NCBI RefSeq assembly: GCF_000017205.1
Contig: NC_009656.1
Span: 682,001-746,000 of the forward strand
Length of the DNA: 64,000 bases
Reading direction: 5' to 3'
Source of the DNA: Pseudomonas paraeruginosa PA7
GTDB lineage: Bacteria; Pseudomonadota; Gammaproteobacteria; Pseudomonadales; Pseudomonadaceae
How positions within the stretch are numbered: position 1 is the stretch's first letter; each line of letters begins with the position of its first letter. Below, piece after piece: positions 1 to 64,000 of the stretch. The notes beneath the pieces are model-generated. The model was not told where the DNA came from and ran no database searches. It saw nothing but the letters and a program-made list of their open reading frames with translations. The position numbers and the translations under genes were made by a program.

Positions 1-239
1 CGGTGGTCGTCCAGCGCCATCATCACGGCGCGGCCGCCGCTGTCGTCGCCGATGGCCAGGTAGCCGGGGCAATAGAGATCGGTCTCGAAGGTCCGGTTGC
101 GTTCCAGCAACTCGTCGGCGGCGTAGAGCAGCAGGCCCGGCTCGACGAGACGACCGCCGTGCTGCTCCAGCGCGGCGACGAAGGCAGCCGGCAACGGTCG
201 TCCGAGCCAGGCTTCGAGGGCATCCAATTCAGGCTTCAT
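1..239 (-). CDS. SMI1/KNR4 (SUKH) family protein, partial
   Basis: The gene runs off the left edge; only about the first 79 codons are visible. Translation of the minus strand from the ATG at 237-239 gives an N-terminus with an AFVAALEQHGGR-like segment and then YLAIGDDSGGRAVMMALDD, typical of SMI1/KNR4 (SUKH) domains. Many SUKH proteins are immunity proteins against polymorphic or contact-dependent toxins; a role here is inference. The start overlaps the stop of the upstream DUF4375 gene (229) by 11 bp, so the two are probably translationally coupled. The C-terminus cannot be judged. Confidence 0.7.
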   Translation of the reverse strand, partial: MKPELDALEAWLGRPLPAAFVAALEQHGGRLVEPGLLLYAADELLERNRTFETDLYCPGYLAIGDDSGGRAVMMALDDH

Positions 240-843
240 CGGTTTCGTCCTGGGCGAACAATGCATGACGGCGGGCATGGGCCAGCAGGCGTTCGCCAAG
301 CGCATCGGCCAGGGCGTAGAAGCGCGTGTCCAGCGCATCCAGGGCCGCTTCGCAGTTGCGGTCGGGTTCATCGGCCCAGGTCGGCATGCGCAACTGGCGT
401 TCGGCCTGGGAGACTGGCACCGGAGCGTCGCCGAACAGCAGGGCGGCGGCTCGCTCCAGCAGGGCCAGGGCGTCCTCCGCCTCCAATTCGCGCAGGCCCG
501 CGCGTGCCGCCTGGTAGTGGTCGCCGGAGGAGTTGCCGAAGTACTGGTCGAAGCCGCCGTTGTGCACTTCGCCGCTGAGCACGCTTACCGCGTAGTAGGT
601 CCGCTCGGCCGGCGACAGCCCGGCGAATCCCTCGCGGCCGTCGTAGACGCGATTCACCAGTGCGCTCCAGCACAGCGTCTGCGGACTCGCCAGGTAGCGC
701 CGTCGGTCCTCGTGGAAACGCTTGCCATCCTCGATGTTCTGCCGGTAGCCGCCCTTGCAAGGCATGCACAGTCCGTCGTTCCTCGCCGCCGTGGTCGGGA
801 GGATGAGATGGCCGCAGGCGCGGCAGGGAAGGCGGTCGGTCAT
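229..843 (-). CDS. DUF4375 (DMP19-like) family protein
   Basis: About 204 aa. The N-terminus has a CxxC...CxxC zinc-ribbon-like element (CRAC and CMPC, residues about 6-30). The core VLSGEVHNGGFDQYFGNSSG is the typical DUF4375/DMP19 signature. I chose the ATG at 841-843 because the zinc-ribbon begins right after it; upstream codons look non-coding. The biochemical function is unknown. DUF4375 and SUKH domains both occur among proposed immunity proteins, and the two genes overlap here, so a shared role is plausible but unproven. In P. aeruginosa this position matches the PA0571 region. Confidence 0.75.
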   Translation of the reverse strand: MTDRLPCRACGHLILPTTAARNDGLCMPCKGGYRQNIEDGKRFHEDRRRYLASPQTLCWSALVNRVYDGREGFAGLSPAERTYYAVSVLSGEVHNGGFDQYFGNSSGDHYQAARAGLRELEAEDALALLERAAALLFGDAPVPVSQAERQLRMPTWADEPDRNCEAALDALDTRFYALADALGERLLAHARRHALFAQDETDEA

Positions 844-1047
844 GAGCGGTCCTTGCTGGTGGAAGGGGCTCATTATTGCGCAGGTGGGTGGCAGGTAGGG
901 CGGGAGTGGGATTTCGGCCTTGCATACCGGAAGCACGGCATTGCTCGCGGGCACGGCCGAACCCCTGTCCCTTCAGGGAGAAGGCGGCGCGAGGTCTGGC
1001 TCGGAGCCAGCGCCACCGCGCCGCGCCAGTCCCCCTTTATCTACGGC

Positions 1048-3774
1048 TCAGGGAAACGGCCACGCCGGCGACCCCTGGCTCATGTCCAGAAGCTTCACCG
1101 TGCTGTATTCGTTGGTCCGGTTGTTGGCATAGAAGAACGCCGGCTGCTCGGCGAAACCGTAGGCCGCCACCTGCGCCTGGGCCGTGGCCGAGGTGCGGAT
1201 GCCCCACAGCGCGAAGGTCGGCCGCTGGTCGCGCTGGGTCAGCCAGGACAGGCCGATCAGCAGGTTGTCGTTGCCGTCGGTGCTGCTGGCATCGCCGCTG
1301 TTGCCCGGGCGCTGCGCATAGGTGCCGTAGCCGAGGGCGGCCTTGCTGGCGTCCCAGTTGGCCTTGTCCACCTGGCGCTGGTGCAGGTAGAGCAGGGTCC
1401 AGATATCCCAACCCTGCAGCGGATCGTTCTTCAGGTCGGCCCAGTAGTGCACCCACTGGGTATAGAAGGCCATTCGCTCGCCGTTCAGCGAGTAGGTACC
1501 CGGGTCGTTCCACAGGCGCTTGTACACGCCTTCCAGCGGGTCCGCCTCGGCGCGCCCGGCGACGATCAGGTTGTAGGCGTTGCGGTAGTTGACCCGGGTA
1601 TCCTCCAGGTTCTGCCCGAACTCGCGGAGCACCCGCCAATCCTTGTGCAGCGGGAATATCTGGTTCGACACCTCGCCCGAGCGGCCGCCATAGACCTTCA
1701 ACCGGTTCACCTGCAGGTTGTGCCCCAGTTCGTGGCTTTCGCCCCAGCCGCGCGGGTTCAGGCCCCAGGTCTGGTCGTAGGGGTTGCCGCTGCAACCGCC
1801 GCCGCACTGGGCGTACTGGTCGACGTTGATGTGCTGGGTGCCAGGCAGCTTGTGCAGGGCCTCGCTGTCGCAATCCCAGCCGCGCGCCGCGCATTCCTGC
1901 CGGATCGCCGGAGTCTTCGCCTGGTTGGGAATGGCGAAGCCGGCCAGGGTGTAGGCGTCGTCGATGAACACCTCGTTCAGCTCGCGGATGAAGCGCTGGA
2001 TATCGCCGCCGTAGTCGTTGTCGATCGAGCCGCGGACCTTCTCCACCTTGGCGTGGACCTCCACCGAGCCGCTGCGGATCTCCAGCCAGTCGGCCTGGTC
2101 GGCATCCAGCGCCTGGATGAAGTCGGCGATGGCCTGGCTGTTGTCCTCGCCCGGCTTGATGTCGAGGAACGGCTGGCTGGCCGCGCCGGATACCTTGACG
2201 GTCACCGTCTGCCCCGGCGTGGCGCCGCTGTAGACCAGTTGCAGCAGGCCGCCATAGGGCGACACCAGGACCACCGGCTGGCTCGCCGGGAGCTTGATGT
2301 CCGGGCTCTTGAGGAAGCGCGGGCGGTCGTACTGGCGGCTGTTCCACAGTCGTGTGGAACCGGTGCGCTGGGTGTTCAGGCCGACCGCCAGGCTGGCCTG
2401 GCCGGCATCCTCGACGCGGATGCTCAGGCGCTTGCCCGGTGCCGCCATGCGTCCGATGGCGGTGGAACCCTGGGCCGACGGCAGGGTAAGGGTCAGGGTT
2501 TCTTCGCTGCTCGATACCGGCATCGACTGCTGGCGCTGGCCGGCGTAGCTGCCCAGCTCCTTCTGCGCCGCGCCGGCCTCGCGCACGTAGCCGACGATGG
2601 CGTCGGCGACGAAGGCTTCCTGGAAGCGCGCCGCGTCGGCAGCCTTGTCCATGGGGTAGCGGACGTTCTGCCGCACCGCGTCGGCCCACAGCAGCCAGAG
2701 CCGCAGCGAGGTGGTGCCGGGCACGGCGAAGAGGTTCTGGGCCTTCTGGTTGTAGGTGTCGAAGGCGCCTTTCAACACGTCCACGCGCTTGCTGAAGTCG
2801 TTCAGCCCCGGCACGTCGTCGCAGCTGGTACGGCCAACGAAGGTCGTGCACTTCGACCAGTCGTAGTCCGTGCGCCAGCTGCCGTCGACGATCTGCTGCA
2901 GCAGCGCCGGGTCCTGGCCGTAGGCGCTGGCCAGCTCAACCGAGCGTGCCCGGGTCCGGCTACCTGGCACCTTGTCATTGTCCCAGTAGTTGCCGCCGTA
3001 AGGGCCTTCCTGCAAGCCCAGTCCGGCGAGGATCTGCTGGCCGGTGGCGTTCTGGCCCCAGCCGCTGGTATGCACGAAGAGGATCGGCAGGCCGGCCTGC
3101 AGGCGTGCGCGCACCGTGCTGCTCAGGTTGCCGGCGCTGGCACCGTTGCCGAGCACCAGCAGCTTGCTGGAGCTGGCGCAGTTGGCATCGGTCAGCGCGT
3201 TGCAGGCGGCGTCCGCCGGTTGCAGGCCGGCGCTCTTCAGGCCGTTGAGGGTGGAGGTCTTGTCCACCCCGACCACGCTGATCTTGAAGTCCGGGGCCGT
3301 GGCCACGTCCGGATCGCCATTCACCAGCCACTGCACCGCCCGTTTCAGTAGCGGCGCATGGGCGGCATTGGTCCCGCCCAGTTGCGTGAGTACGTTGCTC
3401 CCGTAGGCCAGGCCGCGACCGCCTGCTTCCAGGCTCAGGCTGGCCAGCACGCGTCCCTTGTCGCCGACCAGGAAGGGCAGCGTGCTGTCCGGGTTGGCCG
3501 GCACGATCCACTGGCTGGAAGCACCGGGAGCGTAGGCCTGGCTGAGGTCCTGGTAGAGACCGTCGAGCAGTTGCGTGCGGCTCTGGCGAATGCCTTCGAC
3601 CTGCCGTTGCAGGCGCAGGGCGACCAGGTGGCTGTCGGTCAATTGCGAGGAATCTCCGCTGACCAGCGCCGCGTCGAGGATCTCTTCCTGGGTGGCCGCC
3701 TGGGCAGACAGCGCGCCCGCCAGGCAGACGCCGGCCAGTAGCGCACGTTGGCGTGTCGTGGGTGAGCGACTCAT
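1048..3774 (-). CDS. impA: Secreted immunomodulating metalloprotease IMPa (M60-like O-glycopeptidase)
   Basis: Secreted zinc metallopeptidase that in P. aeruginosa cleaves O-glycosylated leukocyte proteins such as PSGL-1 and so dampens neutrophil recruitment. The sequence shows a Sec signal peptide (RALLAGVCLAGALSAQA) and the gluzincin motif HELGH inside GWGESHELGHNLQV in the C-terminal third, with a downstream W-rich catalytic region. The family protein is about 923 aa. That length uses an ATG at 3819; the ATG at 3774 has a strong AAGGAGAG ribosome site 5-6 nt upstream and puts the signal peptide at the N-terminus, so I prefer it (908 aa). Monocistronic. Identity is firm from the HExxH context and synteny. 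Confidence 0.93.
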   Translation of the reverse strand: MSRSPTTRQRALLAGVCLAGALSAQAATQEEILDAALVSGDSSQLTDSHLVALRLQRQVEGIRQSRTQLLDGLYQDLSQAYAPGASSQWIVPANPDSTLPFLVGDKGRVLASLSLEAGGRGLAYGSNVLTQLGGTNAAHAPLLKRAVQWLVNGDPDVATAPDFKISVVGVDKTSTLNGLKSAGLQPADAACNALTDANCASSSKLLVLGNGASAGNLSSTVRARLQAGLPILFVHTSGWGQNATGQQILAGLGLQEGPYGGNYWDNDKVPGSRTRARSVELASAYGQDPALLQQIVDGSWRTDYDWSKCTTFVGRTSCDDVPGLNDFSKRVDVLKGAFDTYNQKAQNLFAVPGTTSLRLWLLWADAVRQNVRYPMDKAADAARFQEAFVADAIVGYVREAGAAQKELGSYAGQRQQSMPVSSSEETLTLTLPSAQGSTAIGRMAAPGKRLSIRVEDAGQASLAVGLNTQRTGSTRLWNSRQYDRPRFLKSPDIKLPASQPVVLVSPYGGLLQLVYSGATPGQTVTVKVSGAASQPFLDIKPGEDNSQAIADFIQALDADQADWLEIRSGSVEVHAKVEKVRGSIDNDYGGDIQRFIRELNEVFIDDAYTLAGFAIPNQAKTPAIRQECAARGWDCDSEALHKLPGTQHINVDQYAQCGGGCSGNPYDQTWGLNPRGWGESHELGHNLQVNRLKVYGGRSGEVSNQIFPLHKDWRVLREFGQNLEDTRVNYRNAYNLIVAGRAEADPLEGVYKRLWNDPGTYSLNGERMAFYTQWVHYWADLKNDPLQGWDIWTLLYLHQRQVDKANWDASKAALGYGTYAQRPGNSGDASSTDGNDNLLIGLSWLTQRDQRPTFALWGIRTSATAQAQVAAYGFAEQPAFFYANNRTNEYSTVKLLDMSQGSPAWPFP

Positions 3775-4103
3775 GTTCTCTCCTTGCCGTGAGGGATATG
3801 CAGTGGTGGACAGGCTCACTTCTGGCGCTGTTGGCCCGCGAAAGGCGCGCGGATTGTTATGGGGCGCCGGGTATCACGTCGAACAGGGAATGCGCCTCGG
3901 GCAGTGCCGGGAATACGCGCGGACGACCCGTTGCGTCGAACGAGTCAAGGCGAGGGGAGCATGTTGGGAAAGGTGGAGAAACTATCTGTTCTAGTTGTTT
4001 TTGAACTGCGTCTGATTATTTGGATTTTATTTTTATCGATTGTTCGAAGCGCTCTGGAACAGGTGCTCCAGCGTTTCCTGTGACGAAACGATCCAGACTT
4101 TGG
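3775..4103. other. Intergenic region upstream of impA
   Basis: About 330 bp with no convincing gene. Short plus-strand frames here have no recognisable domain and overlap one another. The segment near 4000-4085 is AT-richer than its surroundings and probably holds the impA promoter. No clear operator was identified. Confidence 0.5.
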
Positions 4104-4289
4104 TTAGGGGCTTGGAAAATACCGAGGATGTATTCCAAAGCTGTCGGTAGAGTTGGAAGTTGCAGTTTCATGAAGGTTTAGGTACTTCGAAGTTACCGCG
4201 TTGGCGATGGAGTCGATATCGTCCGCACTTCGGAAGTTTCCTGATAAGCGCGCCTTCCTGACCTGGGCGACTATCGGGCTGTAATCCAT
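4104..4289 (-). CDS. Small hypothetical protein
   Basis: 61 aa beginning MDYSPIVAQVRKARLSG. The gene is supported by an AAGGAAG ribosome-binding site 4-5 nt before the ATG and by a soluble, mixed-charge composition. I do not recognise a domain. It lies alone between impA and the Fic gene, in the position of PA0573. It could be a degraded or spurious frame. Confidence 0.45.
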   Translation of the reverse strand: MDYSPIVAQVRKARLSGNFRSADDIDSIANAVTSKYLNLHETATSNSTDSFGIHPRYFPSP

Positions 4290-4459
4290 TTTCTTCCTTG
4301 AGCCGAGCTGCTTGATGGAGAGGCGAGCAGGCGTGCCGAAATCCAGATGCCTGGCACTTAGCCGATAATGGCCAATTGCTTTCGAGTGCTCAAGGGGATC
4401 GCGACCATTGTCCTATAGCACGATGACGCATCAAGGGCTGATGAGCCCGGTGCAGGCGC

Positions 4460-5581
4460 TCAGCGTGCTATCTGGTAACGGGTGCTACGCCCTCCGCCGG
4501 GCAGTCGCTCGATGCAGCCCTTTTCCAGCAGGTCGCTCAAGTGACGGGTTGCGGTGGCTTTGGATACCTTGGCCACGGCTTGGTACTGCGCCGCGCTGAT
4601 ACCGTTCTCGAAACCCTTTTCGCCGCCATCGAGCAGGCGGTTCAGCACTTTGATCTGCTCAGTCGATAGGGTTTGGCTGCGGTGGGCCTGCCAGAAGCGC
4701 GCCTTGACCAGCACGCGGTCTATACGGGCAAGGGCTTGCTCCAGGCTCTTGAGCAAGGTTTCGAGAAACCACTGCAGCCACTTGGTGATATCCAGCCCGC
4801 CTTTCTGACTGGCTTCTAGGATGTGGTAATAGCCGGCGCGGTCGTCCAGGATGCTCGCAGACATGGCGTAGAAGCGAATGGCTTGCTGCTCGCCCTGAGC
4901 CAATGCCAGATCGGTGATAGCGCGGGTGAGGCGACCGTTGCCGTCGTCGAAGGGGTGCAGGGTCACGAACCAGAAATGGGCGATACCGGCGCGCAGAAAC
5001 GGGTCGAGGCTGGCATCGCGGCGGCTGCTCTCGAACCAGGCGAGAAAGTCCGCCAGTTGCGCTTCCAACCCTGCGCGGGGAGGGGCTTCGAAATATACGG
5101 TAGGGCGGTCTATCCGACCCGAAACTACCTGCATGGGCTCTTCGCCGCGCAGTGCGCCGATGTGTAGTGGTCGAGCCAGAAGTTGGTCATCGGTGGGGAA
5201 TAACCAACTGTGCCAGGTGAACAGTCGTTCTTCGTCTAGCGGCTCTTGATGTGCGTGGGTGGCGTCGAGCAGCAGTTCCGCCAGGCCTTCGGAGCGAGAG
5301 GTGGTTCGACCTTCTTCGTGCAATCCCAGTCGCCGTGCCAGTGATGAGCGCACCGAACCGACATTCAGTTGCTCTCCCTCAATGGCTGAAGAGGTGACGA
5401 TGTTCTGCAGCATGGCATCCAGGCTGCTCTGCACTTCGGTGTCACTCCCCACGGCATCGAGCATTCCTAACAAACGACCCTGAGCCTGGCTACAGGAGCG
5501 CAGCAGTGGTGCAAGCGCTCCGGCTTGCCAATTGAACTGCGGCCAGTCGGGCTGCTGCCAGATCCAGAGTGGGTCGTTCAT
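4460..5581 (-). CDS. Fic family protein with DUF4172 N-terminus and C-terminal winged helix
   Basis: 373 aa. The N-terminus (WIWQQPDWPQFNW) is DUF4172-like. The class II inhibitory motif SSAIEGE lies near residue 63. The Fic core HPFDDGNGRLTR (about residues 210-221) carries the catalytic His, the GNG loop and the Arg expected of an active AMP-transferase. The C-terminal 80 residues (ISAAQYQAVAKVSKATATRHLSDLL) look like a winged helix, so the protein may also bind DNA. The target protein is unknown. Two large inverted repeats lie just upstream of the start, consistent with autoregulation, which is an inference. Position matches PA0574. Confidence 0.88.
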   Translation of the reverse strand: MNDPLWIWQQPDWPQFNWQAGALAPLLRSCSQAQGRLLGMLDAVGSDTEVQSSLDAMLQNIVTSSAIEGEQLNVGSVRSSLARRLGLHEEGRTTSRSEGLAELLLDATHAHQEPLDEERLFTWHSWLFPTDDQLLARPLHIGALRGEEPMQVVSGRIDRPTVYFEAPPRAGLEAQLADFLAWFESSRRDASLDPFLRAGIAHFWFVTLHPFDDGNGRLTRAITDLALAQGEQQAIRFYAMSASILDDRAGYYHILEASQKGGLDITKWLQWFLETLLKSLEQALARIDRVLVKARFWQAHRSQTLSTEQIKVLNRLLDGGEKGFENGISAAQYQAVAKVSKATATRHLSDLLEKGCIERLPGGGRSTRYQIAR

Positions 5582-5596
5582 AAGGGATATTCATCT

Positions 5597-5659
5597 TGAG
5601 CCGATTAGAGAGCCTATTCGGCTCATTTTATGAGCCGATAATGCCAACTATTCGGCTCA
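5597..5659. promoter_or_regulatory. Twin inverted repeats upstream of the Fic gene (candidate operator)
   Basis: Four half-sites occur in 63 bp: TGAGCCGAT (5597-5605), ATTCGGCTCA (5616-5625), TGAGCCGATA (5631-5640) and ATTCGGCTCA (5650-5659). They form two 29-bp inverted repeats whose centres are 34 bp apart, beginning 16 bp before the Fic start codon. The layout is that of a cooperative repressor operator. The regulator is most likely the Fic protein's own winged helix. Confidence 0.75.
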
Positions 5660-5842
5660 CTGTCTAATTCTCAAACGGGGTTGATAGCTTGATGAACATG
5701 CCTGTTCAGGGTGACTGAGTCAGCTAAAGCGCCTGTTTCAGCACTTCAGAAACCTTGTGGACAGAGGTCGGCCGTACCCCTTGGGCATCGATAAAATTTG
5801 GTGCAGGGACATGTAGCTCTCGGGCTACAAAATGGGGGCAGG

Positions 5843-5992
5843 TCACATGCGCTCGGAGCCGCAGTGCTGGATGTACACGCCGCGTACCATCTTGTCTTCG
5901 GTGCGGCGTGCCCAGTCTTCGGCGTCGCGCTTGGTGCGGAAGGTTTTTTCGTTGGTTGGCCAGCCCGTTTTGCGGACCACGGGAAGGGCCAT
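5843..5992 (-). pseudogene. Remnant of a tyrosine integrase (N-terminal fragment)
   Basis: A 49-codon frame reads VRKTGWPTNEKTFRTKRDAE, then DWARRTEDKMVRGVYIQ, and stops soon after. This is the usual N-terminal AP2-like/SAM-like part of island and phage integrases; the catalytic domain is absent. It is not a copy of the prophage integrase at 34741. It lies about 100 bp outside attL, downstream of the tRNA 3' end, so it looks like the scar of an older element at the same site. The breakpoint follows GVYIQ, after which the sequence is unrelated. Confidence 0.6.
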
Positions 5993-6092
5993 CAGGTAAG
6001 GACTCCAAAGGCAGACTGGCGAACCAGTACTGTACCGATCTTGTACCTTTTGGCCATGGAGCCGTTTATGAGGCCACTACCCTAGAAAGCAC

Positions 6093-6165
6093 AAAGCCGC
6101 GCAGTGCGCGGCTTTGAAGGTGGTGGGCCCACACGGACTCGAACCGTGGACCAAAGGATTATGAG
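6093..6165. repeat. attL: left 73-bp attachment repeat
   Basis: A perfect direct repeat of 35840-35912. It contains the 3' part of the CAU tRNA from the anticodon loop to CCA, plus the hairpin aaagccgcgc...gcgcggcttt that acts as the tRNA terminator. The copies diverge at 6166 (C) versus 35913 (T). This copy lacks the tRNA 5' half and so is not a functional tRNA. Confidence 0.95.
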
Positions 6166-6551
6166 CCCGAAATCAAGGCGCATCCCGTCGTGGAAAATGT
6201 AGGAATAACAGGTTCTTACGGGATATTTTCTGCCCATTTCCGGCAATGTTACCGGTGGCTGTGGACGTAATGTGGACACGCAGGAACTGTACCTGCTTCA
6301 TTCCTTCACAATTCCTTTCACAGTGTGAAACGGCTCCTGGGCTCTCCAGGCCCAGCAGGGGCGCGTCCTGGGAGCCTGGTTTCATCTCACTCCGGGTTTC
6401 ACGATTTCCACGACACACGGCTCGTCGGCGGGAGGGGGATAAGTGCGTTTTCACGAAGATTTTTTGGGGAAGATTGATTTTTCTGTAATATGCTTTATTG
6501 GCTTTAGCTTTGGGATGCATAAATAAGTTTTCAGCTTTTGAAGGTAGGAAC
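6166..6551. other. Left attP arm and upstream region of cargo gene
   Basis: About 390 bp without a supported gene. It contains two TGTGGAC motifs (6260-6266 and 6271-6277) that match a pair near attR and are candidate integrase arm sites. From about 6440 the sequence becomes AT-rich, marking the start of the cargo segment. No firm promoter call can be made. Confidence 0.6.
6260..6277 (+). promoter_or_regulatory. Candidate integrase arm-type sites (left arm)
   Basis: TGTGGAC occurs at 6260-6266 and 6271-6277, an 11-bp repeat period. The same motif with the same 11-bp period occurs at 35767-35784 on the other side of the att core. Paired direct repeats flanking a core are typical of integrase arm-binding sites. 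Confidence 0.5.
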
Positions 6552-7319
6552 ATGCCTGTTTGTAATTTGTGCCTAAAGGAAAGTGAGCTTTCTCAGTCCC
6601 ATATTATCCCTAGGGCTTTTTTAAAAAGGCTTAAGAAGAACTCGCCGCAGCTTATAAAAATTCGGGATGCTCCGGGGGTTAAGCCAGTAAAAGAAAATGC
6701 TGACTGGAAGGAAAGGCTGTTGTGTGGTGAGTGTGAAGTGTTTATTAATAAGAGTTATGAGCACGGGCAGATTTTGTTTCTTAGGGGAAGGGGTAATGTT
6801 TCTAAAAGTCATGATAAAATAACTTTTAGAAATTTTGACTTTGAAAAATTTTATCTATTTCTGCTTTCGATCCTCTGGCGTGCTTCGATCTCAAGTCATG
6901 AGGCGTTTGAGGTTGTAAAGCTTCCTCCGGAACTACAAAATGTCTTCCGACTAGCGCTGTTGAATAGAGAGGATAAGATAAATAATTCTGTAAGGATTTC
7001 GGATGTTTTAAAGATAGGGATTGTAAGAATAACAAATCGTCCTTATATGACGGAGGAAGAGACTAAGTCTATTATCTCTCACTTCAATTTGAGGCATTCG
7101 GAAGAGGGGCATATTTATTATTTTATGGTTGAAGGATTTTTGGTTTCATATTGCTGGCCAAAAACAAGTAAAAGTGAGTTTCCTAGAGATCTTGGAGTGT
7201 TCAAGGATAGCTTTTTTCTACGTATGCCAAAGATTCAGGTTGAGAAGTCTGCGGTATTAGCGGAAATGTATAATGGGATGATTTCGAAGGCGATAGAATT
7301 TTCTACAGAACTTTGGTGA
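6552..7319 (+). CDS. HNH-like treble-clef protein, AT-rich prophage cargo
   Basis: 255 aa from the ATG at 6552, which has AAGGTAGG just upstream; an upstream ATG at 6498 is less likely. The N-terminal 75 residues carry CNLC, then SQSHIIPRAFL, then LLCGECE, the zinc-knuckle and His pattern of HNH/EndoVII-like treble-clef nucleases. The Asp usually preceding the catalytic His is Ser here, so activity is uncertain. The rest of the protein has no recognised domain. Base composition is far more AT-rich than the flanking tail genes, which marks recent acquisition. It sits alone, convergent to the late operon, in a spot where P2-like prophages carry accessory genes. Anti-phage defence is plausible but only inferred. 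Confidence 0.75.
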   Translation: MPVCNLCLKESELSQSHIIPRAFLKRLKKNSPQLIKIRDAPGVKPVKENADWKERLLCGECEVFINKSYEHGQILFLRGRGNVSKSHDKITFRNFDFEKFYLFLLSILWRASISSHEAFEVVKLPPELQNVFRLALLNREDKINNSVRISDVLKIGIVRITNRPYMTEEETKSIISHFNLRHSEEGHIYYFMVEGFLVSYCWPKTSKSEFPRDLGVFKDSFFLRMPKIQVEKSAVLAEMYNGMISKAIEFSTELW

Positions 7320-7322
7320 TGT

Positions 7323-7346
7323 GAGCCCGCCATCTAGTGGGCTTTT
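7323..7346 (+). terminator. Rho-independent terminator of the cargo gene
   Basis: The hairpin agcccgc-catcta-gtgggct is followed by a short T run, immediately after the stop of the HNH-like gene. It also lies just beyond the end of the late operon on the other strand. Confidence 0.65.
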
Positions 7347-7347
7347 G

Positions 7348-8319
7348 CTATGCGGTGATCGGCTTCAGTTTCGCGGCCAGGTTGGCCGCCTGGGCCGCGT
7401 CGGCGGTGAAGTCGCCTGCGTTCGTGGGGGGCCCTGCAGGCGGGTGGACGTGCCCGGCCAGTTGGGTGTTCATCTGCTCCACCAGGTCGAGCAGGTCGCA
7501 CAGCACTTGCAGGACGTTCACGCCCGCGGATCCGACCCAGGTCGTCGGCGCCTGCAGGCGCTGGGCGACGGCCGCCACGCTCCGGCGCATTCCCTGGATA
7601 CGTTCGTCCATGTCGGCGCCGATGGTGGCGTTGTAGCTCTGGCCGGCGACCAGGTTGAGGTCGCGGCCGGTGCCCAGGTGCAGGTCGTCCACAGCGGCCA
7701 GGCTTGCGGATCCGCCGGATAACAGCTTGAGCGCACCCAGCGCCTCGATCCGCTTGACGCCGCCCACCTGCTCGGTCGCGTGGTCCTCGATCTCGACTCG
7801 GCTACCTTGGTAGCGCTCGACGTTCTCCAGGGCCTCTACCTCGCGCTCCATGGCCTGATCGCGGATCCGCCCGTCCGTCTGCCTCGTCCAGTTCCCCGCG
7901 CCGTCTACGCGCTGCAGCGCGGCTTCGCTGTGCTGCCACAGCTGATCCTCTTTCGGCAGCTTCGGCAGGCTCTGGCCGTGAGGCAGGATCTGCAAAATGA
8001 ACGGCTTGTTCGGCATGCCGTAGGCGAAACCCAGCACCACCATGGTGCCTTCCTCGGGGAACGCCAGGAACCCGCGTTCGCCGCCGCCGTTGGGCAGGGG
8101 CAGCGGTACGCCAGGCATGGGCGGTAATGTCGGGTCGGGCTCGCCGTTGGCGTCCAGGACCTCCAGGTCTACGGCGTAGCGCGGGCGAAACTCGTCGCAG
8201 ATCCCGTTTGCCGCCGGCGGATCCGCCACGGCGGTGACGCGGGCGAAGCGCGGCAGGTGGTAGCCGCCGGAGAGTTCGGGGAATTGACGCTCTACGATGC
8301 GGGTTACGGCTTCTTCCAT
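7348..8319 (-). CDS. Baseplate spike protein (gpV/gp5-like)
   Basis: 323 aa. It starts at the ATG at 8317-8319, overlapping the hub gene by 16 bp. After an N-terminal helix an OB-fold-like region follows: GFLAFPEEGTMVVLGFAYGM and PFILQILPHG, typical of phage gpV and VgrG-type spike proteins. The C-terminal half resembles the repetitive stalk region (GTGRDLNLVAGQSYNATIGA), ending in a GHVHPP segment. It would form the membrane-piercing tip of the contractile tail. Last gene of the late operon. Confidence 0.8.
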   Translation of the reverse strand: MEEAVTRIVERQFPELSGGYHLPRFARVTAVADPPAANGICDEFRPRYAVDLEVLDANGEPDPTLPPMPGVPLPLPNGGGERGFLAFPEEGTMVVLGFAYGMPNKPFILQILPHGQSLPKLPKEDQLWQHSEAALQRVDGAGNWTRQTDGRIRDQAMEREVEALENVERYQGSRVEIEDHATEQVGGVKRIEALGALKLLSGGSASLAAVDDLHLGTGRDLNLVAGQSYNATIGADMDERIQGMRRSVAAVAQRLQAPTTWVGSAGVNVLQVLCDLLDLVEQMNTQLAGHVHPPAGPPTNAGDFTADAAQAANLAAKLKPITA

Positions 8320-9002
8320 TTGATGGCCATCTGAGTGCCGGTGAGCGTCACCGAGGTGATGCGCTCGCCCTGGTTGATCGTTGCCCCGGGACGGATCCCG
8401 GGGAGTGCTGCGATGACAGCGGACTGCCGCCCCTGGTAGCTGTCGAACAGCTCGGCTTCCAGCTGGATGGGCGCCCGGGCGCCCCAGTAGCTGTCCGTCC
8501 AGCTGCCGGCGTAGACCTCGCCGTTGCCCTGCTGATGCCAGACGAAATCCGGGATCTGGAACACCTGGGCCAGGCTGTCCATAGCCTGGTAGCCGGCGGC
8601 GAGCGAGTAGAAGTAAGGGGCCTTCGTCCTGGAGTAGTCGGCGTCGGGGACGCGGAACGAAAGCCCGGTCTGGCGGCACACGTCCTCCAGAACCTCGCGC
8701 AGATCCACATGGCGTAGCCCCATGGGCAGGGGCTGGGCCAACACGGCGGCCAGCTCGCGGCAGAACAGGACCTGTTCCGTCGCGTTCGCCGCGCTGCAGC
8801 GCTCGACGTAGCCCAGGAAGTGCCGCTGCAGCGGGCGGTCGTTGTAGCCAATGTCTAGGGCGACCAGGCCGCGTACCGGCTCCGCCGCCGGCGCCTTGAT
8901 GGTGAACGACGCCCGCCCGGGCGTGCGCAGATCCAGGCGGACTTCGCTCTGGACCAGCGGCACGGCCTGGCCGTTGATGGTGAGTACCTGGTGAAGTTTC
9001 AT
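8304..9002 (-). CDS. Baseplate hub protein (gpD/gp27-like)
   Basis: 232 aa. The N-terminus (VPLVQSEVRLDLRTPGRASFTIKA) and the central VLEDVCRQTGLSFRVPDADYS-type segment match late control gene D/gp27-like hub proteins that join tube and spike. It is shorter than P2 gpD (about 390 aa), as in K139-like phages where hub and spike functions are divided differently. The start shares one base with the upstream stop (TGATG), indicating translational coupling. Confidence 0.7.
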   Translation of the reverse strand: MKLHQVLTINGQAVPLVQSEVRLDLRTPGRASFTIKAPAAEPVRGLVALDIGYNDRPLQRHFLGYVERCSAANATEQVLFCRELAAVLAQPLPMGLRHVDLREVLEDVCRQTGLSFRVPDADYSRTKAPYFYSLAAGYQAMDSLAQVFQIPDFVWHQQGNGEVYAGSWTDSYWGARAPIQLEAELFDSYQGRQSAVIAALPGIRPGATINQGERITSVTLTGTQMAIKWKKP

Positions 9003-9541
9003 CAGGCGCCCCCGATGGCATCGTCTACGCGCTGCAGGATCTTTTCGAACCCGGTCAGCTCTTGGCCTGACTTGCCGTCGCCGCCGGCGGCGGGATCCGC
9101 GACCGGCGCGCCGGCGCCGACCTGCTGCTGGACCGGTTTCCCGGGCCGGCGCGTCTCCACGCGCTCGGGGTTGGACAGCTGTTCGGTCAGGGTGAACTGG
9201 ATCCGCCAGGCCCGCAGAATGTCATCTTCCCGGACACTGAGGTTGTCGCTGAACTGAACCTGGCGCACGCCGAACGCGGCCGCTGTCTGGTTCACCACCC
9301 GATAGGTGTGCAACTGGCCGCCGCCGGCGGTCGCCTCGGCCATCCGCACCAGCTCGACCAGGTGCACCTGGTCCACGTAGGGAATCATCAGGCTGACGGT
9401 CAGCCCCTTGGGCTTGAAGCCCTTGTGCGCCTTGGCCGTGTTGCTGGTCTGCCCGGACAGGTCAGCGCTTTCGATCCGCAGATTGGCCGTCACCTGCAGG
9501 CCCTTTCCATGGACCTGCTGGCCATCGAGGAGCAGCGTCAT
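9002..9541 (-). CDS. Putative baseplate complex protein
   Basis: 179 aa beginning MTLLLDGQQVHGKGLQVTAN. It contains a beta-rich region with KAHKGFKPKGLTVSLMIPY and a C-terminal Pro/Gly/Gln-rich linker. Proteins of this kind lie next to the hub gene in HP1/K139-type phages and in other contractile-tail clusters and are annotated as baseplate components. It overlaps the upstream gene by ATGA. The exact structural role is unknown. Confidence 0.6.
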   Translation of the reverse strand: MTLLLDGQQVHGKGLQVTANLRIESADLSGQTSNTAKAHKGFKPKGLTVSLMIPYVDQVHLVELVRMAEATAGGGQLHTYRVVNQTAAAFGVRQVQFSDNLSVREDDILRAWRIQFTLTEQLSNPERVETRRPGKPVQQQVGAGAPVADPAAGGDGKSGQELTGFEKILQRVDDAIGGA

Positions 9542-10458
9542 GGATCCAGCCCCACCAGCTCGCGCACGAACGCCAGGCCGGAGAGGGAGCCGACCAGTGC
9601 CAGGCCGGCGCACAGGACCCATTCGTGGCCCGGGGCCTCGCCCTGGAGCAGTTGCCGGCGCAGCTCGACGGCATTGCCCGGGCCGACCAGGCGGGCCTGC
9701 ATCGTGCCGTCCGCCACGCCGTTGGCCAACTGCTCGCGCAGCGCCTGCAGTGCGTTGTCCTTGCTCGCCTGCAGTGCCTGCTTGCGCTGCGCCAGGGCGC
9801 CCAGCTCGGCCATGGGCGAACTGTCGGCGGTGTAGCCCTCCAGAACCGCCAACTGGCCGGACAGGCTCTGCTGGGCGGCGCGGGTGATGGTGCAGCGATC
9901 CAGCGGCAGGTCCTGCCAGCGCGGTCCGGGCGTGGTCCTGGGCATGATCCACTTTTCCAGTTCCAGGCGGGCCAGGCTCGCGGCGCGGCGCTCGGCGCGC
10001 TGCAGGTCAGGGACCGGCAGCAGGGCATTGAAGCGGGCCAGCGTCGCGGCCAACTGGTCGTAGCGGGTGCCGAGGAACAGCAGGACCAGGGCGTACTGTT
10101 CCTGGTCGTCGCGCTGCGGCTGCAGCAGCTTGTCGGCCAGTTGCTGCAGCAGGTTCGGCGCGGACAGGAATCGCTGGTTGCCCTGGCCTTGGCCGACGCC
10201 GGCGAGGAACGGCGTTACCGCGAGGCACGCCGGTACCTCGCCCAGTGTGCTGGCCATGGCGCTGCGCCCGGCTGTGATGGCCGCCTTGGCGGCGCCGGCG
10301 ACCGGCCCCGGGTTGGTGGTGGCCAGGTCCTGGAGCCCGCGCAGGCGCTCGGCGGTGCCCGCCAGCTCGCCGCTGGCGAGCTGCTGGGCCGCGCCCAGGT
10401 CGTCCAGCCAGCGGGTCGTCTGTGCGGGCCAGCGCATGGTGACGGGTGCCCATGTCAT
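9538..10458 (-). CDS. Phage virion-associated protein, unknown function
   Basis: 306 aa; starts ATG at 10456-10458 overlapping the upstream stop (ATGA). Ala/Leu/Gln-rich and mostly helical, with long coiled-coil-prone stretches (LAQRKQALQASKDNALQALR). A hydrophobic segment near the C-terminus (CAGLALVGSLSGLAFV) could be a membrane or tail-channel helix. It lies between the fibre-assembly and baseplate genes, so a tail or injection role is likely. No domain recognised. Confidence 0.55.
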   Translation of the reverse strand: MTWAPVTMRWPAQTTRWLDDLGAAQQLASGELAGTAERLRGLQDLATTNPGPVAGAAKAAITAGRSAMASTLGEVPACLAVTPFLAGVGQGQGNQRFLSAPNLLQQLADKLLQPQRDDQEQYALVLLFLGTRYDQLAATLARFNALLPVPDLQRAERRAASLARLELEKWIMPRTTPGPRWQDLPLDRCTITRAAQQSLSGQLAVLEGYTADSSPMAELGALAQRKQALQASKDNALQALREQLANGVADGTMQARLVGPGNAVELRRQLLQGEAPGHEWVLCAGLALVGSLSGLAFVRELVGLDP

Positions 10459-11165
10459 GCCGGAATGCTCCAGGTGATCGCCTCCAGGCGTTCCAGATCC
10501 TGGGCGGCCAGGGCGGCGTCCAGTTCGTCCTGCAGGCGCTCGACCTGCTGCTGGCCAGCCTGGCGATGTTGCACCAGGTCCACGCCGACCTGGCGCAGTT
10601 GATTGGCCGTGTGGCGGCGCCACTCGCGGTTCTGCTCGCCGCCGGCGGCGCACGGATAGTCGGCGCTGATGCCCAGGGCGGCCAGGCTGGTGACGTTCAT
10701 CTGATCGCTCAGGCTGCTTGCGTAGAAGTGCGGGTTGCCCAGGGCGCTGGAGTAGAAACCGCCGTCCAGGAACGCCTGGCCGGCGGCGCGGATCTCCAGG
10801 GTCTTCCGCTTGTGGGCGGCGGCGAGCAGGCCGGGCAGATCGTCTACCCAAGCGCCGTCCTTCCAGACCTGGTTCGGCCCGGGCTGCTGCAGGGTGTAGC
10901 CCTCGGGGAGCGGTTCCAGGCCCTGCAGCACCAGGGGCGAGCCGTCGCGGGTGCTGTAGGTGGTCACGCCGTCGAGCCAGTCCACCAGCTCCCAGTCGGA
11001 TCCCGTCCAGCGTGCGCGCTTGCCCTTCGGCTCCTTCGGTGGGGCCAGTTGCACGCAACCGGCGGGAATCAGGAACACGCCGGGCTCCAGAGGCGATTCA
11101 TCGGCGTCGGTGGGGCCGACGTACAGGCCCAGGGCGTTGGTTTGGTAAACGGTCAGGGTGGTCAT
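10455..11165 (-). CDS. Tail fibre assembly-like protein (DUF4376 type)
   Basis: 236 aa. The N-terminal half has the LYVGPTDADESPLEPGVFLIPAGCV and WVDDLP pattern of small fibre-associated proteins. The C-terminal half (KRKTLEIRAAGQAFLDGG, then FYSSALGNPHFYASSLSDQMN) matches DUF4376. It follows the fibre gene directly, the usual place for a fibre chaperone. A chaperone role is inferred from family and position. Confidence 0.7.
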   Translation of the reverse strand: MTTLTVYQTNALGLYVGPTDADESPLEPGVFLIPAGCVQLAPPKEPKGKRARWTGSDWELVDWLDGVTTYSTRDGSPLVLQGLEPLPEGYTLQQPGPNQVWKDGAWVDDLPGLLAAAHKRKTLEIRAAGQAFLDGGFYSSALGNPHFYASSLSDQMNVTSLAALGISADYPCAAGGEQNREWRRHTANQLRQVGVDLVQHRQAGQQQVERLQDELDAALAAQDLERLEAITWSIPA

Positions 11166-11178
11166 GGGGGCGGGGGCC

Positions 11179-13143
11179 TCAGTACTTGATACAAATGAGG
11201 ACGGAGACGTTACGCGGGCGGGCCTCGCTGCCGCCGCTGGACTCGACGTAGATCGTGTGGTTGTGGGTGCCTTCGAGTGCGGCGACACCAGTGACGGCGT
11301 GGGTGTGATCACCGGCAACGTCTGTCGTACTGTTGGACGCATTCCCTACCAGCGTTGCCAGGCGTGTGCCGCTAACCAGTGCGGTGGCGTTCACCGAAGC
11401 AATGCTGTGGCTGTGCGCGCCTGCTGCCGCAGCGGTCCCGGTTACGGTGTGCGTGTGGCCGCCATTGCCGCTACTGCTCGCGCCGTGGGTATGAGCCAGG
11501 TTCTGGCTCGACTGGAGAGTGCCCAATTGGCGCCCCAGGTCGAGTCCCCGACCGTCGTCCAGTGCGCGCAAAAATTCGCCGCGATAATCCGGCAGGTTGA
11601 ACGTCGTCGATCCATCTCCCGCGCCGTAGTAGGTTCCGATAGTGGCGAACAGAGCGGCGTAAGCGGTACGGCTGACGGCGGCGCCGTTGGCCTTCAGGTA
11701 GCCCGCCGGTGGGCTGTACATGGCGAATGCCACGACGGCGCCGGCGGGTACGATGGCCTGGGGGTTCAGGTTGCCGCTATGCCAGATTTCCAGGAACGGG
11801 GCCCAGGTGTAATTGCCAGAGCGGAACATCAGTTTGTTTTCGGGGCTTTGCCCAAAAAACAGTTGCGACGCACGGGTTTCTCGCTCGCTGTAAGCGAACG
11901 TCGCGACGACGCCGTAGCTCATGCCGAAGATCTCGGGAACGTATTCGGTCGCCGGGGTGAACTTGGTAACGGATGATTCATAGATGTTCACTGAGGCGGC
12001 GACCGGACTGTCATTCGTTCCCCAGCCGAATGCGCCGACCTCGAGGAGGTCGCCGGCGTCGGTGCCGACGTCTCGCCGTGCGGCAGTCCCCAGGCTCTTG
12101 GCAAGGTCGTCCAGATCCTGGGCGGCCCGGAGCTGGACGGCCCGGGTCGCCTTCGTCGTGGCCAGCACGTCGCCGCGATCCAGGGCCGGGTCGTCGCTGA
12201 TCGCGTTCGGGATCTTGTCCAGCCCGACGTCCGTCTTTGTCGTCGCCCGGGCGCGCAGCTTCGGATAATCGCCGACCTGGGCGGCCCAGTGATCCACCAG
12301 CGGTCCGGTGATGGGTTTCGGCAGGCGCCGGTCGGCCACCAGATTGCCGCCGGCGTCGAGATCCGCGAGCGGGACCAGGTAGTGACGGACGCCGGCGCTG
12401 TCGGTGTAGTCGGTCTGGTTGGTGCCCCAGGCGATGGACCAGGACGCCACGACGTCGGACTGGCTGCGCTGCAGGCGCACATCGAGCCAGGCCGTGTTCG
12501 GCAGCGACGGTGCGGCGATACTGACGTCCTCCGGCGCGTGAACGCGGATTCCCTCGACGTAGGCCAAGCCCGCCTTCAGGCGGTAGTTCGTGCTTGCCTT
12601 CTCCAGCAACAGACCGGTCGAAAAGAACGTACCCCGGCCGAACATATCGCGATTGGCCAGGCGCTCGCGCTCGTCGATCCCGGCCAGGCGGACGGTGAAA
12701 TCGTGCTGCCAGGTGCTGGCATCGATCGTTATCCCGGTCAGTTCCTGGGCACCGTCGAACGCCACCAGGAAGTTGCGCGTCACGTTGTTGCCGATCTGCA
12801 GCGGCGGGCGGTTCTTGCGCTTCTGCTGGACAGGCACGTATGCGACCGCCAGCAGGACCTTTTCCGCCGTCTCCAGGCCGATCCAGTTCCAGTCGAAGTC
12901 GCCCACGTCCGAACCCATCATGAGGCTGTAAACCACCTGGTTGGGGTTGACGTAGCCGGCCTGGGTGACGGGCGCAGTGTGGACGATCTGCTGCGCCGGC
13001 GGCAGGGCCGCGTCGCGATCCACAGGGCTGGTGGGATCCAGCCCGGGGACCAGGGCGAGCACGAAGCGGCTGACCTCCAGAATCTTCTTTTCGCCCAGCT
13101 TCTGGGCAATCAAGCGTTCGCCGGCGGCGGTAATGCGTGCCAT
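11179..13143 (-). CDS. Tail fibre protein with phage collar domain
   Basis: 654 aa from the ATG at 13141-13143. The N-terminal about 170 residues form the baseplate-attachment domain seen in P2-like and R-pyocin fibres (ARITAAGERLIAQKL). The C-terminus carries a collar domain (AFAMYSPPAGYLKANGAAVS, then YYGAGDGSTTFNLPDYRGEF). After it come five HxH motifs (HTH, HTH, HSH, HTH, HNH) like the metal-binding tips of short tail fibres. It determines host receptor binding, probably to LPS in P. aeruginosa, which is inference. Confidence 0.85.
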   Translation of the reverse strand: MARITAAGERLIAQKLGEKKILEVSRFVLALVPGLDPTSPVDRDAALPPAQQIVHTAPVTQAGYVNPNQVVYSLMMGSDVGDFDWNWIGLETAEKVLLAVAYVPVQQKRKNRPPLQIGNNVTRNFLVAFDGAQELTGITIDASTWQHDFTVRLAGIDERERLANRDMFGRGTFFSTGLLLEKASTNYRLKAGLAYVEGIRVHAPEDVSIAAPSLPNTAWLDVRLQRSQSDVVASWSIAWGTNQTDYTDSAGVRHYLVPLADLDAGGNLVADRRLPKPITGPLVDHWAAQVGDYPKLRARATTKTDVGLDKIPNAISDDPALDRGDVLATTKATRAVQLRAAQDLDDLAKSLGTAARRDVGTDAGDLLEVGAFGWGTNDSPVAASVNIYESSVTKFTPATEYVPEIFGMSYGVVATFAYSERETRASQLFFGQSPENKLMFRSGNYTWAPFLEIWHSGNLNPQAIVPAGAVVAFAMYSPPAGYLKANGAAVSRTAYAALFATIGTYYGAGDGSTTFNLPDYRGEFLRALDDGRGLDLGRQLGTLQSSQNLAHTHGASSSGNGGHTHTVTGTAAAAGAHSHSIASVNATALVSGTRLATLVGNASNSTTDVAGDHTHAVTGVAALEGTHNHTIYVESSGGSEARPRNVSVLICIKY

Positions 13144-13154
13144 GTGTTCGGCTC

Positions 13155-13679
13155 CTAAAGGGTCGCGACCAGGGTCTGTTGGTCGTCGTTGAAATCGACG
13201 GCGACGACGTGCAGCGTCACCGGGGTGATGGTCTGGAAGTCGTAGCGGCGGCAGGTGCGCCCGTACTGTTGCACCAGGACGCGCAACAGCTCGGGATTCG
13301 CGGACAACTGCGAGTCGGTCAGCGTCAGCAGCACGACGTCCCAGTCCCGACCGGGCATGCGCTCCTCGATCTCGACATAGCCGACGCCGAGGCGCTGCAG
13401 GATCCGCTTCACGCCAGCGACGGAGCCGGCATCCACGGCGTTGACGAATGCGTGCTTCACGCGCAGCCGGTAGAGGGGTTCCGGCTCGCCGCGAAACCGG
13501 CTGATATCCCGCTGCCAGGCGAGCAGATCCAGGATCGTGAGGTGGCAGGTTTCCGCGTCGAGCTGCAGCAGCGGCCAGCGCAGCCAGCCCTCGGCCCGCT
13601 CCCACCAAGCCTGCGCGGCGCGGCGCAGCTTGGCCAGCTCGGGGCCGTCCAGCCAGAAGGGCAAGTGCAGCTTAATCAT
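13155..13679 (-). CDS. Tail protein gpI-like
   Basis: 174 aa. The pattern LPFWLDGPELAKLRRAAQAWW, then LDLLAWQRDISRFRGEP and YRLRVKHAFVN, matches phage tail protein I, a baseplate wedge component. It overlaps the gpJ stop by 8 bp and precedes the fibre gene, as in other P2-like phages. Confidence 0.8.
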   Translation of the reverse strand: MIKLHLPFWLDGPELAKLRRAAQAWWERAEGWLRWPLLQLDAETCHLTILDLLAWQRDISRFRGEPEPLYRLRVKHAFVNAVDAGSVAGVKRILQRLGVGYVEIEERMPGRDWDVVLLTLTDSQLSANPELLRVLVQQYGRTCRRYDFQTITPVTLHVVAVDFNDDQQTLVATL

Positions 13680-14844
13680 GGGCGACCACCTGCAGGCTCT
13701 GGAGCCGGGGGATATTCAGCTGCGACAGAATGTCGGTGTTGTCGAAGTGCAGGGACTCCAGGCGCGGGAACTGCTCGTGCAGCTCCTCGGCCAGGCGGCT
13801 GAAGCTGAAGCGCGACTGCGGGTAGGTCAGCGTCGGCTGGTAGTCGCTGGCCGTGCTTTCGCGGAAGGCGGCGCGGATGAACTGCTCCACCTGGGTTTTC
13901 AGCTCGGCGCGCTGCTCGATGCTGAGGTTAGCCCGGGGCCAGATCTCGACGCGCACCTGGTGCAGCGTCTCGGGCATGACGAACACCTGGAGATCGTCGC
14001 CGTGGCCGTGGTTGCCCTGGTCGCGGATGTAGGCGTTGATCTGCTGCAGGTACTCGTCCGCCGGCACGCCGGCGTCGAACAGCACGAACGCATTGGCTGA
14101 GCCGGGGCCGCGCGGGGCGCCGTGCTCGAAATAGACGCCATCCGGGCGCACGCCCTGGAACCCGGAAATCATCGCCCGATACACGGCGTCGGTGTGGTAC
14201 TGGTTGACCGCTGAAAACTGGTTGCGCACGCGCAGGCGCAGCTGGCTGTCGGGCTCCGAGTCGGCCCCGGGCTGGGTCAGCCACCCATCCGGGTTGACGA
14301 CTTGGACGATGCCGGGGACCGGCACGGGGAGAATGGCGTAGTAACCGGGCGCCAGGTTGAACCCGCTGCCCGGCTCGACGGCCTGGACGGGGATGGCCAC
14401 CTGGGTCTGTCCATCGTTGAACAGCCCCGGCTGGGTTGTCTCCAGCTCGTAGACGTGGCCGTTGATCGCGGCGGATTGCACCCGCGTGCCGGCGGGCACT
14501 TCCAGCGTGCTGGCCGGCGCGGCGCGGGTGAACAGCAGCGAGCCCAGGGCGCGGGTCGCCGGCTTGCGCTCGACGTCCACTGCCCAGGCCAGCATGTCGA
14601 GCCAGGCGCCGCCGGCAGTCTGAACAAAGAAGTTCGGCAGCACGGTGCCGGCGACGAACTCCAGCAGGGCCAGGACCGGCTTCGTCACCAGCGCGGTGAC
14701 GATGCGCCAGAACGGCGAATAGGCGCTGGTGTTGGACAACAGCGAGCCCTGGGCCTCGACTTCCTTTTCCCACGCCTTGCGCAGCTCGGCTTCGGTGGTG
14801 GGGATGCCGGCATCGCGCAGTGCGGCCTTGAAATCTACAGTCAC
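13672..14844 (-). CDS. Baseplate assembly protein gpJ-like (Mu gp47/XkdT family)
   Basis: 390 aa. The N-terminus (DFKAALRDAGIPTTEAEL) and the motif VTKPVLALLEFVAGTVLPNF, then GGAWLDMLAWAVDVERKPA, are characteristic of the baseplate J/gp47 family. The central beta region (PAGTRVQSAAINGHVYEL) and the C-terminal trimerisation-like region agree. It forms the baseplate wedge with gpI. The start overlaps the upstream stop (ATGA). Confidence 0.85.
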   Translation of the reverse strand: MTVDFKAALRDAGIPTTEAELRKAWEKEVEAQGSLLSNTSAYSPFWRIVTALVTKPVLALLEFVAGTVLPNFFVQTAGGAWLDMLAWAVDVERKPATRALGSLLFTRAAPASTLEVPAGTRVQSAAINGHVYELETTQPGLFNDGQTQVAIPVQAVEPGSGFNLAPGYYAILPVPVPGIVQVVNPDGWLTQPGADSEPDSQLRLRVRNQFSAVNQYHTDAVYRAMISGFQGVRPDGVYFEHGAPRGPGSANAFVLFDAGVPADEYLQQINAYIRDQGNHGHGDDLQVFVMPETLHQVRVEIWPRANLSIEQRAELKTQVEQFIRAAFRESTASDYQPTLTYPQSRFSFSRLAEELHEQFPRLESLHFDNTDILSQLNIPRLQSLQVVAHD

Positions 14845-15161
14845 AGCGTTACCTCGATTGCGCCGAATTCAACAGTGGTGGCCGTGACCAGGTAGCGGCC
14901 CGGCCCCTCTTCGATAATCCGTACTGTGCCCGGCACCAGGCGTTCGTCGGACTCCACCAGCAGTTCCAGCTGCTGGATACAGTCACGCTGCCTTAGCCGG
15001 CTGCGCTCGGCGACCAGCGTGACCAGCAGGCCGCTTTCGCGGATCAGGTGGGCGATGTCCTGAGCGATGCTGGCCCGGTCGTCGACCAGCCGCGGCTGGT
15101 GGGACGGGTCCAGGTCCAGGTCGTTGCCGACGATCAGGAGATCGATATAAAGGGCAGTCAT
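14841..15161 (-). CDS. DUF2590-type phage baseplate protein
   Basis: 106 aa. The sequence YIDLLIVGNDLDLDPSHQPR, then DRASIAQDIAHLIRESGLL, matches small DUF2590 proteins found between the tape measure and gpJ in HP1/K139-like phages. It is probably the equivalent of the gpW/gp25 wedge protein. ATGA overlaps on both sides show tight coupling. Confidence 0.75.
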   Translation of the reverse strand: MTALYIDLLIVGNDLDLDPSHQPRLVDDRASIAQDIAHLIRESGLLVTLVAERSRLRQRDCIQQLELLVESDERLVPGTVRIIEEGPGRYLVTATTVEFGAIEVTL

Positions 15162-17212
15162 CCGGCCATCTCCAGCAGCCCTTCCAGTTCGTGCGGTGTC
15201 AGCGGCTTGTCCGTGCGGATCTCGACTTTCTCGATGTGCGTCCCTCGGTCGGTGCGGTTGCTGTTCTGGATCGTCTGCAGCAGCCCGCCGCGCGGCACGC
15301 TTGCGGGCTGGCTGGGGCTCAGGCTCGGGATCGCTCGGTTGATCGCCTCGCGGGCGCGCTGGGCGGCGTCCATCCGTTCTGTGGCCACTGGCGCCGGCGG
15401 GACGGTGGCCTGGGGCAGCGCCTGCAGCGCTGGCACGTCCGGCAGCGGTGCGACCTGGGGCAGCAGGACCAGCGGCTGCGCGGGGATCCGTGGCGCGGTG
15501 GCGTGCTCGAGCACGGGCGCGACCGACTGCTGCAGCGCCGGCAGCTCGGCCGGCTGAGGTGCTGCCGGCAGATCGCCAAACTCCGCGTCGATGCTCACCC
15601 CGGGAATCAGGTTCAGCAGCTGGATCAGGCCGCGCAAGGCCTTGCCCAGCATGCCCAGCGGGGTCAGGTTGGCCAGCACCTTGAGCAGCCCGCCCCAGGC
15701 ATCAGTGGCGCCGGCGGTGCTTTCGCTGAGCAGGCCCAGCGACTGGGCGAACTTCACGCCCATGTCCCACAGCTGGGCGAACTTGTCCCACAGCAGGCCG
15801 AGCAGCGCGCCGAGGATCCGGAACAGCAGCACCACCGGCGTGACCATGATGACGATGGCCTGGAACCAGCTGGTGTCGCCGAACGCCGCCCGCAGCTCGT
15901 CCCAGTAGACGATTGCGCCGACGACGGCGGCGGCCAGGGCGATGAACGCCAGCACCAGCAGCGCGACGGGGCTGACCAGGACGGAAAACAGGCTGAGCAG
16001 GCCGCCCAGCACGGTCAGCATGCCGGCGGCCGCGACCAGGCCGAGCACGCCGAGGGTGATATAGCCGAGCCAGCGAGCGATGTTCGGGAACATGACAAGC
16101 CAGCGCTGGAACGTGTTGCCAGCATCGCGCAGGCCTTCGATCAGTGGGTTGAGTACCGGGAGCAGGACCATCCCGAAGGAGATCCGGATATTCTCGATCA
16201 CGCTGTCGAGCTGCTGCCAGGGATCGACCATCGCCCGCGCCATCTGCTCGGCGCGCTCCATCCCCTTCACTTTTCCCAGCTGGTCCAGGTTGTTGGCCAG
16301 GGCGCCGGTGTCCTTCAGCAGGGTGACGATCATCCGCGCCGCCTCGCCGCCAAACGCGCCGGTGATCGCGTCCAGGTCGCTCTGCTTGGTCAACTGGCCG
16401 AACTTCACCTGCAGCTTGTCCAGGATCTGCATGATGGGCAGCAGCCGGCCGCCGGCGTCGGTGAACTTCATGCCCAGCTTGTCCTGGGCGGCGCTGACGT
16501 TTTCGAAGAACGCTTTGTAGAGCCCGCCTGCCTCGCCGCCTTCCATGGTCTGGCTGAGCGTGCCCAGGACCGCCATCTGCTCCACCAGGTCGGCGCCGGC
16601 GGCCGAGGCGCCAATGCCCACGGCCTTGAATGCGTCGTTCATCTGCGCGCCGGACGTGCGGAACAACTGGACGGCGCGGGCGGTCTGCCCGGTCAGTTGC
16701 TCGACCCACTTTGCCCGGCCCATCGCATCGGCCTGGCCCTGGAACAGGCCGTACATGGTGCCGATGTAGGTCGTCATGGTGTCGGCGTCGGCCTTCGTGG
16801 CCTTGGCCAGCACGTTGGACGCGCTGGTGATGCTGGCCAGCTCGCTGCCCACCAGGCCCTTGATGGCGCCTTCTACCTGGTAGGCCGAGCGCACGAACGC
16901 CGAGGCGTGTTCGCCGTAGTTCGCGGCGAACTCCATCGACGCCTGGTTCAGCTCGTCCAGGGCGTCCTGGGCGACGCCCAGGGACTGGATCTCGCCCAGG
17001 GCGCCGGTCTGCTCAAGCGCCGGGGCGAGCGATTGCCGGAATGCCATCAGCGAGCCGACCACGCCGGCGATGCCGGCGCCCACCTGCATGAACCCCCGTT
17101 TGCCGACCTCGGCCACGTCCATCAGGCTTTTGCTGACCTTCGCGGCCGGGGCCGTCACCTGGTCGATCAGGCGTAGCACAAAGTCGAGTTTCGCGGTGCT
17201 CTTGGTGCTCAT
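15158..17212 (-). CDS. Tail tape measure protein (gpT-like)
   Basis: 684 aa. The N-terminal TP901-type tape measure core is clear (FRTSGAQMNDAFKAVGIGAS and LSQTMEGGEAGGLYKAFFEN). Several hydrophobic segments follow around residues 375-480, including a long membrane-like stretch (VALLVLAFIALAAAVVGAIV). The C-terminal 200 residues are Pro/Gln/Leu-rich. It sets tail length and helps DNA passage. It follows the frameshifted chaperone gene, as in most contractile and flexible tails. Confidence 0.9.
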   Translation of the reverse strand: MSTKSTAKLDFVLRLIDQVTAPAAKVSKSLMDVAEVGKRGFMQVGAGIAGVVGSLMAFRQSLAPALEQTGALGEIQSLGVAQDALDELNQASMEFAANYGEHASAFVRSAYQVEGAIKGLVGSELASITSASNVLAKATKADADTMTTYIGTMYGLFQGQADAMGRAKWVEQLTGQTARAVQLFRTSGAQMNDAFKAVGIGASAAGADLVEQMAVLGTLSQTMEGGEAGGLYKAFFENVSAAQDKLGMKFTDAGGRLLPIMQILDKLQVKFGQLTKQSDLDAITGAFGGEAARMIVTLLKDTGALANNLDQLGKVKGMERAEQMARAMVDPWQQLDSVIENIRISFGMVLLPVLNPLIEGLRDAGNTFQRWLVMFPNIARWLGYITLGVLGLVAAAGMLTVLGGLLSLFSVLVSPVALLVLAFIALAAAVVGAIVYWDELRAAFGDTSWFQAIVIMVTPVVLLFRILGALLGLLWDKFAQLWDMGVKFAQSLGLLSESTAGATDAWGGLLKVLANLTPLGMLGKALRGLIQLLNLIPGVSIDAEFGDLPAAPQPAELPALQQSVAPVLEHATAPRIPAQPLVLLPQVAPLPDVPALQALPQATVPPAPVATERMDAAQRAREAINRAIPSLSPSQPASVPRGGLLQTIQNSNRTDRGTHIEKVEIRTDKPLTPHELEGLLEMAG

Positions 17213-17226
17213 GTGGTGGTCCTAAA

Positions 17227-17678
17227 TCAGCCTTTCAGGGCCTTGGCGATGCCGTTTGCCACGGCGATTTCCATCCGCCGCCAGTGCTCGTCCTCCAGCC
17301 ACTTGGCCGTGCCCAGGTTGTCTGCCGTGGGCGCGGCGCCAGGTAGCCAGCGCTCGGCCAGGGCCATAAGTTGGCCAAGGCCGTCGTCGGTCAGTCGCTC
17401 GGCTCGGTCGAGCGCTTTTTTACGGTGACTTCAACGTCGGGGGCGTACTCCTCGAGGAGCGCGCCGGCGAGCTTCATGACCGTCATGGGGTTGGCCAGGT
17501 GCGGGCGCAGGGACGCCAGTTGCTCCTGCTTGACGGTGCTGCGCAGGAGGTTGTTCGACGGCGCGACCTTGTTGTTCTGGGTCACGGCGTTGAAATAGCG
17601 GGTCACGTCCGCCGGGGTCAGGGTGAACAGGAATTCGGTGTCCTGGATCTCCAGGGTGATTTCGGTGCGTTCGGTCAT
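17227..17678 (-). CDS. Tail assembly chaperone gpE and frameshift product gpE+E'
   Basis: The zero-frame product is 95 aa (17678 to 17391), beginning MTERTEITLEIQDTEFLF. The slippery heptamer A-AAA-AAG (minus strand, 17421 to 17415) is read as GTA AAA AAG. A -1 slip there continues without stop to 17227, adding about 62 residues ending MEIAVANGIAKALKG. This is the E/E' arrangement of P2-like phages, where both products act as chaperones for the tape measure protein. Position directly before the tape measure gene agrees. The frameshift was deduced by reading, not measured. Confidence 0.85.
17415..17421 (-). promoter_or_regulatory. Programmed -1 frameshift site A AAA AAG
   Basis: A canonical slippery heptamer in the correct phase near the end of the gpE reading frame. 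The zero-frame stop follows 24 nt later. The -1 frame is open up to the tape measure gene. Confidence 0.8.
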
Positions 17679-18160
17679 TGCGTGGATCCTTGGGGTTGGG
17701 TGGAAAAGGAGCGGGAGCAGCTGCGGGCATAGTCCTGCAGGGCCAGCACCATGCGGCGGGTCAGGGCGAGATCGTCGCGGAGGGCGTAATAATCCTGTCG
17801 AGCCGTTCTATCGAGTTCGGCGGCTCCTGCAGCAGCCAGGCCGGCGGCGCCGGCATCGGTGGGCACAGGGGCGGGGCAGGTGGCCTTGACGTGCAGCCGC
17901 TGACGGCCAGCGTCAACAGCAGCGCGCAGGCGCTCGTTCGCGTTGCGTTCATCGTTCAGTTCCTGGGTGTGCTTGAGGTCGAGGGCATCGCGGGCGGCCA
18001 GCAGCTCGCCGGCGACCTGCGCGGCCTGCTGCAGCCCGGCGACCTCGCGGCGGGCGTCCTGCAGGTCGCGGGATGCCCGGTCGTTGGTGCGCTGCAGACA
18101 GCCGCGCTCGATCAGCAGCGCGACAAGGCAGGCGACCAGGGCGAGTAGGACGCGGCTCAT
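17675..18160 (-). CDS. Rz-like inner-membrane spanin
   Basis: 161 aa. An N-terminal membrane anchor (VLLALVACLVALLIERGC) is followed by a long coiled coil (about residues 25-85). This is the i-spanin design that fuses inner and outer membranes at the end of lysis. The start overlaps the endolysin stop (ATGA). Its reading frame contains the Rz1 gene in another frame, and its 3' end overlaps gpE by ATGA. Confidence 0.85.
   Translation of the reverse strand: MSRVLLALVACLVALLIERGCLQRTNDRASRDLQDARREVAGLQQAAQVAGELLAARDALDLKHTQELNDERNANERLRAAVDAGRQRLHVKATCPAPVPTDAGAAGLAAAGAAELDRTARQDYYALRDDLALTRRMVLALQDYARSCSRSFSTQPQGSTQ
17761..17952 (-). CDS. Rz1-like outer-membrane spanin lipoprotein, nested in Rz
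   Basis: 63 aa, entirely inside the Rz gene in another frame. A signal peptide with the lipobox LAVSGC gives a mature N-terminal Cys, followed by a proline-rich stretch (SRPPAPPLCPPMPAPP). Both are hallmarks of Rz1 o-spanins. Its partner is the overlapping Rz protein. Confidence 0.8.
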   Translation of the reverse strand: MNATRTSACALLLTLAVSGCTSRPPAPPLCPPMPAPPAWLLQEPPNSIERLDRIITPSATISP

Positions 18161-18618
18161 AGACCGATCTCGCACAGTTCGCGCTCTGCTGCGCGCCGGC
18201 GAACCAGGCCGCCGAGCTTCTTCCCGCCGGCGTAGACCCAGCGCGACAGCTCGGCGCAGGCGCCGCGCACGTCGCCGGCGTTGAGCTTGCGCAGCAGCGT
18301 CGAGCGGGCCAACTGGCCTTCGCCGACGTTGTAGACGAACGAGCCCAGGGCGGCGCGGCGGGTGTCGGGCAGCGGCACCAGGACCTGGCGGTCCACGGCA
18401 TCGACGGCGCGCTGCAGCTCGCGTTCAAGCAGTGCATCGCACTCGGCCGGGGTCGCCCTGTCGCCCATGCGCACGCCGGCGGTGATGCCCTCGCAGATCG
18501 TCGGGATTCCCACTGGGTCCAGGTAGGCCACCAACGAACGCCCCTCGAACGGCGCAACCAGGGCGGCGGCCAGTGCCAGCACGCCGCCGCCGGCGGCCAG
18601 CTTGGGCGGCAGCTTCAT
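18157..18618 (-). CDS. Phage endolysin (GH24 lysozyme) with SAR-like anchor
   Basis: 153 aa. The lysozyme catalytic region shows FEGRSLVAYLDPVGIPTICEG (E, then D and T in the usual E-8-D-5-T spacing) and the DTRRAALGSFVYNVGEG segment. The N-terminus (LAAGGGVLALAAALVAPF) is a weakly hydrophobic, Gly/Ala-rich helix typical of signal-anchor-release endolysins. Such an enzyme could be exported by Sec and then activated when a holin or pinholin depolarises the membrane. The ATG at 18616-18618 overlaps the upstream gene. Confidence 0.88.
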   Translation of the reverse strand: MKLPPKLAAGGGVLALAAALVAPFEGRSLVAYLDPVGIPTICEGITAGVRMGDRATPAECDALLERELQRAVDAVDRQVLVPLPDTRRAALGSFVYNVGEGQLARSTLLRKLNAGDVRGACAELSRWVYAGGKKLGGLVRRRAAERELCEIGL

Positions 18619-18920
18619 GGCATCACCCCGCGCAGTAGGTGTGGTGCGACCATCTGGATAACGGCCCACAGCGCGCTGGCGACGCCCAGTGCCCAGGCGA
18701 TCTTCCGGCCCAGGCCGTCTACGGTGACGGCCAGTTTCTGCTGGCCCTGGTTCAGTTCGTCGAGCTGGTCGGTGACGTGCTCGAACTGTTGTTCCAGGCG
18801 GGTCAGCCGGGGCGGTACGTCGCGGTTCAGGCGCTCGACGTCGGTCAGGCGGTGATCGATGACGGCCATGTCACGCTCCAGTTTGCCGAGGCGGCCGGCA
18901 GGCGTAGTGCGGTTGCCCAT
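18615..18920 (-). CDS. Small membrane protein, DUF2730-like; possible holin
   Basis: 101 aa. The N-terminal 70 residues form a coiled coil (VERLNRDVPPRLTRLEQQFE) and one membrane segment follows near the C-terminus (IAWALGVASALWAVIQMVA). The arrangement resembles DUF2730-like phage proteins. It lies directly before the endolysin with an ATG overlap, the place expected for a holin or pinholin, but only one membrane helix is visible. Function remains open. Confidence 0.6.
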   Translation of the reverse strand: MGNRTTPAGRLGKLERDMAVIDHRLTDVERLNRDVPPRLTRLEQQFEHVTDQLDELNQGQQKLAVTVDGLGRKIAWALGVASALWAVIQMVAPHLLRGVMP

Positions 18921-19129
18921 CAGCGGCCCCCTTTCTCGAAACGGGCCTGGCACGGCGTGCAGCGGATGATCCCGCCCAGGGCGCGGCGCGCCTCGGGGAT
19001 CTGCTCGCCACATTCCTGGCAGTGGGTCAGGCTCGGCCCGCTGGGCCGGACGCGCACCTGGTGCGCCTGCAGGGCCAGTTCGCGGTCCTGCAGCTCGCGG
19101 GCCTGGGCGCGGTCGAAACAGTCGGCCAT
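18920..19129 (-). CDS. TraR/DksA-type zinc-finger protein
   Basis: 69 aa. The motif CQECGEQIPEARR, then CTPCQARFE, is the C4 zinc finger of the DksA/TraR family; its short length fits phage TraR-like proteins. The N-terminus is a helix with an acidic start (MADCFDRAQARELQD) that could reach the RNA polymerase secondary channel. It lies between the tail tube and lysis genes and may modulate host transcription late in infection, an inference from TraR biology. Confidence 0.8.
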   Translation of the reverse strand: MADCFDRAQARELQDRELALQAHQVRVRPSGPSLTHCQECGEQIPEARRALGGIIRCTPCQARFEKGGR

Positions 19130-19578
19130 CAGCGCAGGTCCTCGGTTTCGCTGGCGTCCAGATACGGCACGCCGTTGATGCGGATGAAGTCGGGGCTGGT
19201 GACGTCGAAGGGCACCTTGTGGGTGGTCTTGCTGCCGCCCTTGGGGTCGATATCCAGCAGGCTGGAAACCTTCAGCTTGCAGCCGAAGGCCTCTACGCGG
19301 ACTTCGCTGTCGCCCGCCTTGGCGTAAAAGAGGGAATCGACCGGCTCCAGCTTGCGGAAACTGCCGGCGCGCTTGGCCGCCTCGATCAGCAGGGCGAAGT
19401 TCGCGGCGTCCAACTCGTATTCGCCGCTGGCGGTCACGTCGCCGTCTACGAATCCATCCGGCACGCCACGGGTCTGGGCTACCGCGCTGTTGTCGGTGAT
19501 ATCCAGGGTCGCCTTCTCGACGTGGACCTGCAGGTCCCCCAGGGTGATATCGAAGTTCATTCCAGAGATGCGGGCCAC
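19129..19578 (-). CDS. Tail tube protein (FII-like)
   Basis: 149 aa beginning MARISGMNFDITLGDLQVHV. It lies directly after the sheath gene, and the segment DGFVDGDVTASGEYELDAAN fits a tube-type beta-barrel (DUF2597-like family). It would polymerise into the inner tail tube. Ends where the TraR-like gene begins (shared bases). Confidence 0.78.
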   Translation of the reverse strand: MARISGMNFDITLGDLQVHVEKATLDITDNSAVAQTRGVPDGFVDGDVTASGEYELDAANFALLIEAAKRAGSFRKLEPVDSLFYAKAGDSEVRVEAFGCKLKVSSLLDIDPKGGSKTTHKVPFDVTSPDFIRINGVPYLDASETEDLR

Positions 19579-19581
19579 GGC

Positions 19582-20697
19582 TTACTCCTCGTCGCCGCCG
19601 GACAGATCCAGCGCGATGTTTGCGGTCAGGGTTTTCGGGCAGTTGTAGGGGCGGACCCGGATGAACGCCTCGATCTCGGTGCGGCTCTTCCAGGTCAGCA
19701 CTACGTCACCGTCCAGCGGCGGCTGGATCTCGCCGGGGAACACAAGGCCGGCAAAGGTGGTGCTGCGGCTCATCTCGCGTAGCGGGCGCATCAGCGCCGA
19801 GGCGGTGGCCGCCATGCTCGCGGGGGTGTTGTTCACGCGGCGATCCGCGACACGCTGAATCAGCAGGATCCGCACGCGGCGGGCGGCCTTGTCGGCGACG
19901 CGCAGGTTCTCCACGACGTTGAAGTCGCTGCCCGGGGCGTCGAGCATGTTGCCGTCACCCCAGAACACGCCCGGATAGTCGGGGTAGGTCTGCGGGACCG
20001 AGTAACGGGCCTTGTCCAGCTCGGCCAGGGTCGCCATGTCCAGCGGAACGCCGTCCTTGTCCTTGGGCGTCTCGCCCAGGGCGAGCACGGCGCCGGTGGG
20101 GACGCGCATGGGACTGTCCGCGATGCTGGCTTCGTCGGTGGCCAGGCGCCCGGCGAGGACGCCGAGGTTGTTGCCGTGCAGCTGCGGCACGCACAGCACG
20201 CGAGGCGCTGCCAGATCCGCGACCAGGGCGCGCGCCTGGCTCAGGTAGGTGGCCCAGTCCTGACCCTCGACCAGGCCGGCAACGGCGGCCATCACGAACA
20301 CGCGGCGGCCGTAGCGGTTGCTCAGCTCCACAGCGGCGGCGTGCATCTCCTGCAGCTCGGCGGCGGTGGCCACCGGACGGGTGATGACCACCGCCTCGAC
20401 CGACACGCCCTGCTGTTGCGCGGCGGCCAGGGCGTCCTGCCAGCGGCCGTCGGCGCCGATGGGCGCCGCCATGCACGCCCAGCGCGGGCCACCGTTGGCG
20501 CGTGCGGCCGCGATCTGGCGTTTCAGGTCCGCGTCCGGGATCCCCAACTGAACGTCCAGGTCGGACTGGGTGTTGAGGGCCAGGAATTTGCCGACGTTCT
20601 TCGACGCCGGGCCGATGAAAAGGAAATAGCGTTCGATAGCCGTCACTGGGCCTTGGCCGAGGTTGAGGTTATTGACGCTGACGCTGCCTAGAGCCAT
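19582..20697 (-). CDS. Contractile tail sheath protein (DUF2586, FI-like)
   Basis: 371 aa from the ATG at 20695-20697. The sequence LGSVSVNNLNLGQGPVTAIE and the C-terminal DGDVVLTWKSRTEIEAFI with IRVRPYNCPKTLTANIALDL match DUF2586 sheath proteins of K139/HP1-type phages. It is placed before the tube gene, as expected for the contractile outer layer. Confidence 0.85.
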   Translation of the reverse strand: MALGSVSVNNLNLGQGPVTAIERYFLFIGPASKNVGKFLALNTQSDLDVQLGIPDADLKRQIAAARANGGPRWACMAAPIGADGRWQDALAAAQQQGVSVEAVVITRPVATAAELQEMHAAAVELSNRYGRRVFVMAAVAGLVEGQDWATYLSQARALVADLAAPRVLCVPQLHGNNLGVLAGRLATDEASIADSPMRVPTGAVLALGETPKDKDGVPLDMATLAELDKARYSVPQTYPDYPGVFWGDGNMLDAPGSDFNVVENLRVADKAARRVRILLIQRVADRRVNNTPASMAATASALMRPLREMSRSTTFAGLVFPGEIQPPLDGDVVLTWKSRTEIEAFIRVRPYNCPKTLTANIALDLSGGDEE

Positions 20698-20708
20698 GTG
20701 GGGCCTCG

Positions 20709-21374
20709 TTATCGGGGTGAGTTCAGGATTTGTTCCAGGAGCTGGGCGACCAGACGCCCGGTTTCGTCCTGGGTGATGCCGAGAAACGTCCGCTTGGGCA
20801 GCGTGATTTCCCAGCTCTGTGGCCCGGGCTGCTCGTCGCGCAGGACGCGGATCAGCAGCCCGGCCTGGAGAAACCCGACGTGCTCCTGGATCCACGGCAC
20901 GGACGGGCGCGACAGCCCGCGCTTGCCGGCCTGGCGCACGCGAAACCCCAGCCGGCGCAGGCGCTTGGCCTGTTTCTCAGTGCATGCTTGGTTCGGCTGG
21001 ACGCGGTTCCAGCGGCGCATCTGCGCGGCGGTGCGGCGCTCGGTGTAGCCGTCCTGGTGCTGCCCGGCGATATGGCCCATCAGGCCGTTCCGCCAGCCCA
21101 GGACGCCCTGGTCGGCGTTCAGTTGGGTGACGTTCAGGTGCTTGGGCTTGACCAGGCCCGCAAGCATCTTGCGGCGGCCCTTGCGCTTTCGCGGTTCAAA
21201 GGGCGTACCGTCCGGGCTCTGCTGGCCGGAGACGTTGCGGCGGGCCTGGGCGCGTACGCGCTTTAGCGCGTTGTTCAGCAGACGCCGGCGCAGCTGCGGC
21301 GGCAGCGTCGCCAGCGCCAGCTGGGCACGCACGCCGAGCAGGCCGCGCAGGTCGAGATTCAGCGGCTCAGCCAT
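20709..21374 (-). CDS. Tail completion protein gpS-like (virion morphogenesis)
   Basis: 221 aa. The pattern RARNVSGQQS-like QARRNVSGQQSPDGTPFEPR, then KGRRKMLAGLVKPKHL, is typical of the phage virion morphogenesis family (P2 gpS). It is very basic. The ATG at 21372-21374 overlaps the gpR-like gene by 8 bp. It probably works in tail completion. Confidence 0.8.
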   Translation of the reverse strand: MAEPLNLDLRGLLGVRAQLALATLPPQLRRRLLNNALKRVRAQARRNVSGQQSPDGTPFEPRKRKGRRKMLAGLVKPKHLNVTQLNADQGVLGWRNGLMGHIAGQHQDGYTERRTAAQMRRWNRVQPNQACTEKQAKRLRRLGFRVRQAGKRGLSRPSVPWIQEHVGFLQAGLLIRVLRDEQPGPQSWEITLPKRTFLGITQDETGRLVAQLLEQILNSPR

Positions 21375-21804
21375 GGCGCACCTCGCCATGTTCGGCAATC
21401 CACAGATCGAACGGCACGAACGCCCAGCGCCGGCCGAACGCCTCGATCTCGCCGGCGGAATCCTCTGCCAGGTGGACCGGCTCGACGAACTCCACGGCCA
21501 GCTCGACGTCGGCCAGGTCGCGGTCCATCTGCTCGACGTCGAACACCGGATCCGGCAGGCCGTCGCGGTCGGGGTCGTTGTTCTCAAGCCAACTGCCGAC
21601 CAGCGCCATCAGGCGTGCGGGGTGGTCTGCCAGCCGCTCCAGGATGATGACGGCGCGATAGCGCATGTCGCCCAGGCGCAGGCCGCGTTCCTCGGGCTTC
21701 CAGACCAGAGCCAGGTTCACCTGCTCGGCGAACGAATCCAGCTGCTCGGCGGGGACCAGACGGCGTTCGATCAGGTACGCGGTCAGGGCGCGCAGCTTGT
21801 TCAT
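21367..21804 (-). CDS. Tail completion protein gpR-like
   Basis: 145 aa beginning MNKLRALTAYLIERRLVPAE; P2 gpR has a similar N-terminus and length. The middle (RYRAVIILERLADHPARLMA) and an acidic C-terminus agree. It sits between the head completion protein and gpS, the standard order. Confidence 0.8.
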   Translation of the reverse strand: MNKLRALTAYLIERRLVPAEQLDSFAEQVNLALVWKPEERGLRLGDMRYRAVIILERLADHPARLMALVGSWLENNDPDRDGLPDPVFDVEQMDRDLADVELAVEFVEPVHLAEDSAGEIEAFGRRWAFVPFDLWIAEHGEVRHG

Positions 21805-21805
21805 A

Positions 21806-22267
21806 TCAGATCAGCTCCGCCGTGATGCGCGACCGGCCCTGGATCAGGCGGACGGCCTGCTGGCTGTACGAAAGGAACAGCTCGCGGGTCTGTTCGGCTT
21901 CTTTCGCCAGGTTCTCGGCTTCGGGACGGCGGTTGACCGTTGCGAACTGGCCCAGCAGCTGAGCCTTGGCGCGGCAGTAGACGGCGCGCTTGTAGTGCGC
22001 CACGTACTCGGCGCGATCCGGCAGCACCTGCGGATCTGCGGTTTCCAGCCGAGTGACCCCGGCGGTCTGCCAGGCGCGCTTGCGCTTGGCCAGGTCCTGG
22101 TTCACCTCTGCCCGGGCGGTGGTCACGCCGTCCACCAGCAGATCCAGCAGGTATTCCGCCGGCATGCGGTACAGGCGCTGGAACTCGGCGACGTCCAGGT
22201 CCGGCCAGAAGCCGTCGTTGGGGATGGCCTGCTGGATCACGTGGGTGGGTTTGCCGGAAAAGCTCAT
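21806..22267 (-). CDS. Head completion/stabilisation protein gpL-like
   Basis: About 153 aa from the ATG at 22265-22267; a GTG three codons upstream (22276) is an alternative. The sequence WPDLDVAEFQRLYRMPAEYL, then VDGVTTARAEVNQDLA, and the C-terminal AVRLIQGRSRITAELI, fit P2 gpL. It closes the filled head for tail joining. Confidence 0.82.
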   Translation of the reverse strand: MSFSGKPTHVIQQAIPNDGFWPDLDVAEFQRLYRMPAEYLLDLLVDGVTTARAEVNQDLAKRKRAWQTAGVTRLETADPQVLPDRAEYVAHYKRAVYCRAKAQLLGQFATVNRRPEAENLAKEAEQTRELFLSYSQQAVRLIQGRSRITAELI

Positions 22268-22364
22268 GCGTGACACTCGAATAGGGCGGGGCTGACGCCT
22301 TCGGGTTGAGCGGACTACAGGTAGCCGTCTCGCCTGGGCGCGCCCCGCTGCGGGGGGTAGTCGG

Positions 22365-23102
22365 TTATGGGGTGGGCGGGGGCTCGTCGCCCTCGTCGCT
22401 CTGCTTTGCCGCCTCGGCCTTGGCCAGCGCCTTGGCGGCGGCAGCGCGGCGGGTGCCGACGCCGATTTCCGGATACAGCTCCACGGCTCGGTCCAGGTGC
22501 TCGATGGCCTGCGCCCATTCCTCGTTGTCCATCGCCAACTGGCCCAGGAGCTTGTGGTAGCGGGCGGGGATCCGCTCGAACAACTGCCACTGGCCGTCCA
22601 CCAGCGGCAGCAGGTTCGAGACGTAGGGTTCCGGCGCGCGGCCGGCCTTGTACTCGGCTTCGGCCCAGTCGATCACCTCATCGGCGACGAACGTCTGGAC
22701 GTCGCGGCGCTTGAACCGCTCGGGCATCTCCTGGCCATCCCCGATGGCGAACAGGGCCAGTTCCAGGCCGGCTTCGAACTGCACAGTGTCGAACAGCCAG
22801 ACCAGCACCTGGACCAGGACCGGATTCGGGTAGACCAGGCCGGCGGCGCGGTAGCGCTGCACATAGTCCAGATACTTGGGCAGCAGCTCGTCGCGCTTCA
22901 GGCGCTGGCGTTCCTCGCGGCTGTTGATCGCGCTGATGCGCTCCAGGTCGCCATCCAGGGCGGTCAGCATCAGGGCCAGGTGCTTCTGCGCGTTCGCTGG
23001 GCTGTTCAGGGCCTCGCTCGGGTTGTAGGCCGGGACGGTGGCGGCACCAGCCGCCACGCCCTCGGCCAGAATCCGGCGCTTGTGGGCCAGGGCCAGGCTC
23101 AC
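22365..23102 (-). CDS. Terminase small subunit (gpM-like)
   Basis: 245 aa. The N-terminal SPANAQKHLALMLTALDGDLER, then INSREERQRLKRDELLPKYL, is the conserved P2 gpM region. The C-terminal part has a repeat-like helical region (GQLAMDNEEWAQAIEHLDRA) that could be a TPR-type fold. It recognises phage DNA for packaging with the large subunit at 25232. ATGA overlap with the capsid gene. Confidence 0.85.
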   Translation of the reverse strand: MSLALAHKRRILAEGVAAGAATVPAYNPSEALNSPANAQKHLALMLTALDGDLERISAINSREERQRLKRDELLPKYLDYVQRYRAAGLVYPNPVLVQVLVWLFDTVQFEAGLELALFAIGDGQEMPERFKRRDVQTFVADEVIDWAEAEYKAGRAPEPYVSNLLPLVDGQWQLFERIPARYHKLLGQLAMDNEEWAQAIEHLDRAVELYPEIGVGTRRAAAAKALAKAEAAKQSDEGDEPPPTP

Positions 23103-24121
23103 GGCGCAAGCTCCACGGAATCGGATTCCAGCGCAGCGAACTTGCCCAACTGCTCGATCACGTAACCTTCATTGCGACCGTTGTAGTCCTCGACGCGGGA
23201 GCGCTTGGGGTTCTCCAGCAGATGGCGCCGCCAGCTGGTGTCCTGGAAGTAGATCGACAGGTTGTCCCAGCTCGTGACCATGATTCCCTTGACCGGGAAG
23301 AACGGCACCAGGAAGGACGGCAGGCCGCCATAGGTGGCGATCACCTGGGCTTCCTCGATCCGCTCTTTCTCGGTCGGGGTCTGCCCCTGCGCGGCATACA
23401 GCTTGCCCTTGTCGTATGCCAGCAGGTCGGAACCGATGATCGCCACCAGGTCGCCTTCGTCACGGAACACAGGGTCGATCATCTGCTTGACGTCGTGCAC
23501 AGCCGCGTCGAGGTTGGCATAGTCGCCACCCTTGCCAATAACGATTTTCTTGGCCGGGTCGGCAGATTTCAGCACCTGTTCCGGGATCAGCTCGCGGGCC
23601 AGTTGCAGCCAGCCTTTGTTCACGTCCTGGAGCATCGGGAATTGCTGAAGGTCGGTCTGCTTGGCCGCATGGGTGCCGTGGAAGCCGATCAGGATCCGGT
23701 CCAGGGCGATGCGGCGCTGAACCGCCGCCAGGTAGCGGTCGGCAAAGTCCGGGAACTTCGCCCAGCTGTCGATGGTGGCGAACTTCAGGGCCACGTCCGT
23801 TTCGGTGTGGAAGAGTTCGTATTCGTTGTTCTTCAGGTCCAGCAGGTCGCGGGGCTCGCGGTCCTTGGTGCTGGTGTCGGTGCGGCTCGACGCAGGTCCG
23901 TTCAGGCCCAGCAGAACCTTTTCGCCCTTGATCTCGCTGACCGGGACGACGTTGATGCGACCGAGGAAGTCGGCGCGCTCGGTGATCTGGTCGTTGAGTT
24001 CCTGGGCGTGGGTGGGCTCCACTGCGAAGGTGCGGGCGGTGTCGTGGACGTTATAGGCCTCGGCCATGTCCTCTTGGAGTTGCTGGTACTGCGCCTGGGC
24101 GCGTTCGCTGAGGGCTCCCAT
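23099..24121 (-). CDS. Major capsid protein (gpN-like)
   Basis: 340 aa. The N-terminus MGALSERAQAQYQQLQEDMA, then FLGRINVVPVSEIKGEKVLL, and a C-terminal YNGRNEGYVIEQLGKFAALE match the P2 gpN capsid family. It is probably processed at the N-terminus by the scaffold protease. Start is the ATG at 24119-24121, directly abutting the scaffold stop. Confidence 0.92.
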   Translation of the reverse strand: MGALSERAQAQYQQLQEDMAEAYNVHDTARTFAVEPTHAQELNDQITERADFLGRINVVPVSEIKGEKVLLGLNGPASSRTDTSTKDREPRDLLDLKNNEYELFHTETDVALKFATIDSWAKFPDFADRYLAAVQRRIALDRILIGFHGTHAAKQTDLQQFPMLQDVNKGWLQLARELIPEQVLKSADPAKKIVIGKGGDYANLDAAVHDVKQMIDPVFRDEGDLVAIIGSDLLAYDKGKLYAAQGQTPTEKERIEEAQVIATYGGLPSFLVPFFPVKGIMVTSWDNLSIYFQDTSWRRHLLENPKRSRVEDYNGRNEGYVIEQLGKFAALESDSVELAP

Positions 24122-25074
24122 TAGCGCAGCCCCTTACCGCGAGCCTTGGCGGCGGCGCCAGTGGTGCGCGGGATCTTGCGCCCCTGGGCGGTGTTGAGCA
24201 GCTTGGCCATGGTGTCCTGCAGCTCATCCATGCGGGCGCTGAGTTCCTTGGTTTCCTTGCCTTCCTTGCCCTTCTTGCGCTTGAAGTCGCGTTCTTCGTC
24301 GGCCTGGTCCACCACGTCCTGGACGGCGGCGCCAACGGCATCGACTTGTTCCTGGGTGTCGCTGGTGTCCACGTCTTCGACGACGGGTTCGATCACTGCC
24401 TGGAGCCCGGCCAGGATGATAACCAGTTGATCGTAAAGGGCCTTGAGGGCCTTGGCGGTGGCTTCATCCATTGGTTCTACCTCGTCGGATGATGGGTTTT
24501 CGGTGGGGGTGTTGGGGACGCTGAAGAGCTTGAACACGCGGGTTAGCGAGGCGATCAGGCCGCGCACCTCGGGCGCGGTCGCGCCGTCGTCTTCGCGCAG
24601 GTTGCTGAGGGGGTGGGAATTGGTGAAGAAGCGGACGCCAGCGCCGTTGGGGCGGCGGCGGGAGAAATACAGTTCCTGGGTGCGGGTGCTTGCCGGCTCG
24701 TCGGTGACGGCCATCCCGGAGAGGTAGCAGCGGCCGGAATTGCGGAAGTTCGGCCAGATCTCGATGCTGGAGAACAGACCTTTGCCCTGGTCGTTCAGGG
24801 CCAGCAGGTCGTCGTTCGGGCGCAGGCGGGCTTCCAAGCTGACCTGGCCGGGCTCAAGTTCCGGGTCGTCCTTTGCTTCGACCAGGCGCACTTCGTAGAC
24901 CGTGCCGTGGGCGCCCCTCCAGCGATCATGTTCGGCCCAGATCGTCGCCGTGTAGAAACTGCGGTCGTAGGTTTCCGCGCAGTCGCGCAGTTCCTGCTCG
25001 GTGATGACGCGCCCGTCTACGGTGTCGCCGCTGACGGCCACGCGCTTCCACGGTGAAACAAGGGAACGGGGCAT
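24121..25074 (-). CDS. Capsid scaffolding protein/protease (gpO-like)
   Basis: 317 aa from the ATG at 25072-25074. The N-terminal half is the GPO peptidase domain: SPWKRVAVSGDTVDGRVITE, then AEHDRWRGAHGTVYEVR (His) and LFSSIEIWPNFRNSGRCYLS (Ser). The C-terminal third is an acidic then basic helical scaffold region. It guides prohead assembly and cleaves itself and the capsid protein. First gene of the leftward late operon. Confidence 0.9.
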   Translation of the reverse strand: MPRSLVSPWKRVAVSGDTVDGRVITEQELRDCAETYDRSFYTATIWAEHDRWRGAHGTVYEVRLVEAKDDPELEPGQVSLEARLRPNDDLLALNDQGKGLFSSIEIWPNFRNSGRCYLSGMAVTDEPASTRTQELYFSRRRPNGAGVRFFTNSHPLSNLREDDGATAPEVRGLIASLTRVFKLFSVPNTPTENPSSDEVEPMDEATAKALKALYDQLVIILAGLQAVIEPVVEDVDTSDTQEQVDAVGAAVQDVVDQADEERDFKRKKGKEGKETKELSARMDELQDTMAKLLNTAQGRKIPRTTGAAAKARGKGLR

Positions 25075-25231
25075 TCGTGGTGCTCGGTTGGTGTCGTTGA
25101 GCGCCACGATAGGGAGCGGAGAAGGGCCAAGAAAGCGGATCCACTGCGCGTTCCTGCGATCTGATTTCGTTAGTAAAAACAGGCAGTTGCGGAGCGCGTT
25201 AGGGCGATTTTCGGCGCATAGACTGCGCCCC
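25075..25231. promoter_or_regulatory. Divergent promoter region between scaffold and terminase genes
   Basis: A 157-bp gap from which the late operon runs left and terminase/portal run right. Expected to hold Ogr/Delta-dependent late promoters. I could not find a clean match to the P2 TGT-N12-ACA activator site, so the elements are not located more precisely. Confidence 0.5.
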
Positions 25232-27280
25232 ATGTCGTACTCAATCGAAGTGAAGGAAGCCGCCAAGCGGCTGTATCTCCGGCGGGCGAAGCCGAAGGAG
25301 ATACAGGCCCAGCTGGGCCTGCCCAACGTCCGCATCGTCTATTACTGGATCGCCCGGGGCGGCTGGGACGAACTGCTGACAGATGAAGAACCCCTGGCCG
25401 CGATCAGCCGGCGGATCACGCTGATTGCGGAGAAGCCTGGGGCGTTGTCGAAAGCAGACCTGGACGAACTGGACCGACTGACCTCGATCCGCGAGCGCCT
25501 GCAGAAGCAGGCGGCCAGGCCTGCGCCGTCACCTGCAGGCGAGCCCGCACCGGAAGCCCGCGCCGAGCGCGGCCGGGAGCGCGGCGAGCGTCCGCCACGA
25601 GAGGGCAAACGCAAGCCCAAAAAGTTGAAGAATGACGTCTCCGGCGTGACCGAAATCGACTTCCTGGACAAGTTCACGTCGCGGATGTTCGGCTACCAGC
25701 TGGAGCTGTTCGCGGCGAAGAAGAATCCGCTTACGGCGCGGATCCGCCATATCCTGAAGTCGCGCCAGATCGGGCTGACTTACTACTTCGCCGCCGAAGC
25801 GTTCATGGACGCGGTGCTGACCGGGGACAACCAGATTTTCCTGTCCGCGAGCCGCGCCCAGTCCGAAGTGTTCCGCAGCTACATCGTCGCGTTCGCCGCG
25901 CAATGGTTCGATATCGAGCTGTCCGGCAATCCCATCATCTTGAGCAAAGACGGCAAGCCGTGGGCGGAACTGCGGTTTCTCTCGACGAACAGCAACACGG
26001 CGCAGAGCTACCACGGCCACGTCTACATCGACGAAGTGTTCTGGATCCCCAATTTCCAGAAGCTGCAGACGGTGGCCAGCGCGATGGCCTCGCATGCAAA
26101 GTGGCGCCTGACGTACTTCTCCACGCCCAGCGCAGTAACGCACCAGGCGTACCCGTACTGGACCGGCGAGGAGTTCCGCAACAGCAAGCGCGGAAAGAAG
26201 GCCGGGCCGTGGCCCAGCGAAGCGCAGATCCACGCCGGCGCGTTGTGCCCGGATGGGCAGTGGCGCAAGGTCATCACGATTCAAGACGCCATCGCCGGCG
26301 GCTGCAACCTGTTCGACCTGGAGCGCCTGCAACTGGAGTACGACGAAGAGCGCTTCGAACAGCTGTTCATGTGCAAGTTCATCGACAGCACCCAGGCTGC
26401 ATTCGCCTTGGCCGACCTGGAGCGCTGCTATTCCGACTTGGGCCTATGGACCGACTACGACCCGGACAGCCCGCGGCCGTTCGACAACCGCCCGGTCTGG
26501 CTCGGGTATGACCCCAGTCGAACCCGCGACGACGCGACGTGCGTTGTCGTTGCTCCGCCCCTGGAGCCGGGCGGCAAGTTCCGGATCCTGGAGAAGCACA
26601 GCTGGCGGGGGACGTCGTTCACGCATCAGGCAAAGCAGATCGAGAAGCTGTGCGAGCGCTTCAACGTCCAGCACATCGGCATCGACATTACCGGCGTCGG
26701 TTACGGGGTGTTCGACCTGGTGAAAGACTTCTTCCCCCGGGCTACTCCGATTCACTACAGCCTGGAGGCGAAGAACGCCCTGGTGCTCAAGGCCCAGGAC
26801 GTGATCCAGGGCAAGCGCATCGAATGGGATGCCGGTTGGACCGAGGTCGCGGCGGCGTTCCTGTCGATCAAGCGCGGCACCACGGCCAGCGGCCTGATTA
26901 CCTACAGCGCGTCTAGGACTGAGGCAACCGGCCATGCCGACGTCGCATGGTCGATCATGCACGCGCTGGCTCATGAACCCCTGAACACCAACAAGCGGCG
27001 GCGCAGCCGCTATTCCCTCAGCAGCTCGACACAGGCGACCCATGGCAAAGCGAAAACCACGGCAGCAGGCACAACAGCGCAACGGCGCGCGCGCGTTCTC
27101 GTTCGGCGCACCGGAACAGGTGCTGACACAGAATATCGGCGAGTACCTGGGCGTCTTCGCCAGCGAGTGCGGGCGGATCTACCTGCCGCCCGTGTCGCGC
27201 CAGGGGCTGGCCAAGCTGCTGCGTGCAAACCCCCATCACGGCGCCATCGCACCGTTCAAGCGCAACCTGCTGTTGCGTGA
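25232..27280 (+). CDS. Terminase large subunit (gpP-like)
   Basis: 682 aa from the ATG at 25232. An N-terminal HTH-like region (KRLYLRRAKPKEIQAQLGLP) comes first. The ATPase has the atypical P-loop HILKSRQIGLTYYFA of P2-type terminases and a Walker B YIDEVFWIP. The nuclease domain shows WLGYDPSRTRDDAT, then HIGIDITGVGYGVFDLV and ATGHADVAW. The frame continues about 79 codons past the portal start at 27042 with an Arg/Ala-rich sequence unlike a normal terminase tail; the family usually ends near here at about 590-600 aa. The stop may have been lost. Confidence 0.88.
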   Translation: MSYSIEVKEAAKRLYLRRAKPKEIQAQLGLPNVRIVYYWIARGGWDELLTDEEPLAAISRRITLIAEKPGALSKADLDELDRLTSIRERLQKQAARPAPSPAGEPAPEARAERGRERGERPPREGKRKPKKLKNDVSGVTEIDFLDKFTSRMFGYQLELFAAKKNPLTARIRHILKSRQIGLTYYFAAEAFMDAVLTGDNQIFLSASRAQSEVFRSYIVAFAAQWFDIELSGNPIILSKDGKPWAELRFLSTNSNTAQSYHGHVYIDEVFWIPNFQKLQTVASAMASHAKWRLTYFSTPSAVTHQAYPYWTGEEFRNSKRGKKAGPWPSEAQIHAGALCPDGQWRKVITIQDAIAGGCNLFDLERLQLEYDEERFEQLFMCKFIDSTQAAFALADLERCYSDLGLWTDYDPDSPRPFDNRPVWLGYDPSRTRDDATCVVVAPPLEPGGKFRILEKHSWRGTSFTHQAKQIEKLCERFNVQHIGIDITGVGYGVFDLVKDFFPRATPIHYSLEAKNALVLKAQDVIQGKRIEWDAGWTEVAAAFLSIKRGTTASGLITYSASRTEATGHADVAWSIMHALAHEPLNTNKRRRSRYSLSSSTQATHGKAKTTAAGTTAQRRARVLVRRTGTGADTEYRRVPGRLRQRVRADLPAARVAPGAGQAAACKPPSRRHRTVQAQPAVA

Positions 27281-28046
27281 CTTTCTCCCGTCCCTTGGGC
27301 TCAGCGTGCAGACGATGCGCTGTGTAGGCCTGGACCATATGGTGTTCGGGGAATGCTTCCTGTACCTGCGCGAGAACATCGCCGGCCAGGTCCTGGAGCT
27401 GGAGCACCTGCCGGCGATCAACATGCGTTGCCGATTGGACGGCGGGTACACCATGTTACTGCCGCATGCTGAGGAACTGGAGTTTGACCAGGACGAAGTG
27501 CTGCACCTGAAAGAATACGACGTGGAGCAGAACATCTACGGGATACCCGACTACTTGGGCGGGCTCCAGTCGCTGCTGTTGAACGAAGCGGCGACACTGT
27601 TTCGCCGGCGCTACTACAGTAACGGCGCCCATGCCGGATATGTGTTCTATACGAACGACGAGAACTTGTCGGAAGAAGATGAAGAGAATCTGAAACAGCA
27701 GATTGCGGCAAGTAAGGGAGTCGGAAACTTTCGCTCTATGTTCGTCAACATCCCAGGCGGCTCTGAAAAGGCGATCCAGATAATCCCGGTCGGCGATTTC
27801 CAGGCGAAGGACGAACTGGAGAAGGTCAAGAACATAACTCGGAATGATGTTATCGCCGCGTGGCGAATGAACCCGGCGCTGGCGGGAATTATTCCGGAGA
27901 ATAGCGCTGGATTCGGTGACATTGAGAAGATCGACCGGGTGTACATGAATAACGAGATTCGTCCGATCCAACAGCTGTTCCTTCAGGTGAATGAAGTGCT
28001 GCGGGAGGATCGCCGGATTGCGTTTAAGGAACCTGTATCGGGCTAG
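27042..28046 (+). CDS. Portal protein (gpQ-like)
   Basis: 334 aa. The sequence YLPPVSRQGLAKLLRANPHH, then LDHMVFGECFLYLRENIAGQ and HLKEYDVEQNIYGIPDYLGG, is the PBSX/P2 portal family signature; RNDVIAAWRMNPALAGIIPE near the C-terminus agrees. It forms the DNA entry ring of the head. Its first 239 bp overlap the terminase frame. Confidence 0.92.
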   Translation: MAKRKPRQQAQQRNGARAFSFGAPEQVLTQNIGEYLGVFASECGRIYLPPVSRQGLAKLLRANPHHGAIAPFKRNLLLRDFLPSLGLSVQTMRCVGLDHMVFGECFLYLRENIAGQVLELEHLPAINMRCRLDGGYTMLLPHAEELEFDQDEVLHLKEYDVEQNIYGIPDYLGGLQSLLLNEAATLFRRRYYSNGAHAGYVFYTNDENLSEEDEENLKQQIAASKGVGNFRSMFVNIPGGSEKAIQIIPVGDFQAKDELEKVKNITRNDVIAAWRMNPALAGIIPENSAGFGDIEKIDRVYMNNEIRPIQQLFLQVNEVLREDRRIAFKEPVSG

Positions 28047-28062
28047 CTGTTATGGCAGAATG

Positions 28063-28080
28063 GGTTCCTATAACGGAACC
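28063..28080. promoter_or_regulatory. Repressor operator O3 covering the late-activator promoter
   Basis: The 18-bp palindrome GGTTCC-TATAAC-GGAACC. The same half-sites with a 6-bp spacer occur in the cI-cox control region (34441-34481). The spacer TATAAC would serve as the -10 of the promoter for the Ogr/Delta-like gene that starts at 28092; no good -35 is present. Binding by the prophage repressor is inferred from the shared motif. Confidence 0.75.
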
Positions 28081-28091
28081 ATGGGGGCGAA

Positions 28092-28352
28092 ATGCGAGTT
28101 TATTGCAAGGTGTGCGGAGAGAAGGCGCGGATTGCTACGCGAGAGGACATCACCCCGGAGTTCGCCAAACTCTATTGCCAGTGCCTGGACGCGAAGGGCT
28201 GCGGGCATAGGTTCGTCATGAACCTGTCTTTTTCGCATACCTTGGTTCCGGCGGCGGAGCCTCTGGACCGGCTGCTGTTTGACCGGCTCCGGGAGTTACC
28301 CCGCCACCTGCAGGTTGAGCTATTTAATCAGCTCGGGGCCTTGCGGTCCTGA
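28092..28352 (+). CDS. Ogr/Delta-like late transcription activator
   Basis: 86 aa. The N-terminal zinc finger has CKVCGEKARIATREDITPEF, then YCQCLDAKGCGHRF, the Ogr/Delta pattern of Cys residues with the R-x-S/T-like core. P2 Ogr activates late gene promoters through RNA polymerase alpha. It follows the portal gene and has GGGGG upstream as ribosome site. It is longer than P2 Ogr (72 aa). An operator-like palindrome overlaps its promoter. Confidence 0.85.
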   Translation: MRVYCKVCGEKARIATREDITPEFAKLYCQCLDAKGCGHRFVMNLSFSHTLVPAAEPLDRLLFDRLRELPRHLQVELFNQLGALRS

Positions 28353-28537
28353 ACCAGGAGCGTGGACGCGGTATCGTTCATGCGTTGGTCTAGCCACTCC
28401 ATGACGATCTGAGCGCCCAGCCGCTCTTCCACGCCTAACTGGCCATGGCAAACGGCAGCACCAATAAATTTCATGACATACCTACTATCGTCCAGGCCTT
28501 CGCGGATTGACGTTAGGTTGACTGTCTGAAATTCCAT
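28328..28537 (-). CDS. Small prophage protein with its own promoter
   Basis: 69 aa beginning MEFQTVNLTSIREGLDDSRY, convergent with and overlapping the end of the late activator gene by 25 bp. No domain recognised. GGGAG lies 7-8 nt before the ATG. Upstream is a good sigma-70 style promoter. No operator motif lies nearby, so it may be expressed in the lysogen. Function unknown. Confidence 0.65.
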   Translation of the reverse strand: MEFQTVNLTSIREGLDDSRYVMKFIGAAVCHGQLGVEERLGAQIVMEWLDQRMNDTASTLLVQDRKAPS

Positions 28538-28863
28538 GAAAACAACTCCCTTACTGCGTGTTTTCCTAACTTTACTTTTATGAAAATTACATAGTCAAGT
28601 GTGAGGGAGATAAGCGGAAAAGTTAGAATTAATGTAGTATGTCTGATGATTTTTTCTTTAATATTTTCGCGTCAAGATTGGGGCTTTTATGGCGAATTTA
28701 TTCGGTAATAGAGTGCCGTGAGGGCTGAAAGGTTCTAAGGGTTGGGGATGGTTTTTATTTTATGTTCGTGATTTTGGATTGCTATGTTTCATATTCTTGA
28801 GGTTAGCGGCTTCTGCTTATTTTGATCTCGAATACAACTATCACTATAGATAGGGGGTAATAG
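28538..28863. other. AT-rich non-coding segment
   Basis: About 325 bp, much more AT-rich than the rest of the late/early region. It contains the promoter of the 69-aa gene near its left end. No frame longer than a few codons is supported on either strand. It could hold the cos site, but no recognisable cos sequence was found. Confidence 0.5.
28569..28598 (-). promoter_or_regulatory. Sigma-70-like promoter of the 69-aa prophage gene
   Basis: On the minus strand TTGACT (28598-28593) is followed after 18 bp by TAAAGT (28574-28569). The predicted start lies about 25 nt before the ATG at 28537. Confidence 0.6.
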
Positions 28864-28889
28864 GAAAGGGCGCCGAGGCGCCCTTTTCT
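28864..28889. terminator. Bidirectional terminator at the end of the early operon
   Basis: The hairpin aaagggcgcc-ga-ggcgccctttt has a 10-bp perfect stem with T-rich flanks on both strands. It lies a few bases after the last leftward early gene (ends 28896). Confidence 0.85.
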
Positions 28890-28895
28890 ATTTGG

Positions 28896-29177
28896 CTACT
28901 GCTGTTCCCCCCATCCCTCTTGGTCGTCGAGTCCGTCAAAGCGCACAACGCCGAAGCGTCGAGCGCCGACAGGATCCTGCAGGCCCACCAGGAACTCGCC
29001 TTGCGGCAGGGGCACTTGGACCACGCCCAGGCCGGTAAAGTAGTTCAGGACGCCGGAGGCCTCGAAGATCACGAAGCTGGGCGGTAGGCCTAACTGGGCC
29101 TGGGCCTGGCGGTTACGCTCCGGGCTGACGTTGAATACCTGTCGCTCCTGGACGTGAACGGGGGCGCCGTTGCTCAT
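28896..29177 (-). CDS. Hypothetical early phage protein
   Basis: 93 aa beginning MSNGAPVHVQERQVFNVSPE; contains NRQAQAQLGLPPSFVIFEAS and an acidic C-terminus. No domain recognised. The ATGA overlap with the upstream gene places it as last member of the leftward early operon. Confidence 0.65.
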   Translation of the reverse strand: MSNGAPVHVQERQVFNVSPERNRQAQAQLGLPPSFVIFEASGVLNYFTGLGVVQVPLPQGEFLVGLQDPVGARRFGVVRFDGLDDQEGWGEQQ

Positions 29178-29404
29178 GCTTTCTTCCTCCTGTGCTGGTC
29201 GCAGATCGCCGTCCTGGTGGTGACGAAACCGCCCCGGTCGCAGTGGTGGACGGCCAGTGTGGCCGCACCTGGACAAGCTGCTGCCGGGGCTTTCTCGGTG
29301 CGCAGGTAACAGCAGTTGCCGCACTCCGGGCGTTCGTTCACGTCCTGCCAGCGCAGCGCGTAGCGTTTCTGTTCTTCCAGAGTGCCGTGGCGGTCAGCTT
29401 TCAT
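29174..29404 (-). CDS. Cysteine-rich hypothetical phage protein
   Basis: 76 aa with CGNCC, then CPGA, HHC and CDQH: enough Cys/His for one or two zinc sites. Overlaps both neighbours by ATGA. It resembles small zinc-ribbon proteins of early phage operons; function unknown. Confidence 0.6.
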   Translation of the reverse strand: MKADRHGTLEEQKRYALRWQDVNERPECGNCCYLRTEKAPAAACPGAATLAVHHCDRGGFVTTRTAICDQHRRKKA

Positions 29405-29616
29405 GCGGGGCCACCCTCTGCCATCAGCTCGGAACGGCGCAACTGGGCGCGGGCATTGAGCCAGGCGCGGCAGTCCCCCGGGGTGCTGCTGCAGAAAACT
29501 GGAGGCCGCCCGGGCTTGGTGAATTTCAGGTGCAGCCGCTTGGTCTGCTGGACGGCGTAACCCATTGCCCTGGCCAGCTTGCACAGCTGGCGGATCTCGT
29601 CGTTACGAACGCGCAT
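29401..29616 (-). CDS. HicA-fold small protein, no HicB partner
   Basis: 71 aa. The sequence ICRQ-like IRQLCKLARAMGYAVQQTKR, then HLKFTKPGRPPVFCSSTPGD, resembles the HicA mRNA-interferase fold (dsRBD-like with a G-x-H/L-x-x-F strand and PG-P-P-V turn). The catalytic His position reads LHLKF. No HicB-like gene lies next to it. It may be a phage RNA-binding protein rather than a toxin. Confidence 0.6.
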   Translation of the reverse strand: MRVRNDEIRQLCKLARAMGYAVQQTKRLHLKFTKPGRPPVFCSSTPGDCRAWLNARAQLRRSELMAEGGPA

Positions 29617-30016
29617 CTGCGACCTCCCGGACGTGCCGTCCGCCTTTGAACAGAGTGCGCCGGCCGCAACAGTAGGGATGCGGCGCATCCTTCGTGATTA
29701 GCACCAGGTGTGTCTGTCCGCAGTCGGGGCAGAGGTGGCAAAAGTGGGTGAACTCGCCGGGCACCAGCTCGATTGTCTGGAAGATCCAGCGCTGGTCCAG
29801 ATGCTCCCGCAGTTCCAAGGTCTTGGGGTCCATGCCCAGTTTCTCGGTCAGTCGCTCGGCGGCCCGGCAGGCGTTTTCGGTGCAACTGGCTGTCTGCTTA
29901 TGGCCCTTCGCCCGGGCAACATAGGTGCCGGTCGAGAAGCGAACGCTGATGGTGAGCGTATTGGGCCGTGGGGTGGTAGTCTCAGCGGCGCCGCCGCCTT
30001 GGGTTGCTACTGTCAT
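29603..30016 (-). CDS. Hypothetical zinc-ribbon-like phage protein
   Basis: 137 aa from the ATG at 30014-30016. The N-terminus is Thr/Gly-rich. ARAKGHKQTASCTENACRAA lies centrally, and HFCHLCPDCGQTHLV plus YCC suggests a zinc site in the C-terminal half. No function can be assigned. It overlaps the HicA-like gene by 14 bp. Confidence 0.6.
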   Translation of the reverse strand: MTVATQGGGAAETTTPRPNTLTISVRFSTGTYVARAKGHKQTASCTENACRAAERLTEKLGMDPKTLELREHLDQRWIFQTIELVPGEFTHFCHLCPDCGQTHLVLITKDAPHPYCCGRRTLFKGGRHVREVADARS

Positions 30017-30083
30017 TGGTGTGTCCTCGGTTGGTGGTCGGCGTCGGGGAGCGGCAACTCCTCGACGCCTCTTCTTCATGCCG

Positions 30084-30440
30084 TCAGGCGTTCGGTTTGC
30101 GGGGCGCCCACATGCTGCTCAGCAGAGCCCAGACCAGGCGGCCGTCCGCGTCCTTTTCCACGCGCTGGCGGACGTTAAGCCGGCCTGCATGATCGACGGC
30201 GAGGATCTGCAGGCAGGCATCCAGTTGCACATGCTCCAGGCGGCGCAGATCGTTCAGGTTGAAGGGGTGTCCGGCTCCGTCGTCCAAAGCGAGCAGGAAG
30301 CGTCCGATCACGCTGCCCTTTTCGGTGTGACACAAGGCCGCTGGTACCAACTGTTTCAGCGCGGCGGTGGTGGCTCTCTCGATTAGAGCTGTCACCAGTA
30401 CGGCTTCCAGGGTCTGGCGTGGCGTCTGTTCGTTCTGCAT
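30084..30440 (-). CDS. Hypothetical early phage protein
   Basis: 118 aa beginning MQNEQTPRQTLEAVLVTALI. Mostly helical, then a beta-rich C-terminus (ACLQILAVDHAGRLNVRQRV). No domain recognised. Member of the leftward early operon, with an AG-rich ribosome site (GGAGAAG) before the ATG. Confidence 0.6.
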   Translation of the reverse strand: MQNEQTPRQTLEAVLVTALIERATTAALKQLVPAALCHTEKGSVIGRFLLALDDGAGHPFNLNDLRRLEHVQLDACLQILAVDHAGRLNVRQRVEKDADGRLVWALLSSMWAPRKPNA

Positions 30441-30455
30441 AGTGCTTCTCCTATC

Positions 30456-30857
30456 TCAGTTGCTTGGGGTTTCGCGGTGGTGGGCCAGCAGGCCGACCAC
30501 CACCTGGAACACTTCATTTCCGAGTCTGCAGGCGGCCAATTGGCCGAACTCCAGACCCACTTCCTGACTGAGCCATGCCGACCGCTTGAAGCCGGCCAGG
30601 CTGAGCATGGTCAGCAGCAGTACCTGGCGGGACGTGTCCAAGGTCCGAAAGGCCTTGAGCAGTTGCGGTAGGTGCGCGTCCTCGATCACGGGTATTTCCC
30701 AATGCCTCGCCGGTGGTAGTTGCAGCAGCGGCAGGCCCAGCAACTTGGCGCCACGCCGCCAGCAGTGCAGAAAGTCCTGGTGCGCGGTGGTGCTTGCCAG
30801 GTCGAACGGGCCGCAAACGCGGGCCAATTCATGGGTGAGCGGTTGGCTTGCGTTCAT
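30456..30857 (-). CDS. Hypothetical early phage protein
   Basis: 133 aa. The sequence LPPARHWEIPVIEDAHLPQL, then RQVLLLTMLSLAGFKRSAWL, suggests a helical soluble protein. No domain recognised. Overlaps the upstream gene's 3' end by 29 bp. Confidence 0.6.
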   Translation of the reverse strand: MNASQPLTHELARVCGPFDLASTTAHQDFLHCWRRGAKLLGLPLLQLPPARHWEIPVIEDAHLPQLLKAFRTLDTSRQVLLLTMLSLAGFKRSAWLSQEVGLEFGQLAACRLGNEVFQVVVGLLAHHRETPSN

Positions 30858-31029
30858 TCCTGCGGATCTCCTTCTGTTGCTCGTTCAGTCGCTTGCGCAT
30901 GTCTTCGCGGTATTCCTCCGAGTGCTTCGGATCGGCCAGCCATTCGGTGATCTCTTCGCGCCTCCAATGGCGCAGAACGTGGCGGGCCAGGCAGTCGCGG
31001 CGGTATGCGATATCGGCGGGCAGGCTCAT
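30829..31029 (-). CDS. Small basic hypothetical phage protein
   Basis: 66 aa from the ATG at 31027-31029; sequence MSLPADIAYRRDCLARHVLR, then EYREDMRKRLNEQQKEIRRN. Rich in Arg and Glu, helical. First gene after the iteron region in the early operon. This type of short basic protein is common beside phage replication genes; no function assigned. Confidence 0.6.
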   Translation of the reverse strand: MSLPADIAYRRDCLARHVLRHWRREEITEWLADPKHSEEYREDMRKRLNEQQKEIRRNERKPTAHP

Positions 31030-31459
31030 GCGATCCCCCGTAAGAAGGTCTGCGGCGCGTACTCCCCCGGAACGTCTGGAAGGAGTGGAAGGCCGTGGCG
31101 GCGGCACCTCTGGAACCCGCGTGGTTGCTGGGCTGATTTTTTTGGGGCTCCTTCCACCTGGGGTGGAAGGTGGTGGAAGGTTGTTGCATGCCGGTAGGGC
31201 TGTAGGCCACGCGGCTCTAGGCCTCCAGCCGACTCTGCCGAAAAGCCCGAAAGTGGAAGGTTGATGGAAGGTAGTGGAAGGAAAAACCTTCCAGGGCCTT
31301 CCGCTGGTACGCGGCTTGCTTTATCGGTGTAACTGACTGTATTCATTGAACTATTCCTATTCCTTCCAGATATTCCAGATATTCAGGGTGAGTACACAGA
31401 AAGCCTTTCCACTCACCCACGAACCCATCCCGGAAACTCTCCAGGCCACGGAAGACTGG
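31030..31459. other. Candidate phage replication origin (non-coding)
   Basis: A 430-bp gap downstream of the replication gene. It contains ten TGGAAGG heptamers, seven in one orientation and three inverted. Many are spaced 9-11 bp apart, near one helical turn. Plus-strand frames across it look like shadows. An iteron-type origin bound by the phage replication protein is the simplest explanation. Confidence 0.65.
31077..31368. repeat. TGGAAGG iteron cluster, ten copies
   Basis: Direct copies at 31077, 31086, 31164, 31174, 31254, 31265 and 31275; inverted copies (CCTTCCA) at 31150, 31287 and 31362. A 7-mer would be expected about 0.04 times by chance in 292 bp on two strands. Confidence 0.85.
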
Positions 31460-34153
31460 CTATCCAGCCCTTTTGAAGATCCAGCAGTTGATGGAGCGCT
31501 GTTCCAGGCGGGAATGGCACTTGCGAGTCTCGATGAAGGTGTGCGTGCGGCTTTGCCTCAGGTAGCGTTGGAGCAGGGCCGTAGGCAGCACCTCCTGGCC
31601 GGCAGCGCGGCAAGCCTGCTGGAAGTGGTTCAGGTTGACGGCGATCAATCCCTTTTCCGTGCTGTGGTTCAGCGTCTCGCGGATCTCGTGGTGGGTTTCG
31701 CCATCGCTGTCCGTCACGGTGACGGTCTGCTCGTTGAGGTAGTGGTAGATCTGCCAGAACTGGGCGGCGGTCTTGTTCTCTGCGGTGCAGCTCTGTTGCC
31801 GATCTAGGGCGCGGGCCTCCAGATGGCGTGCCAGGGATTCCAGATCACGATCGGTCCAGGCCGGGAACAGCGATTGAGTGGCCTTGGCCGCCGCCATGAC
31901 CTGGGCGTGGCAAAGCACGATCCGGCTGTGACTGACGCCGCTCTGGGACATGAACCGCTGTTCGTAGTGAGGAAAGGCCTCGAAATAGCGCTGCAGCCAG
32001 GCGTTCTCTTGGCACAGAACAGCACGCAGGTAGCCCGCCAGTTGCTCGACCGGGATAGCTTTCAGGCGGTCGGCCAGGGGCTTGAGGTCGGGGCTATGGT
32101 GGTCCAGCGTCATGTGCAAATAGACGATCCTGGTCAGGATCGCTTCCGAGCCGTCCACCATGGTGTTCTGTGAGATACAGACCGCCCCCCGGAAAATCAG
32201 CGCCTCCGTATCGCTGTTGCCCGACTTCACGCCGGTGACACGCAGCTTGGCGTTATGGTCGAACAGCGGTTTGATTTCATCCCAGCTGTATTGCTCAGTC
32301 AGGGTGCGCCCCATGGCGTCGGTCTTTTCCCGGTCGGACTCTAGGAGCACCACGGGCATGTTAGAGACGGCAGACATGGCGCGGAGTAGACCGATGCCGG
32401 ATGCGCCGTTGCCGCTGGGCTTGATGCCTTCCTCGTCCTTGCGGCCAATCAAGCGCCAGAGGAACCGAAGCAAGGTGGTCTTACCGGACCCGGCGACGCC
32501 GGTCAGTTCCAGGAAAGGCCAGGAGGACTGCGCGCTGCGGATCTGCTGGGCAAACAGGGTACCGGTCCACCAGGACAGCGCCGCCAGGCCGTTGAGGCTG
32601 AACACTGCGCGGAAGTCTGCGAACCAGGACGGGTCGAAGGCCTCGCCCTGGAAGACGGGGTAGCTACGCGCCGAGGTCTTCAAACCGTCGCCGCCAATGT
32701 CCAGAAAGCCATGGTCGTTGGTCATGATTTCCTTGCCTTTGTGGAAGCCGAAGGAGGGGTAGCAATAGGCGCCAGTGGCTTCGTCGTAGCCAATGAAGGG
32801 CAACGTGCGAACGGTGCTGGGGTTGCGTAGCCACTCGCTTTTGAGCATGGCCAGCACCCGTTCGCCGCCTTCGAACATGCCGCCTGGGGTGCGCTCCAGT
32901 AGAGCTTTCGTGAAGCCTCGCGGCTCGGTTATCGCGCTCGGCGGCAGCGGCTCTTTGCAGTTCAGGCGGGAGTTCGGGAAGTCGAACTGGAAGAAGTAGC
33001 GCTGCTCGCCGGTGATCGCATCGCGCTCGATGTATTCGAAGCGCGGGACACAGTTGGCCACCTGGCTGATGGTTGTGTGTTTGGCGAACTCGGGCTGGTG
33101 TCCGTCCACGTCGTCGCCATCCAGATCTTTCTGCAACTCGGTGAGGTTCACCCGGGCCGAGTACAGGCAGTTGTCGAACTCGACCAGGAAGAACGGGCGC
33201 GGTCGCTTGATGTACAGCAGATAAGCCTTCTTCATCGGCGACGTGGCGCAGAACAGCCGGCCCCGGTAGCACGCTTCCTGCAGGAATGCGTCGTCCAGCT
33301 GGCCGTCGCGGTACACGTCGTCCCAGTCGCGCTTCTTCCCGTCGGCCCGCTGCCCGGCTAGGGCTACCCAGCCGATTTCCCCTCGCTTGCGGATCCCTGC
33401 CAGGTACTTAGGAATCACTGCATGGGCAGCTGGGTCATCATCCAGGGCGATGATCCAGGTAATGAGTTTCCCTTTGTTCTCTTCGAGGATTCGCCACGGG
33501 AAGTTGTTGGCCGAGATCGAGGCGATCACCTTATAGCCGGCGAGCCACAGCGCGATGGCGTGGAAGATCCCTTCCACGATGTACACCCGGTCGTTCTTCT
33601 CGTAGGTCTGGCCAGTTGGCTCCCAGCCATCGCCCTTGTACGTCATCCCTTTGCGGATCCCGGCCTTGTCGCCTTCGTTCGCGGCCACGGCGCGGGCGTC
33701 GATGATCCGTTCCCAATAGCCATTGCAGAGCGGGAAACGCACTGTGTCCGCCCAGGATCCGTTCGCCATCGGCCGGCGGCCCTGGGTGTACCAGCCCGCG
33801 ATCTTGGAAATGTCGAAGCCGCGGCTGCGCTGCAGGTAGGCGTCGGCGGTGGCGTTGGGGTTCTCCGGCGTCGAAGGGAAGCGCTCGCTCAGATTCTCGA
33901 AGAGGTGGCGGTAGCGTTCGCGGGTTTTCTCTTCGTAACCACACTGGTTCAACCGGTTGCATTTCAACTGGTAGGGCTTGCTCTTGCTGATGTACAGCGA
34001 GCGCTTGCCGCAGCCCGGACATTGCCCTTTGTTCAGGTACTCGTCCGAGGCTTCGTGCGGTTTGAAGTCCAGTTCTCTGTCGTTCTCCAGGGCCGGGATC
34101 ACGTCCTGGCGGTAGATATCTTCGAACTGCTCTTGGGTGCTGCGTGCGGTCAT
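31460..34153 (-). CDS. Phage replication protein: primase with helicase domain
   Basis: 897 aa. The N-terminal zinc ribbon (CPGCGKRSLYI, then CNRLNQCGYEE, residues about 38-70) is of the primase type, followed by a TOPRIM-like region (VYIVEGIFHAIALWLAGYKV and WIIALDDDPAAH). A P-loop helicase-like domain has LTGVAGSGKTTLLRFLWRLI near residue 545 and a VVLLESD Walker B-like strand. It probably primes and unwinds phage DNA at the nearby origin. Second gene of the leftward early operon, 10 bp after cox. Confidence 0.85.
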   Translation of the reverse strand: MTARSTQEQFEDIYRQDVIPALENDRELDFKPHEASDEYLNKGQCPGCGKRSLYISKSKPYQLKCNRLNQCGYEEKTRERYRHLFENLSERFPSTPENPNATADAYLQRSRGFDISKIAGWYTQGRRPMANGSWADTVRFPLCNGYWERIIDARAVAANEGDKAGIRKGMTYKGDGWEPTGQTYEKNDRVYIVEGIFHAIALWLAGYKVIASISANNFPWRILEENKGKLITWIIALDDDPAAHAVIPKYLAGIRKRGEIGWVALAGQRADGKKRDWDDVYRDGQLDDAFLQEACYRGRLFCATSPMKKAYLLYIKRPRPFFLVEFDNCLYSARVNLTELQKDLDGDDVDGHQPEFAKHTTISQVANCVPRFEYIERDAITGEQRYFFQFDFPNSRLNCKEPLPPSAITEPRGFTKALLERTPGGMFEGGERVLAMLKSEWLRNPSTVRTLPFIGYDEATGAYCYPSFGFHKGKEIMTNDHGFLDIGGDGLKTSARSYPVFQGEAFDPSWFADFRAVFSLNGLAALSWWTGTLFAQQIRSAQSSWPFLELTGVAGSGKTTLLRFLWRLIGRKDEEGIKPSGNGASGIGLLRAMSAVSNMPVVLLESDREKTDAMGRTLTEQYSWDEIKPLFDHNAKLRVTGVKSGNSDTEALIFRGAVCISQNTMVDGSEAILTRIVYLHMTLDHHSPDLKPLADRLKAIPVEQLAGYLRAVLCQENAWLQRYFEAFPHYEQRFMSQSGVSHSRIVLCHAQVMAAAKATQSLFPAWTDRDLESLARHLEARALDRQQSCTAENKTAAQFWQIYHYLNEQTVTVTDSDGETHHEIRETLNHSTEKGLIAVNLNHFQQACRAAGQEVLPTALLQRYLRQSRTHTFIETRKCHSRLEQRSINCWIFKRAG

Positions 34154-34163
34154 TGCCGGCCCC

Positions 34164-34406
34164 TTACTGCTTACCGGCCTTGCCGTTCGCTTTTTTCTCG
34201 GCGCGTACCCGTTGCGCCTGCTCGGCGGCCTCCATGGCCAAGTCGATCATGTTGATGAAAACCGTTCCTTTGGCTTCGCCTGGCCACTTTGGGCGGATCA
34301 GGAATTCGCCGCGCTCGATCTTGTTTCGCACGGTGCGTTCGTTGAGGCCAGCACGCCTCGCAAACTCGTTTGGCGTCACATACGGCGTGTCGATGGTGAT
34401 CTGCAT
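34164..34406 (-). CDS. Cox-like regulator/excisionase
   Basis: 80 aa. The N-terminal HTH reads VTPNEFARRAGLNERTVRNK, then IERGEFLIRPK, the Cox pattern of P2/HP1; the tail is Lys/Ala-rich. Cox proteins repress the lysogenic promoter and direct excision. It is the first gene transcribed from the early promoter, divergent from the repressor. Confidence 0.82.
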   Translation of the reverse strand: MQITIDTPYVTPNEFARRAGLNERTVRNKIERGEFLIRPKWPGEAKGTVFINMIDLAMEAAEQAQRVRAEKKANGKAGKQ

Positions 34407-34440
34407 TCTGCTAACCTCCGCAGGGATATTTTCGGAATAA

Positions 34441-34456
34441 GTTCCTTACGCGGAAC
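34441..34456. promoter_or_regulatory. Repressor operator O1
   Basis: GTTCC-TTACGC-GGAAC (16 bp shown, with A/C flanks). Its centre lies 24 bp from that of O2. It sits just downstream of the early promoter -10 and overlaps the expected promoter of the repressor-integrase operon. Confidence 0.75.
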
Positions 34457-34458
34457 CT

Positions 34459-34487
34459 ATGTTGGTTCCTTAAGTGGAACCTGTCAA
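34459..34487 (-). promoter_or_regulatory. Early (cox-rep) promoter
   Basis: Minus strand: TTGACA (34487-34482), a 17-bp spacer, then CAACAT (34464-34459) as a weak -10. Operator O2 occupies the spacer exactly. Confidence 0.6.
34464..34481. promoter_or_regulatory. Repressor operator O2
   Basis: The perfect 18-bp half-site pair GGTTCC-TTAAGT-GGAACC, matching O3 at 28063-28080 in both half-sites and the spacer length. Confidence 0.8.
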
Positions 34488-34499
34488 GAGAGGGGAAGA

Positions 34500-34736
34500 A
34501 TGGATTTGCCAGCGAAGTTCAAGGCGATACGTGCCAAGGAAAAGCTCACTCAGGCGGAGTTCTGTGCCTTGGTGGAGATCAGCATCAGCAGTTGGAAGAA
34601 ATACGAGGCATCCATAATCGACATGGGGGCCACTCCCCTCCTGAAAGTCACCAATCACCCCCGTTTCCTGAAGTACACGCTGTGGCTGATGACAGGGACC
34701 ACGGCTCCAGCGTGCGGCCAGGTGAGCCCGGAGTGA
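34500..34736 (+). CDS. Lysogeny repressor (small HTH protein)
   Basis: 78 aa, beginning [20 protein letters not shown]. The HTH is [20 protein letters not shown]. It lacks a RecA-cleavable C-terminal domain, so induction is probably not by LexA-type self-cleavage; P2-like phages behave this way. The operators lie just upstream. Integrase begins 5 bp after its stop, so both form a lysogenic operon. Ribosome site AGGGGAAG is 4-5 nt from the ATG. Confidence 0.75.
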
Positions 34737-34740
34737 TCCC

Positions 34741-35925
34741 GTGACGATCAGGAAGCTGGACGATGGCCAGTGGCTTGTGGATTGCCGGCCCGAGGGGCGC
34801 TATGGCCCCAGGATCCGGAAGAAACTACGGACCAAGAACGAAGCACTGAACTTTCAGAACAGGATCATGGGCGACGGGGCCCGGGGCGAGTTCGAGAAAC
34901 GCCCGGCCCGCGACGAACGCCGGTTGTCTGAGCTGGTGCGGCTGTGGTTCTCATTGCACGGCCAGAACCTGAAAACGGGGGCCGAGCGGCTGCGTCTGCT
35001 GGAAGCGATGGCCGAGCGCATGGGCGATCCGAAGGCCTACCGGTTCGATGCGGCGATGTTCGCGCAGTATCGCGCCGAGCGTGCCGAGGGCCAGCACGTT
35101 CGATCCAGCGTCGGCAGGGGCCGGCGCAAAGGGGCGGCGGGTAAGGGCGTCGGTGCAAACACTCTGAACCATGAACTGGCCTACCTCAGCGCCGTTTTCA
35201 GCGAGTTGAGCCGGCTTGGTGAGTGGCGGGGTGACAACCCGCTGGCCAGCGTGCGCCCGCTGAAGTTCGACGACGCGGAGATGGTGTGCTTGGAGCTTGA
35301 CCAGGTTGATGCGCTCCTGGACGAACTCAACACCCGGGACTCAGCGGCGGGGCTGATCGCCGAAGTCTGCCTATCCACGGGGGCGCGCTGGGGTGAGGCC
35401 GAGTCCCTGCAGGTGCGCCAGGTGCATGGCGGCATGGTGCATTACAGCCGCACGAAGTCGAGTAAGAACCGCTCTGTCCCGATCTCCAAAGACCTAGAGC
35501 GCCGCCTGTTGGCCGCGCTGCCATTCCGGAGCGGTTACAACACGTTCCGCCGGGCTGTTGAGGCTGTTGGATTGGATCTGCCGGAAGGGCAGCTTACACA
35601 CGTCCTGCGGCACACGTTCGCGAGCCACTACATGCGCAACGGTGGCGACATCATCACGTTGCAGCGGGTCCTGGGCCATGCCTCGCTACAGATGACCATG
35701 CGCTATGCCCATTTCAGTCCTGGCCACATGGCCGAGGTGGTCCACCTGCACCCGCTCGCTGGACGGTGTGGACCTTTTGTGGACCAAGGTGAGGAAATGA
35801 AATCGGAAGGAGGGGCTATTTCGGTGGGCCAGAAAGGCGAAAGCCGCGCAGTGCGCGGCTTTGAAGGTGGTGGGCCCACACGGACTCGAACCGTGGACCA
35901 AAGGATTATGAGTCCTCTGCTCTAA
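34741..35925 (+). CDS. int: Prophage tyrosine integrase
   Basis: 394 aa from a GTG start with GGAG upstream. The N-terminal arm-binding and core-binding domains are followed by the catalytic residues TGARWGE (Arg I), HVLRHTF (His-x-x-Arg) and [16 protein letters not shown] (His and Tyr). The family match is to HP1/P2-type integrases. The last 55 residues run past the catalytic Tyr, through the tRNA terminator hairpin and into the antisense of the tRNA. The final codons therefore come from attR and change on excision. Confidence 0.92.
35767..35784 (+). promoter_or_regulatory. Candidate integrase arm-type sites (right arm)
   Basis: TGTGGAC at 35767-35773 and 35778-35784, period 11 bp, inside the 3' part of int. 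It mirrors the left pair at 6260-6277. Confidence 0.5.
35840..35862 (-). terminator. tRNA terminator hairpin
   Basis: On the minus strand AAAGCCGCGC-AGTGCGCGGCTTT-like inverted repeat directly follows the tRNA CCA. It is part of the att repeat and is also translated, on the other strand, as integrase codons. Confidence 0.7.
35840..35912. repeat. attR: right 73-bp attachment repeat
   Basis: A perfect copy of 6093-6165. It ends one base past the first anticodon-loop positions, so recombination occurs within the tRNA between its anticodon loop and 3' end. Here the repeat joins the chromosomal tRNA 5' half and restores the gene. Confidence 0.95.
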
Positions 35926-35944
35926 CCGACTGAGCTATAGGCCC
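35868..35944 (-). tRNA. tRNA with CAU anticodon (tRNA-Met or tRNA-Ile2)
   Basis: 77 nt with encoded CCA. The acceptor stem is GGGCCTA/TGGGCCC, the anticodon loop CTCATAA gives anticodon CAU (35910-35908) and the T-loop is TTCGAGT. The extra loop TGGTC resembles E. coli Ile2 (lysidine-modified), but elongator Met cannot be excluded by eye. It is the prophage integration site; the gene is intact after insertion. Confidence 0.92.
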
Positions 35945-35960
35945 CCAGAAGGTCGGCGGA

Positions 35961-38900
35961 TTATACCGGCGCTTCGCGGGGAGCGCCAATCGGCTGGCGC
36001 GGTTTGAGGAACTTGCTGGCGAACAGCTCGGCGGGCAGCGGCGGGCTGAGGACGAAGCCCTGGATCTGCTCGCAGCCTTCGTGGGTGAGGAAGCTCTGCT
36101 GGCCCTCGGTTTCCACCCCTTCGGCGATCACCGTGAGCTGCATGCTGCGGCCGAGGGCGATGATGGCGCGGGTGATGGCGGCGTCGTGGGGGTCGTCGGG
36201 AAGGCCGCGGATGAACGACTTGTCGATCTTCAGGATATCCAGCGGCAGGCGCTTGAGGTAGCTGAGCGAGGAGTAGCCGGTGCCGAAGTCGTCGATCGCC
36301 AGTTGTACGCCGAGATCCTTGAGGCCGCGGAGCACGCCGAGGGCTTCCTCGGTCTGGTTCATGATGAAGCTTTCGGTGATCTCCAGTTGCAGCCGCGAGG
36401 GCTCCAGGCCGGACTGTGCCAGCAACTGGCGGAGGCGCTCGATCAGTTGCGGCTGGCCGAGCTGGGCGCCGGCGAGGTTCACCGACAGCGGGCCGAACGG
36501 TGCGTGCAGCTTCTGCCAGTCGCCCATCTGCTGGCAGGCATGTTCCAGCACCCAGTCGCCGAGGGGCAGGATCAGTCCGCAATCCTCGGCGAGGGGGATG
36601 AAGCGTTCCGGGGAAATTTCCCCGAACAAGGGGTGGTGCCAGCGCACCAGCGCTTCGGCGCCGACCAGCAGGCCGCTTTCCAGGCTCAGCTTGGGCTGGT
36701 AGTAGAGCAGCAGTTCGTCGCGTTCGAGGGCGCGACGCAGTTCGGTTTCCAGGGCCATGCGTTCGGTGGCCAGGAAGGTCAGCTCGCGGGTGTAGTACTC
36801 GATGCGGCTGCGCCCGCGGGACTTGGCGCGGTACATGGCGGCGTCGGCGTTCTTCACCAGGGTCGGCGCGTCGTCGCCGTCCTTGGGGAACAGGGCGATG
36901 CCGATGCTGGCGCTGACGAAGAACTCATGGCCATCGGCCTGGAATGGCGCGGTGAAGGCGTTCAGCAGCTTGCGTGCGACATGCTCGGCATCGCTTTCCT
37001 GGTGCAGGCCGGGGAGCAGGATGATGAATTCGTCGCCGCCCAGCCGGGCTACGGTATCGACATCGCGCAACTGGTCGCGCAGGCGCTCGGCGATGGCCTT
37101 GAGCAGCAGGTCGCCGGTGGGGTGGCCGAGGCTGTCGTTGATGTGCTTGAAGCGGTCCAGATCGATGAACAGCACGGCGCCGGGACGGCTTTCCTCGCGC
37201 GCCTCGTCGAGGGCGTGGTCAAGGCGGTGCTCGAACAGCAGGCGGTTGGGCAGGCCGGTGAGCGGGTCGTGGTGGGCCTGGTAGTCGAGCCGCGCCTGGG
37301 CGTACTTGAGGGTGGAGATATCGGCGAAGACCCCGACGAAATGGGTGATCTCGCCCTGCGGATTGTGCACCGCGCTGATGGTCAGCCACTCGGGATACAG
37401 CTCGCCGGTCTTGCGCCGGTTCCAGATCTCGCCCTGCCAATGGCCCTCGCGTTCCAACTGGTTCCACATGGCCAGGTAGAAGGCACGGTCGTGCTGCCCG
37501 GAGGAGAGCAGGCGCGGCGACTGGCCGAGGGCTTCCTGCTCGCTGTAGCCGGTGATCTCGCTGAAGGCGCGGTTGACCGCGGTGATGCGCTGGCGGGTAT
37601 CGGTGATCATCACCCCTTCGGCGGTGCTTTCGAAGACGGTGGCGGCCTGCTGCAACTTTTCCTCCATGAGCTGGCGCTCGGTGACGTCGCGGGCGATGGT
37701 CAGCACGCAGTCCTCGCCGCCGATGCTGATCTGGTGGGCGGACATTTCGCATTGGCGGATGCTGCCGTTGCGGATCAGTACGGGGGCGGTGAAACCCTGG
37801 GTCAGAGTATGGTGGCGCACCAGCGACATCAGGCGCTTGCGGTCCTCGGGGTCGACCCACAGGCCGAGTTCGAGGGTCGAGCGCGAAGTGACTTCGTCGC
37901 GGCGGTAGCCGGTGAGGCGGCTGAAGCCTTCGTTGACGTCGATCAGCGTGCCGTCCTCCAGGCGGCTGATCAGCAGACCGTCGGGCGAGGCGTGAAAGGC
38001 GTTGGCGAATTTTTCCTCGGAGATCCGTAGCAGCTCCTGGGTCTCCAGCAGGCGGGTGATGTCGCGGATCACCACCACCAGCGCCGGGCGCTGGTCGAGG
38101 GTCACGTGCTGGGCGCTGAGCAGGGCACTGAAGGTATCGCCGTCACGGCGCCGCAGCGGTACCTCGAGGTTGGCGAGGTTGCCCTGGGCGAGTTTTTCCA
38201 GTACCTGCGGGCCGAGCCCGGGGGCGCCCCAGATGCCCAGTTCGGTGGCGGTCTTGCCGAGAGCCTCCGTGGCGGCGATGCCGATCTGCTGCTCGAAGGT
38301 GCTGTTCACCGCGAGGAAGCGGCCATCGGCGCCGTTGGCCAGCACCACCATGTCCGGGCAGTGGTGGAACACCGAGGCGAATTTCTGCTCGGACAGGCGC
38401 AGGGCCTGTTCGGTGTGCTTGGTCTCGGTGATGTCGATCATCAGGCCGCGCAGGAGCAGCTCATGGCCCTGCCCGATCAGTGTGACCAGGTCGCGGATCC
38501 ACACCACCCGGCCGTCGGCGGCGAGCATCCGGTAGTCGAAACTGTGGTCGCGGCCGGCCTGGCTTTCGCTCAGGCAGTAGTCGATGGCGTGTTCGGCGTC
38601 GTCGGGGTGCAGGGTGCGTTGCCAGAAGCCTGGCTCCAGCCACTCGGCCAGGGGATAGCCGAGCAGGCGCTCGGCATGTGGCGAGACATAGGTGAAGCGG
38701 TTTTCCGTCAGGCGCATCTCCCAGGCGATGGCGTTCAGGCTCTCCACCAGGCCGCGGTAGTGCTGCTCGCTGTCGCGCAGGTCCTGTTCCAGCTGGCGGC
38801 GCCGGCTTACCTCGCGGCGCAGGCGGCGGTTCATGGCCAGCAGCACGGCGACCGAAACCAGGATCAGCAGGGCGACAGGAATGCCGTAGCGGGCCAGCGC

Positions 38901-39698
38901 GCCCCAGGCCGGCCGCCGGTCGAGCAGGCCGCCGACCCAGGGCGCCTGGAGCCGATCGATTTCCTCGGCGCGGAGGTCGGCGAACACCTTGTCGATGATC
39001 CCGGCGAGGATCGGCTCGCCGCGCGGCACGGCCATCGCCAGTTGGTAGCGGTAGGGCGTCTCGCCGCTGATCTCCAGGCCGCTGAGCTTGAGCTGGCGCA
39101 GGTTCCACACGCTGGAGGCGAAGTCGCCGACGAACGCGTCGGCCTGGCCGGTGGCCAGCGCCTGCAGGGCGGCGGCGACCGACGGCAGCGGCAGCAGGGT
39201 GAGGTCCGGGTGTCGGGCGACCAGTAGCTCGTGGGGGGCGTAGTGATCCACCACCGCGACCTTGAGCCCGTAGAGCTCGTCGATCCGTTTCGGCAGCGGC
39301 CCGTTCTTGCGCGCCAGGATGATGATCGGGAAATCCAGGTAGGGACGGGGGAACGTCAGGTATTCCTGGCGTTCCGGAGTGGCCATGATGCCGGGCAGCA
39401 GGTCGAGCCGGCCGGCCCGGGCCTGCTCGAGGACCTGTGTCCGGCTCCTTGGCTCCACAGGCGTCATGCTGACCCGCAGGCGCTCTTGCAGCAGGGCGAT
39501 GTAGTTGGCGGCCAGTCCTTGGTAATGGCCCTGGGCGTCGCGGAATTCGAAGGGCGGCCAGGAGGTGCCGATGCCCAGGCGGAGCTCCGGATGTTCGGCC
39601 AGCCAGGCCCGTTCCTCGGGCGAGAGCGTGAGGGCGGTGGCCAGCCCTGGCCAGCAGCAGGCCAGACACAGGAGGAGCACGGCCTGCAGACGCTGCAT
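35961..39698 (-). CDS. rmcA: RmcA, redox-regulated c-di-GMP phosphodiesterase
   Basis: 1245 aa, the length of PA0575. Domains in order: signal peptide, periplasmic solute-binding (SBP_bac_3) domain about 25-255, one membrane helix (PVALLILVSVAVLLAM), four PAS domains about 310-810, GGDEF (RLGGDEF) and EAL (AEALVRW). In P. aeruginosa RmcA degrades c-di-GMP in response to redox state and phenazines and affects colony matrix. Both catalytic-domain signatures are complete. Its stop lies 17 bp from the tRNA. Confidence 0.93.
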   Translation of the reverse strand: MQRLQAVLLLCLACCWPGLATALTLSPEERAWLAEHPELRLGIGTSWPPFEFRDAQGHYQGLAANYIALLQERLRVSMTPVEPRSRTQVLEQARAGRLDLLPGIMATPERQEYLTFPRPYLDFPIIILARKNGPLPKRIDELYGLKVAVVDHYAPHELLVARHPDLTLLPLPSVAAALQALATGQADAFVGDFASSVWNLRQLKLSGLEISGETPYRYQLAMAVPRGEPILAGIIDKVFADLRAEEIDRLQAPWVGGLLDRRPAWGALARYGIPVALLILVSVAVLLAMNRRLRREVSRRRQLEQDLRDSEQHYRGLVESLNAIAWEMRLTENRFTYVSPHAERLLGYPLAEWLEPGFWQRTLHPDDAEHAIDYCLSESQAGRDHSFDYRMLAADGRVVWIRDLVTLIGQGHELLLRGLMIDITETKHTEQALRLSEQKFASVFHHCPDMVVLANGADGRFLAVNSTFEQQIGIAATEALGKTATELGIWGAPGLGPQVLEKLAQGNLANLEVPLRRRDGDTFSALLSAQHVTLDQRPALVVVIRDITRLLETQELLRISEEKFANAFHASPDGLLISRLEDGTLIDVNEGFSRLTGYRRDEVTSRSTLELGLWVDPEDRKRLMSLVRHHTLTQGFTAPVLIRNGSIRQCEMSAHQISIGGEDCVLTIARDVTERQLMEEKLQQAATVFESTAEGVMITDTRQRITAVNRAFSEITGYSEQEALGQSPRLLSSGQHDRAFYLAMWNQLEREGHWQGEIWNRRKTGELYPEWLTISAVHNPQGEITHFVGVFADISTLKYAQARLDYQAHHDPLTGLPNRLLFEHRLDHALDEAREESRPGAVLFIDLDRFKHINDSLGHPTGDLLLKAIAERLRDQLRDVDTVARLGGDEFIILLPGLHQESDAEHVARKLLNAFTAPFQADGHEFFVSASIGIALFPKDGDDAPTLVKNADAAMYRAKSRGRSRIEYYTRELTFLATERMALETELRRALERDELLLYYQPKLSLESGLLVGAEALVRWHHPLFGEISPERFIPLAEDCGLILPLGDWVLEHACQQMGDWQKLHAPFGPLSVNLAGAQLGQPQLIERLRQLLAQSGLEPSRLQLEITESFIMNQTEEALGVLRGLKDLGVQLAIDDFGTGYSSLSYLKRLPLDILKIDKSFIRGLPDDPHDAAITRAIIALGRSMQLTVIAEGVETEGQQSFLTHEGCEQIQGFVLSPPLPAELFASKFLKPRQPIGAPREAPV

Positions 39699-39764
39699 GA
39701 GGCGGTCTCGCGATGGAGGGGGGTATAAGCGGAAGTGTAGACGCCGAACGGCGAGACGAGCGGC

Positions 39765-39798
39765 AAAGAAAAACCCCCGGCTTTGCGGGCCGGGGGTT
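39765..39798 (-). terminator. rpoD terminator
   Basis: On the minus strand a 10-bp perfect stem (aacccccggc at 39772-39781 with gccgggggtt at 39789-39798) is followed by TTTTTCTTT. It lies 7 bp after the rpoD stop. Confidence 0.9.
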
Positions 39799-39804
39799 CG
39801 TTCG

Positions 39805-41658
<1,854 letters not shown>

Positions 41659-41737
41659 AACACCCTATCCACTGAAGGTCTTGGCGGGCAAAAAATAAGC
41701 AGAGGATTATACCTGATGCCTGGGCTGAGGCGCCAGT

Positions 41738-43729
41738 TCAGCTCTGGGAAGGCGATGAAGCGGCAAGACTGTAGTGCTCTCTGAGCAAGGCTTTCTCTTC
41801 ATCGGTCAATTCACTGTAGCTCTTCTGCATGACGCTGCGTAAACGCTCCTCCCGTTCGCCGAACCGCTGGCTCTCGGAGAGTTTAGTAATGGTGTCGAAG
41901 AACTGCTTTTCAAGGTTCTCCTGGACGATCAGCCATTCCTTCTCGCCCAGGGCTTGCAGCAGGCGGCCCTGGGGCGTGCCGTGCCAGCGCGCGATGAGCT
42001 GCATCGAGCTCTGCCGCGGGTTCTTCTGCAGGGCCTCGAGCAGCGACACCAGCAACTGGGCATAGGTGTCCTGCTCCCTGGCCAGCGTGCCCGCGTCGTC
42101 GACCTTCAAGGCCAACTGCGGATGGTGCAGCAGGGTGCGCAGGGCGTTGAGGGTGGTCGACTCGACGCTCACCGGGGTTCGCTGCGGCGCCTTGAAGTCG
42201 CCGCGGCCGCCCTTGTCCCATTTCTTCCGGCCATCCCATTTCTTGCCGTCCCAGGGTTTCCTGTCCTTGTTCCAGGCCTTGCGCGGCTGCGCGTCGGCGT
42301 AGCCCGGCGCGCTCTCGAACGGTGCGTGGGAGGGCTCGTTCTCGTAGTAGGCGCTGGCGGCGAAATAGTCGTCGCCGTCGAAGGCGCCAGTCGTCCCGTG
42401 ATCCATGGCGGGCGGCGGGCTCTGCTGCGCCAGTTGCCCGATATTTTCGCCAGAGAGGCCGGTAATTTCCGACAGCTTCTGACGCATAAGCTGTCGGAGG
42501 TTGTTGCCGGGGATCTTTTCCAGCAACGGCGCGGCAAGGGTCGCCAGATGCGCCTTGCCCTCCAGCGTGGCGGGGTCGGCTTCCGCCATCAGTTGCTGGA
42601 AGAAGTACTCGGCCAGCGGTTGGGCCTGCTGGGTGATGCGCGCGCGGAAGGCGTCCTCGCCCTCGGCGCGTACCAGGCTGTCCGGGTCCTCGCCTTCGGG
42701 GAGGAACAGGAAGCGCACGCGCTTGCCGTCCTGCAGGTTCGGCAGTACCGATTCCAGCGCGCGCCAGGCGGCCTTGCGGCCGGCCTGGTCGCCGTCGAAG
42801 CAGAACAGGATGCTCGGCACCAGGCGGAACAGGCGCTTGATATGCTCCTCGCTGGTCGCCGTGCCGAGCGTCGCCACCGCGTTGCGGATGCCTTGCTGGG
42901 CCAGGGCGATGACGTCCATGTAGCCCTCGACCACCATGATCTCGTCGAGGTCGCGGTTCTTCTGCCGGGCCTCGTAGAGCCCGTAGAGCTCCTGGCCCTT
43001 GTGGAAGACCGGGGTCTCCGGGGAGTTCAGGTACTTCGGCTTGTCGTCGCCGAGCACCCGGCCGCCGAAAGCGATGATTCGCCCGCGGCTGTCGCGGATC
43101 GGGAACATCACGCGGTCGCGGAAGCGGTCGTAGCGCTTGCCGCTGTCGCTGTTCTCCACCAGCAGGCCGGCATCGAGCATGGCCTTGAGCTGCAGATTGT
43201 CGCCGCCCAGGTGCTTGAGCAGGTTGTCCCAGCCGGGCGGGGCGAAGCCGAGGCCGAAGTCGCGGGCGATTTCGCCGGTCAGGCCGCGGCCCTTCAGGTA
43301 GTTCACCGCGGCCTTGCGCGCGGGATGGCTTTTCAGAGCCTGCTTGTAGAATTCGGCGGCGGCGGCGAGCAGCGGGTAGAGCGGCGAGTCGCTCGGCTGG
43401 CGCGGCGTGTGTCCGCGTCCGCCACGCTCCTCGCGTGGCACGTCCATGCCGGCGCGTTTGGCCAGTTCCTCGACCGCCTGGGGAAACTCCAGCTGGTCGT
43501 GGTCCATGACGAAGCCGAGCGCGTTGCCGCCGGCGCCGCAGCCGAAGCAGTAGTAGAACTGCTTGTCCGGGCTGACCGTGAACGAGGGGGTCTTTTCCTT
43601 GTGGAACGGGCAGCAGGCGCTGTAGTTCTTGCCGGTCTTCTTCAGCTGGATGCGCGAACTCACCACCTCGACGATGTCGGTGCGGTTCAGCAGGTCATCG
43701 ATGAAGCTTTGCGGGATCAGGCCGGCCAT
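41738..43729 (-). CDS. dnaG: DNA primase DnaG
   Basis: 663 aa. The N-terminal zinc finger (CPFHKEKTPSF, then YYCFGCGAGG) is followed by the TOPRIM core (MVVEGYMDVIALAQQGIRNA and FCFDGDQAGRKAAWRAL) and a C-terminal helicase-binding domain. It lays RNA primers for chromosome replication. Lies between yqeY-like and rpoD genes as in P. aeruginosa. Confidence 0.98.
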   Translation of the reverse strand: MAGLIPQSFIDDLLNRTDIVEVVSSRIQLKKTGKNYSACCPFHKEKTPSFTVSPDKQFYYCFGCGAGGNALGFVMDHDQLEFPQAVEELAKRAGMDVPREERGGRGHTPRQPSDSPLYPLLAAAAEFYKQALKSHPARKAAVNYLKGRGLTGEIARDFGLGFAPPGWDNLLKHLGGDNLQLKAMLDAGLLVENSDSGKRYDRFRDRVMFPIRDSRGRIIAFGGRVLGDDKPKYLNSPETPVFHKGQELYGLYEARQKNRDLDEIMVVEGYMDVIALAQQGIRNAVATLGTATSEEHIKRLFRLVPSILFCFDGDQAGRKAAWRALESVLPNLQDGKRVRFLFLPEGEDPDSLVRAEGEDAFRARITQQAQPLAEYFFQQLMAEADPATLEGKAHLATLAAPLLEKIPGNNLRQLMRQKLSEITGLSGENIGQLAQQSPPPAMDHGTTGAFDGDDYFAASAYYENEPSHAPFESAPGYADAQPRKAWNKDRKPWDGKKWDGRKKWDKGGRGDFKAPQRTPVSVESTTLNALRTLLHHPQLALKVDDAGTLAREQDTYAQLLVSLLEALQKNPRQSSMQLIARWHGTPQGRLLQALGEKEWLIVQENLEKQFFDTITKLSESQRFGEREERLRSVMQKSYSELTDEEKALLREHYSLAASSPSQS

Positions 43730-43811
43730 GGTGTTCTCGAAAACGACGGCGCGTGGGCGCAGAGCGGCAGCATAGCAATTATCGCCGGGCCGATCAGGCC
43801 GGCGCGGTGGT

Positions 43812-44261
43812 TCAGGAGGAGAGGCGCGCCTTCAGGCGCTGGCTGACCTGCGCCATGTCGACCCGGCCCTGGACCTGCGGGCGCAGGAGGTTCATCGCCT
43901 TGCCCATGTCCTGCGGGCCCTGGGCGCCGCTGTCGACGATGCTGCGCTCGATCAGGGCGTCGATCTCATGGTCGTCCAGGGGCTTGGGCATGAAGTCCTG
44001 GAGCACGAGGATCTCGGCGGCCTCGACCTCGGCGAGATCCTGGCGGCCGGCGTCGCTGAACTGGCGCTGGGCGTCGCGGCGCTGCTTGATCATCCGGTCG
44101 AGGATCAGCAGGGCGCGGGCGTCATCCACCTCGATGCGTTCGTCGACCTCGACGCGCTTGATGTCCGCTAGGGCCAGGCGCAATGTGGTCAGACGCGGCT
44201 TGTCCTGGGCGCGCATGGCGACCTTGACGGCGTCGAGAAGGCGGGACTTGATTTCGCTCAT
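43812..44261 (-). CDS. YqeY/GatB-like protein
   Basis: 149 aa, with VDDARALLILDRMIKQRRDA and DLAEVEAAEILVLQDFMPKP, the conserved YqeY domain. The domain is also the tail of GatB and may bind tRNA; the independent function is unknown. It is inserted in the rpsU-dnaG-rpoD operon, the usual Pseudomonas arrangement (PA0578). Confidence 0.92.
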   Translation of the reverse strand: MSEIKSRLLDAVKVAMRAQDKPRLTTLRLALADIKRVEVDERIEVDDARALLILDRMIKQRRDAQRQFSDAGRQDLAEVEAAEILVLQDFMPKPLDDHEIDALIERSIVDSGAQGPQDMGKAMNLLRPQVQGRVDMAQVSQRLKARLSS

Positions 44262-44328
44262 ATCGGAAAGCCGAAAGCCCGGCCGGGGCCGGGCTGGGCA
44301 TGATCACTGACGCGCAGGCGTCGGTGGA

Positions 44329-44544
44329 TCAGTACAGGCGCTCGCGACGGCGCTGTTCGCGCTGTACTTTCTTCGCGTGGCGCTTCACTGCGGCAGCGGC
44401 CTTGCGCTTGCGCTCGGCAGTGGGCTTCTCGTAGAACTCGCGGCTGCGAACTTCAGCCAGTACACCTGCTTTTTCGCAGGAGCGCTTGAAACGACGCAGG
44501 GCTACGTCGAAGGGTTCGTTCTCTTTTACTTTGACGGCTGGCAT
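44329..44544 (-). CDS. rpsU: 30S ribosomal protein S21
   Basis: 71 aa, [20 protein letters not shown] at the N-terminus and a Lys/Arg-rich C-terminus ([18 protein letters not shown]). First gene of the macromolecular synthesis operon. Confidence 0.98.
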
Positions 44545-44744
44545 CCAGGTCGTACCTTCACTGATTACCGGGGGTTGAACGTACTCCGGCAAGTGGGCGC
44601 GGATACGTCGGTTTTCAAGGGTTGCGGATATTAACGGTTCGGCCGGAGGAATGCAAAGCCTCCGATCGAAAAACACTGGTCTGGCGCAAAGCCGCCGATT
44701 ATCATGCGCGGCTTCGTATTTGCCAAGCTCTAAGGCTCAAGCCC

Positions 44745-45770
44745 ATGCGCGTGCTGGGACTGGAAACGTCCTGCGACGAAACCGGCGTCGCCCTTTACGA
44801 CAGCGAACGCGGCCTGCTGGCCGACGCGCTGTTCAGTCAGATCGACCTCCATCGCGTCTACGGCGGCGTCGTGCCCGAGCTGGCCTCGCGCGACCACGTC
44901 AAGCGCATGCTGCCGCTGATCCGCCAGGTGCTCGACGAGTCCGGCTGCAAGCCGGCGGACATCGACGCGATCGCCTACACCGCCGGCCCAGGCCTGGTCG
45001 GCGCGCTGCTGGTGGGCGCCTCCTGCGCCCAGGCGATGGCGTTCGCCTGGGGCGTGCCGGCGGTCGGCGTGCATCACATGGAAGGCCATCTGCTGGCGCC
45101 GATGCTGGAGGAGCAGCCGCCGCGCTTCCCGTTCGTCGCCTTGCTGGTGTCCGGCGGCCACACCCAACTGGTGCGGGTGGACGGCATCGGCCGCTACCAG
45201 TTGCTCGGCGAGTCGGTGGACGATGCCGCTGGCGAAGCCTTCGACAAGACCGCCAAGCTGATCGGCCTGGGTTACCCCGGCGGCCCCGAGATCGCCCGCC
45301 TGGCCGAGCGCGGCACGCCCGGCCGCTTCGTGTTCCCGCGGCCGATGACCGACCGGCCCGGCCTGGACTTCAGCTTCAGCGGGCTCAAGACCTTTTCCCT
45401 GAACACCTGGCAGCGCTGCGTGGAAGCCGGCGATGACAGCGAGCAGACTCGCTGCGATATCGCCCTGGCATTCCAGACCGCGGTGGTCGAGACCCTGGTG
45501 ATCAAATGCCGGCGCGCATTGAAACAGACCGGCCTGAAGAACCTGGTGATCGCCGGCGGGGTCAGTGCCAACCAGGCGCTGCGCGGCGGCCTGGAGAAGA
45601 TGCTCGGCGAGATGAAGGGGCAGGTGTTCTACGCCCGCCCGCGCTTCTGCACCGACAATGGCGCGATGATCGCCTATGCCGGCTGCCAGCGCCTGCTCGC
45701 CGGCCAGCACGACGGCCCGGCGATCGCCGTTCAGCCGCGCTGGCCGATGGAGTCGCTGCCGGCGGTCTGA
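44745..45770 (+). CDS. tsaD: tRNA threonylcarbamoyladenosine transferase TsaD
   Basis: 341 aa. [20 protein letters not shown] opens the Kae1/TsaD/ASKHA fold, and the metal-binding motif is VHHMEGH. With TsaB and TsaE it makes t6A37 in ANN-decoding tRNAs. Divergent from rpsU. Confidence 0.97.
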
Positions 45771-45848
45771 GTGCCCGCCAGGTCGCAGCCAGGCAGGCGT
45801 CGGTGAAGCTCCTGGGCCAGACTGCGTGAAGTTTTTTCCTTTTTTGGA

Positions 45849-46418
45849 TTAGAAATGCCGTTCGCGGCCGGCGAACAGATCGCGTAAGTTGGCCCGGTGC
45901 CGCCAGACGATCAGCGCGGTGAGCACGGTCATCGGCAGCAACGCTCCGGGTTGTTGCCAGGCCAGCAGTGGGAGGGTCAGCGGAGTGGCGACCAGCGAGG
46001 CGAGCGAACTGGTGCGCGACAGCTTGAAGGTCAGCAGCCAGGCGGCTGCGGCCAGCAGCACGGCCGGCGGGTAGAGGCCGAGGAGCATGCCGGCGGCGGT
46101 GGCGACGCCCTTGCCGCCGCGGAAGTTGAAGTACAGCGGGTACAGGTGGCCGATCACGGCGGCGATGCCGACCCAGGCCTCCTCCATCACGCCGAGCCCC
46201 AGCCAGCGGGCGACCAGCACCGGCAACAGGCCTTTGCCGACGTCGCCGAGCAGGGTCAGGATGGCGAGTTTCTTCCCGGCGACGCGCAGCATGTTGGTCG
46301 CGCCGGGGTTGCCGGAGCCGCTGGCGCGCGGGTCCTGGGTGCCGAACCAGCGGCTGAGCAGGACGGCGAAGGAGAGGGAACCGAGCAGGTAGGCGAGGAT
46401 CGCCAGTAGCCAGACCAT
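45849..46418 (-). CDS. plsY: Glycerol-3-phosphate acyltransferase PlsY
   Basis: 189 aa integral membrane protein with [33 protein letters not shown] and several membrane helices. It transfers acyl groups from acyl-phosphate to glycerol-3-phosphate in phospholipid synthesis. The ATG at 46416-46418 gives the conserved N-terminus [18 protein letters not shown]. Convergent with tsaD. Confidence 0.95.
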
Positions 46419-46501
46419 GGATTCCACCGAGGACGAGGATGTCCTCGATTCTAACGGGGCGGCGCACGCTTGTCGTGGCATCCCTTGGAGCGGGTAGCGA
46501 A

Positions 46502-46855
46502 GTGGACAGAGTTTTTATCGAAGGCTTGGAGGTCGACACCGTCATCGGCGTGTACGACTGGGAGCGCGGCATCCGTCAGTGCCTGCGCCTGGACCTGACG
46601 CTGGGCTGGGACAACCGTCCGGCGGCCGCCGGCGACGACATCGCCCTGGCGCTGGACTACGCGGCGTTGTCCGAGCGGGTCCTGCAGTTCGCCCGGGAGT
46701 CGCATTTCCAACTGGTGGAAACCTTTGCCGAGCGCCTCGCCGAGGTGCTGATGGACGAGCGCGGCATTCCCTGGCTGCGCATCCGCGTCACCAAGCCCGG
46801 CGCGGTGCCGGCGGCCCGCGGGGTTGGCGTGGAGATCGAACGCGGATGTCGCTGA
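46502..46855 (+). CDS. folB: Dihydroneopterin aldolase FolB
   Basis: 117 aa from a GTG start ([20 protein letters not shown]). Contains [17 protein letters not shown]-type catalytic region and [12 protein letters not shown]. Makes 6-hydroxymethyl-dihydropterin in folate synthesis. Overlaps the folK-like gene by 10 bp. Confidence 0.93.
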
Positions 46856-47388
46856 TCCCGGTCTACCTCGGCCTCGGCAGCAATGTCGAGCGCGAGCGCC
46901 ATCTGCATGCCGGCCTCGACGCGCTGGCCGGCTTCCTCCATGACCTGCGTTGCTCGCCGGTGTTCGAGAGCGAGCCGGTGGGGATCAGGAGCGGCCCGTT
47001 CTTCAACCTGGTGGTATCTGCCCGCACCGATCTGCCGCTGGCCGAACTGAGCCTGCGGCTCAAGCACATCGAGGCCGACAATGGCCGCTATGCGCCGGAG
47101 CGCAAGGGGCTGCCGCTGGATATCGACGTGCTGCTGTACGGCGACCTGGTCGGCGACTTCGATGGCCTGGTGCTGCCGCGCGCCGAAGTGCTGAAGAACG
47201 CCTTCGTGCTCTGGCCGCTGGCCGAGCTGGCGCCGGAACTGGAGCATCCGCTCGCGCGCCGGGCGTTCGGAGAGCTCTGGCGGGAGTCGCGGATCCCGCA
47301 GAAACTCTGGCCGGCGCCCTTCGAATGGCGGGGCCGGGCTCTTACCCCCGAGGCGCTGCTTCAGGCCTTTCCGCGCTCTTCCTTGTAG
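46846..47388 (+). CDS. HPPK (FolK)-like pyrophosphokinase homologue
   Basis: 180 aa. [15 protein letters not shown] and [20 protein letters not shown] match hydroxymethyl-dihydropterin pyrophosphokinase. It is coupled to folB and would do the next step of the pathway. P. aeruginosa has a second FolK elsewhere, so this may be a paralogue. Its 3' end overlaps cca by 28 bp (convergent). Confidence 0.87.
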
Positions 47389-48593
47389 GCCTTGAGCGCG
47401 GCGAGGCGCGCACGCTTCAGCGCCTCGCCCAATTCCGCGCCCTTCAAGCCCTTTTCCACCAGCGGTTTCACACTGACCGCCCGCGCGGCCTGCGCCGCGC
47501 CGAGCAGGTAGGCGGCCTGCGGGTAGTCCCGCTGCTCCAGGCCGTGGCGGCCGCGCGCGTCCATCTCGCTGGCGGCGACGAATTCCTCGAAGCGCTGCGG
47601 ACGACGATAGACGTCGAAACTCTGCAATAGCTCCAGCAGGGTGGTCGGCCGCAGCTCCAGGGCGCGATGGGCGTGGGTATGGTACTCGCCGACCAGACGC
47701 GCCAGCTCCTGGCAGTCGCGCGGAACCCTGAAGCGCCGGTTGATCGCATCGATCAGCGGCAGGCCGCGTGTTTCGTGGGCGATGTGGCGTGGCCAGTCGG
47801 CTTCCCGGGTGAGCCCCTTGCCCAGGTCGTGGAGCAGGCAGGCCCAGCGCACGGTCAGCGGCTGGTGGTGGCGGGCGCATTGCTGCAGGACCGACAGGAC
47901 ATGGACGCCGGTATCGATTTCCGGGTGGTGCGCCGCCGGCTGCGGCACGCCGAACAGCGCCTCGACTTCCGGCATCAGTTCGGCCAGCGCGCCGCAATCG
48001 TGCAGGACCTGGACGAAGACCTCGGGGTTGGGTTCCATCAGGGCGCGGGAAATTTCCTTCCAGCTGCGCTCCGGGGTCAGCGCCTGCAATTCCCCGGACC
48101 CGGCCAGCTGGCGCATCAGCGCCAGGGTCTCGGCGGCGACACGGAAGCCCAGGCCGGCGTAGCGCGCGGCGAAGCGGGCGACGCGCAGGACGCGCAAGGG
48201 ATCTTCGGCGAATGCCGGGGACACGTGGCGCAGCAGGCGCGCCTCAAGGTCGGCCTGGCCGCCGTAGGGGTCGATCACCCGACCCTGTTCGTCCTCGGCC
48301 ATGGCGTTGATGGTCAGGTCGCGGCGGGTCAGGTCTTCTTCCAGGGTGACGTCGGGGCTGGCATGGAAGGTGAAGCCGCCGTAGCCGCGTCCGCTCTTGC
48401 GTTCGGTGCGCGCCAGGGCGTACTCCTCGCCGCTCTGCGGGTGGAGGAAGACCGGGAAGTCGGCGCCCACCGGGCGATAGCCGCGGGCGAGCATTTCCTC
48501 GCTGCTGGCGCCGACCACCACCCAGTCGATATCGGTGACCGGGCGGCCGAGAAGACGGTCGCGTACCGCGCCGCCGACCTTGTAAATCTGCAT
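47361..48593 (-). CDS. cca: Multifunctional CCA tRNA nucleotidyltransferase
   Basis: 410 aa. The nucleotidyltransferase head ([20 protein letters not shown]) has the DxD pair. The C-terminal HD domain has [19 protein letters not shown], giving phosphatase/phosphodiesterase activity. It adds or repairs tRNA CCA ends. Confidence 0.96.
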
Positions 48594-48635
48594 GGAAACC
48601 TCCGCGTGTTAGGCGGAAGTCTACCCCAGGGCGCT

Positions 48636-49142
48636 CTAGCGGGCGCGCGGAAGCTGCTGGAGCAGGGCGCCGACCGCTCGTTCGAGCTGTTCCGGATTGG
48701 CCCTCGCCGGGCTGAGACCGGTGCTGGCGGTGCCCTCCCAGAGAATGCGCTCTTCCAGGTCGACCAGGCGTACGCGCAGGGTGCCGGTTTCGTCGCGCAG
48801 GCGGTGGATCGCCAGGTAGGGCCCCATGCTGGACGTAGGCGGAAGGTCGGGGCGGAATTCCAGCGCTGCGTCGCGCAGCGCCAGCCAGTAGTAGACGCGG
48901 AACTGCGGGGTGGCGCTCTCGTGGTAGCCGTGGGCCGCCAGTCCCTGGCGCAGCTCTGCGTTGATCAGCGGATAGCGGCTGCGGTAGGGCAGGGCGTCGA
49001 CCGCCCGCTCCGGCGGCATCAACTGGAAGCCTTGCAGGCCGGGCAGTTCGGCACTGGCCGGATGCGTCAGCCGGACGCCGGGAGGATGGTCGGCGCAGGC
49101 GCCGAGGGCAAGGCAGAGCAGGATGGTGGCGAACAGGCGCAT
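48636..49142 (-). CDS. DUF4136-type lipoprotein
   Basis: 168 aa from the ATG at 49140-49142. Signal peptide MRLFATILLCLALGAC with lipobox LALGAC; the mature region has YYWLALRDAALEFRPDLPPT and LRVRLVDLEERILWEGTA, the DUF4136 pattern. Probably outer-membrane anchored; function unknown. Matches PA0585. Confidence 0.85.
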   Translation of the reverse strand: MRLFATILLCLALGACADHPPGVRLTHPASAELPGLQGFQLMPPERAVDALPYRSRYPLINAELRQGLAAHGYHESATPQFRVYYWLALRDAALEFRPDLPPTSSMGPYLAIHRLRDETGTLRVRLVDLEERILWEGTASTGLSPARANPEQLERAVGALLQQLPRAR

Positions 49143-49236
49143 GGCGGCTCCCTGGACGGCCGGCTTCTTGTTCTGGTGTGGGGCGGCCCCGACCGTGCCG
49201 GCATGCTGTCCGGCGGCCGGGGCGGGCGTCAACCGA

Positions 49237-50790
49237 TCAAATGGGCGGGATGATCAGGTCCAGTCGCGGATAGCCTTCCTCGCCCTCGCTGACACCCTTG
49301 GGCGGCATGTGGTGGGTCTGGATCAGCTGGTCGCCCTGCAGGGTCTCCAGGTGGATGTCGAAGCCCCAAAGGCGATGCAGGTGCTTGAGCACGTCGGCGG
49401 TTGAGTCGCTCAGGGGCTGGCGGTCGAACTGCTGGTGACGCAGGGTCAGCGAGCGATCGCCGCGGCGGTCGACGTTCCAGATCTGGATGTTCGGCTCGCG
49501 GTTGCCGAGGTTGTACTGCGCTGCCAGGGTCTCGCGGATAGTGCGGTAGCCGGCCTCGTCGTGGATCGCGGCGACCAGCAGGTCATCCTTCTGGTCGTCG
49601 TCGAGGATGCTGAACAGCTTCAGGTCGCGGATCACCTTGGGCGAGAGGAACTGCAGGATGAAGCTCTCGTCCTTGAAGCTTTTCATGGCGAACTTGAGCG
49701 TGGCGAGCCAGTCGCTGCCGGCGATGTCCGGGAACCAGCGGCGGTCCTCCTCGGTGGGCTCCTCGCAGATGCGGCGGATGTCGCGGTACATGGCGAAGCC
49801 CAGGGCGTAGGGGTTGATGCCGCTGTAGTAGGGGCTGTCGAAGGATGGCTGGAAGACCACGCTGGTGTGGTACTGCAGGAACTCCATCATGAAGCCGTCG
49901 TTGACCAGGCCTTCGTCGTAGAGGTCGTTGAGCAGGGTGTAGTGCCAGAAGGTGGCCCAGCCTTCGTTCATCACCTGGGTCTGGCGCTGTGGATAGAAGT
50001 ACTGGGCGATCTTGCGCACGATGCGGATCACCTCGCGCTGCCAGGGCTCCAGCAGCGGTGCGTTCTTCTCGATGAAGTAGAGGATGTTCTCCTGCGGTTC
50101 GCTCGGATAGCGCGCGGTGGATTGTTCCTTGTCCTTGCCGCCGGTGCGCGGGATGGTCCGCCAAAGGTCGTTGACCTGCCGCTGGATCAGTTCCTCGCGC
50201 TCCTTCTGCCGCTGCCGCTCTTCCTCGGCGGAGATCGGGTAGGGTCGCTTGTAGCGGTCGACGCCGTAGTTCATCAGGGCGTGGCAGGAGTCGAGCAGGT
50301 CTTCCACCGCGTCGATCCCGTAGCGTTCCTCGCATTGCATGATGTACTGCTTGGCGAACACCAGGTAATCGATGATCGAGCTGGCGTCGGTCCAGGTGCG
50401 GAACAGGTAGTTGCCCTTGAAGAAACTGTTGTGCCCGTAGCAGGCGTGGGCGATCACCAGCGCCTGCATGCACTGGGTGTTTTCCTCCATCAGGTAGGCG
50501 ATGCACGGGTCGGAGTTGATCACGATCTCATAGGCCAGGCCCATCTGGCCGCGCTTGTAGTTCTTTTCCGTGCTGAGGAAGTGCTTGCCGTAGGACCAGT
50601 GGTTGTAGCCGATCGGCATGCCCACCGAGGCGTAGGCGTCCATCATCTGCTCGGCGGTGATCACCTCGATCTGGTTCGGGTAGGTATCCAGTGCGTAACG
50701 CTCGGCGATCCGGCTGATTTCCCGGTCGTACTGCTGGATCAGCTCGAAGGTCCATTCCGAGCCGGTGGCGATGGGCTGGCGCTTGCTCAT
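49237..50790 (-). CDS. ycgB: SpoVR/YcgB family protein
   Basis: 517 aa from the ATG at 50788-50790. The sequence [20 protein letters not shown], then [20 protein letters not shown], is typical of the SpoVR family. In enterobacteria YcgB is co-regulated with YeaG/YeaH under stress; biochemical function unknown. Start overlaps the upstream gene stop (50787). Confidence 0.94.
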
Positions 50791-52058
50791 GCGACGAGCC
50801 TCCTCTGGAACAGCTCGCGGAACACCGGGTAGATATCCGACGCCGACACGATCTGCTGCTGGGCGAAGCTGTCTTCGAAGGCTTCGCGCACGCGCTCGTA
50901 CTCGAACCACAGGGCCTGGTGTTCGCGCGGGGTGATCTCGACGTAGGTGTAGTACTGGACGAACGGCATGATCTGCTTGAGCAGGATGTCCCGGCACACC
51001 GGCGAGTCGTCGTTCCAGTTGTCGCCGTCCGAGGCCTGGGCGGCGTAGATGTTCCACTCATGGGTCGGATAACGCTCGGCCATGATCTCCTGCATCATCT
51101 TCAGCGCGCTGGAGACGATGGTGCCGCCGGTCTCGCGGGAGTAGAAGAACTCCTCCTCGTCGACCTCGCGGGCGCTGGTGTGGTGGCGGATGAACACCAC
51201 CTCGATCTTCTCGTAGTTCCGCTTGAGGAACAGGTAGAGCAGGATGAAGAAGCGCTTGGCGATGTCCTTGGTCGCCTGGGTCATCGAGCCGGAAACGTCC
51301 ATCAGGCAGAACATCACTGCCTTGGAGGTGGGGTTGGGCTGCTTGACCAGCAGGTTGTACTTGAGATCGAAGGTATCGAGGAACGGCACCCGGTCGATGC
51401 GCGCGCGGAGTTTGGCGATTTCCAGCTCGAGTTCCTGGATATCGCCGAGGTTGTCCGGCTCTTCGCGCCTGATCCGCTCCAGTTCCTTCAGCGCCGCGCG
51501 CAGCTTGGCCCGGCTGCCGCCGGACAGCGCGATGCGCCGCGCATGGGCCGAGCGCAGGGTGCGGACGATATTGATGCGCGACGGGTTGCCGTCGTTGCTG
51601 ATGCCGGCGCGGATGGTCTTGAAGGTATCGGTGCCGGTGATGTGGCGCTTGACCAGGTTGGGCAGTTCCAGGTCCTCGAACATGAAATCGAGGAATTCCT
51701 CCTGGGTGATCTGGAAGACGAAGTCGTCCATCCCCTCGCCGCTGTTGCTGGCCTTGCCGCCGCCGCGACCGCCGCCGCCGCCGGAGGGGCGGGCGATGTG
51801 TTCGCCGGCGGTGAATTCCTTGTTGCCCGGATGGACCACCGTCTGCCGCCCGCCGCGGCCATGGTGCAGCACCGGTTCGTCGATATCGCGCCCGGGAATG
51901 CTGATCTGCTCGCCGTGCTCCATGTCGGTGATGGAGCGTCGGCTGACGGCCTCCTCGACGGCCTTCTTGATATGCTCACGGTAGCGCCTCAGGAAGCGCT
52001 GGCGGTTCACCGTGCTCTTGTTCTTGCCGTTCAGACGCCGGTCGATGACGTAGCTCAT
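50787..52058 (-). CDS. yeaH: YeaH-like DUF444 protein with VWA-like domain
   Basis: 423 aa. A basic N-terminus is followed by an internal Gly-rich region ([18 protein letters not shown]). The C-terminal VWA-type domain has [20 protein letters not shown] with an intact MIDAS-like DxSxS. It partners with the YeaG kinase and SpoVR-like protein; function unclear. Confidence 0.94.
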
Positions 52059-52158
52059 GAATGCTCCTCAGGGCCTGTGGCTCCCCGCCGGAGCGGAGGC
52101 GCCGAGGTCCGAATGCGACGGCGACCGGTACGGCCGAAACGACCGTACCGATGGCAGA

Positions 52159-54081
52159 CTACTGCGACTTGCGAACCCGCAGGTACCATTCCGACAGCAG
52201 GCGGACCTGCTTCTCGGTGTAGCCGCGCTCGACCATGCGTTTGACGAAGTCGTTGTGCTTCTGCTGGTCCTCCTTGCTGGCCTTGGCGTTGAAGCTGATG
52301 ACCGGCAGCAGGTCTTCGGTGTTGGAGAACATCTTCTTCTCGATCACCACGCGCAGCTTCTCGTAGGACAGCCAGCTCGGGTTCTTGCCGTTGTTGCCGG
52401 CGCGGGCGCGCAGCACGAAGTTGACGATCTCGTTGCGGAAATCCTTCGGGTTGCTGATGCCGGCTGGTTTCTCGATCTTCTCCAGTTCCTCGTTGAGGGC
52501 GGCGCGGTTGAGGATCTCGCCGGTTTCCGGGTCGCGGTATTCCTGGTCCTGGATCCAGAAGTCGGCGTACAGCACGTAGCGGTCGAAGATGTTCTGACCG
52601 TATTCGCTGTAGGACTCCAGGTAGGCCGTCTGGATTTCCTTGCCGATGAACTCGACGTAGCGCGGCGCCAGGTATTCCTTGATGAAGCGCAGGTAGCGCT
52701 CGCGGGTTTCCGGCTGGAACTGTTCCTGCTCGATCTGCTGTTCGAGGACGTAGAGCAGGTGCACCGGGTTGGCCGCTACCTCGTGCGGGTCGAAGTTGAA
52801 TACCTTGGAGAGGATCTTGAAGGCGAAGCGGGTGGAAAGCCCGGCCATGCCTTCGTCGACCCCGGCCGAGTCGCGGTATTCCTGGATCGACTTGGCCTTG
52901 GGATCGGTATCTTTCAGGTTTTCCCCGTCATATACCCGCATCTTCGAGTAGATGTTCGAGTTTTCCGGTTCCTTCAGTCGCGACAGGACGGAGAACTGCG
53001 AGAGCATCTTCAGGGTGTCCGGCGCACAGTGGGCGTGGGCCAGCGAGCTGTTGATCAGCAGCTTGTCGTAGATCTTGATCTCATCGGCGACGCGCAGGCA
53101 GTACGGCACTTTGACGATGTAGATGCGGTCGATGAACGCCTCGTTGTTCTTGTTGTTGCGGAAGCTGTGCCATTCCGACTCGTTGGAGTGAGCCAGGATG
53201 ATGCCGCTGTAGGGCAGGGCGCCGAGGCCTTCGGTGCTGTTGTAGTTGCCTTCCTGGGTCGCGGTCAGCAGCGGGTGCAGGACCTTGATCGGGGCCTTGA
53301 ACATCTCGACGAATTCCATCAGGCCCTGGTTGGCCCGGCAGAGCGCGCCGGAATAGCTGTAGGCGTCGGCGTCGTTCTGCGGGAATTCCTCCAGCTTGCG
53401 GATATCCACCTTGCCGACCAGTGCGGAGATGTCCTGGTTGTTCTCGTCGCCCGGTTCGGTCTTGGCGATGGCGACCTGGTTGAGGATCGAGGGGTACAGC
53501 TTGACCACGCGGAACTGGCTGATGTCGCCGCCGAACTCGTTGAGACGCTTGGTCGCCCAGGGCGACATGATCGAGCGCAGGTAGCGCCTTGGGATGCCGT
53601 AGTCCTCCTCGAGGATGGCGCCGTCTTCGTCCGGGTTGAACAGCCCCAGCGGCGATTCGAAGACCGGCGAGCCCTTGATCGCGTAGAAGGGCACCTTCTC
53701 CATGAGTTGCTTGAGTTTTTCCGCCAGGGAGGATTTACCGCCGCCGACCGGGCCGAGCAGGTAAAGGATCTGCTTCTTCTCTTCCAGGCCCTGGGCCGCA
53801 TGGCGGAAGAACGCGACGATCTGGTCGATGCATTCCTCCATGCCATGGAAGTCGGCGAACGCGGGGTAGCGACGTATCACCTTGTTGGAAAAGATCCGCG
53901 ACAGCCTGGAGTCCACCGAGGTGTCCAGCAGTTCCGGTTCGCCGATCGCCATCAGCAGGCGCTCGGCGGCGGAGGCGTAGGCTGTCTTGTCTTGCTTGCA
54001 GAGATCGAGATATTCCTTGAGGGAATACTCCTCTTGGCGGGTCGCTTCGAAGCGTTCCTGGAAGTGACTGAAAATGCTCAT
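52159..54081 (-). CDS. yeaG: PrkA/YeaG-like serine protein kinase
   Basis: 640 aa. The AAA-like domain has YLLGPVGGGKSSLAEKLKQL near residue 110; the C-terminal PrkA domain follows. It is a stress- and nitrogen-responsive kinase in E. coli. First gene of the yeaG-yeaH-ycgB cluster; its 5' leader of about 280 bp lies before glpE with no gene inside. Confidence 0.95.
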   Translation of the reverse strand: MSIFSHFQERFEATRQEEYSLKEYLDLCKQDKTAYASAAERLLMAIGEPELLDTSVDSRLSRIFSNKVIRRYPAFADFHGMEECIDQIVAFFRHAAQGLEEKKQILYLLGPVGGGKSSLAEKLKQLMEKVPFYAIKGSPVFESPLGLFNPDEDGAILEEDYGIPRRYLRSIMSPWATKRLNEFGGDISQFRVVKLYPSILNQVAIAKTEPGDENNQDISALVGKVDIRKLEEFPQNDADAYSYSGALCRANQGLMEFVEMFKAPIKVLHPLLTATQEGNYNSTEGLGALPYSGIILAHSNESEWHSFRNNKNNEAFIDRIYIVKVPYCLRVADEIKIYDKLLINSSLAHAHCAPDTLKMLSQFSVLSRLKEPENSNIYSKMRVYDGENLKDTDPKAKSIQEYRDSAGVDEGMAGLSTRFAFKILSKVFNFDPHEVAANPVHLLYVLEQQIEQEQFQPETRERYLRFIKEYLAPRYVEFIGKEIQTAYLESYSEYGQNIFDRYVLYADFWIQDQEYRDPETGEILNRAALNEELEKIEKPAGISNPKDFRNEIVNFVLRARAGNNGKNPSWLSYEKLRVVIEKKMFSNTEDLLPVISFNAKASKEDQQKHNDFVKRMVERGYTEKQVRLLSEWYLRVRKSQ

Positions 54082-54361
54082 GACGTCTCCTCGCTCGATG
54101 CAATGAGCCGGCGCGGGATCGGTCGTGCGGGTGCGGGAGGGCCGCCAGCCAGGCCGGCGAGAATCCCCCAGACTCCGACGCTGCACGGTGCTTCCCTTTT
54201 CCGCCAGCGCTCCTAACGGTCACAGCCGATGGCCCGGAAGCCGGTGTGCCGGCTCTCCCCTGTTTTGGATGGCCTGAGGAAAAGAATAGTTCGTTCTGGG
54301 CGGAGTAAAGGAAGAAAGGCGAGAGAAGTTACAGTTTTTTTGGGGTAGCCCGCGGGGTGGC

Positions 54362-54694
54362 CTACTCCGCCTCGCCGGTGCTGGTATCCGCGGGATAGAC
54401 GCTGCGCCACAGCTCGAAGCCGCCGTCGAGGCTGTAGACGTCGCTGAAGCCCTGCTGGATGAAATAGGCAGCGGCGCTCTGGCTGGAGTTGCCGTGGTAG
54501 CAGACCACCACCAGCGGCGCATCGAGGTCGGCGGCGGCGATGAAATCCACCACCGAGTGGTTGTCGATGTGCCGCGAGCCGCTGATATGGCCAAGGGCGT
54601 AGCTCTGCGGGTCGCGGATGTCGACCACCTGGGCGCCGTTTTCGCGGAGTTGACGGGCCTGTTCGGGGGCGATGCGCTGGAAGGTGTCGCTCAT
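54362..54694 (-). CDS. glpE: Thiosulfate sulfurtransferase GlpE
   Basis: 110 aa single rhodanese domain with the active-site loop [14 protein letters not shown]. Transfers sulfur from thiosulfate to cyanide or thioredoxin. Last gene of the lptD-to-glpE run. Confidence 0.94.
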
Positions 54695-54737
54695 GACGGG
54701 ATACCTGTGTGCAGGGCGTCCGGCGGACGCCGTGGGT

Positions 54738-55589
54738 TCATGCCGGTGGGCCGGCGGGCTTGGCCGAGGCCTGCTGTCCGGCGCAGTCGCAGCTCAGGCG
54801 TTCGCCGCTGTCTACGTTCAGCAGGGTCATCTTCGCGCCCCAGACGCAGCCGGTATCCAGGGCGAACAGCCCGGGCTCGTCGCACTGGCCTTCGAGGGCC
54901 GCCCAGTGGCCGAAGATGATCTTCTCGCCGCGGGTCTTGCGCGAGGCGAAGCTGAACCAGGGGGCGTAGCCGGGTGGCGCGGTGTCGAGGCCTTCCTTGC
55001 TCTTCAGGTCGAGCCGGCCGTCTTCGGTGCAGAAGCGCATGCGCGTGAAATAGTTGGTGATCACCCGCAGGCGCTCGATGCCATGCAGCTTCTTGTCCCA
55101 TTTGGCCGGTTCGTTGCCGTACATGCCTTCGAGGAACAGCGGCAGGCGCTGGTCGTCGCGCAGCGCCTCCTCGACCTCGGCGGCGCGCAGGCGGGCTTTT
55201 TCCAGGCTCCACTGCGGCGGGATGCCGGCATGCACCAGGGTGACCTGGCGTTGTTCGTCGTAGTGCAGCAACGGCAGGCGTCGCAGCCAGTCGAGAAGTG
55301 CTTCGCGATCGGGCGCCTCGAGGATTTCCCGCAGCGTATCGGACTTCTTCAGGCGCTCGGACCTGTGCGCCACCGCCAGCAGGTGCAGGTCGTGGTTGCC
55401 CAGCACGCTGACCACCGCCTCGCGCATGGCATAGAGGAAACGCAGGGTCTCCAGCGACTGCGGTCCGCGATTGACCAGGTCGCCGACCAGCCACAGGCGG
55501 TCCTTGGCCGGGTCGAAGGCGACACGTTCGAGCAGGCATTTCAGGGGTTCCAGGCAACCCTGCAGGTCGCCGACCGCATAGACCGTCAT
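54738..55589 (-). CDS. apaH: Diadenosine tetraphosphatase ApaH
   Basis: 283 aa. Phosphoesterase motifs: [27 protein letters not shown] and [10 protein letters not shown]. Hydrolyses Ap4A. Start shares bases with the apaG stop. Confidence 0.97.
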
Positions 55590-55969
55590 CAGTGCAGCGC
55601 TCCCGGCACGGCCAGGCGGAACACCGGAATCGCGGCGTCGAAGGCGACACCGTCGCTGCCAAGCATCTGGTAGCTGCCGCGCATGCTGCCGACCCGGGTC
55701 GCCAGCACCGTGCCGCTGGTGTAGGTGTGTTGCGCGCCGGGGGCGATCAGCGGTTGCTCGCCGACCACGCCGGCGCCACGGACTTCCTGGGTGCGGCCGT
55801 CGCCGTCGGTGATGATCCAGTGACGCGACAGTAGCTGGGCCGAGACCTCGCCCCGGTTCTCGATGGTCACCGTGTAGGCGAAGGCGAAACGGTTCTGCTC
55901 CGGCGCGGACTGCTCGGGAAGATAGCGGGTGTCGACCCGGACGTTGACCTGGTGCTGGGTGTCGCTCAT
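55589..55969 (-). CDS. apaG: ApaG (CO2+/Mg2+ efflux-associated)
   Basis: 126 aa beta-sandwich protein with [20 protein letters not shown] and [20 protein letters not shown]. Associated with ApaH; molecular role not settled. Confidence 0.95.
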
Positions 55970-56005
55970 ACGGCTTGCCTGATTCCTGTCGGGTGTTCTT
56001 TCAGA

Positions 56006-56812
56006 CTAACGATTGCCTTGCAGCTCGGCCAGCCGGTTGGCCAGGCGGACGAACGCGGCCAGGTCGAGCTGCTCCGGGCGCAGGGTCGGATCGACCGCGG
56101 CGGCTTCGATGTCTTCGACGCTCAACAGGGGCTTGAGGGTGTTGCGCAGGGTCTTGCGGCGCTGGTTGAAGGCCTCGCGGACCACCCGCTCGAGCAGTTT
56201 CGGATCGCGTGCCGGATGCGGCGGCTCGGCGAAGGGGGTGAGGCGGACGATCGCCGAGTCGACCTTGGGCGGCGGGTTGAAGGCGCCGGGGCCGACGTTG
56301 AACAGGTGTTCCACCCGGCAATGGTACTGGACCATGATCGACAGCCGGCCCCAGTCGCCGCCGCCCGGCGTGGCCGCCAGGCGTTCCACCACCTCCTTCT
56401 GCAGCATGAAGTGCATGTCTTCGATCACCGGCGCGTGCTCGAGCAGGTGGAAGATCAGCGGCGTGGAGATGTTGTAGGGCAGGTTGCCGACCACTCGCAG
56501 CTTCTCGTCGCTCTCCACCAGCGAGGCGAAATCGAACTTGAGGGCGTCGCCCTGGTGCAGGCTGAAACGCGGCTCGAGGCCGAATTTCAGCTTCAACAGG
56601 GGGATCAGGTCCTGATCGAGCTCAATCACGTCCAGGCGCGCGCCGCTGCCCAGCAGGCCTTCGGTCAGGGCACCCTGGCCGGGGCCGATCTCCAGCAGGC
56701 GCTGCCCTTCGCGGGCGTGGATGGCACGGAGGATGCGGTGGATCACCCCGGCATCGTGCAGGAAGTTCTGGCCGAAGCGCTTGCGCGCGCGGTGTTGGTA
56801 AAGCTCGGACAT
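56006..56812 (-). CDS. ksgA: 16S rRNA dimethyladenosine transferase KsgA
   Basis: 268 aa. SAM motif LEIGPGQGALTEGLL and catalytic NLPYNISTPL are intact, with QNFLHDAGVIHRILRAI at the N-terminus. Methylates A1518 and A1519 of 16S rRNA. Confidence 0.97.
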   Translation of the reverse strand: MSELYQHRARKRFGQNFLHDAGVIHRILRAIHAREGQRLLEIGPGQGALTEGLLGSGARLDVIELDQDLIPLLKLKFGLEPRFSLHQGDALKFDFASLVESDEKLRVVGNLPYNISTPLIFHLLEHAPVIEDMHFMLQKEVVERLAATPGGGDWGRLSIMVQYHCRVEHLFNVGPGAFNPPPKVDSAIVRLTPFAEPPHPARDPKLLERVVREAFNQRRKTLRNTLKPLLSVEDIEAAAVDPTLRPEQLDLAAFVRLANRLAELQGNR

Positions 56813-56927
56813 CGGGAACGGTTCCAGGCTGCGGGCCCCAGGCCAAGGCGGGAGGCGCGGATGCGAAAGGGCGCCATTTTAGCAGCGATGCGCCGGGCCG
56901 GCAGGGCTAAACGATGGCCGACCGGCC

Positions 56928-57914
56928 TCAGGAGCGGCTGACGGCCATCTGGTAGGCGGTTTCCAGGGCCACCTGCAGGCTGCCGCTGTCGATGCGACCG
57001 CTGCCGGCGAGGTCGAGGGCGGTGCCGTGATCGACCGAGGTACGGATGATCGGCAGGCCCAGGGTCACGTTGACTGCGGCGCCGAAGCCCTTGTACTTGA
57101 GCACCGGCAGGCCCTGGTCGTGGTACATCGCCAGCACCGCGTCGCAGTGCTCCAGGTGCTTGGGGGTGAACAGGGTGTCGGCCGGCAGCGGGCCGACCAG
57201 GTCGAGACCTTCGTCGCGCAGGCGTTCGAGGCAGGGCTCGATCACCTCGATCTCTTCCCGGCCCAGGTGGCCGCCTTCGCCGGCGTGCGGGTTGAGGCCG
57301 CAGACCAGGATGCGCGGGCGGGCGATGCCGAACTTGTCGCGCAGGTCGGCGTGCAGGATGCGAGCGACCCGCTCCAGACGCTCGGTGGTGATGGCGTCGG
57401 CGACCTCGCGCAGCGGTAGGTGGGTGGTCGCCAGGGCCACGCGCAGGCCGCGGGTGGCCAGCATCATCACCACCTGGCGGGTGTGGGTGAGGTCGGCGAG
57501 GAACTCCGTATGCCCGGAGAAGGGAATCCCGGCTTCGTTGATCACGCCCTTGTGCACCGGGGCGGTGATCATCCCGGCGAAGTGACCGTCGAGGCAGCCC
57601 TGGCCTGCGCGGGTCAGGGTCTCCAGGACGTAGGCGGCGTTGGCCGGGGTCAGCTGGCCGGGGCGTGCTGGCGCGGCCAGCGGCGTATCCCAGACATAGA
57701 GTTGGCCGGCCTTGGCCGGGGCGCCGGGCCAGGCGGCGGGGGAGGCGTCGAGCAGGTCGATCGCCAGGCCGAGTTGGCCCGCGCGCTCCTGCAGGAGCGC
57801 GCGGCTGGCGATGGCGATCAGGGGGTGGGGCTGGGCGGAGCGGGCGAGCAGCAGGCACAGGTCGGGACCGATGCCGGCCGGCTCGCCGGGAGTCAGCGCG
57901 AAGCGCAGGCTCAC
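56928..57914 (-). CDS. pdxA: 4-hydroxythreonine-4-phosphate dehydrogenase PdxA
   Basis: 328 aa with [24 protein letters not shown] and [12 protein letters not shown]. Pyridoxal-phosphate synthesis. Overlaps the surA stop by 4 bp. Confidence 0.97.
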
Positions 57915-59203
57915 TGCTTGATTTCCACGTAGGCCTCGTCGCGGATCTGCCGCAGCCAGGCTTGCAGTTCCTCGTCGTACTTACGGTTGCGCAGCACGCT
58001 CACCGCCTGCTGTTCGCGGAACTTCTCGCTGCTGTCGGTGGCGCGACGGCCGAGGACCTGCAGGATGTGCCAGCCGAACTGCGAGCGGAACGGCTTGGAC
58101 AGCTCGCCCTGCGGGGTATCGTTCATCACCTGGCGGAACTCGGGCACCAGGGCTTCCGGATCGATCCAGTTCAGGTCACCGCCGTTGAGCGCGGAGCCCG
58201 GATCCTCGGAGAAGCTCTTCGCCAGTTCGCCGAAGTCCTCTCCGGACTGGATGCGTTCGTAAAGCTTCTGCGCCAGCTTCTCGGTCTCGGCGTCGCTACG
58301 AATCTCGCTGGGCTTGAGCAGGATATGGCGGACATGCACCTCGTCGCGGACCATCTTGCTGCCGCCGCGCTTCTCTTCCAGCTTGAGGATGATGAAGCCG
58401 CCCGGGGTGCGAACCGGCTCGGTGACGTCGCCGACGGCCAGCGAGCCGATCATGCTGTCGAAGGGCTGCGGCAACTGGGCGGCCTTGCGCCAGCCGATCT
58501 CGCCGCCTTCCAGGGCGTTGTCGCCGGCCGAGCGGGAAATCGCCAGTTGGCCGAAGTCGGCGCCCTGCTTGAGTTGCTGATAGAGCTCCTGGGCCTGGCG
58601 CGCGGCGGCCTGGATCACGTCGGAGGACGCGGCTTCGGGCACCGGGATCAGGATATTGGCCAGGCGGTACTCTTCGGAAAGCTGGATCTTGCCCATGTCC
58701 GAGGCGAGGAAGTTCTTCACTTCCTGCTCGCTGACCTGGATGCGTTCGGCCACCCGACGCTGGCGCACGCGACTGATCACCATCTCGCGGCGAACCTGGT
58801 CGCGGGCATCGGCGTAGGAAAGGCCGTCGCGAGTCAGCGCAGCCTGGAACTGCTCCAGGCTCATGCCGTTGCGTTGGGCGATGGTGGCCATCGCCTGGTT
58901 CAGCTCTTCGTCGCTGATGCGGATGCCGGAACGGTCGCCGATCTGCTGCTGGATGTTCTCGATGATCAGGCGCTCCAGCACCTGCTGGGTCAGCACGTGC
59001 TCGGGCGGCAGCGGCGCGCCACGCTTGAGCAGCGTCTGGTGCACTTCACGCAGGCGCTGGTCGAGCTGGCTCTGCATGATCACATCGTTGTCGACGATGG
59101 CGACGACCCGGTCCAGTGGTACCACTTCGGCATGCGCGAAGGAGCAAAGGAGTGCTGCGCCCAATGCAAGGGGGCGCAGCCGGTTACATAGCTTGGTCTT
59201 CAC
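57911..59203 (-). CDS. surA: Periplasmic chaperone SurA
   Basis: 430 aa. Signal peptide ([17 protein letters not shown]), N-terminal chaperone helices and two parvulin domains (about 175-270 and 285-385, the second with [13 protein letters not shown]). Folds outer-membrane proteins, including the LptD made from the preceding gene. Confidence 0.97.
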
Positions 59204-61970
59204 GTTGACGATAACCTTGGATGCCTTTGTCGAGGAACATTTCCGTCTTGTTGCCCACGATGCCGCCGAGGCCCTTCAGGACGATCTGCAGGAAGATGCC
59301 GCGGTCGGCCTTCTCGCTCTGCACGAGGAAGGCATCGTCGTCCACGTCCAGCCAGTAGCGGTTGATCAGACGCAGCTTCCAGCAGCAACTGTCGTATTCG
59401 AAGCCGCCGAAGGCCTCGAGGGTGCGGTTCTTGTTGTAGTCGTACTGCCAGCGGGCGAGCACCGACCACTGCGGCACCAGCGGCCAGATGACCGAGAAGT
59501 CGTGCTGCTTGATGATGTCGTCTTCGCGGCCGTACATGAAGCGACCTGTCGAACTGTTGAAGCGACGGGTGTCTTCGCGATAGCGATAACCCGCATTGAC
59601 AATTTTGTTTGGGTTCGCTTCTGGTTGATAATGGAACATTGCGCTACCCGATTCGGTACGCTTGGTGCTGGGGTTCCAGTTGAAGTCGGAAGTAACGTTC
59701 CAATCTCGATTGAAGCGATACAAGCCTGCCAGCGCATATGGTGAGCGCCAACTGTCGTTGTCAGGCTCCTTGATATCCATATTTGGATTTTCTTGTTTTA
59801 AGCGAGCTAAATCTTTTTCTGTCAGGCCGGGCAATTGTACACGTCTGTCGCGGAAGTAATAAATTTGGCCGGCACTCAAAGTTGCTCGCTCGAAGCCATT
59901 AGGCTCGATGAAGCGGCTAGTTACACCCAGCGAAAGCTGATTGGCGTCACCAACACGATCTCGCCCAGCGAAGCGGTTTTCTCGCCACAAATAGTCATAA
60001 CTAAAGGTATGTTCGCTGGTGTCAAAAACAGGAATGTTGTCCTGGTCCTTATAAGGAACATAGAGGTACATAGCCCTTGGTTCCAATGTTTGCCGGAACT
60101 TCGTTCCAGCAAAGGCTACGTCTCGATCAAAGTACAACCCGCCGTCAACTTTTACCAGAGGTAGTGAGCGATCCTGGCTACTGTTGAACTTTTCATCGTA
60201 AACCTTGAGACTAGTCTTGCCCTTGCTATCCAGATCGAGGTCGTACTTAGTGTAAAGATACTTCAGCGACGGAGTCAGATAGCCCCAGCTGCGTGTCATC
60301 GGCAAGCTCATGCTTGGCTCGAGGTGAATGCGGTCGCCAGTCGAACGGGCTAAGCCTTGAAGCGAAGCATCTGGGCGAAAACCCCGCACGGTGCCATCAT
60401 CGTTAAAGTAGACATTTTCGTCTAGGTCACGATCAAAGCGGACAAACTCAGTACTGTAATTAAGTTTTAGACCGCCTGGACTGTAGGGTAGAAAACCGTC
60501 AAACGTAATTTGAGGAAGGCGATCATATGGGGTTACATCGGTTGTAGTCGCCAGTTGATAGGATTGAGCATTCAATCGGCCCGTGAAAGTATCGCCGCGG
60601 TAGGTCAAGGTTCCCCGCTGATTGAGATAGGTAGTGCTACCTACACCTAAATCACTATCCAGATCTTGGAAATAGTAAGGATCGCTGATGCGTGTGTAGT
60701 CGACCTCGGCCAGCCAGCGTGAATCGAGGCCGGTAGTATTCTTGATGCCGTACAGCCAGCGGTCCTTGCTGTAGTCCGGGAAGTTCTCGCGGTGATCGTC
60801 CTTGTCGTTCAGGTAGGCGGCGTTGATGGTGCCTTCGCTGCTGTGGGTCAGGTAGCGGAACTCGCCTTCCAGCATCATGCCGCGCTTGGCCATGTAGCGC
60901 GGGTACAACGTGGCGTCGTAGTTCGGCGCCAGGTTGAAGTAGTATGGGGTGACCAGGGTGAAACCAGTGTCGCTGGTGCTGCCGAAGCTCGGCGGCAGGA
61001 AGCCGGACTGGCGGCGGTTGTCGATCGGGAAGTAGATGTACGGGGTGTAGAACACCGGGAAATCTTTGACCCGCAAGGTCGCGTTGGTCGCGGTGCCGAA
61101 GCCGGTGGCCGGGTTCAGCTTGACGTTGTTGCCCTTCAGGGTCCAGGCGTTGCTGCTCGGTTCGCAGCGGGTGTAGGTGCCATCCTTGAGCATGATGATG
61201 GCGTTCTCGCTGCGCTTGGCGTACAGCGCGCTGCCGCGGGCATGGGCCTTGTGGATCACGTATTCGGCGTTGTCGACCTGGGCCTCGCCGTTGTCCAGCT
61301 GGACCTGGGCGTGGTCGCCCACCACCAGCATGCCCTTGTCGCGCAGCTTGACGTTGCCGATCAGTTCGCCGCGGTTTTCCAACTGGTGCAGGTTGGCCTC
61401 GTCGCCCTCCACCTGCATGCTGCCCTGGCGCAGGACCACGTCGCCGGCGAGGGTGGCGATCTGCTTGTCCTGCTCGTAGCGCGAGGCCTTGGCCGAAACA
61501 TAGGTCGGGCTCTCGTCGTTCGGCGCGCCATCGTTCATGCCCGGACGGACCGGTTCGATGTAGGAACCGCCGCAATAGGGGCCGATTTCCGCCAACTGGG
61601 CGGCGGTCAGCTTCTCCCGCGGAATCCAGTCGAGGTGCGAGTAGTCGGCGCTGCGCGACTTCAGGGCACGGCCGCCGGACTCGGTGACCAGGCGTTGGGC
61701 CGGTTCGGCCTCGACCGTTTCGCCGCCGCCGGATACGCTGCCGCCCGCTGCGGCGGTGCTGACCGAAGTCGCGGTATGCGCGGGGCGTGGCGGCAGGTTG
61801 GCATTGGCGTTCTGCAGCGGGGAGCAATCCCAGCCGCCGGTGGCCGATACCTTGCAGTCGAACTGATCGGCGGCCTGTACAGTCAATGCTGCGACCGGCT
61901 GCAGAGCCAGCAGGCTGCCGGTGACCAGCAGGGGAAACTTTCTTCGAAACACGAGGGATTTCACTGCCAT
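59184..61970 (-). CDS. lptD: LPS-assembly outer-membrane protein LptD
   Basis: 928 aa from the ATG at 61968-61970. Signal peptide ([19 protein letters not shown]), the N-terminal jellyroll ([20 protein letters not shown]) with a Pseudomonas-type N-terminal extension, and the C-terminal 26-strand barrel. It inserts LPS into the outer leaflet with LptE. The segment at about 59575-60690 (barrel region) is visibly AT-richer than the rest of the gene. The 3' end overlaps surA by 20 bp. Confidence 0.96.
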
Positions 61971-62096
61971 CTTGTTAATCCGGGCTTCCTGCGCGCCATC
62001 GGCCCGGTGGGCCGCACGCCTCTCGATGGGCTGAAAAAGATGCTGGATAATAAAGCATGACCTGCGCAACGGCTAGGGCCGTGGAGAACCCTGTAA

Positions 62097-63784
<1,688 letters not shown>

Positions 63785-63785
63785 G

Positions 63786-64000
63786 ATGCTCTGGCCCGCC
63801 ACACTGATCGGCGCCGGGGCAGGCTGGGCCCTGGCCAGCATCCCCGGGGCCCTGCTCGGCGGGCTGCTGGGGCAACTGCTCGACCGTCGGTTGCGCCTGG
63901 AGTCCTGGCGCAGCCTGCTGGCGCGCCTGCGGGGCAGGGCGGTGAGCGACGAGGATGACTTGCTGTTCCAGCTGCTTGGCTACCTGGCCAAGAGCGGCGG
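63786..64000 (+). CDS. TerB/DjlA-like protein, partial
   Basis: The gene starts at 63786 and runs off the right edge. The N-terminus MLWPATLIGAGAGWALASIP has a membrane helix with a Gly-rich face (GALLGGLLGQLLDRR), then DEDDLLFQLLGYLAKSGG, the start of a TerB-like domain. This is the DjlA-type layout (membrane-anchored co-chaperone). The C-terminal J domain cannot be checked. Position matches PA0598. Confidence 0.75.
   Translation, partial: MLWPATLIGAGAGWALASIPGALLGGLLGQLLDRRLRLESWRSLLARLRGRAVSDEDDLLFQLLGYLAKSG

Follow-up and report, generated by a model that had tools for sequence, protein, structure and literature searches.

Does the integration of a prophage rewrite the C-terminus of the integrase that carries it out, and would such a change matter to the enzyme? 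The question is raised by an integrase gene in the window, the 64,000-nucleotide stretch of Pseudomonas paraeruginosa PA7 DNA analysed here, whose reading frame runs through the attachment core of its own prophage.

A prophage integrated at a CAT-anticodon tRNA gene

An exact 73-bp direct repeat, present at 6093–6165 (attL core) and 35840–35912 (attR core), brackets a prophage of about 29.8 kb (29,747 bp). A scan of 10 proteins shows that the element has phage genes for head, tail, lysis, and primase functions. It is a relative of phage phi3, for which the record gives a P2-family capsid. The repeat comprises the 3′ part of a tRNA gene and a hairpin. The attachment target, a tRNA gene with a CAT anticodon, lies on the minus strand at 35868–35944; ARAGORN reports it as tRNA-Met and it matches Rfam RF00005 with 72.1 bits, although its features seem closer to those of a lysidine-type tRNA-Ile2 than to those of a tRNA-Met. 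The complete tRNA at one end, the fragment at the other, and a core that ends at the anticodon loop identify a tRNA-gene prophage of the anticodon type. The att site was matched in 25 of 25 genus genomes searched, its own genome included.

To the left of attL, on the minus strand at 5846–5992, lies a truncated integrase-like gene of which the N-terminal part remains (MALPVVRKTGWPTNEKTFRTKRDAEDWARR...); in our reading it encodes an integrase, and a 94-residue frame overlapping the remnant has no Pfam match. Its full counterpart is an open frame of 377–391 codons beside the same tRNA in four other loci (L149, L151, L152, and L159), and the site therefore seems to have been used earlier by a second kind of element. 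Two more int relatives lie elsewhere in the same genome (G000:C1), at 5191261–5192406 (58%) and 5529377–5530342 (47–52%), which may thus carry more such elements or remnants.

The int frame crosses the core and ends differently in the two states

The int gene (34741–35925, plus strand) starts with GTG at 34741 and encodes a 394-residue protein in the prophage. It matches Pfam Int_N (4.1e-35) and Phage_integrase (8.8e-22), as well as a PHROG integrase (8.2e-63), and residues 54–342 match PDB 5c6k (E = 1.9e-49), which we take to be P2 Int, and 1aih from HP1 (1e-43). In an alignment of 30 integrase sequences, R216, K239, R290, H313, and Y322 are invariant and H287 is nearly so. These six are presumably the catalytic residues R, K, H, R, H, and Y, and together with the solved homologues they place int among the P2/HP1-type tyrosine integrases. 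A small gene on the plus strand at 34500–34736 ends 4 bp upstream of int; it has no Pfam match and corresponds in place and order to a gene annotated as a transcriptional regulator in phi3 and BIBS67.

A core ATG at 35908–35910 is in frame with int, so the prophage form ends in ...QRIMSPLL, closed by TAA at 35923–35925. The initial annotation had proposed that this frame crosses the attR repeat to end in MSPLL at 35925, that after recombination of attL and attR it runs on into the left sequence to a stop at 6202, and that int lies antisense to the tRNA over 58 bp; all three points are borne out by the sequence. With the prophage arms joined in silico, the circle form is 402 residues long, ends in ...QRIMSPKSRRIPSWKM (its C-terminal sequence is also given as ...IMSPKSRRIPSWKM), and stops at TAG at 6200–6202. 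The two tails were described as five versus thirteen residues after the ATG. Their ends do differ, but MSP is common to both, and the true difference is LL against KSRRIPSWKM, or two residues against 10. Integration should thus change the last few Int residues of this prophage, as read from its two junctions. Neither tail (...SPLL or ...SWKM) resembles, by eye, an ssrA-like tag, which in this genus reads ANDDNYALAA.

A frame that crosses the core is unsurprising in itself, because among 43 distinct tRNA genes from the fetched loci, 70 of the 129 antisense frames pass the anticodon loop before reaching a stop. Somewhere within the gene, 87 of the 129 are closed (three of three for the window tRNA), and a frame without a stop of its own is therefore often ended by the target.

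Sister phages keep a single tail

Phages phi3 (Phitrevirus) and BIBS67, the nearest named phages, are of the same phage type as the window prophage and share its tRNA core and an int that overlaps it. Their integrases are about 91% identical in protein to that of the window, and the DNA of all three is identical over 35251–35755. Both phages, however, lack one base, 35811, in a G-rich run, which makes the tail one base shorter. Their frame reads ...GLEPWTKGL and then meets a TGA inside the core, giving an identical tail in attR (phi3) and attP (BIBS67). Because this one-base difference ends the frame in the core, phi3 and BIBS67 keep one tail before and after integration. The proposal that integration rewrites the C-terminus of int therefore holds at the sequence level for the window prophage and fails for these two phages. 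Likewise, a circle in which the frame ends at the same place as in the prophage, named in the initial annotation as evidence against the idea, is not what the joined arms of the window give, but it is nearly what phi3 and BIBS67 present. Retention of the exchange in close relatives, a yardstick of our own rather than one from the Mx8 papers discussed below, is likewise not seen throughout, with both phages stopping in the core.

The crossing frame occurs in three of the five close records compared, namely the window, L039, and L040, the last two being IMG/VR contigs, of which L039 is possibly the same strain; phi3 and BIBS67 are the other two. A 31-base core scanned against IMG/VR matched 25 stretches, of which many are attL ends, and an integrase frame enters the core only in L039 and L040. 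At 64–71% identity, int stops upstream of the core or tRNA in eight relatives (L010, L132, L133, L138, L147, L180, L181, and L182), which are those in which a core or tRNA could be identified; in L041–L044, L121, L176–L179, and others, the search did not find the site.

The records of these phages also bear on the recombination itself. The phi3 record opens at the attL crossover and also has the attR junction. The attP junction to be expected from these two, ...ATTATGAG followed by CCCATCC..., is present in BIBS67, which was deposited as a complete phage genome; the attP expected for the window prophage from its joined arms is ...ATTATGAGCCCGAAATC.... Since the phi3 attR and attL crossover match the attP junction in BIBS67, the assumed exchange between attL and attR is supported by the junctions of the sister phages.

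We considered and rejected the phi3 record as a source of free-phage attP, given that one end is the attL crossover and the other has a full tRNA with further DNA beyond it. That DNA contains a reverse transcriptase gene (L119/L265, NC_030940.1, record positions 1–2756), and with these two ends the record reads like a prophage with flank; the reverse transcriptase DNA is possibly a group II intron in the host flank. In the BIBS67 record (L120/L268, PQ287640.1, 9626–9892), the int frame is broken close to the N-terminus, on account of which the annotated integrase begins late.

The exchanged residues lie beyond the conserved integrase

Conservation among the 30 aligned integrases stops at P338, and none of 10 solved relatives matches past residue 342. 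In an AlphaFold model of the 394-residue prophage form, pLDDT is below 50 across residues 347–394 and about 30 across 351–394, values that partly reflect the few aligned sequences with a tail. The post-catalytic coding stretch (35756–35839, plus strand), which we read as the P arm of attP and which includes the one-base difference at 35811, has variable sites at 5 of 84 positions against 1 of 505 in 35251–35755 (window, L040, phi3, and BIBS67; Fisher p = 2.8e-4), with both regions picked by us and the missing base counted as one of the five. Variation is thus higher in the tail than in the catalytic stretch just upstream, yet the tail is not the fastest-changing part of int: the first 260 nt of the gene are only 88% identical to phi3 and hence more divergent. 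The 37 nt that close int in the excised circle (6166–6202, plus strand) are 54% identical to BIBS67, compared with 55% for the next 56 nt and 92% for 6346–6440, and few parts of the P′ arm are less conserved than this coding stretch. Neither the site variation among window, L040, phi3, and BIBS67 nor the identity of the circle tail to BIBS67 points to selection acting on the tail as protein, and such non-conservation may still be compatible with a lineage-specific effect. An influence of the tail on stability or directionality, raised in the initial annotation, finds no support here, the tail being outside the conserved integrase, predicted to be disordered, variable, and unswapped in phi3 and BIBS67.

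The DNA past the end of the conserved domain looks like the P arm of an attP. A pair of TGTGGAC repeats spaced by 11 bp (35767 and 35778; 35767–35784, plus strand) lies within int codons (CGPFVDQ), and a matching pair with the same spacing is found on the P′ side (6260 and 6271; 6260–6277, plus strand); these two pairs account for four of the six copies on both strands of the 29,747-bp prophage. From this arrangement, we infer that the TGTGGAC repeats are candidate arm-type Int sites. P2 Int presumably uses a similar sequence; our literature searches returned no text giving the P2 Int arm sequence. A comparable layout exists in Vreelandella, where AGTCAA occurs in pairs spaced by 11 and 8 bp. 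An exact six-base repeat at 11 bp was found in 14 of 23 related loci with an antisense tRNA nearby versus 2.0% of random window segments, a background of 104-bp segments drawn from the window alone.

The distance to the tRNA is nearly fixed, and the stop codon drifts

Our search matched 203 integrase loci, of which 14 fell short of residue 330 and two had no stop, leaving 163 distinct ends, 136 of them judgeable. An antisense tRNA or tmRNA lies within 400 bp of 26 of these 136 ends; int overlaps it in four and stops before it in 22. Across the 23 loci with a gap below 200 nt (gaps of 293–324 in L180, L181, and L132 were excluded), the distance from the domain end to the antisense tRNA is nearly constant at 50–109 nt (SD 12.3), or 78–109 nt once the partial L227 is dropped. 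The stop position, in contrast, floats, lying anywhere from 9 to 165 nt beyond the end of the domain (SD 48.1). The 23 loci come from the search and are not independent, because many are close relatives, and the statistic is descriptive. The overlap of int with the tRNA stands at one extreme of a graded series, in which the gaps are 14, 20, 42, and 49 nt and up.

A Halomonadaceae clade with conserved crossing frames was considered and rejected. The int frame there is closed well upstream of the antisense stretch that was matched, and tblastn matches reaching residue 391–394 bridge a stop codon in eight loci (L191, L211, L212, L216, L217, L218, L225, and L249). True overlap in this set is confined to L195 from Vreelandella utahensis, whose tail is shared by L087 from viral_contigs, and to L227, a Chromatiales MAG with a tRNA-Lys and a partial int. 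In Vreelandella, AVL is swapped against GRN, with an attP form of 359 residues equal in length to the attR form; this is an independent case of an att-crossing int. The Vreelandella element (L195/L266, G398:C11:202286-211976) spans only about 9.7 kb between two 56-bp repeats, which is small for a P2-like phage, and is perhaps a satellite or remnant.

Comparison with known systems

The principle of an att-crossing integrase is already in print. In Mx8, the gene of the tyrosine integrase IntP spans attP and acquires a different 3′ end when the phage integrates (Tojo 1996; Magrini 1999; passages in PMC6070905, PMC4701971, and PMC4383910); 112 residues are lost and 13 gained, with a change in activity or specificity (passages in PMC6070905 and PMC4701971). 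The window int resembles the Mx8 gene, as portrayed in those passages, in having a frame that passes through attP and terminates differently in the two states, attR and attP, its circle form being deduced and supported by the BIBS67 attP. It differs in that only 10 residues give way to two, past the conserved domain, and in that sister phages lack the exchange.

Other systems share single features with the window, as far as the cited passages describe them. In streptococcal rumA ICEs, the integrase gene likewise swaps its 3′ end upon integration (PMC4701971), but these have a serine integrase and a protein-coding target gene. Mycobacteriophage BPs, with integration-dependent immunity, also has attP in a coding gene with two C-termini (PMC4557955), but that gene is a repressor whose viral form carries an ssrA-like tag, whereas the window core lies in int and the tails end in ...SPLL and ...SWKM. 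Archaeal suicidal (SSV-type) integrases likewise contain att, and integration splits their gene into inactive parts (PMC8371274); the window core starts about 27 codons past the conserved end, and the conserved domains stay whole. Islander allows for integrases that extend across attP (passage in PMC4383910). The open-licence papers searched contain no description of the att-crossing int of the window phage, and the literature search found no papers on phi3-type phages at the CAT tRNA; the queries on altered integrase C-termini brought up only BPs.

Origin of the tail exchange

The tail exchange is most probably a neutral by-product of an int–attP module with a drifting stop codon, a reading favoured because two close relatives lose the swap through a one-base difference. 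In this P2-like phage, int and attP would form one fused module: the conserved integrase finishes near codon 340, and a P arm of paired, putatively Int-binding repeats sits directly behind it. The spacing between this arm and the core hardly varies, and the int stop would be free to drift along the arm. In the window lineage, no stop remains before the core, and the frame passes through to be closed by whatever follows: in the prophage a TAA on the antisense strand of the tRNA D-loop, in the circle a phage TAG. Both Int proteins would presumably be made, with tails irrelevant to activity. Att-crossing integrases could then arise without selection, attP spacing seeming constrained as DNA while the stop drifts. 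A drifting stop, together with a tRNA antisense strand that often provides one, therefore offers a null model for judging claimed C-terminal switches, and the integrases of phi3 or BIBS67 and the window, whose frames are one base apart, amount to a natural experiment on the importance of the tail.

It seems unlikely that the exchange is instead a switch, in which the lysogen Int would differ in stability, activity, or site choice and so tune integration and excision as in Mx8. The core is exactly where the two frames diverge, the second, independent case in Vreelandella points the same way, and Mx8 offers a precedent with an altered enzyme (passages in PMC6070905 and PMC4701971). The swap is nevertheless missing from phi3 and BIBS67, and the tails are short, unrelated across lineages (LL/KSRRIPSWKM and AVL/GRN), and outside the conserved domain, with the prophage form predicted to be disordered; Mx8 replaces 112 residues by 13, here 10 by two.

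We give quite a low chance to the antisense overlap itself being what matters, with int transcription across the tRNA, or opposing tRNA transcription, limiting Int in the lysogen. The 58-bp overlap fits such a role, as does a simple scan that found no terminator-like site on the plus strand from 34426 to 36300, but with the stop lying before the tRNA in 22 of 26 loci with an antisense tRNA, nothing about it is specific to a crossing frame. It is very improbable that the longer basic tail of the circle (KSRRIPSWKM, against ...SPLL in the lysogen) alters Int stability or arm binding; if it did, a single indel would decide whether the integrase of a phi3-like phage is fixed or senses integration. 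Finally, a one-base sequencing or assembly error in the G-rich run near 35811, with a true end in the core as in phi3, would account for the run length differing by one base from phi3 and BIBS67 but is extremely improbable, as L039 (though possibly the same strain) agrees with the window, and L040 has substitutions of its own in the run yet keeps the window's length.
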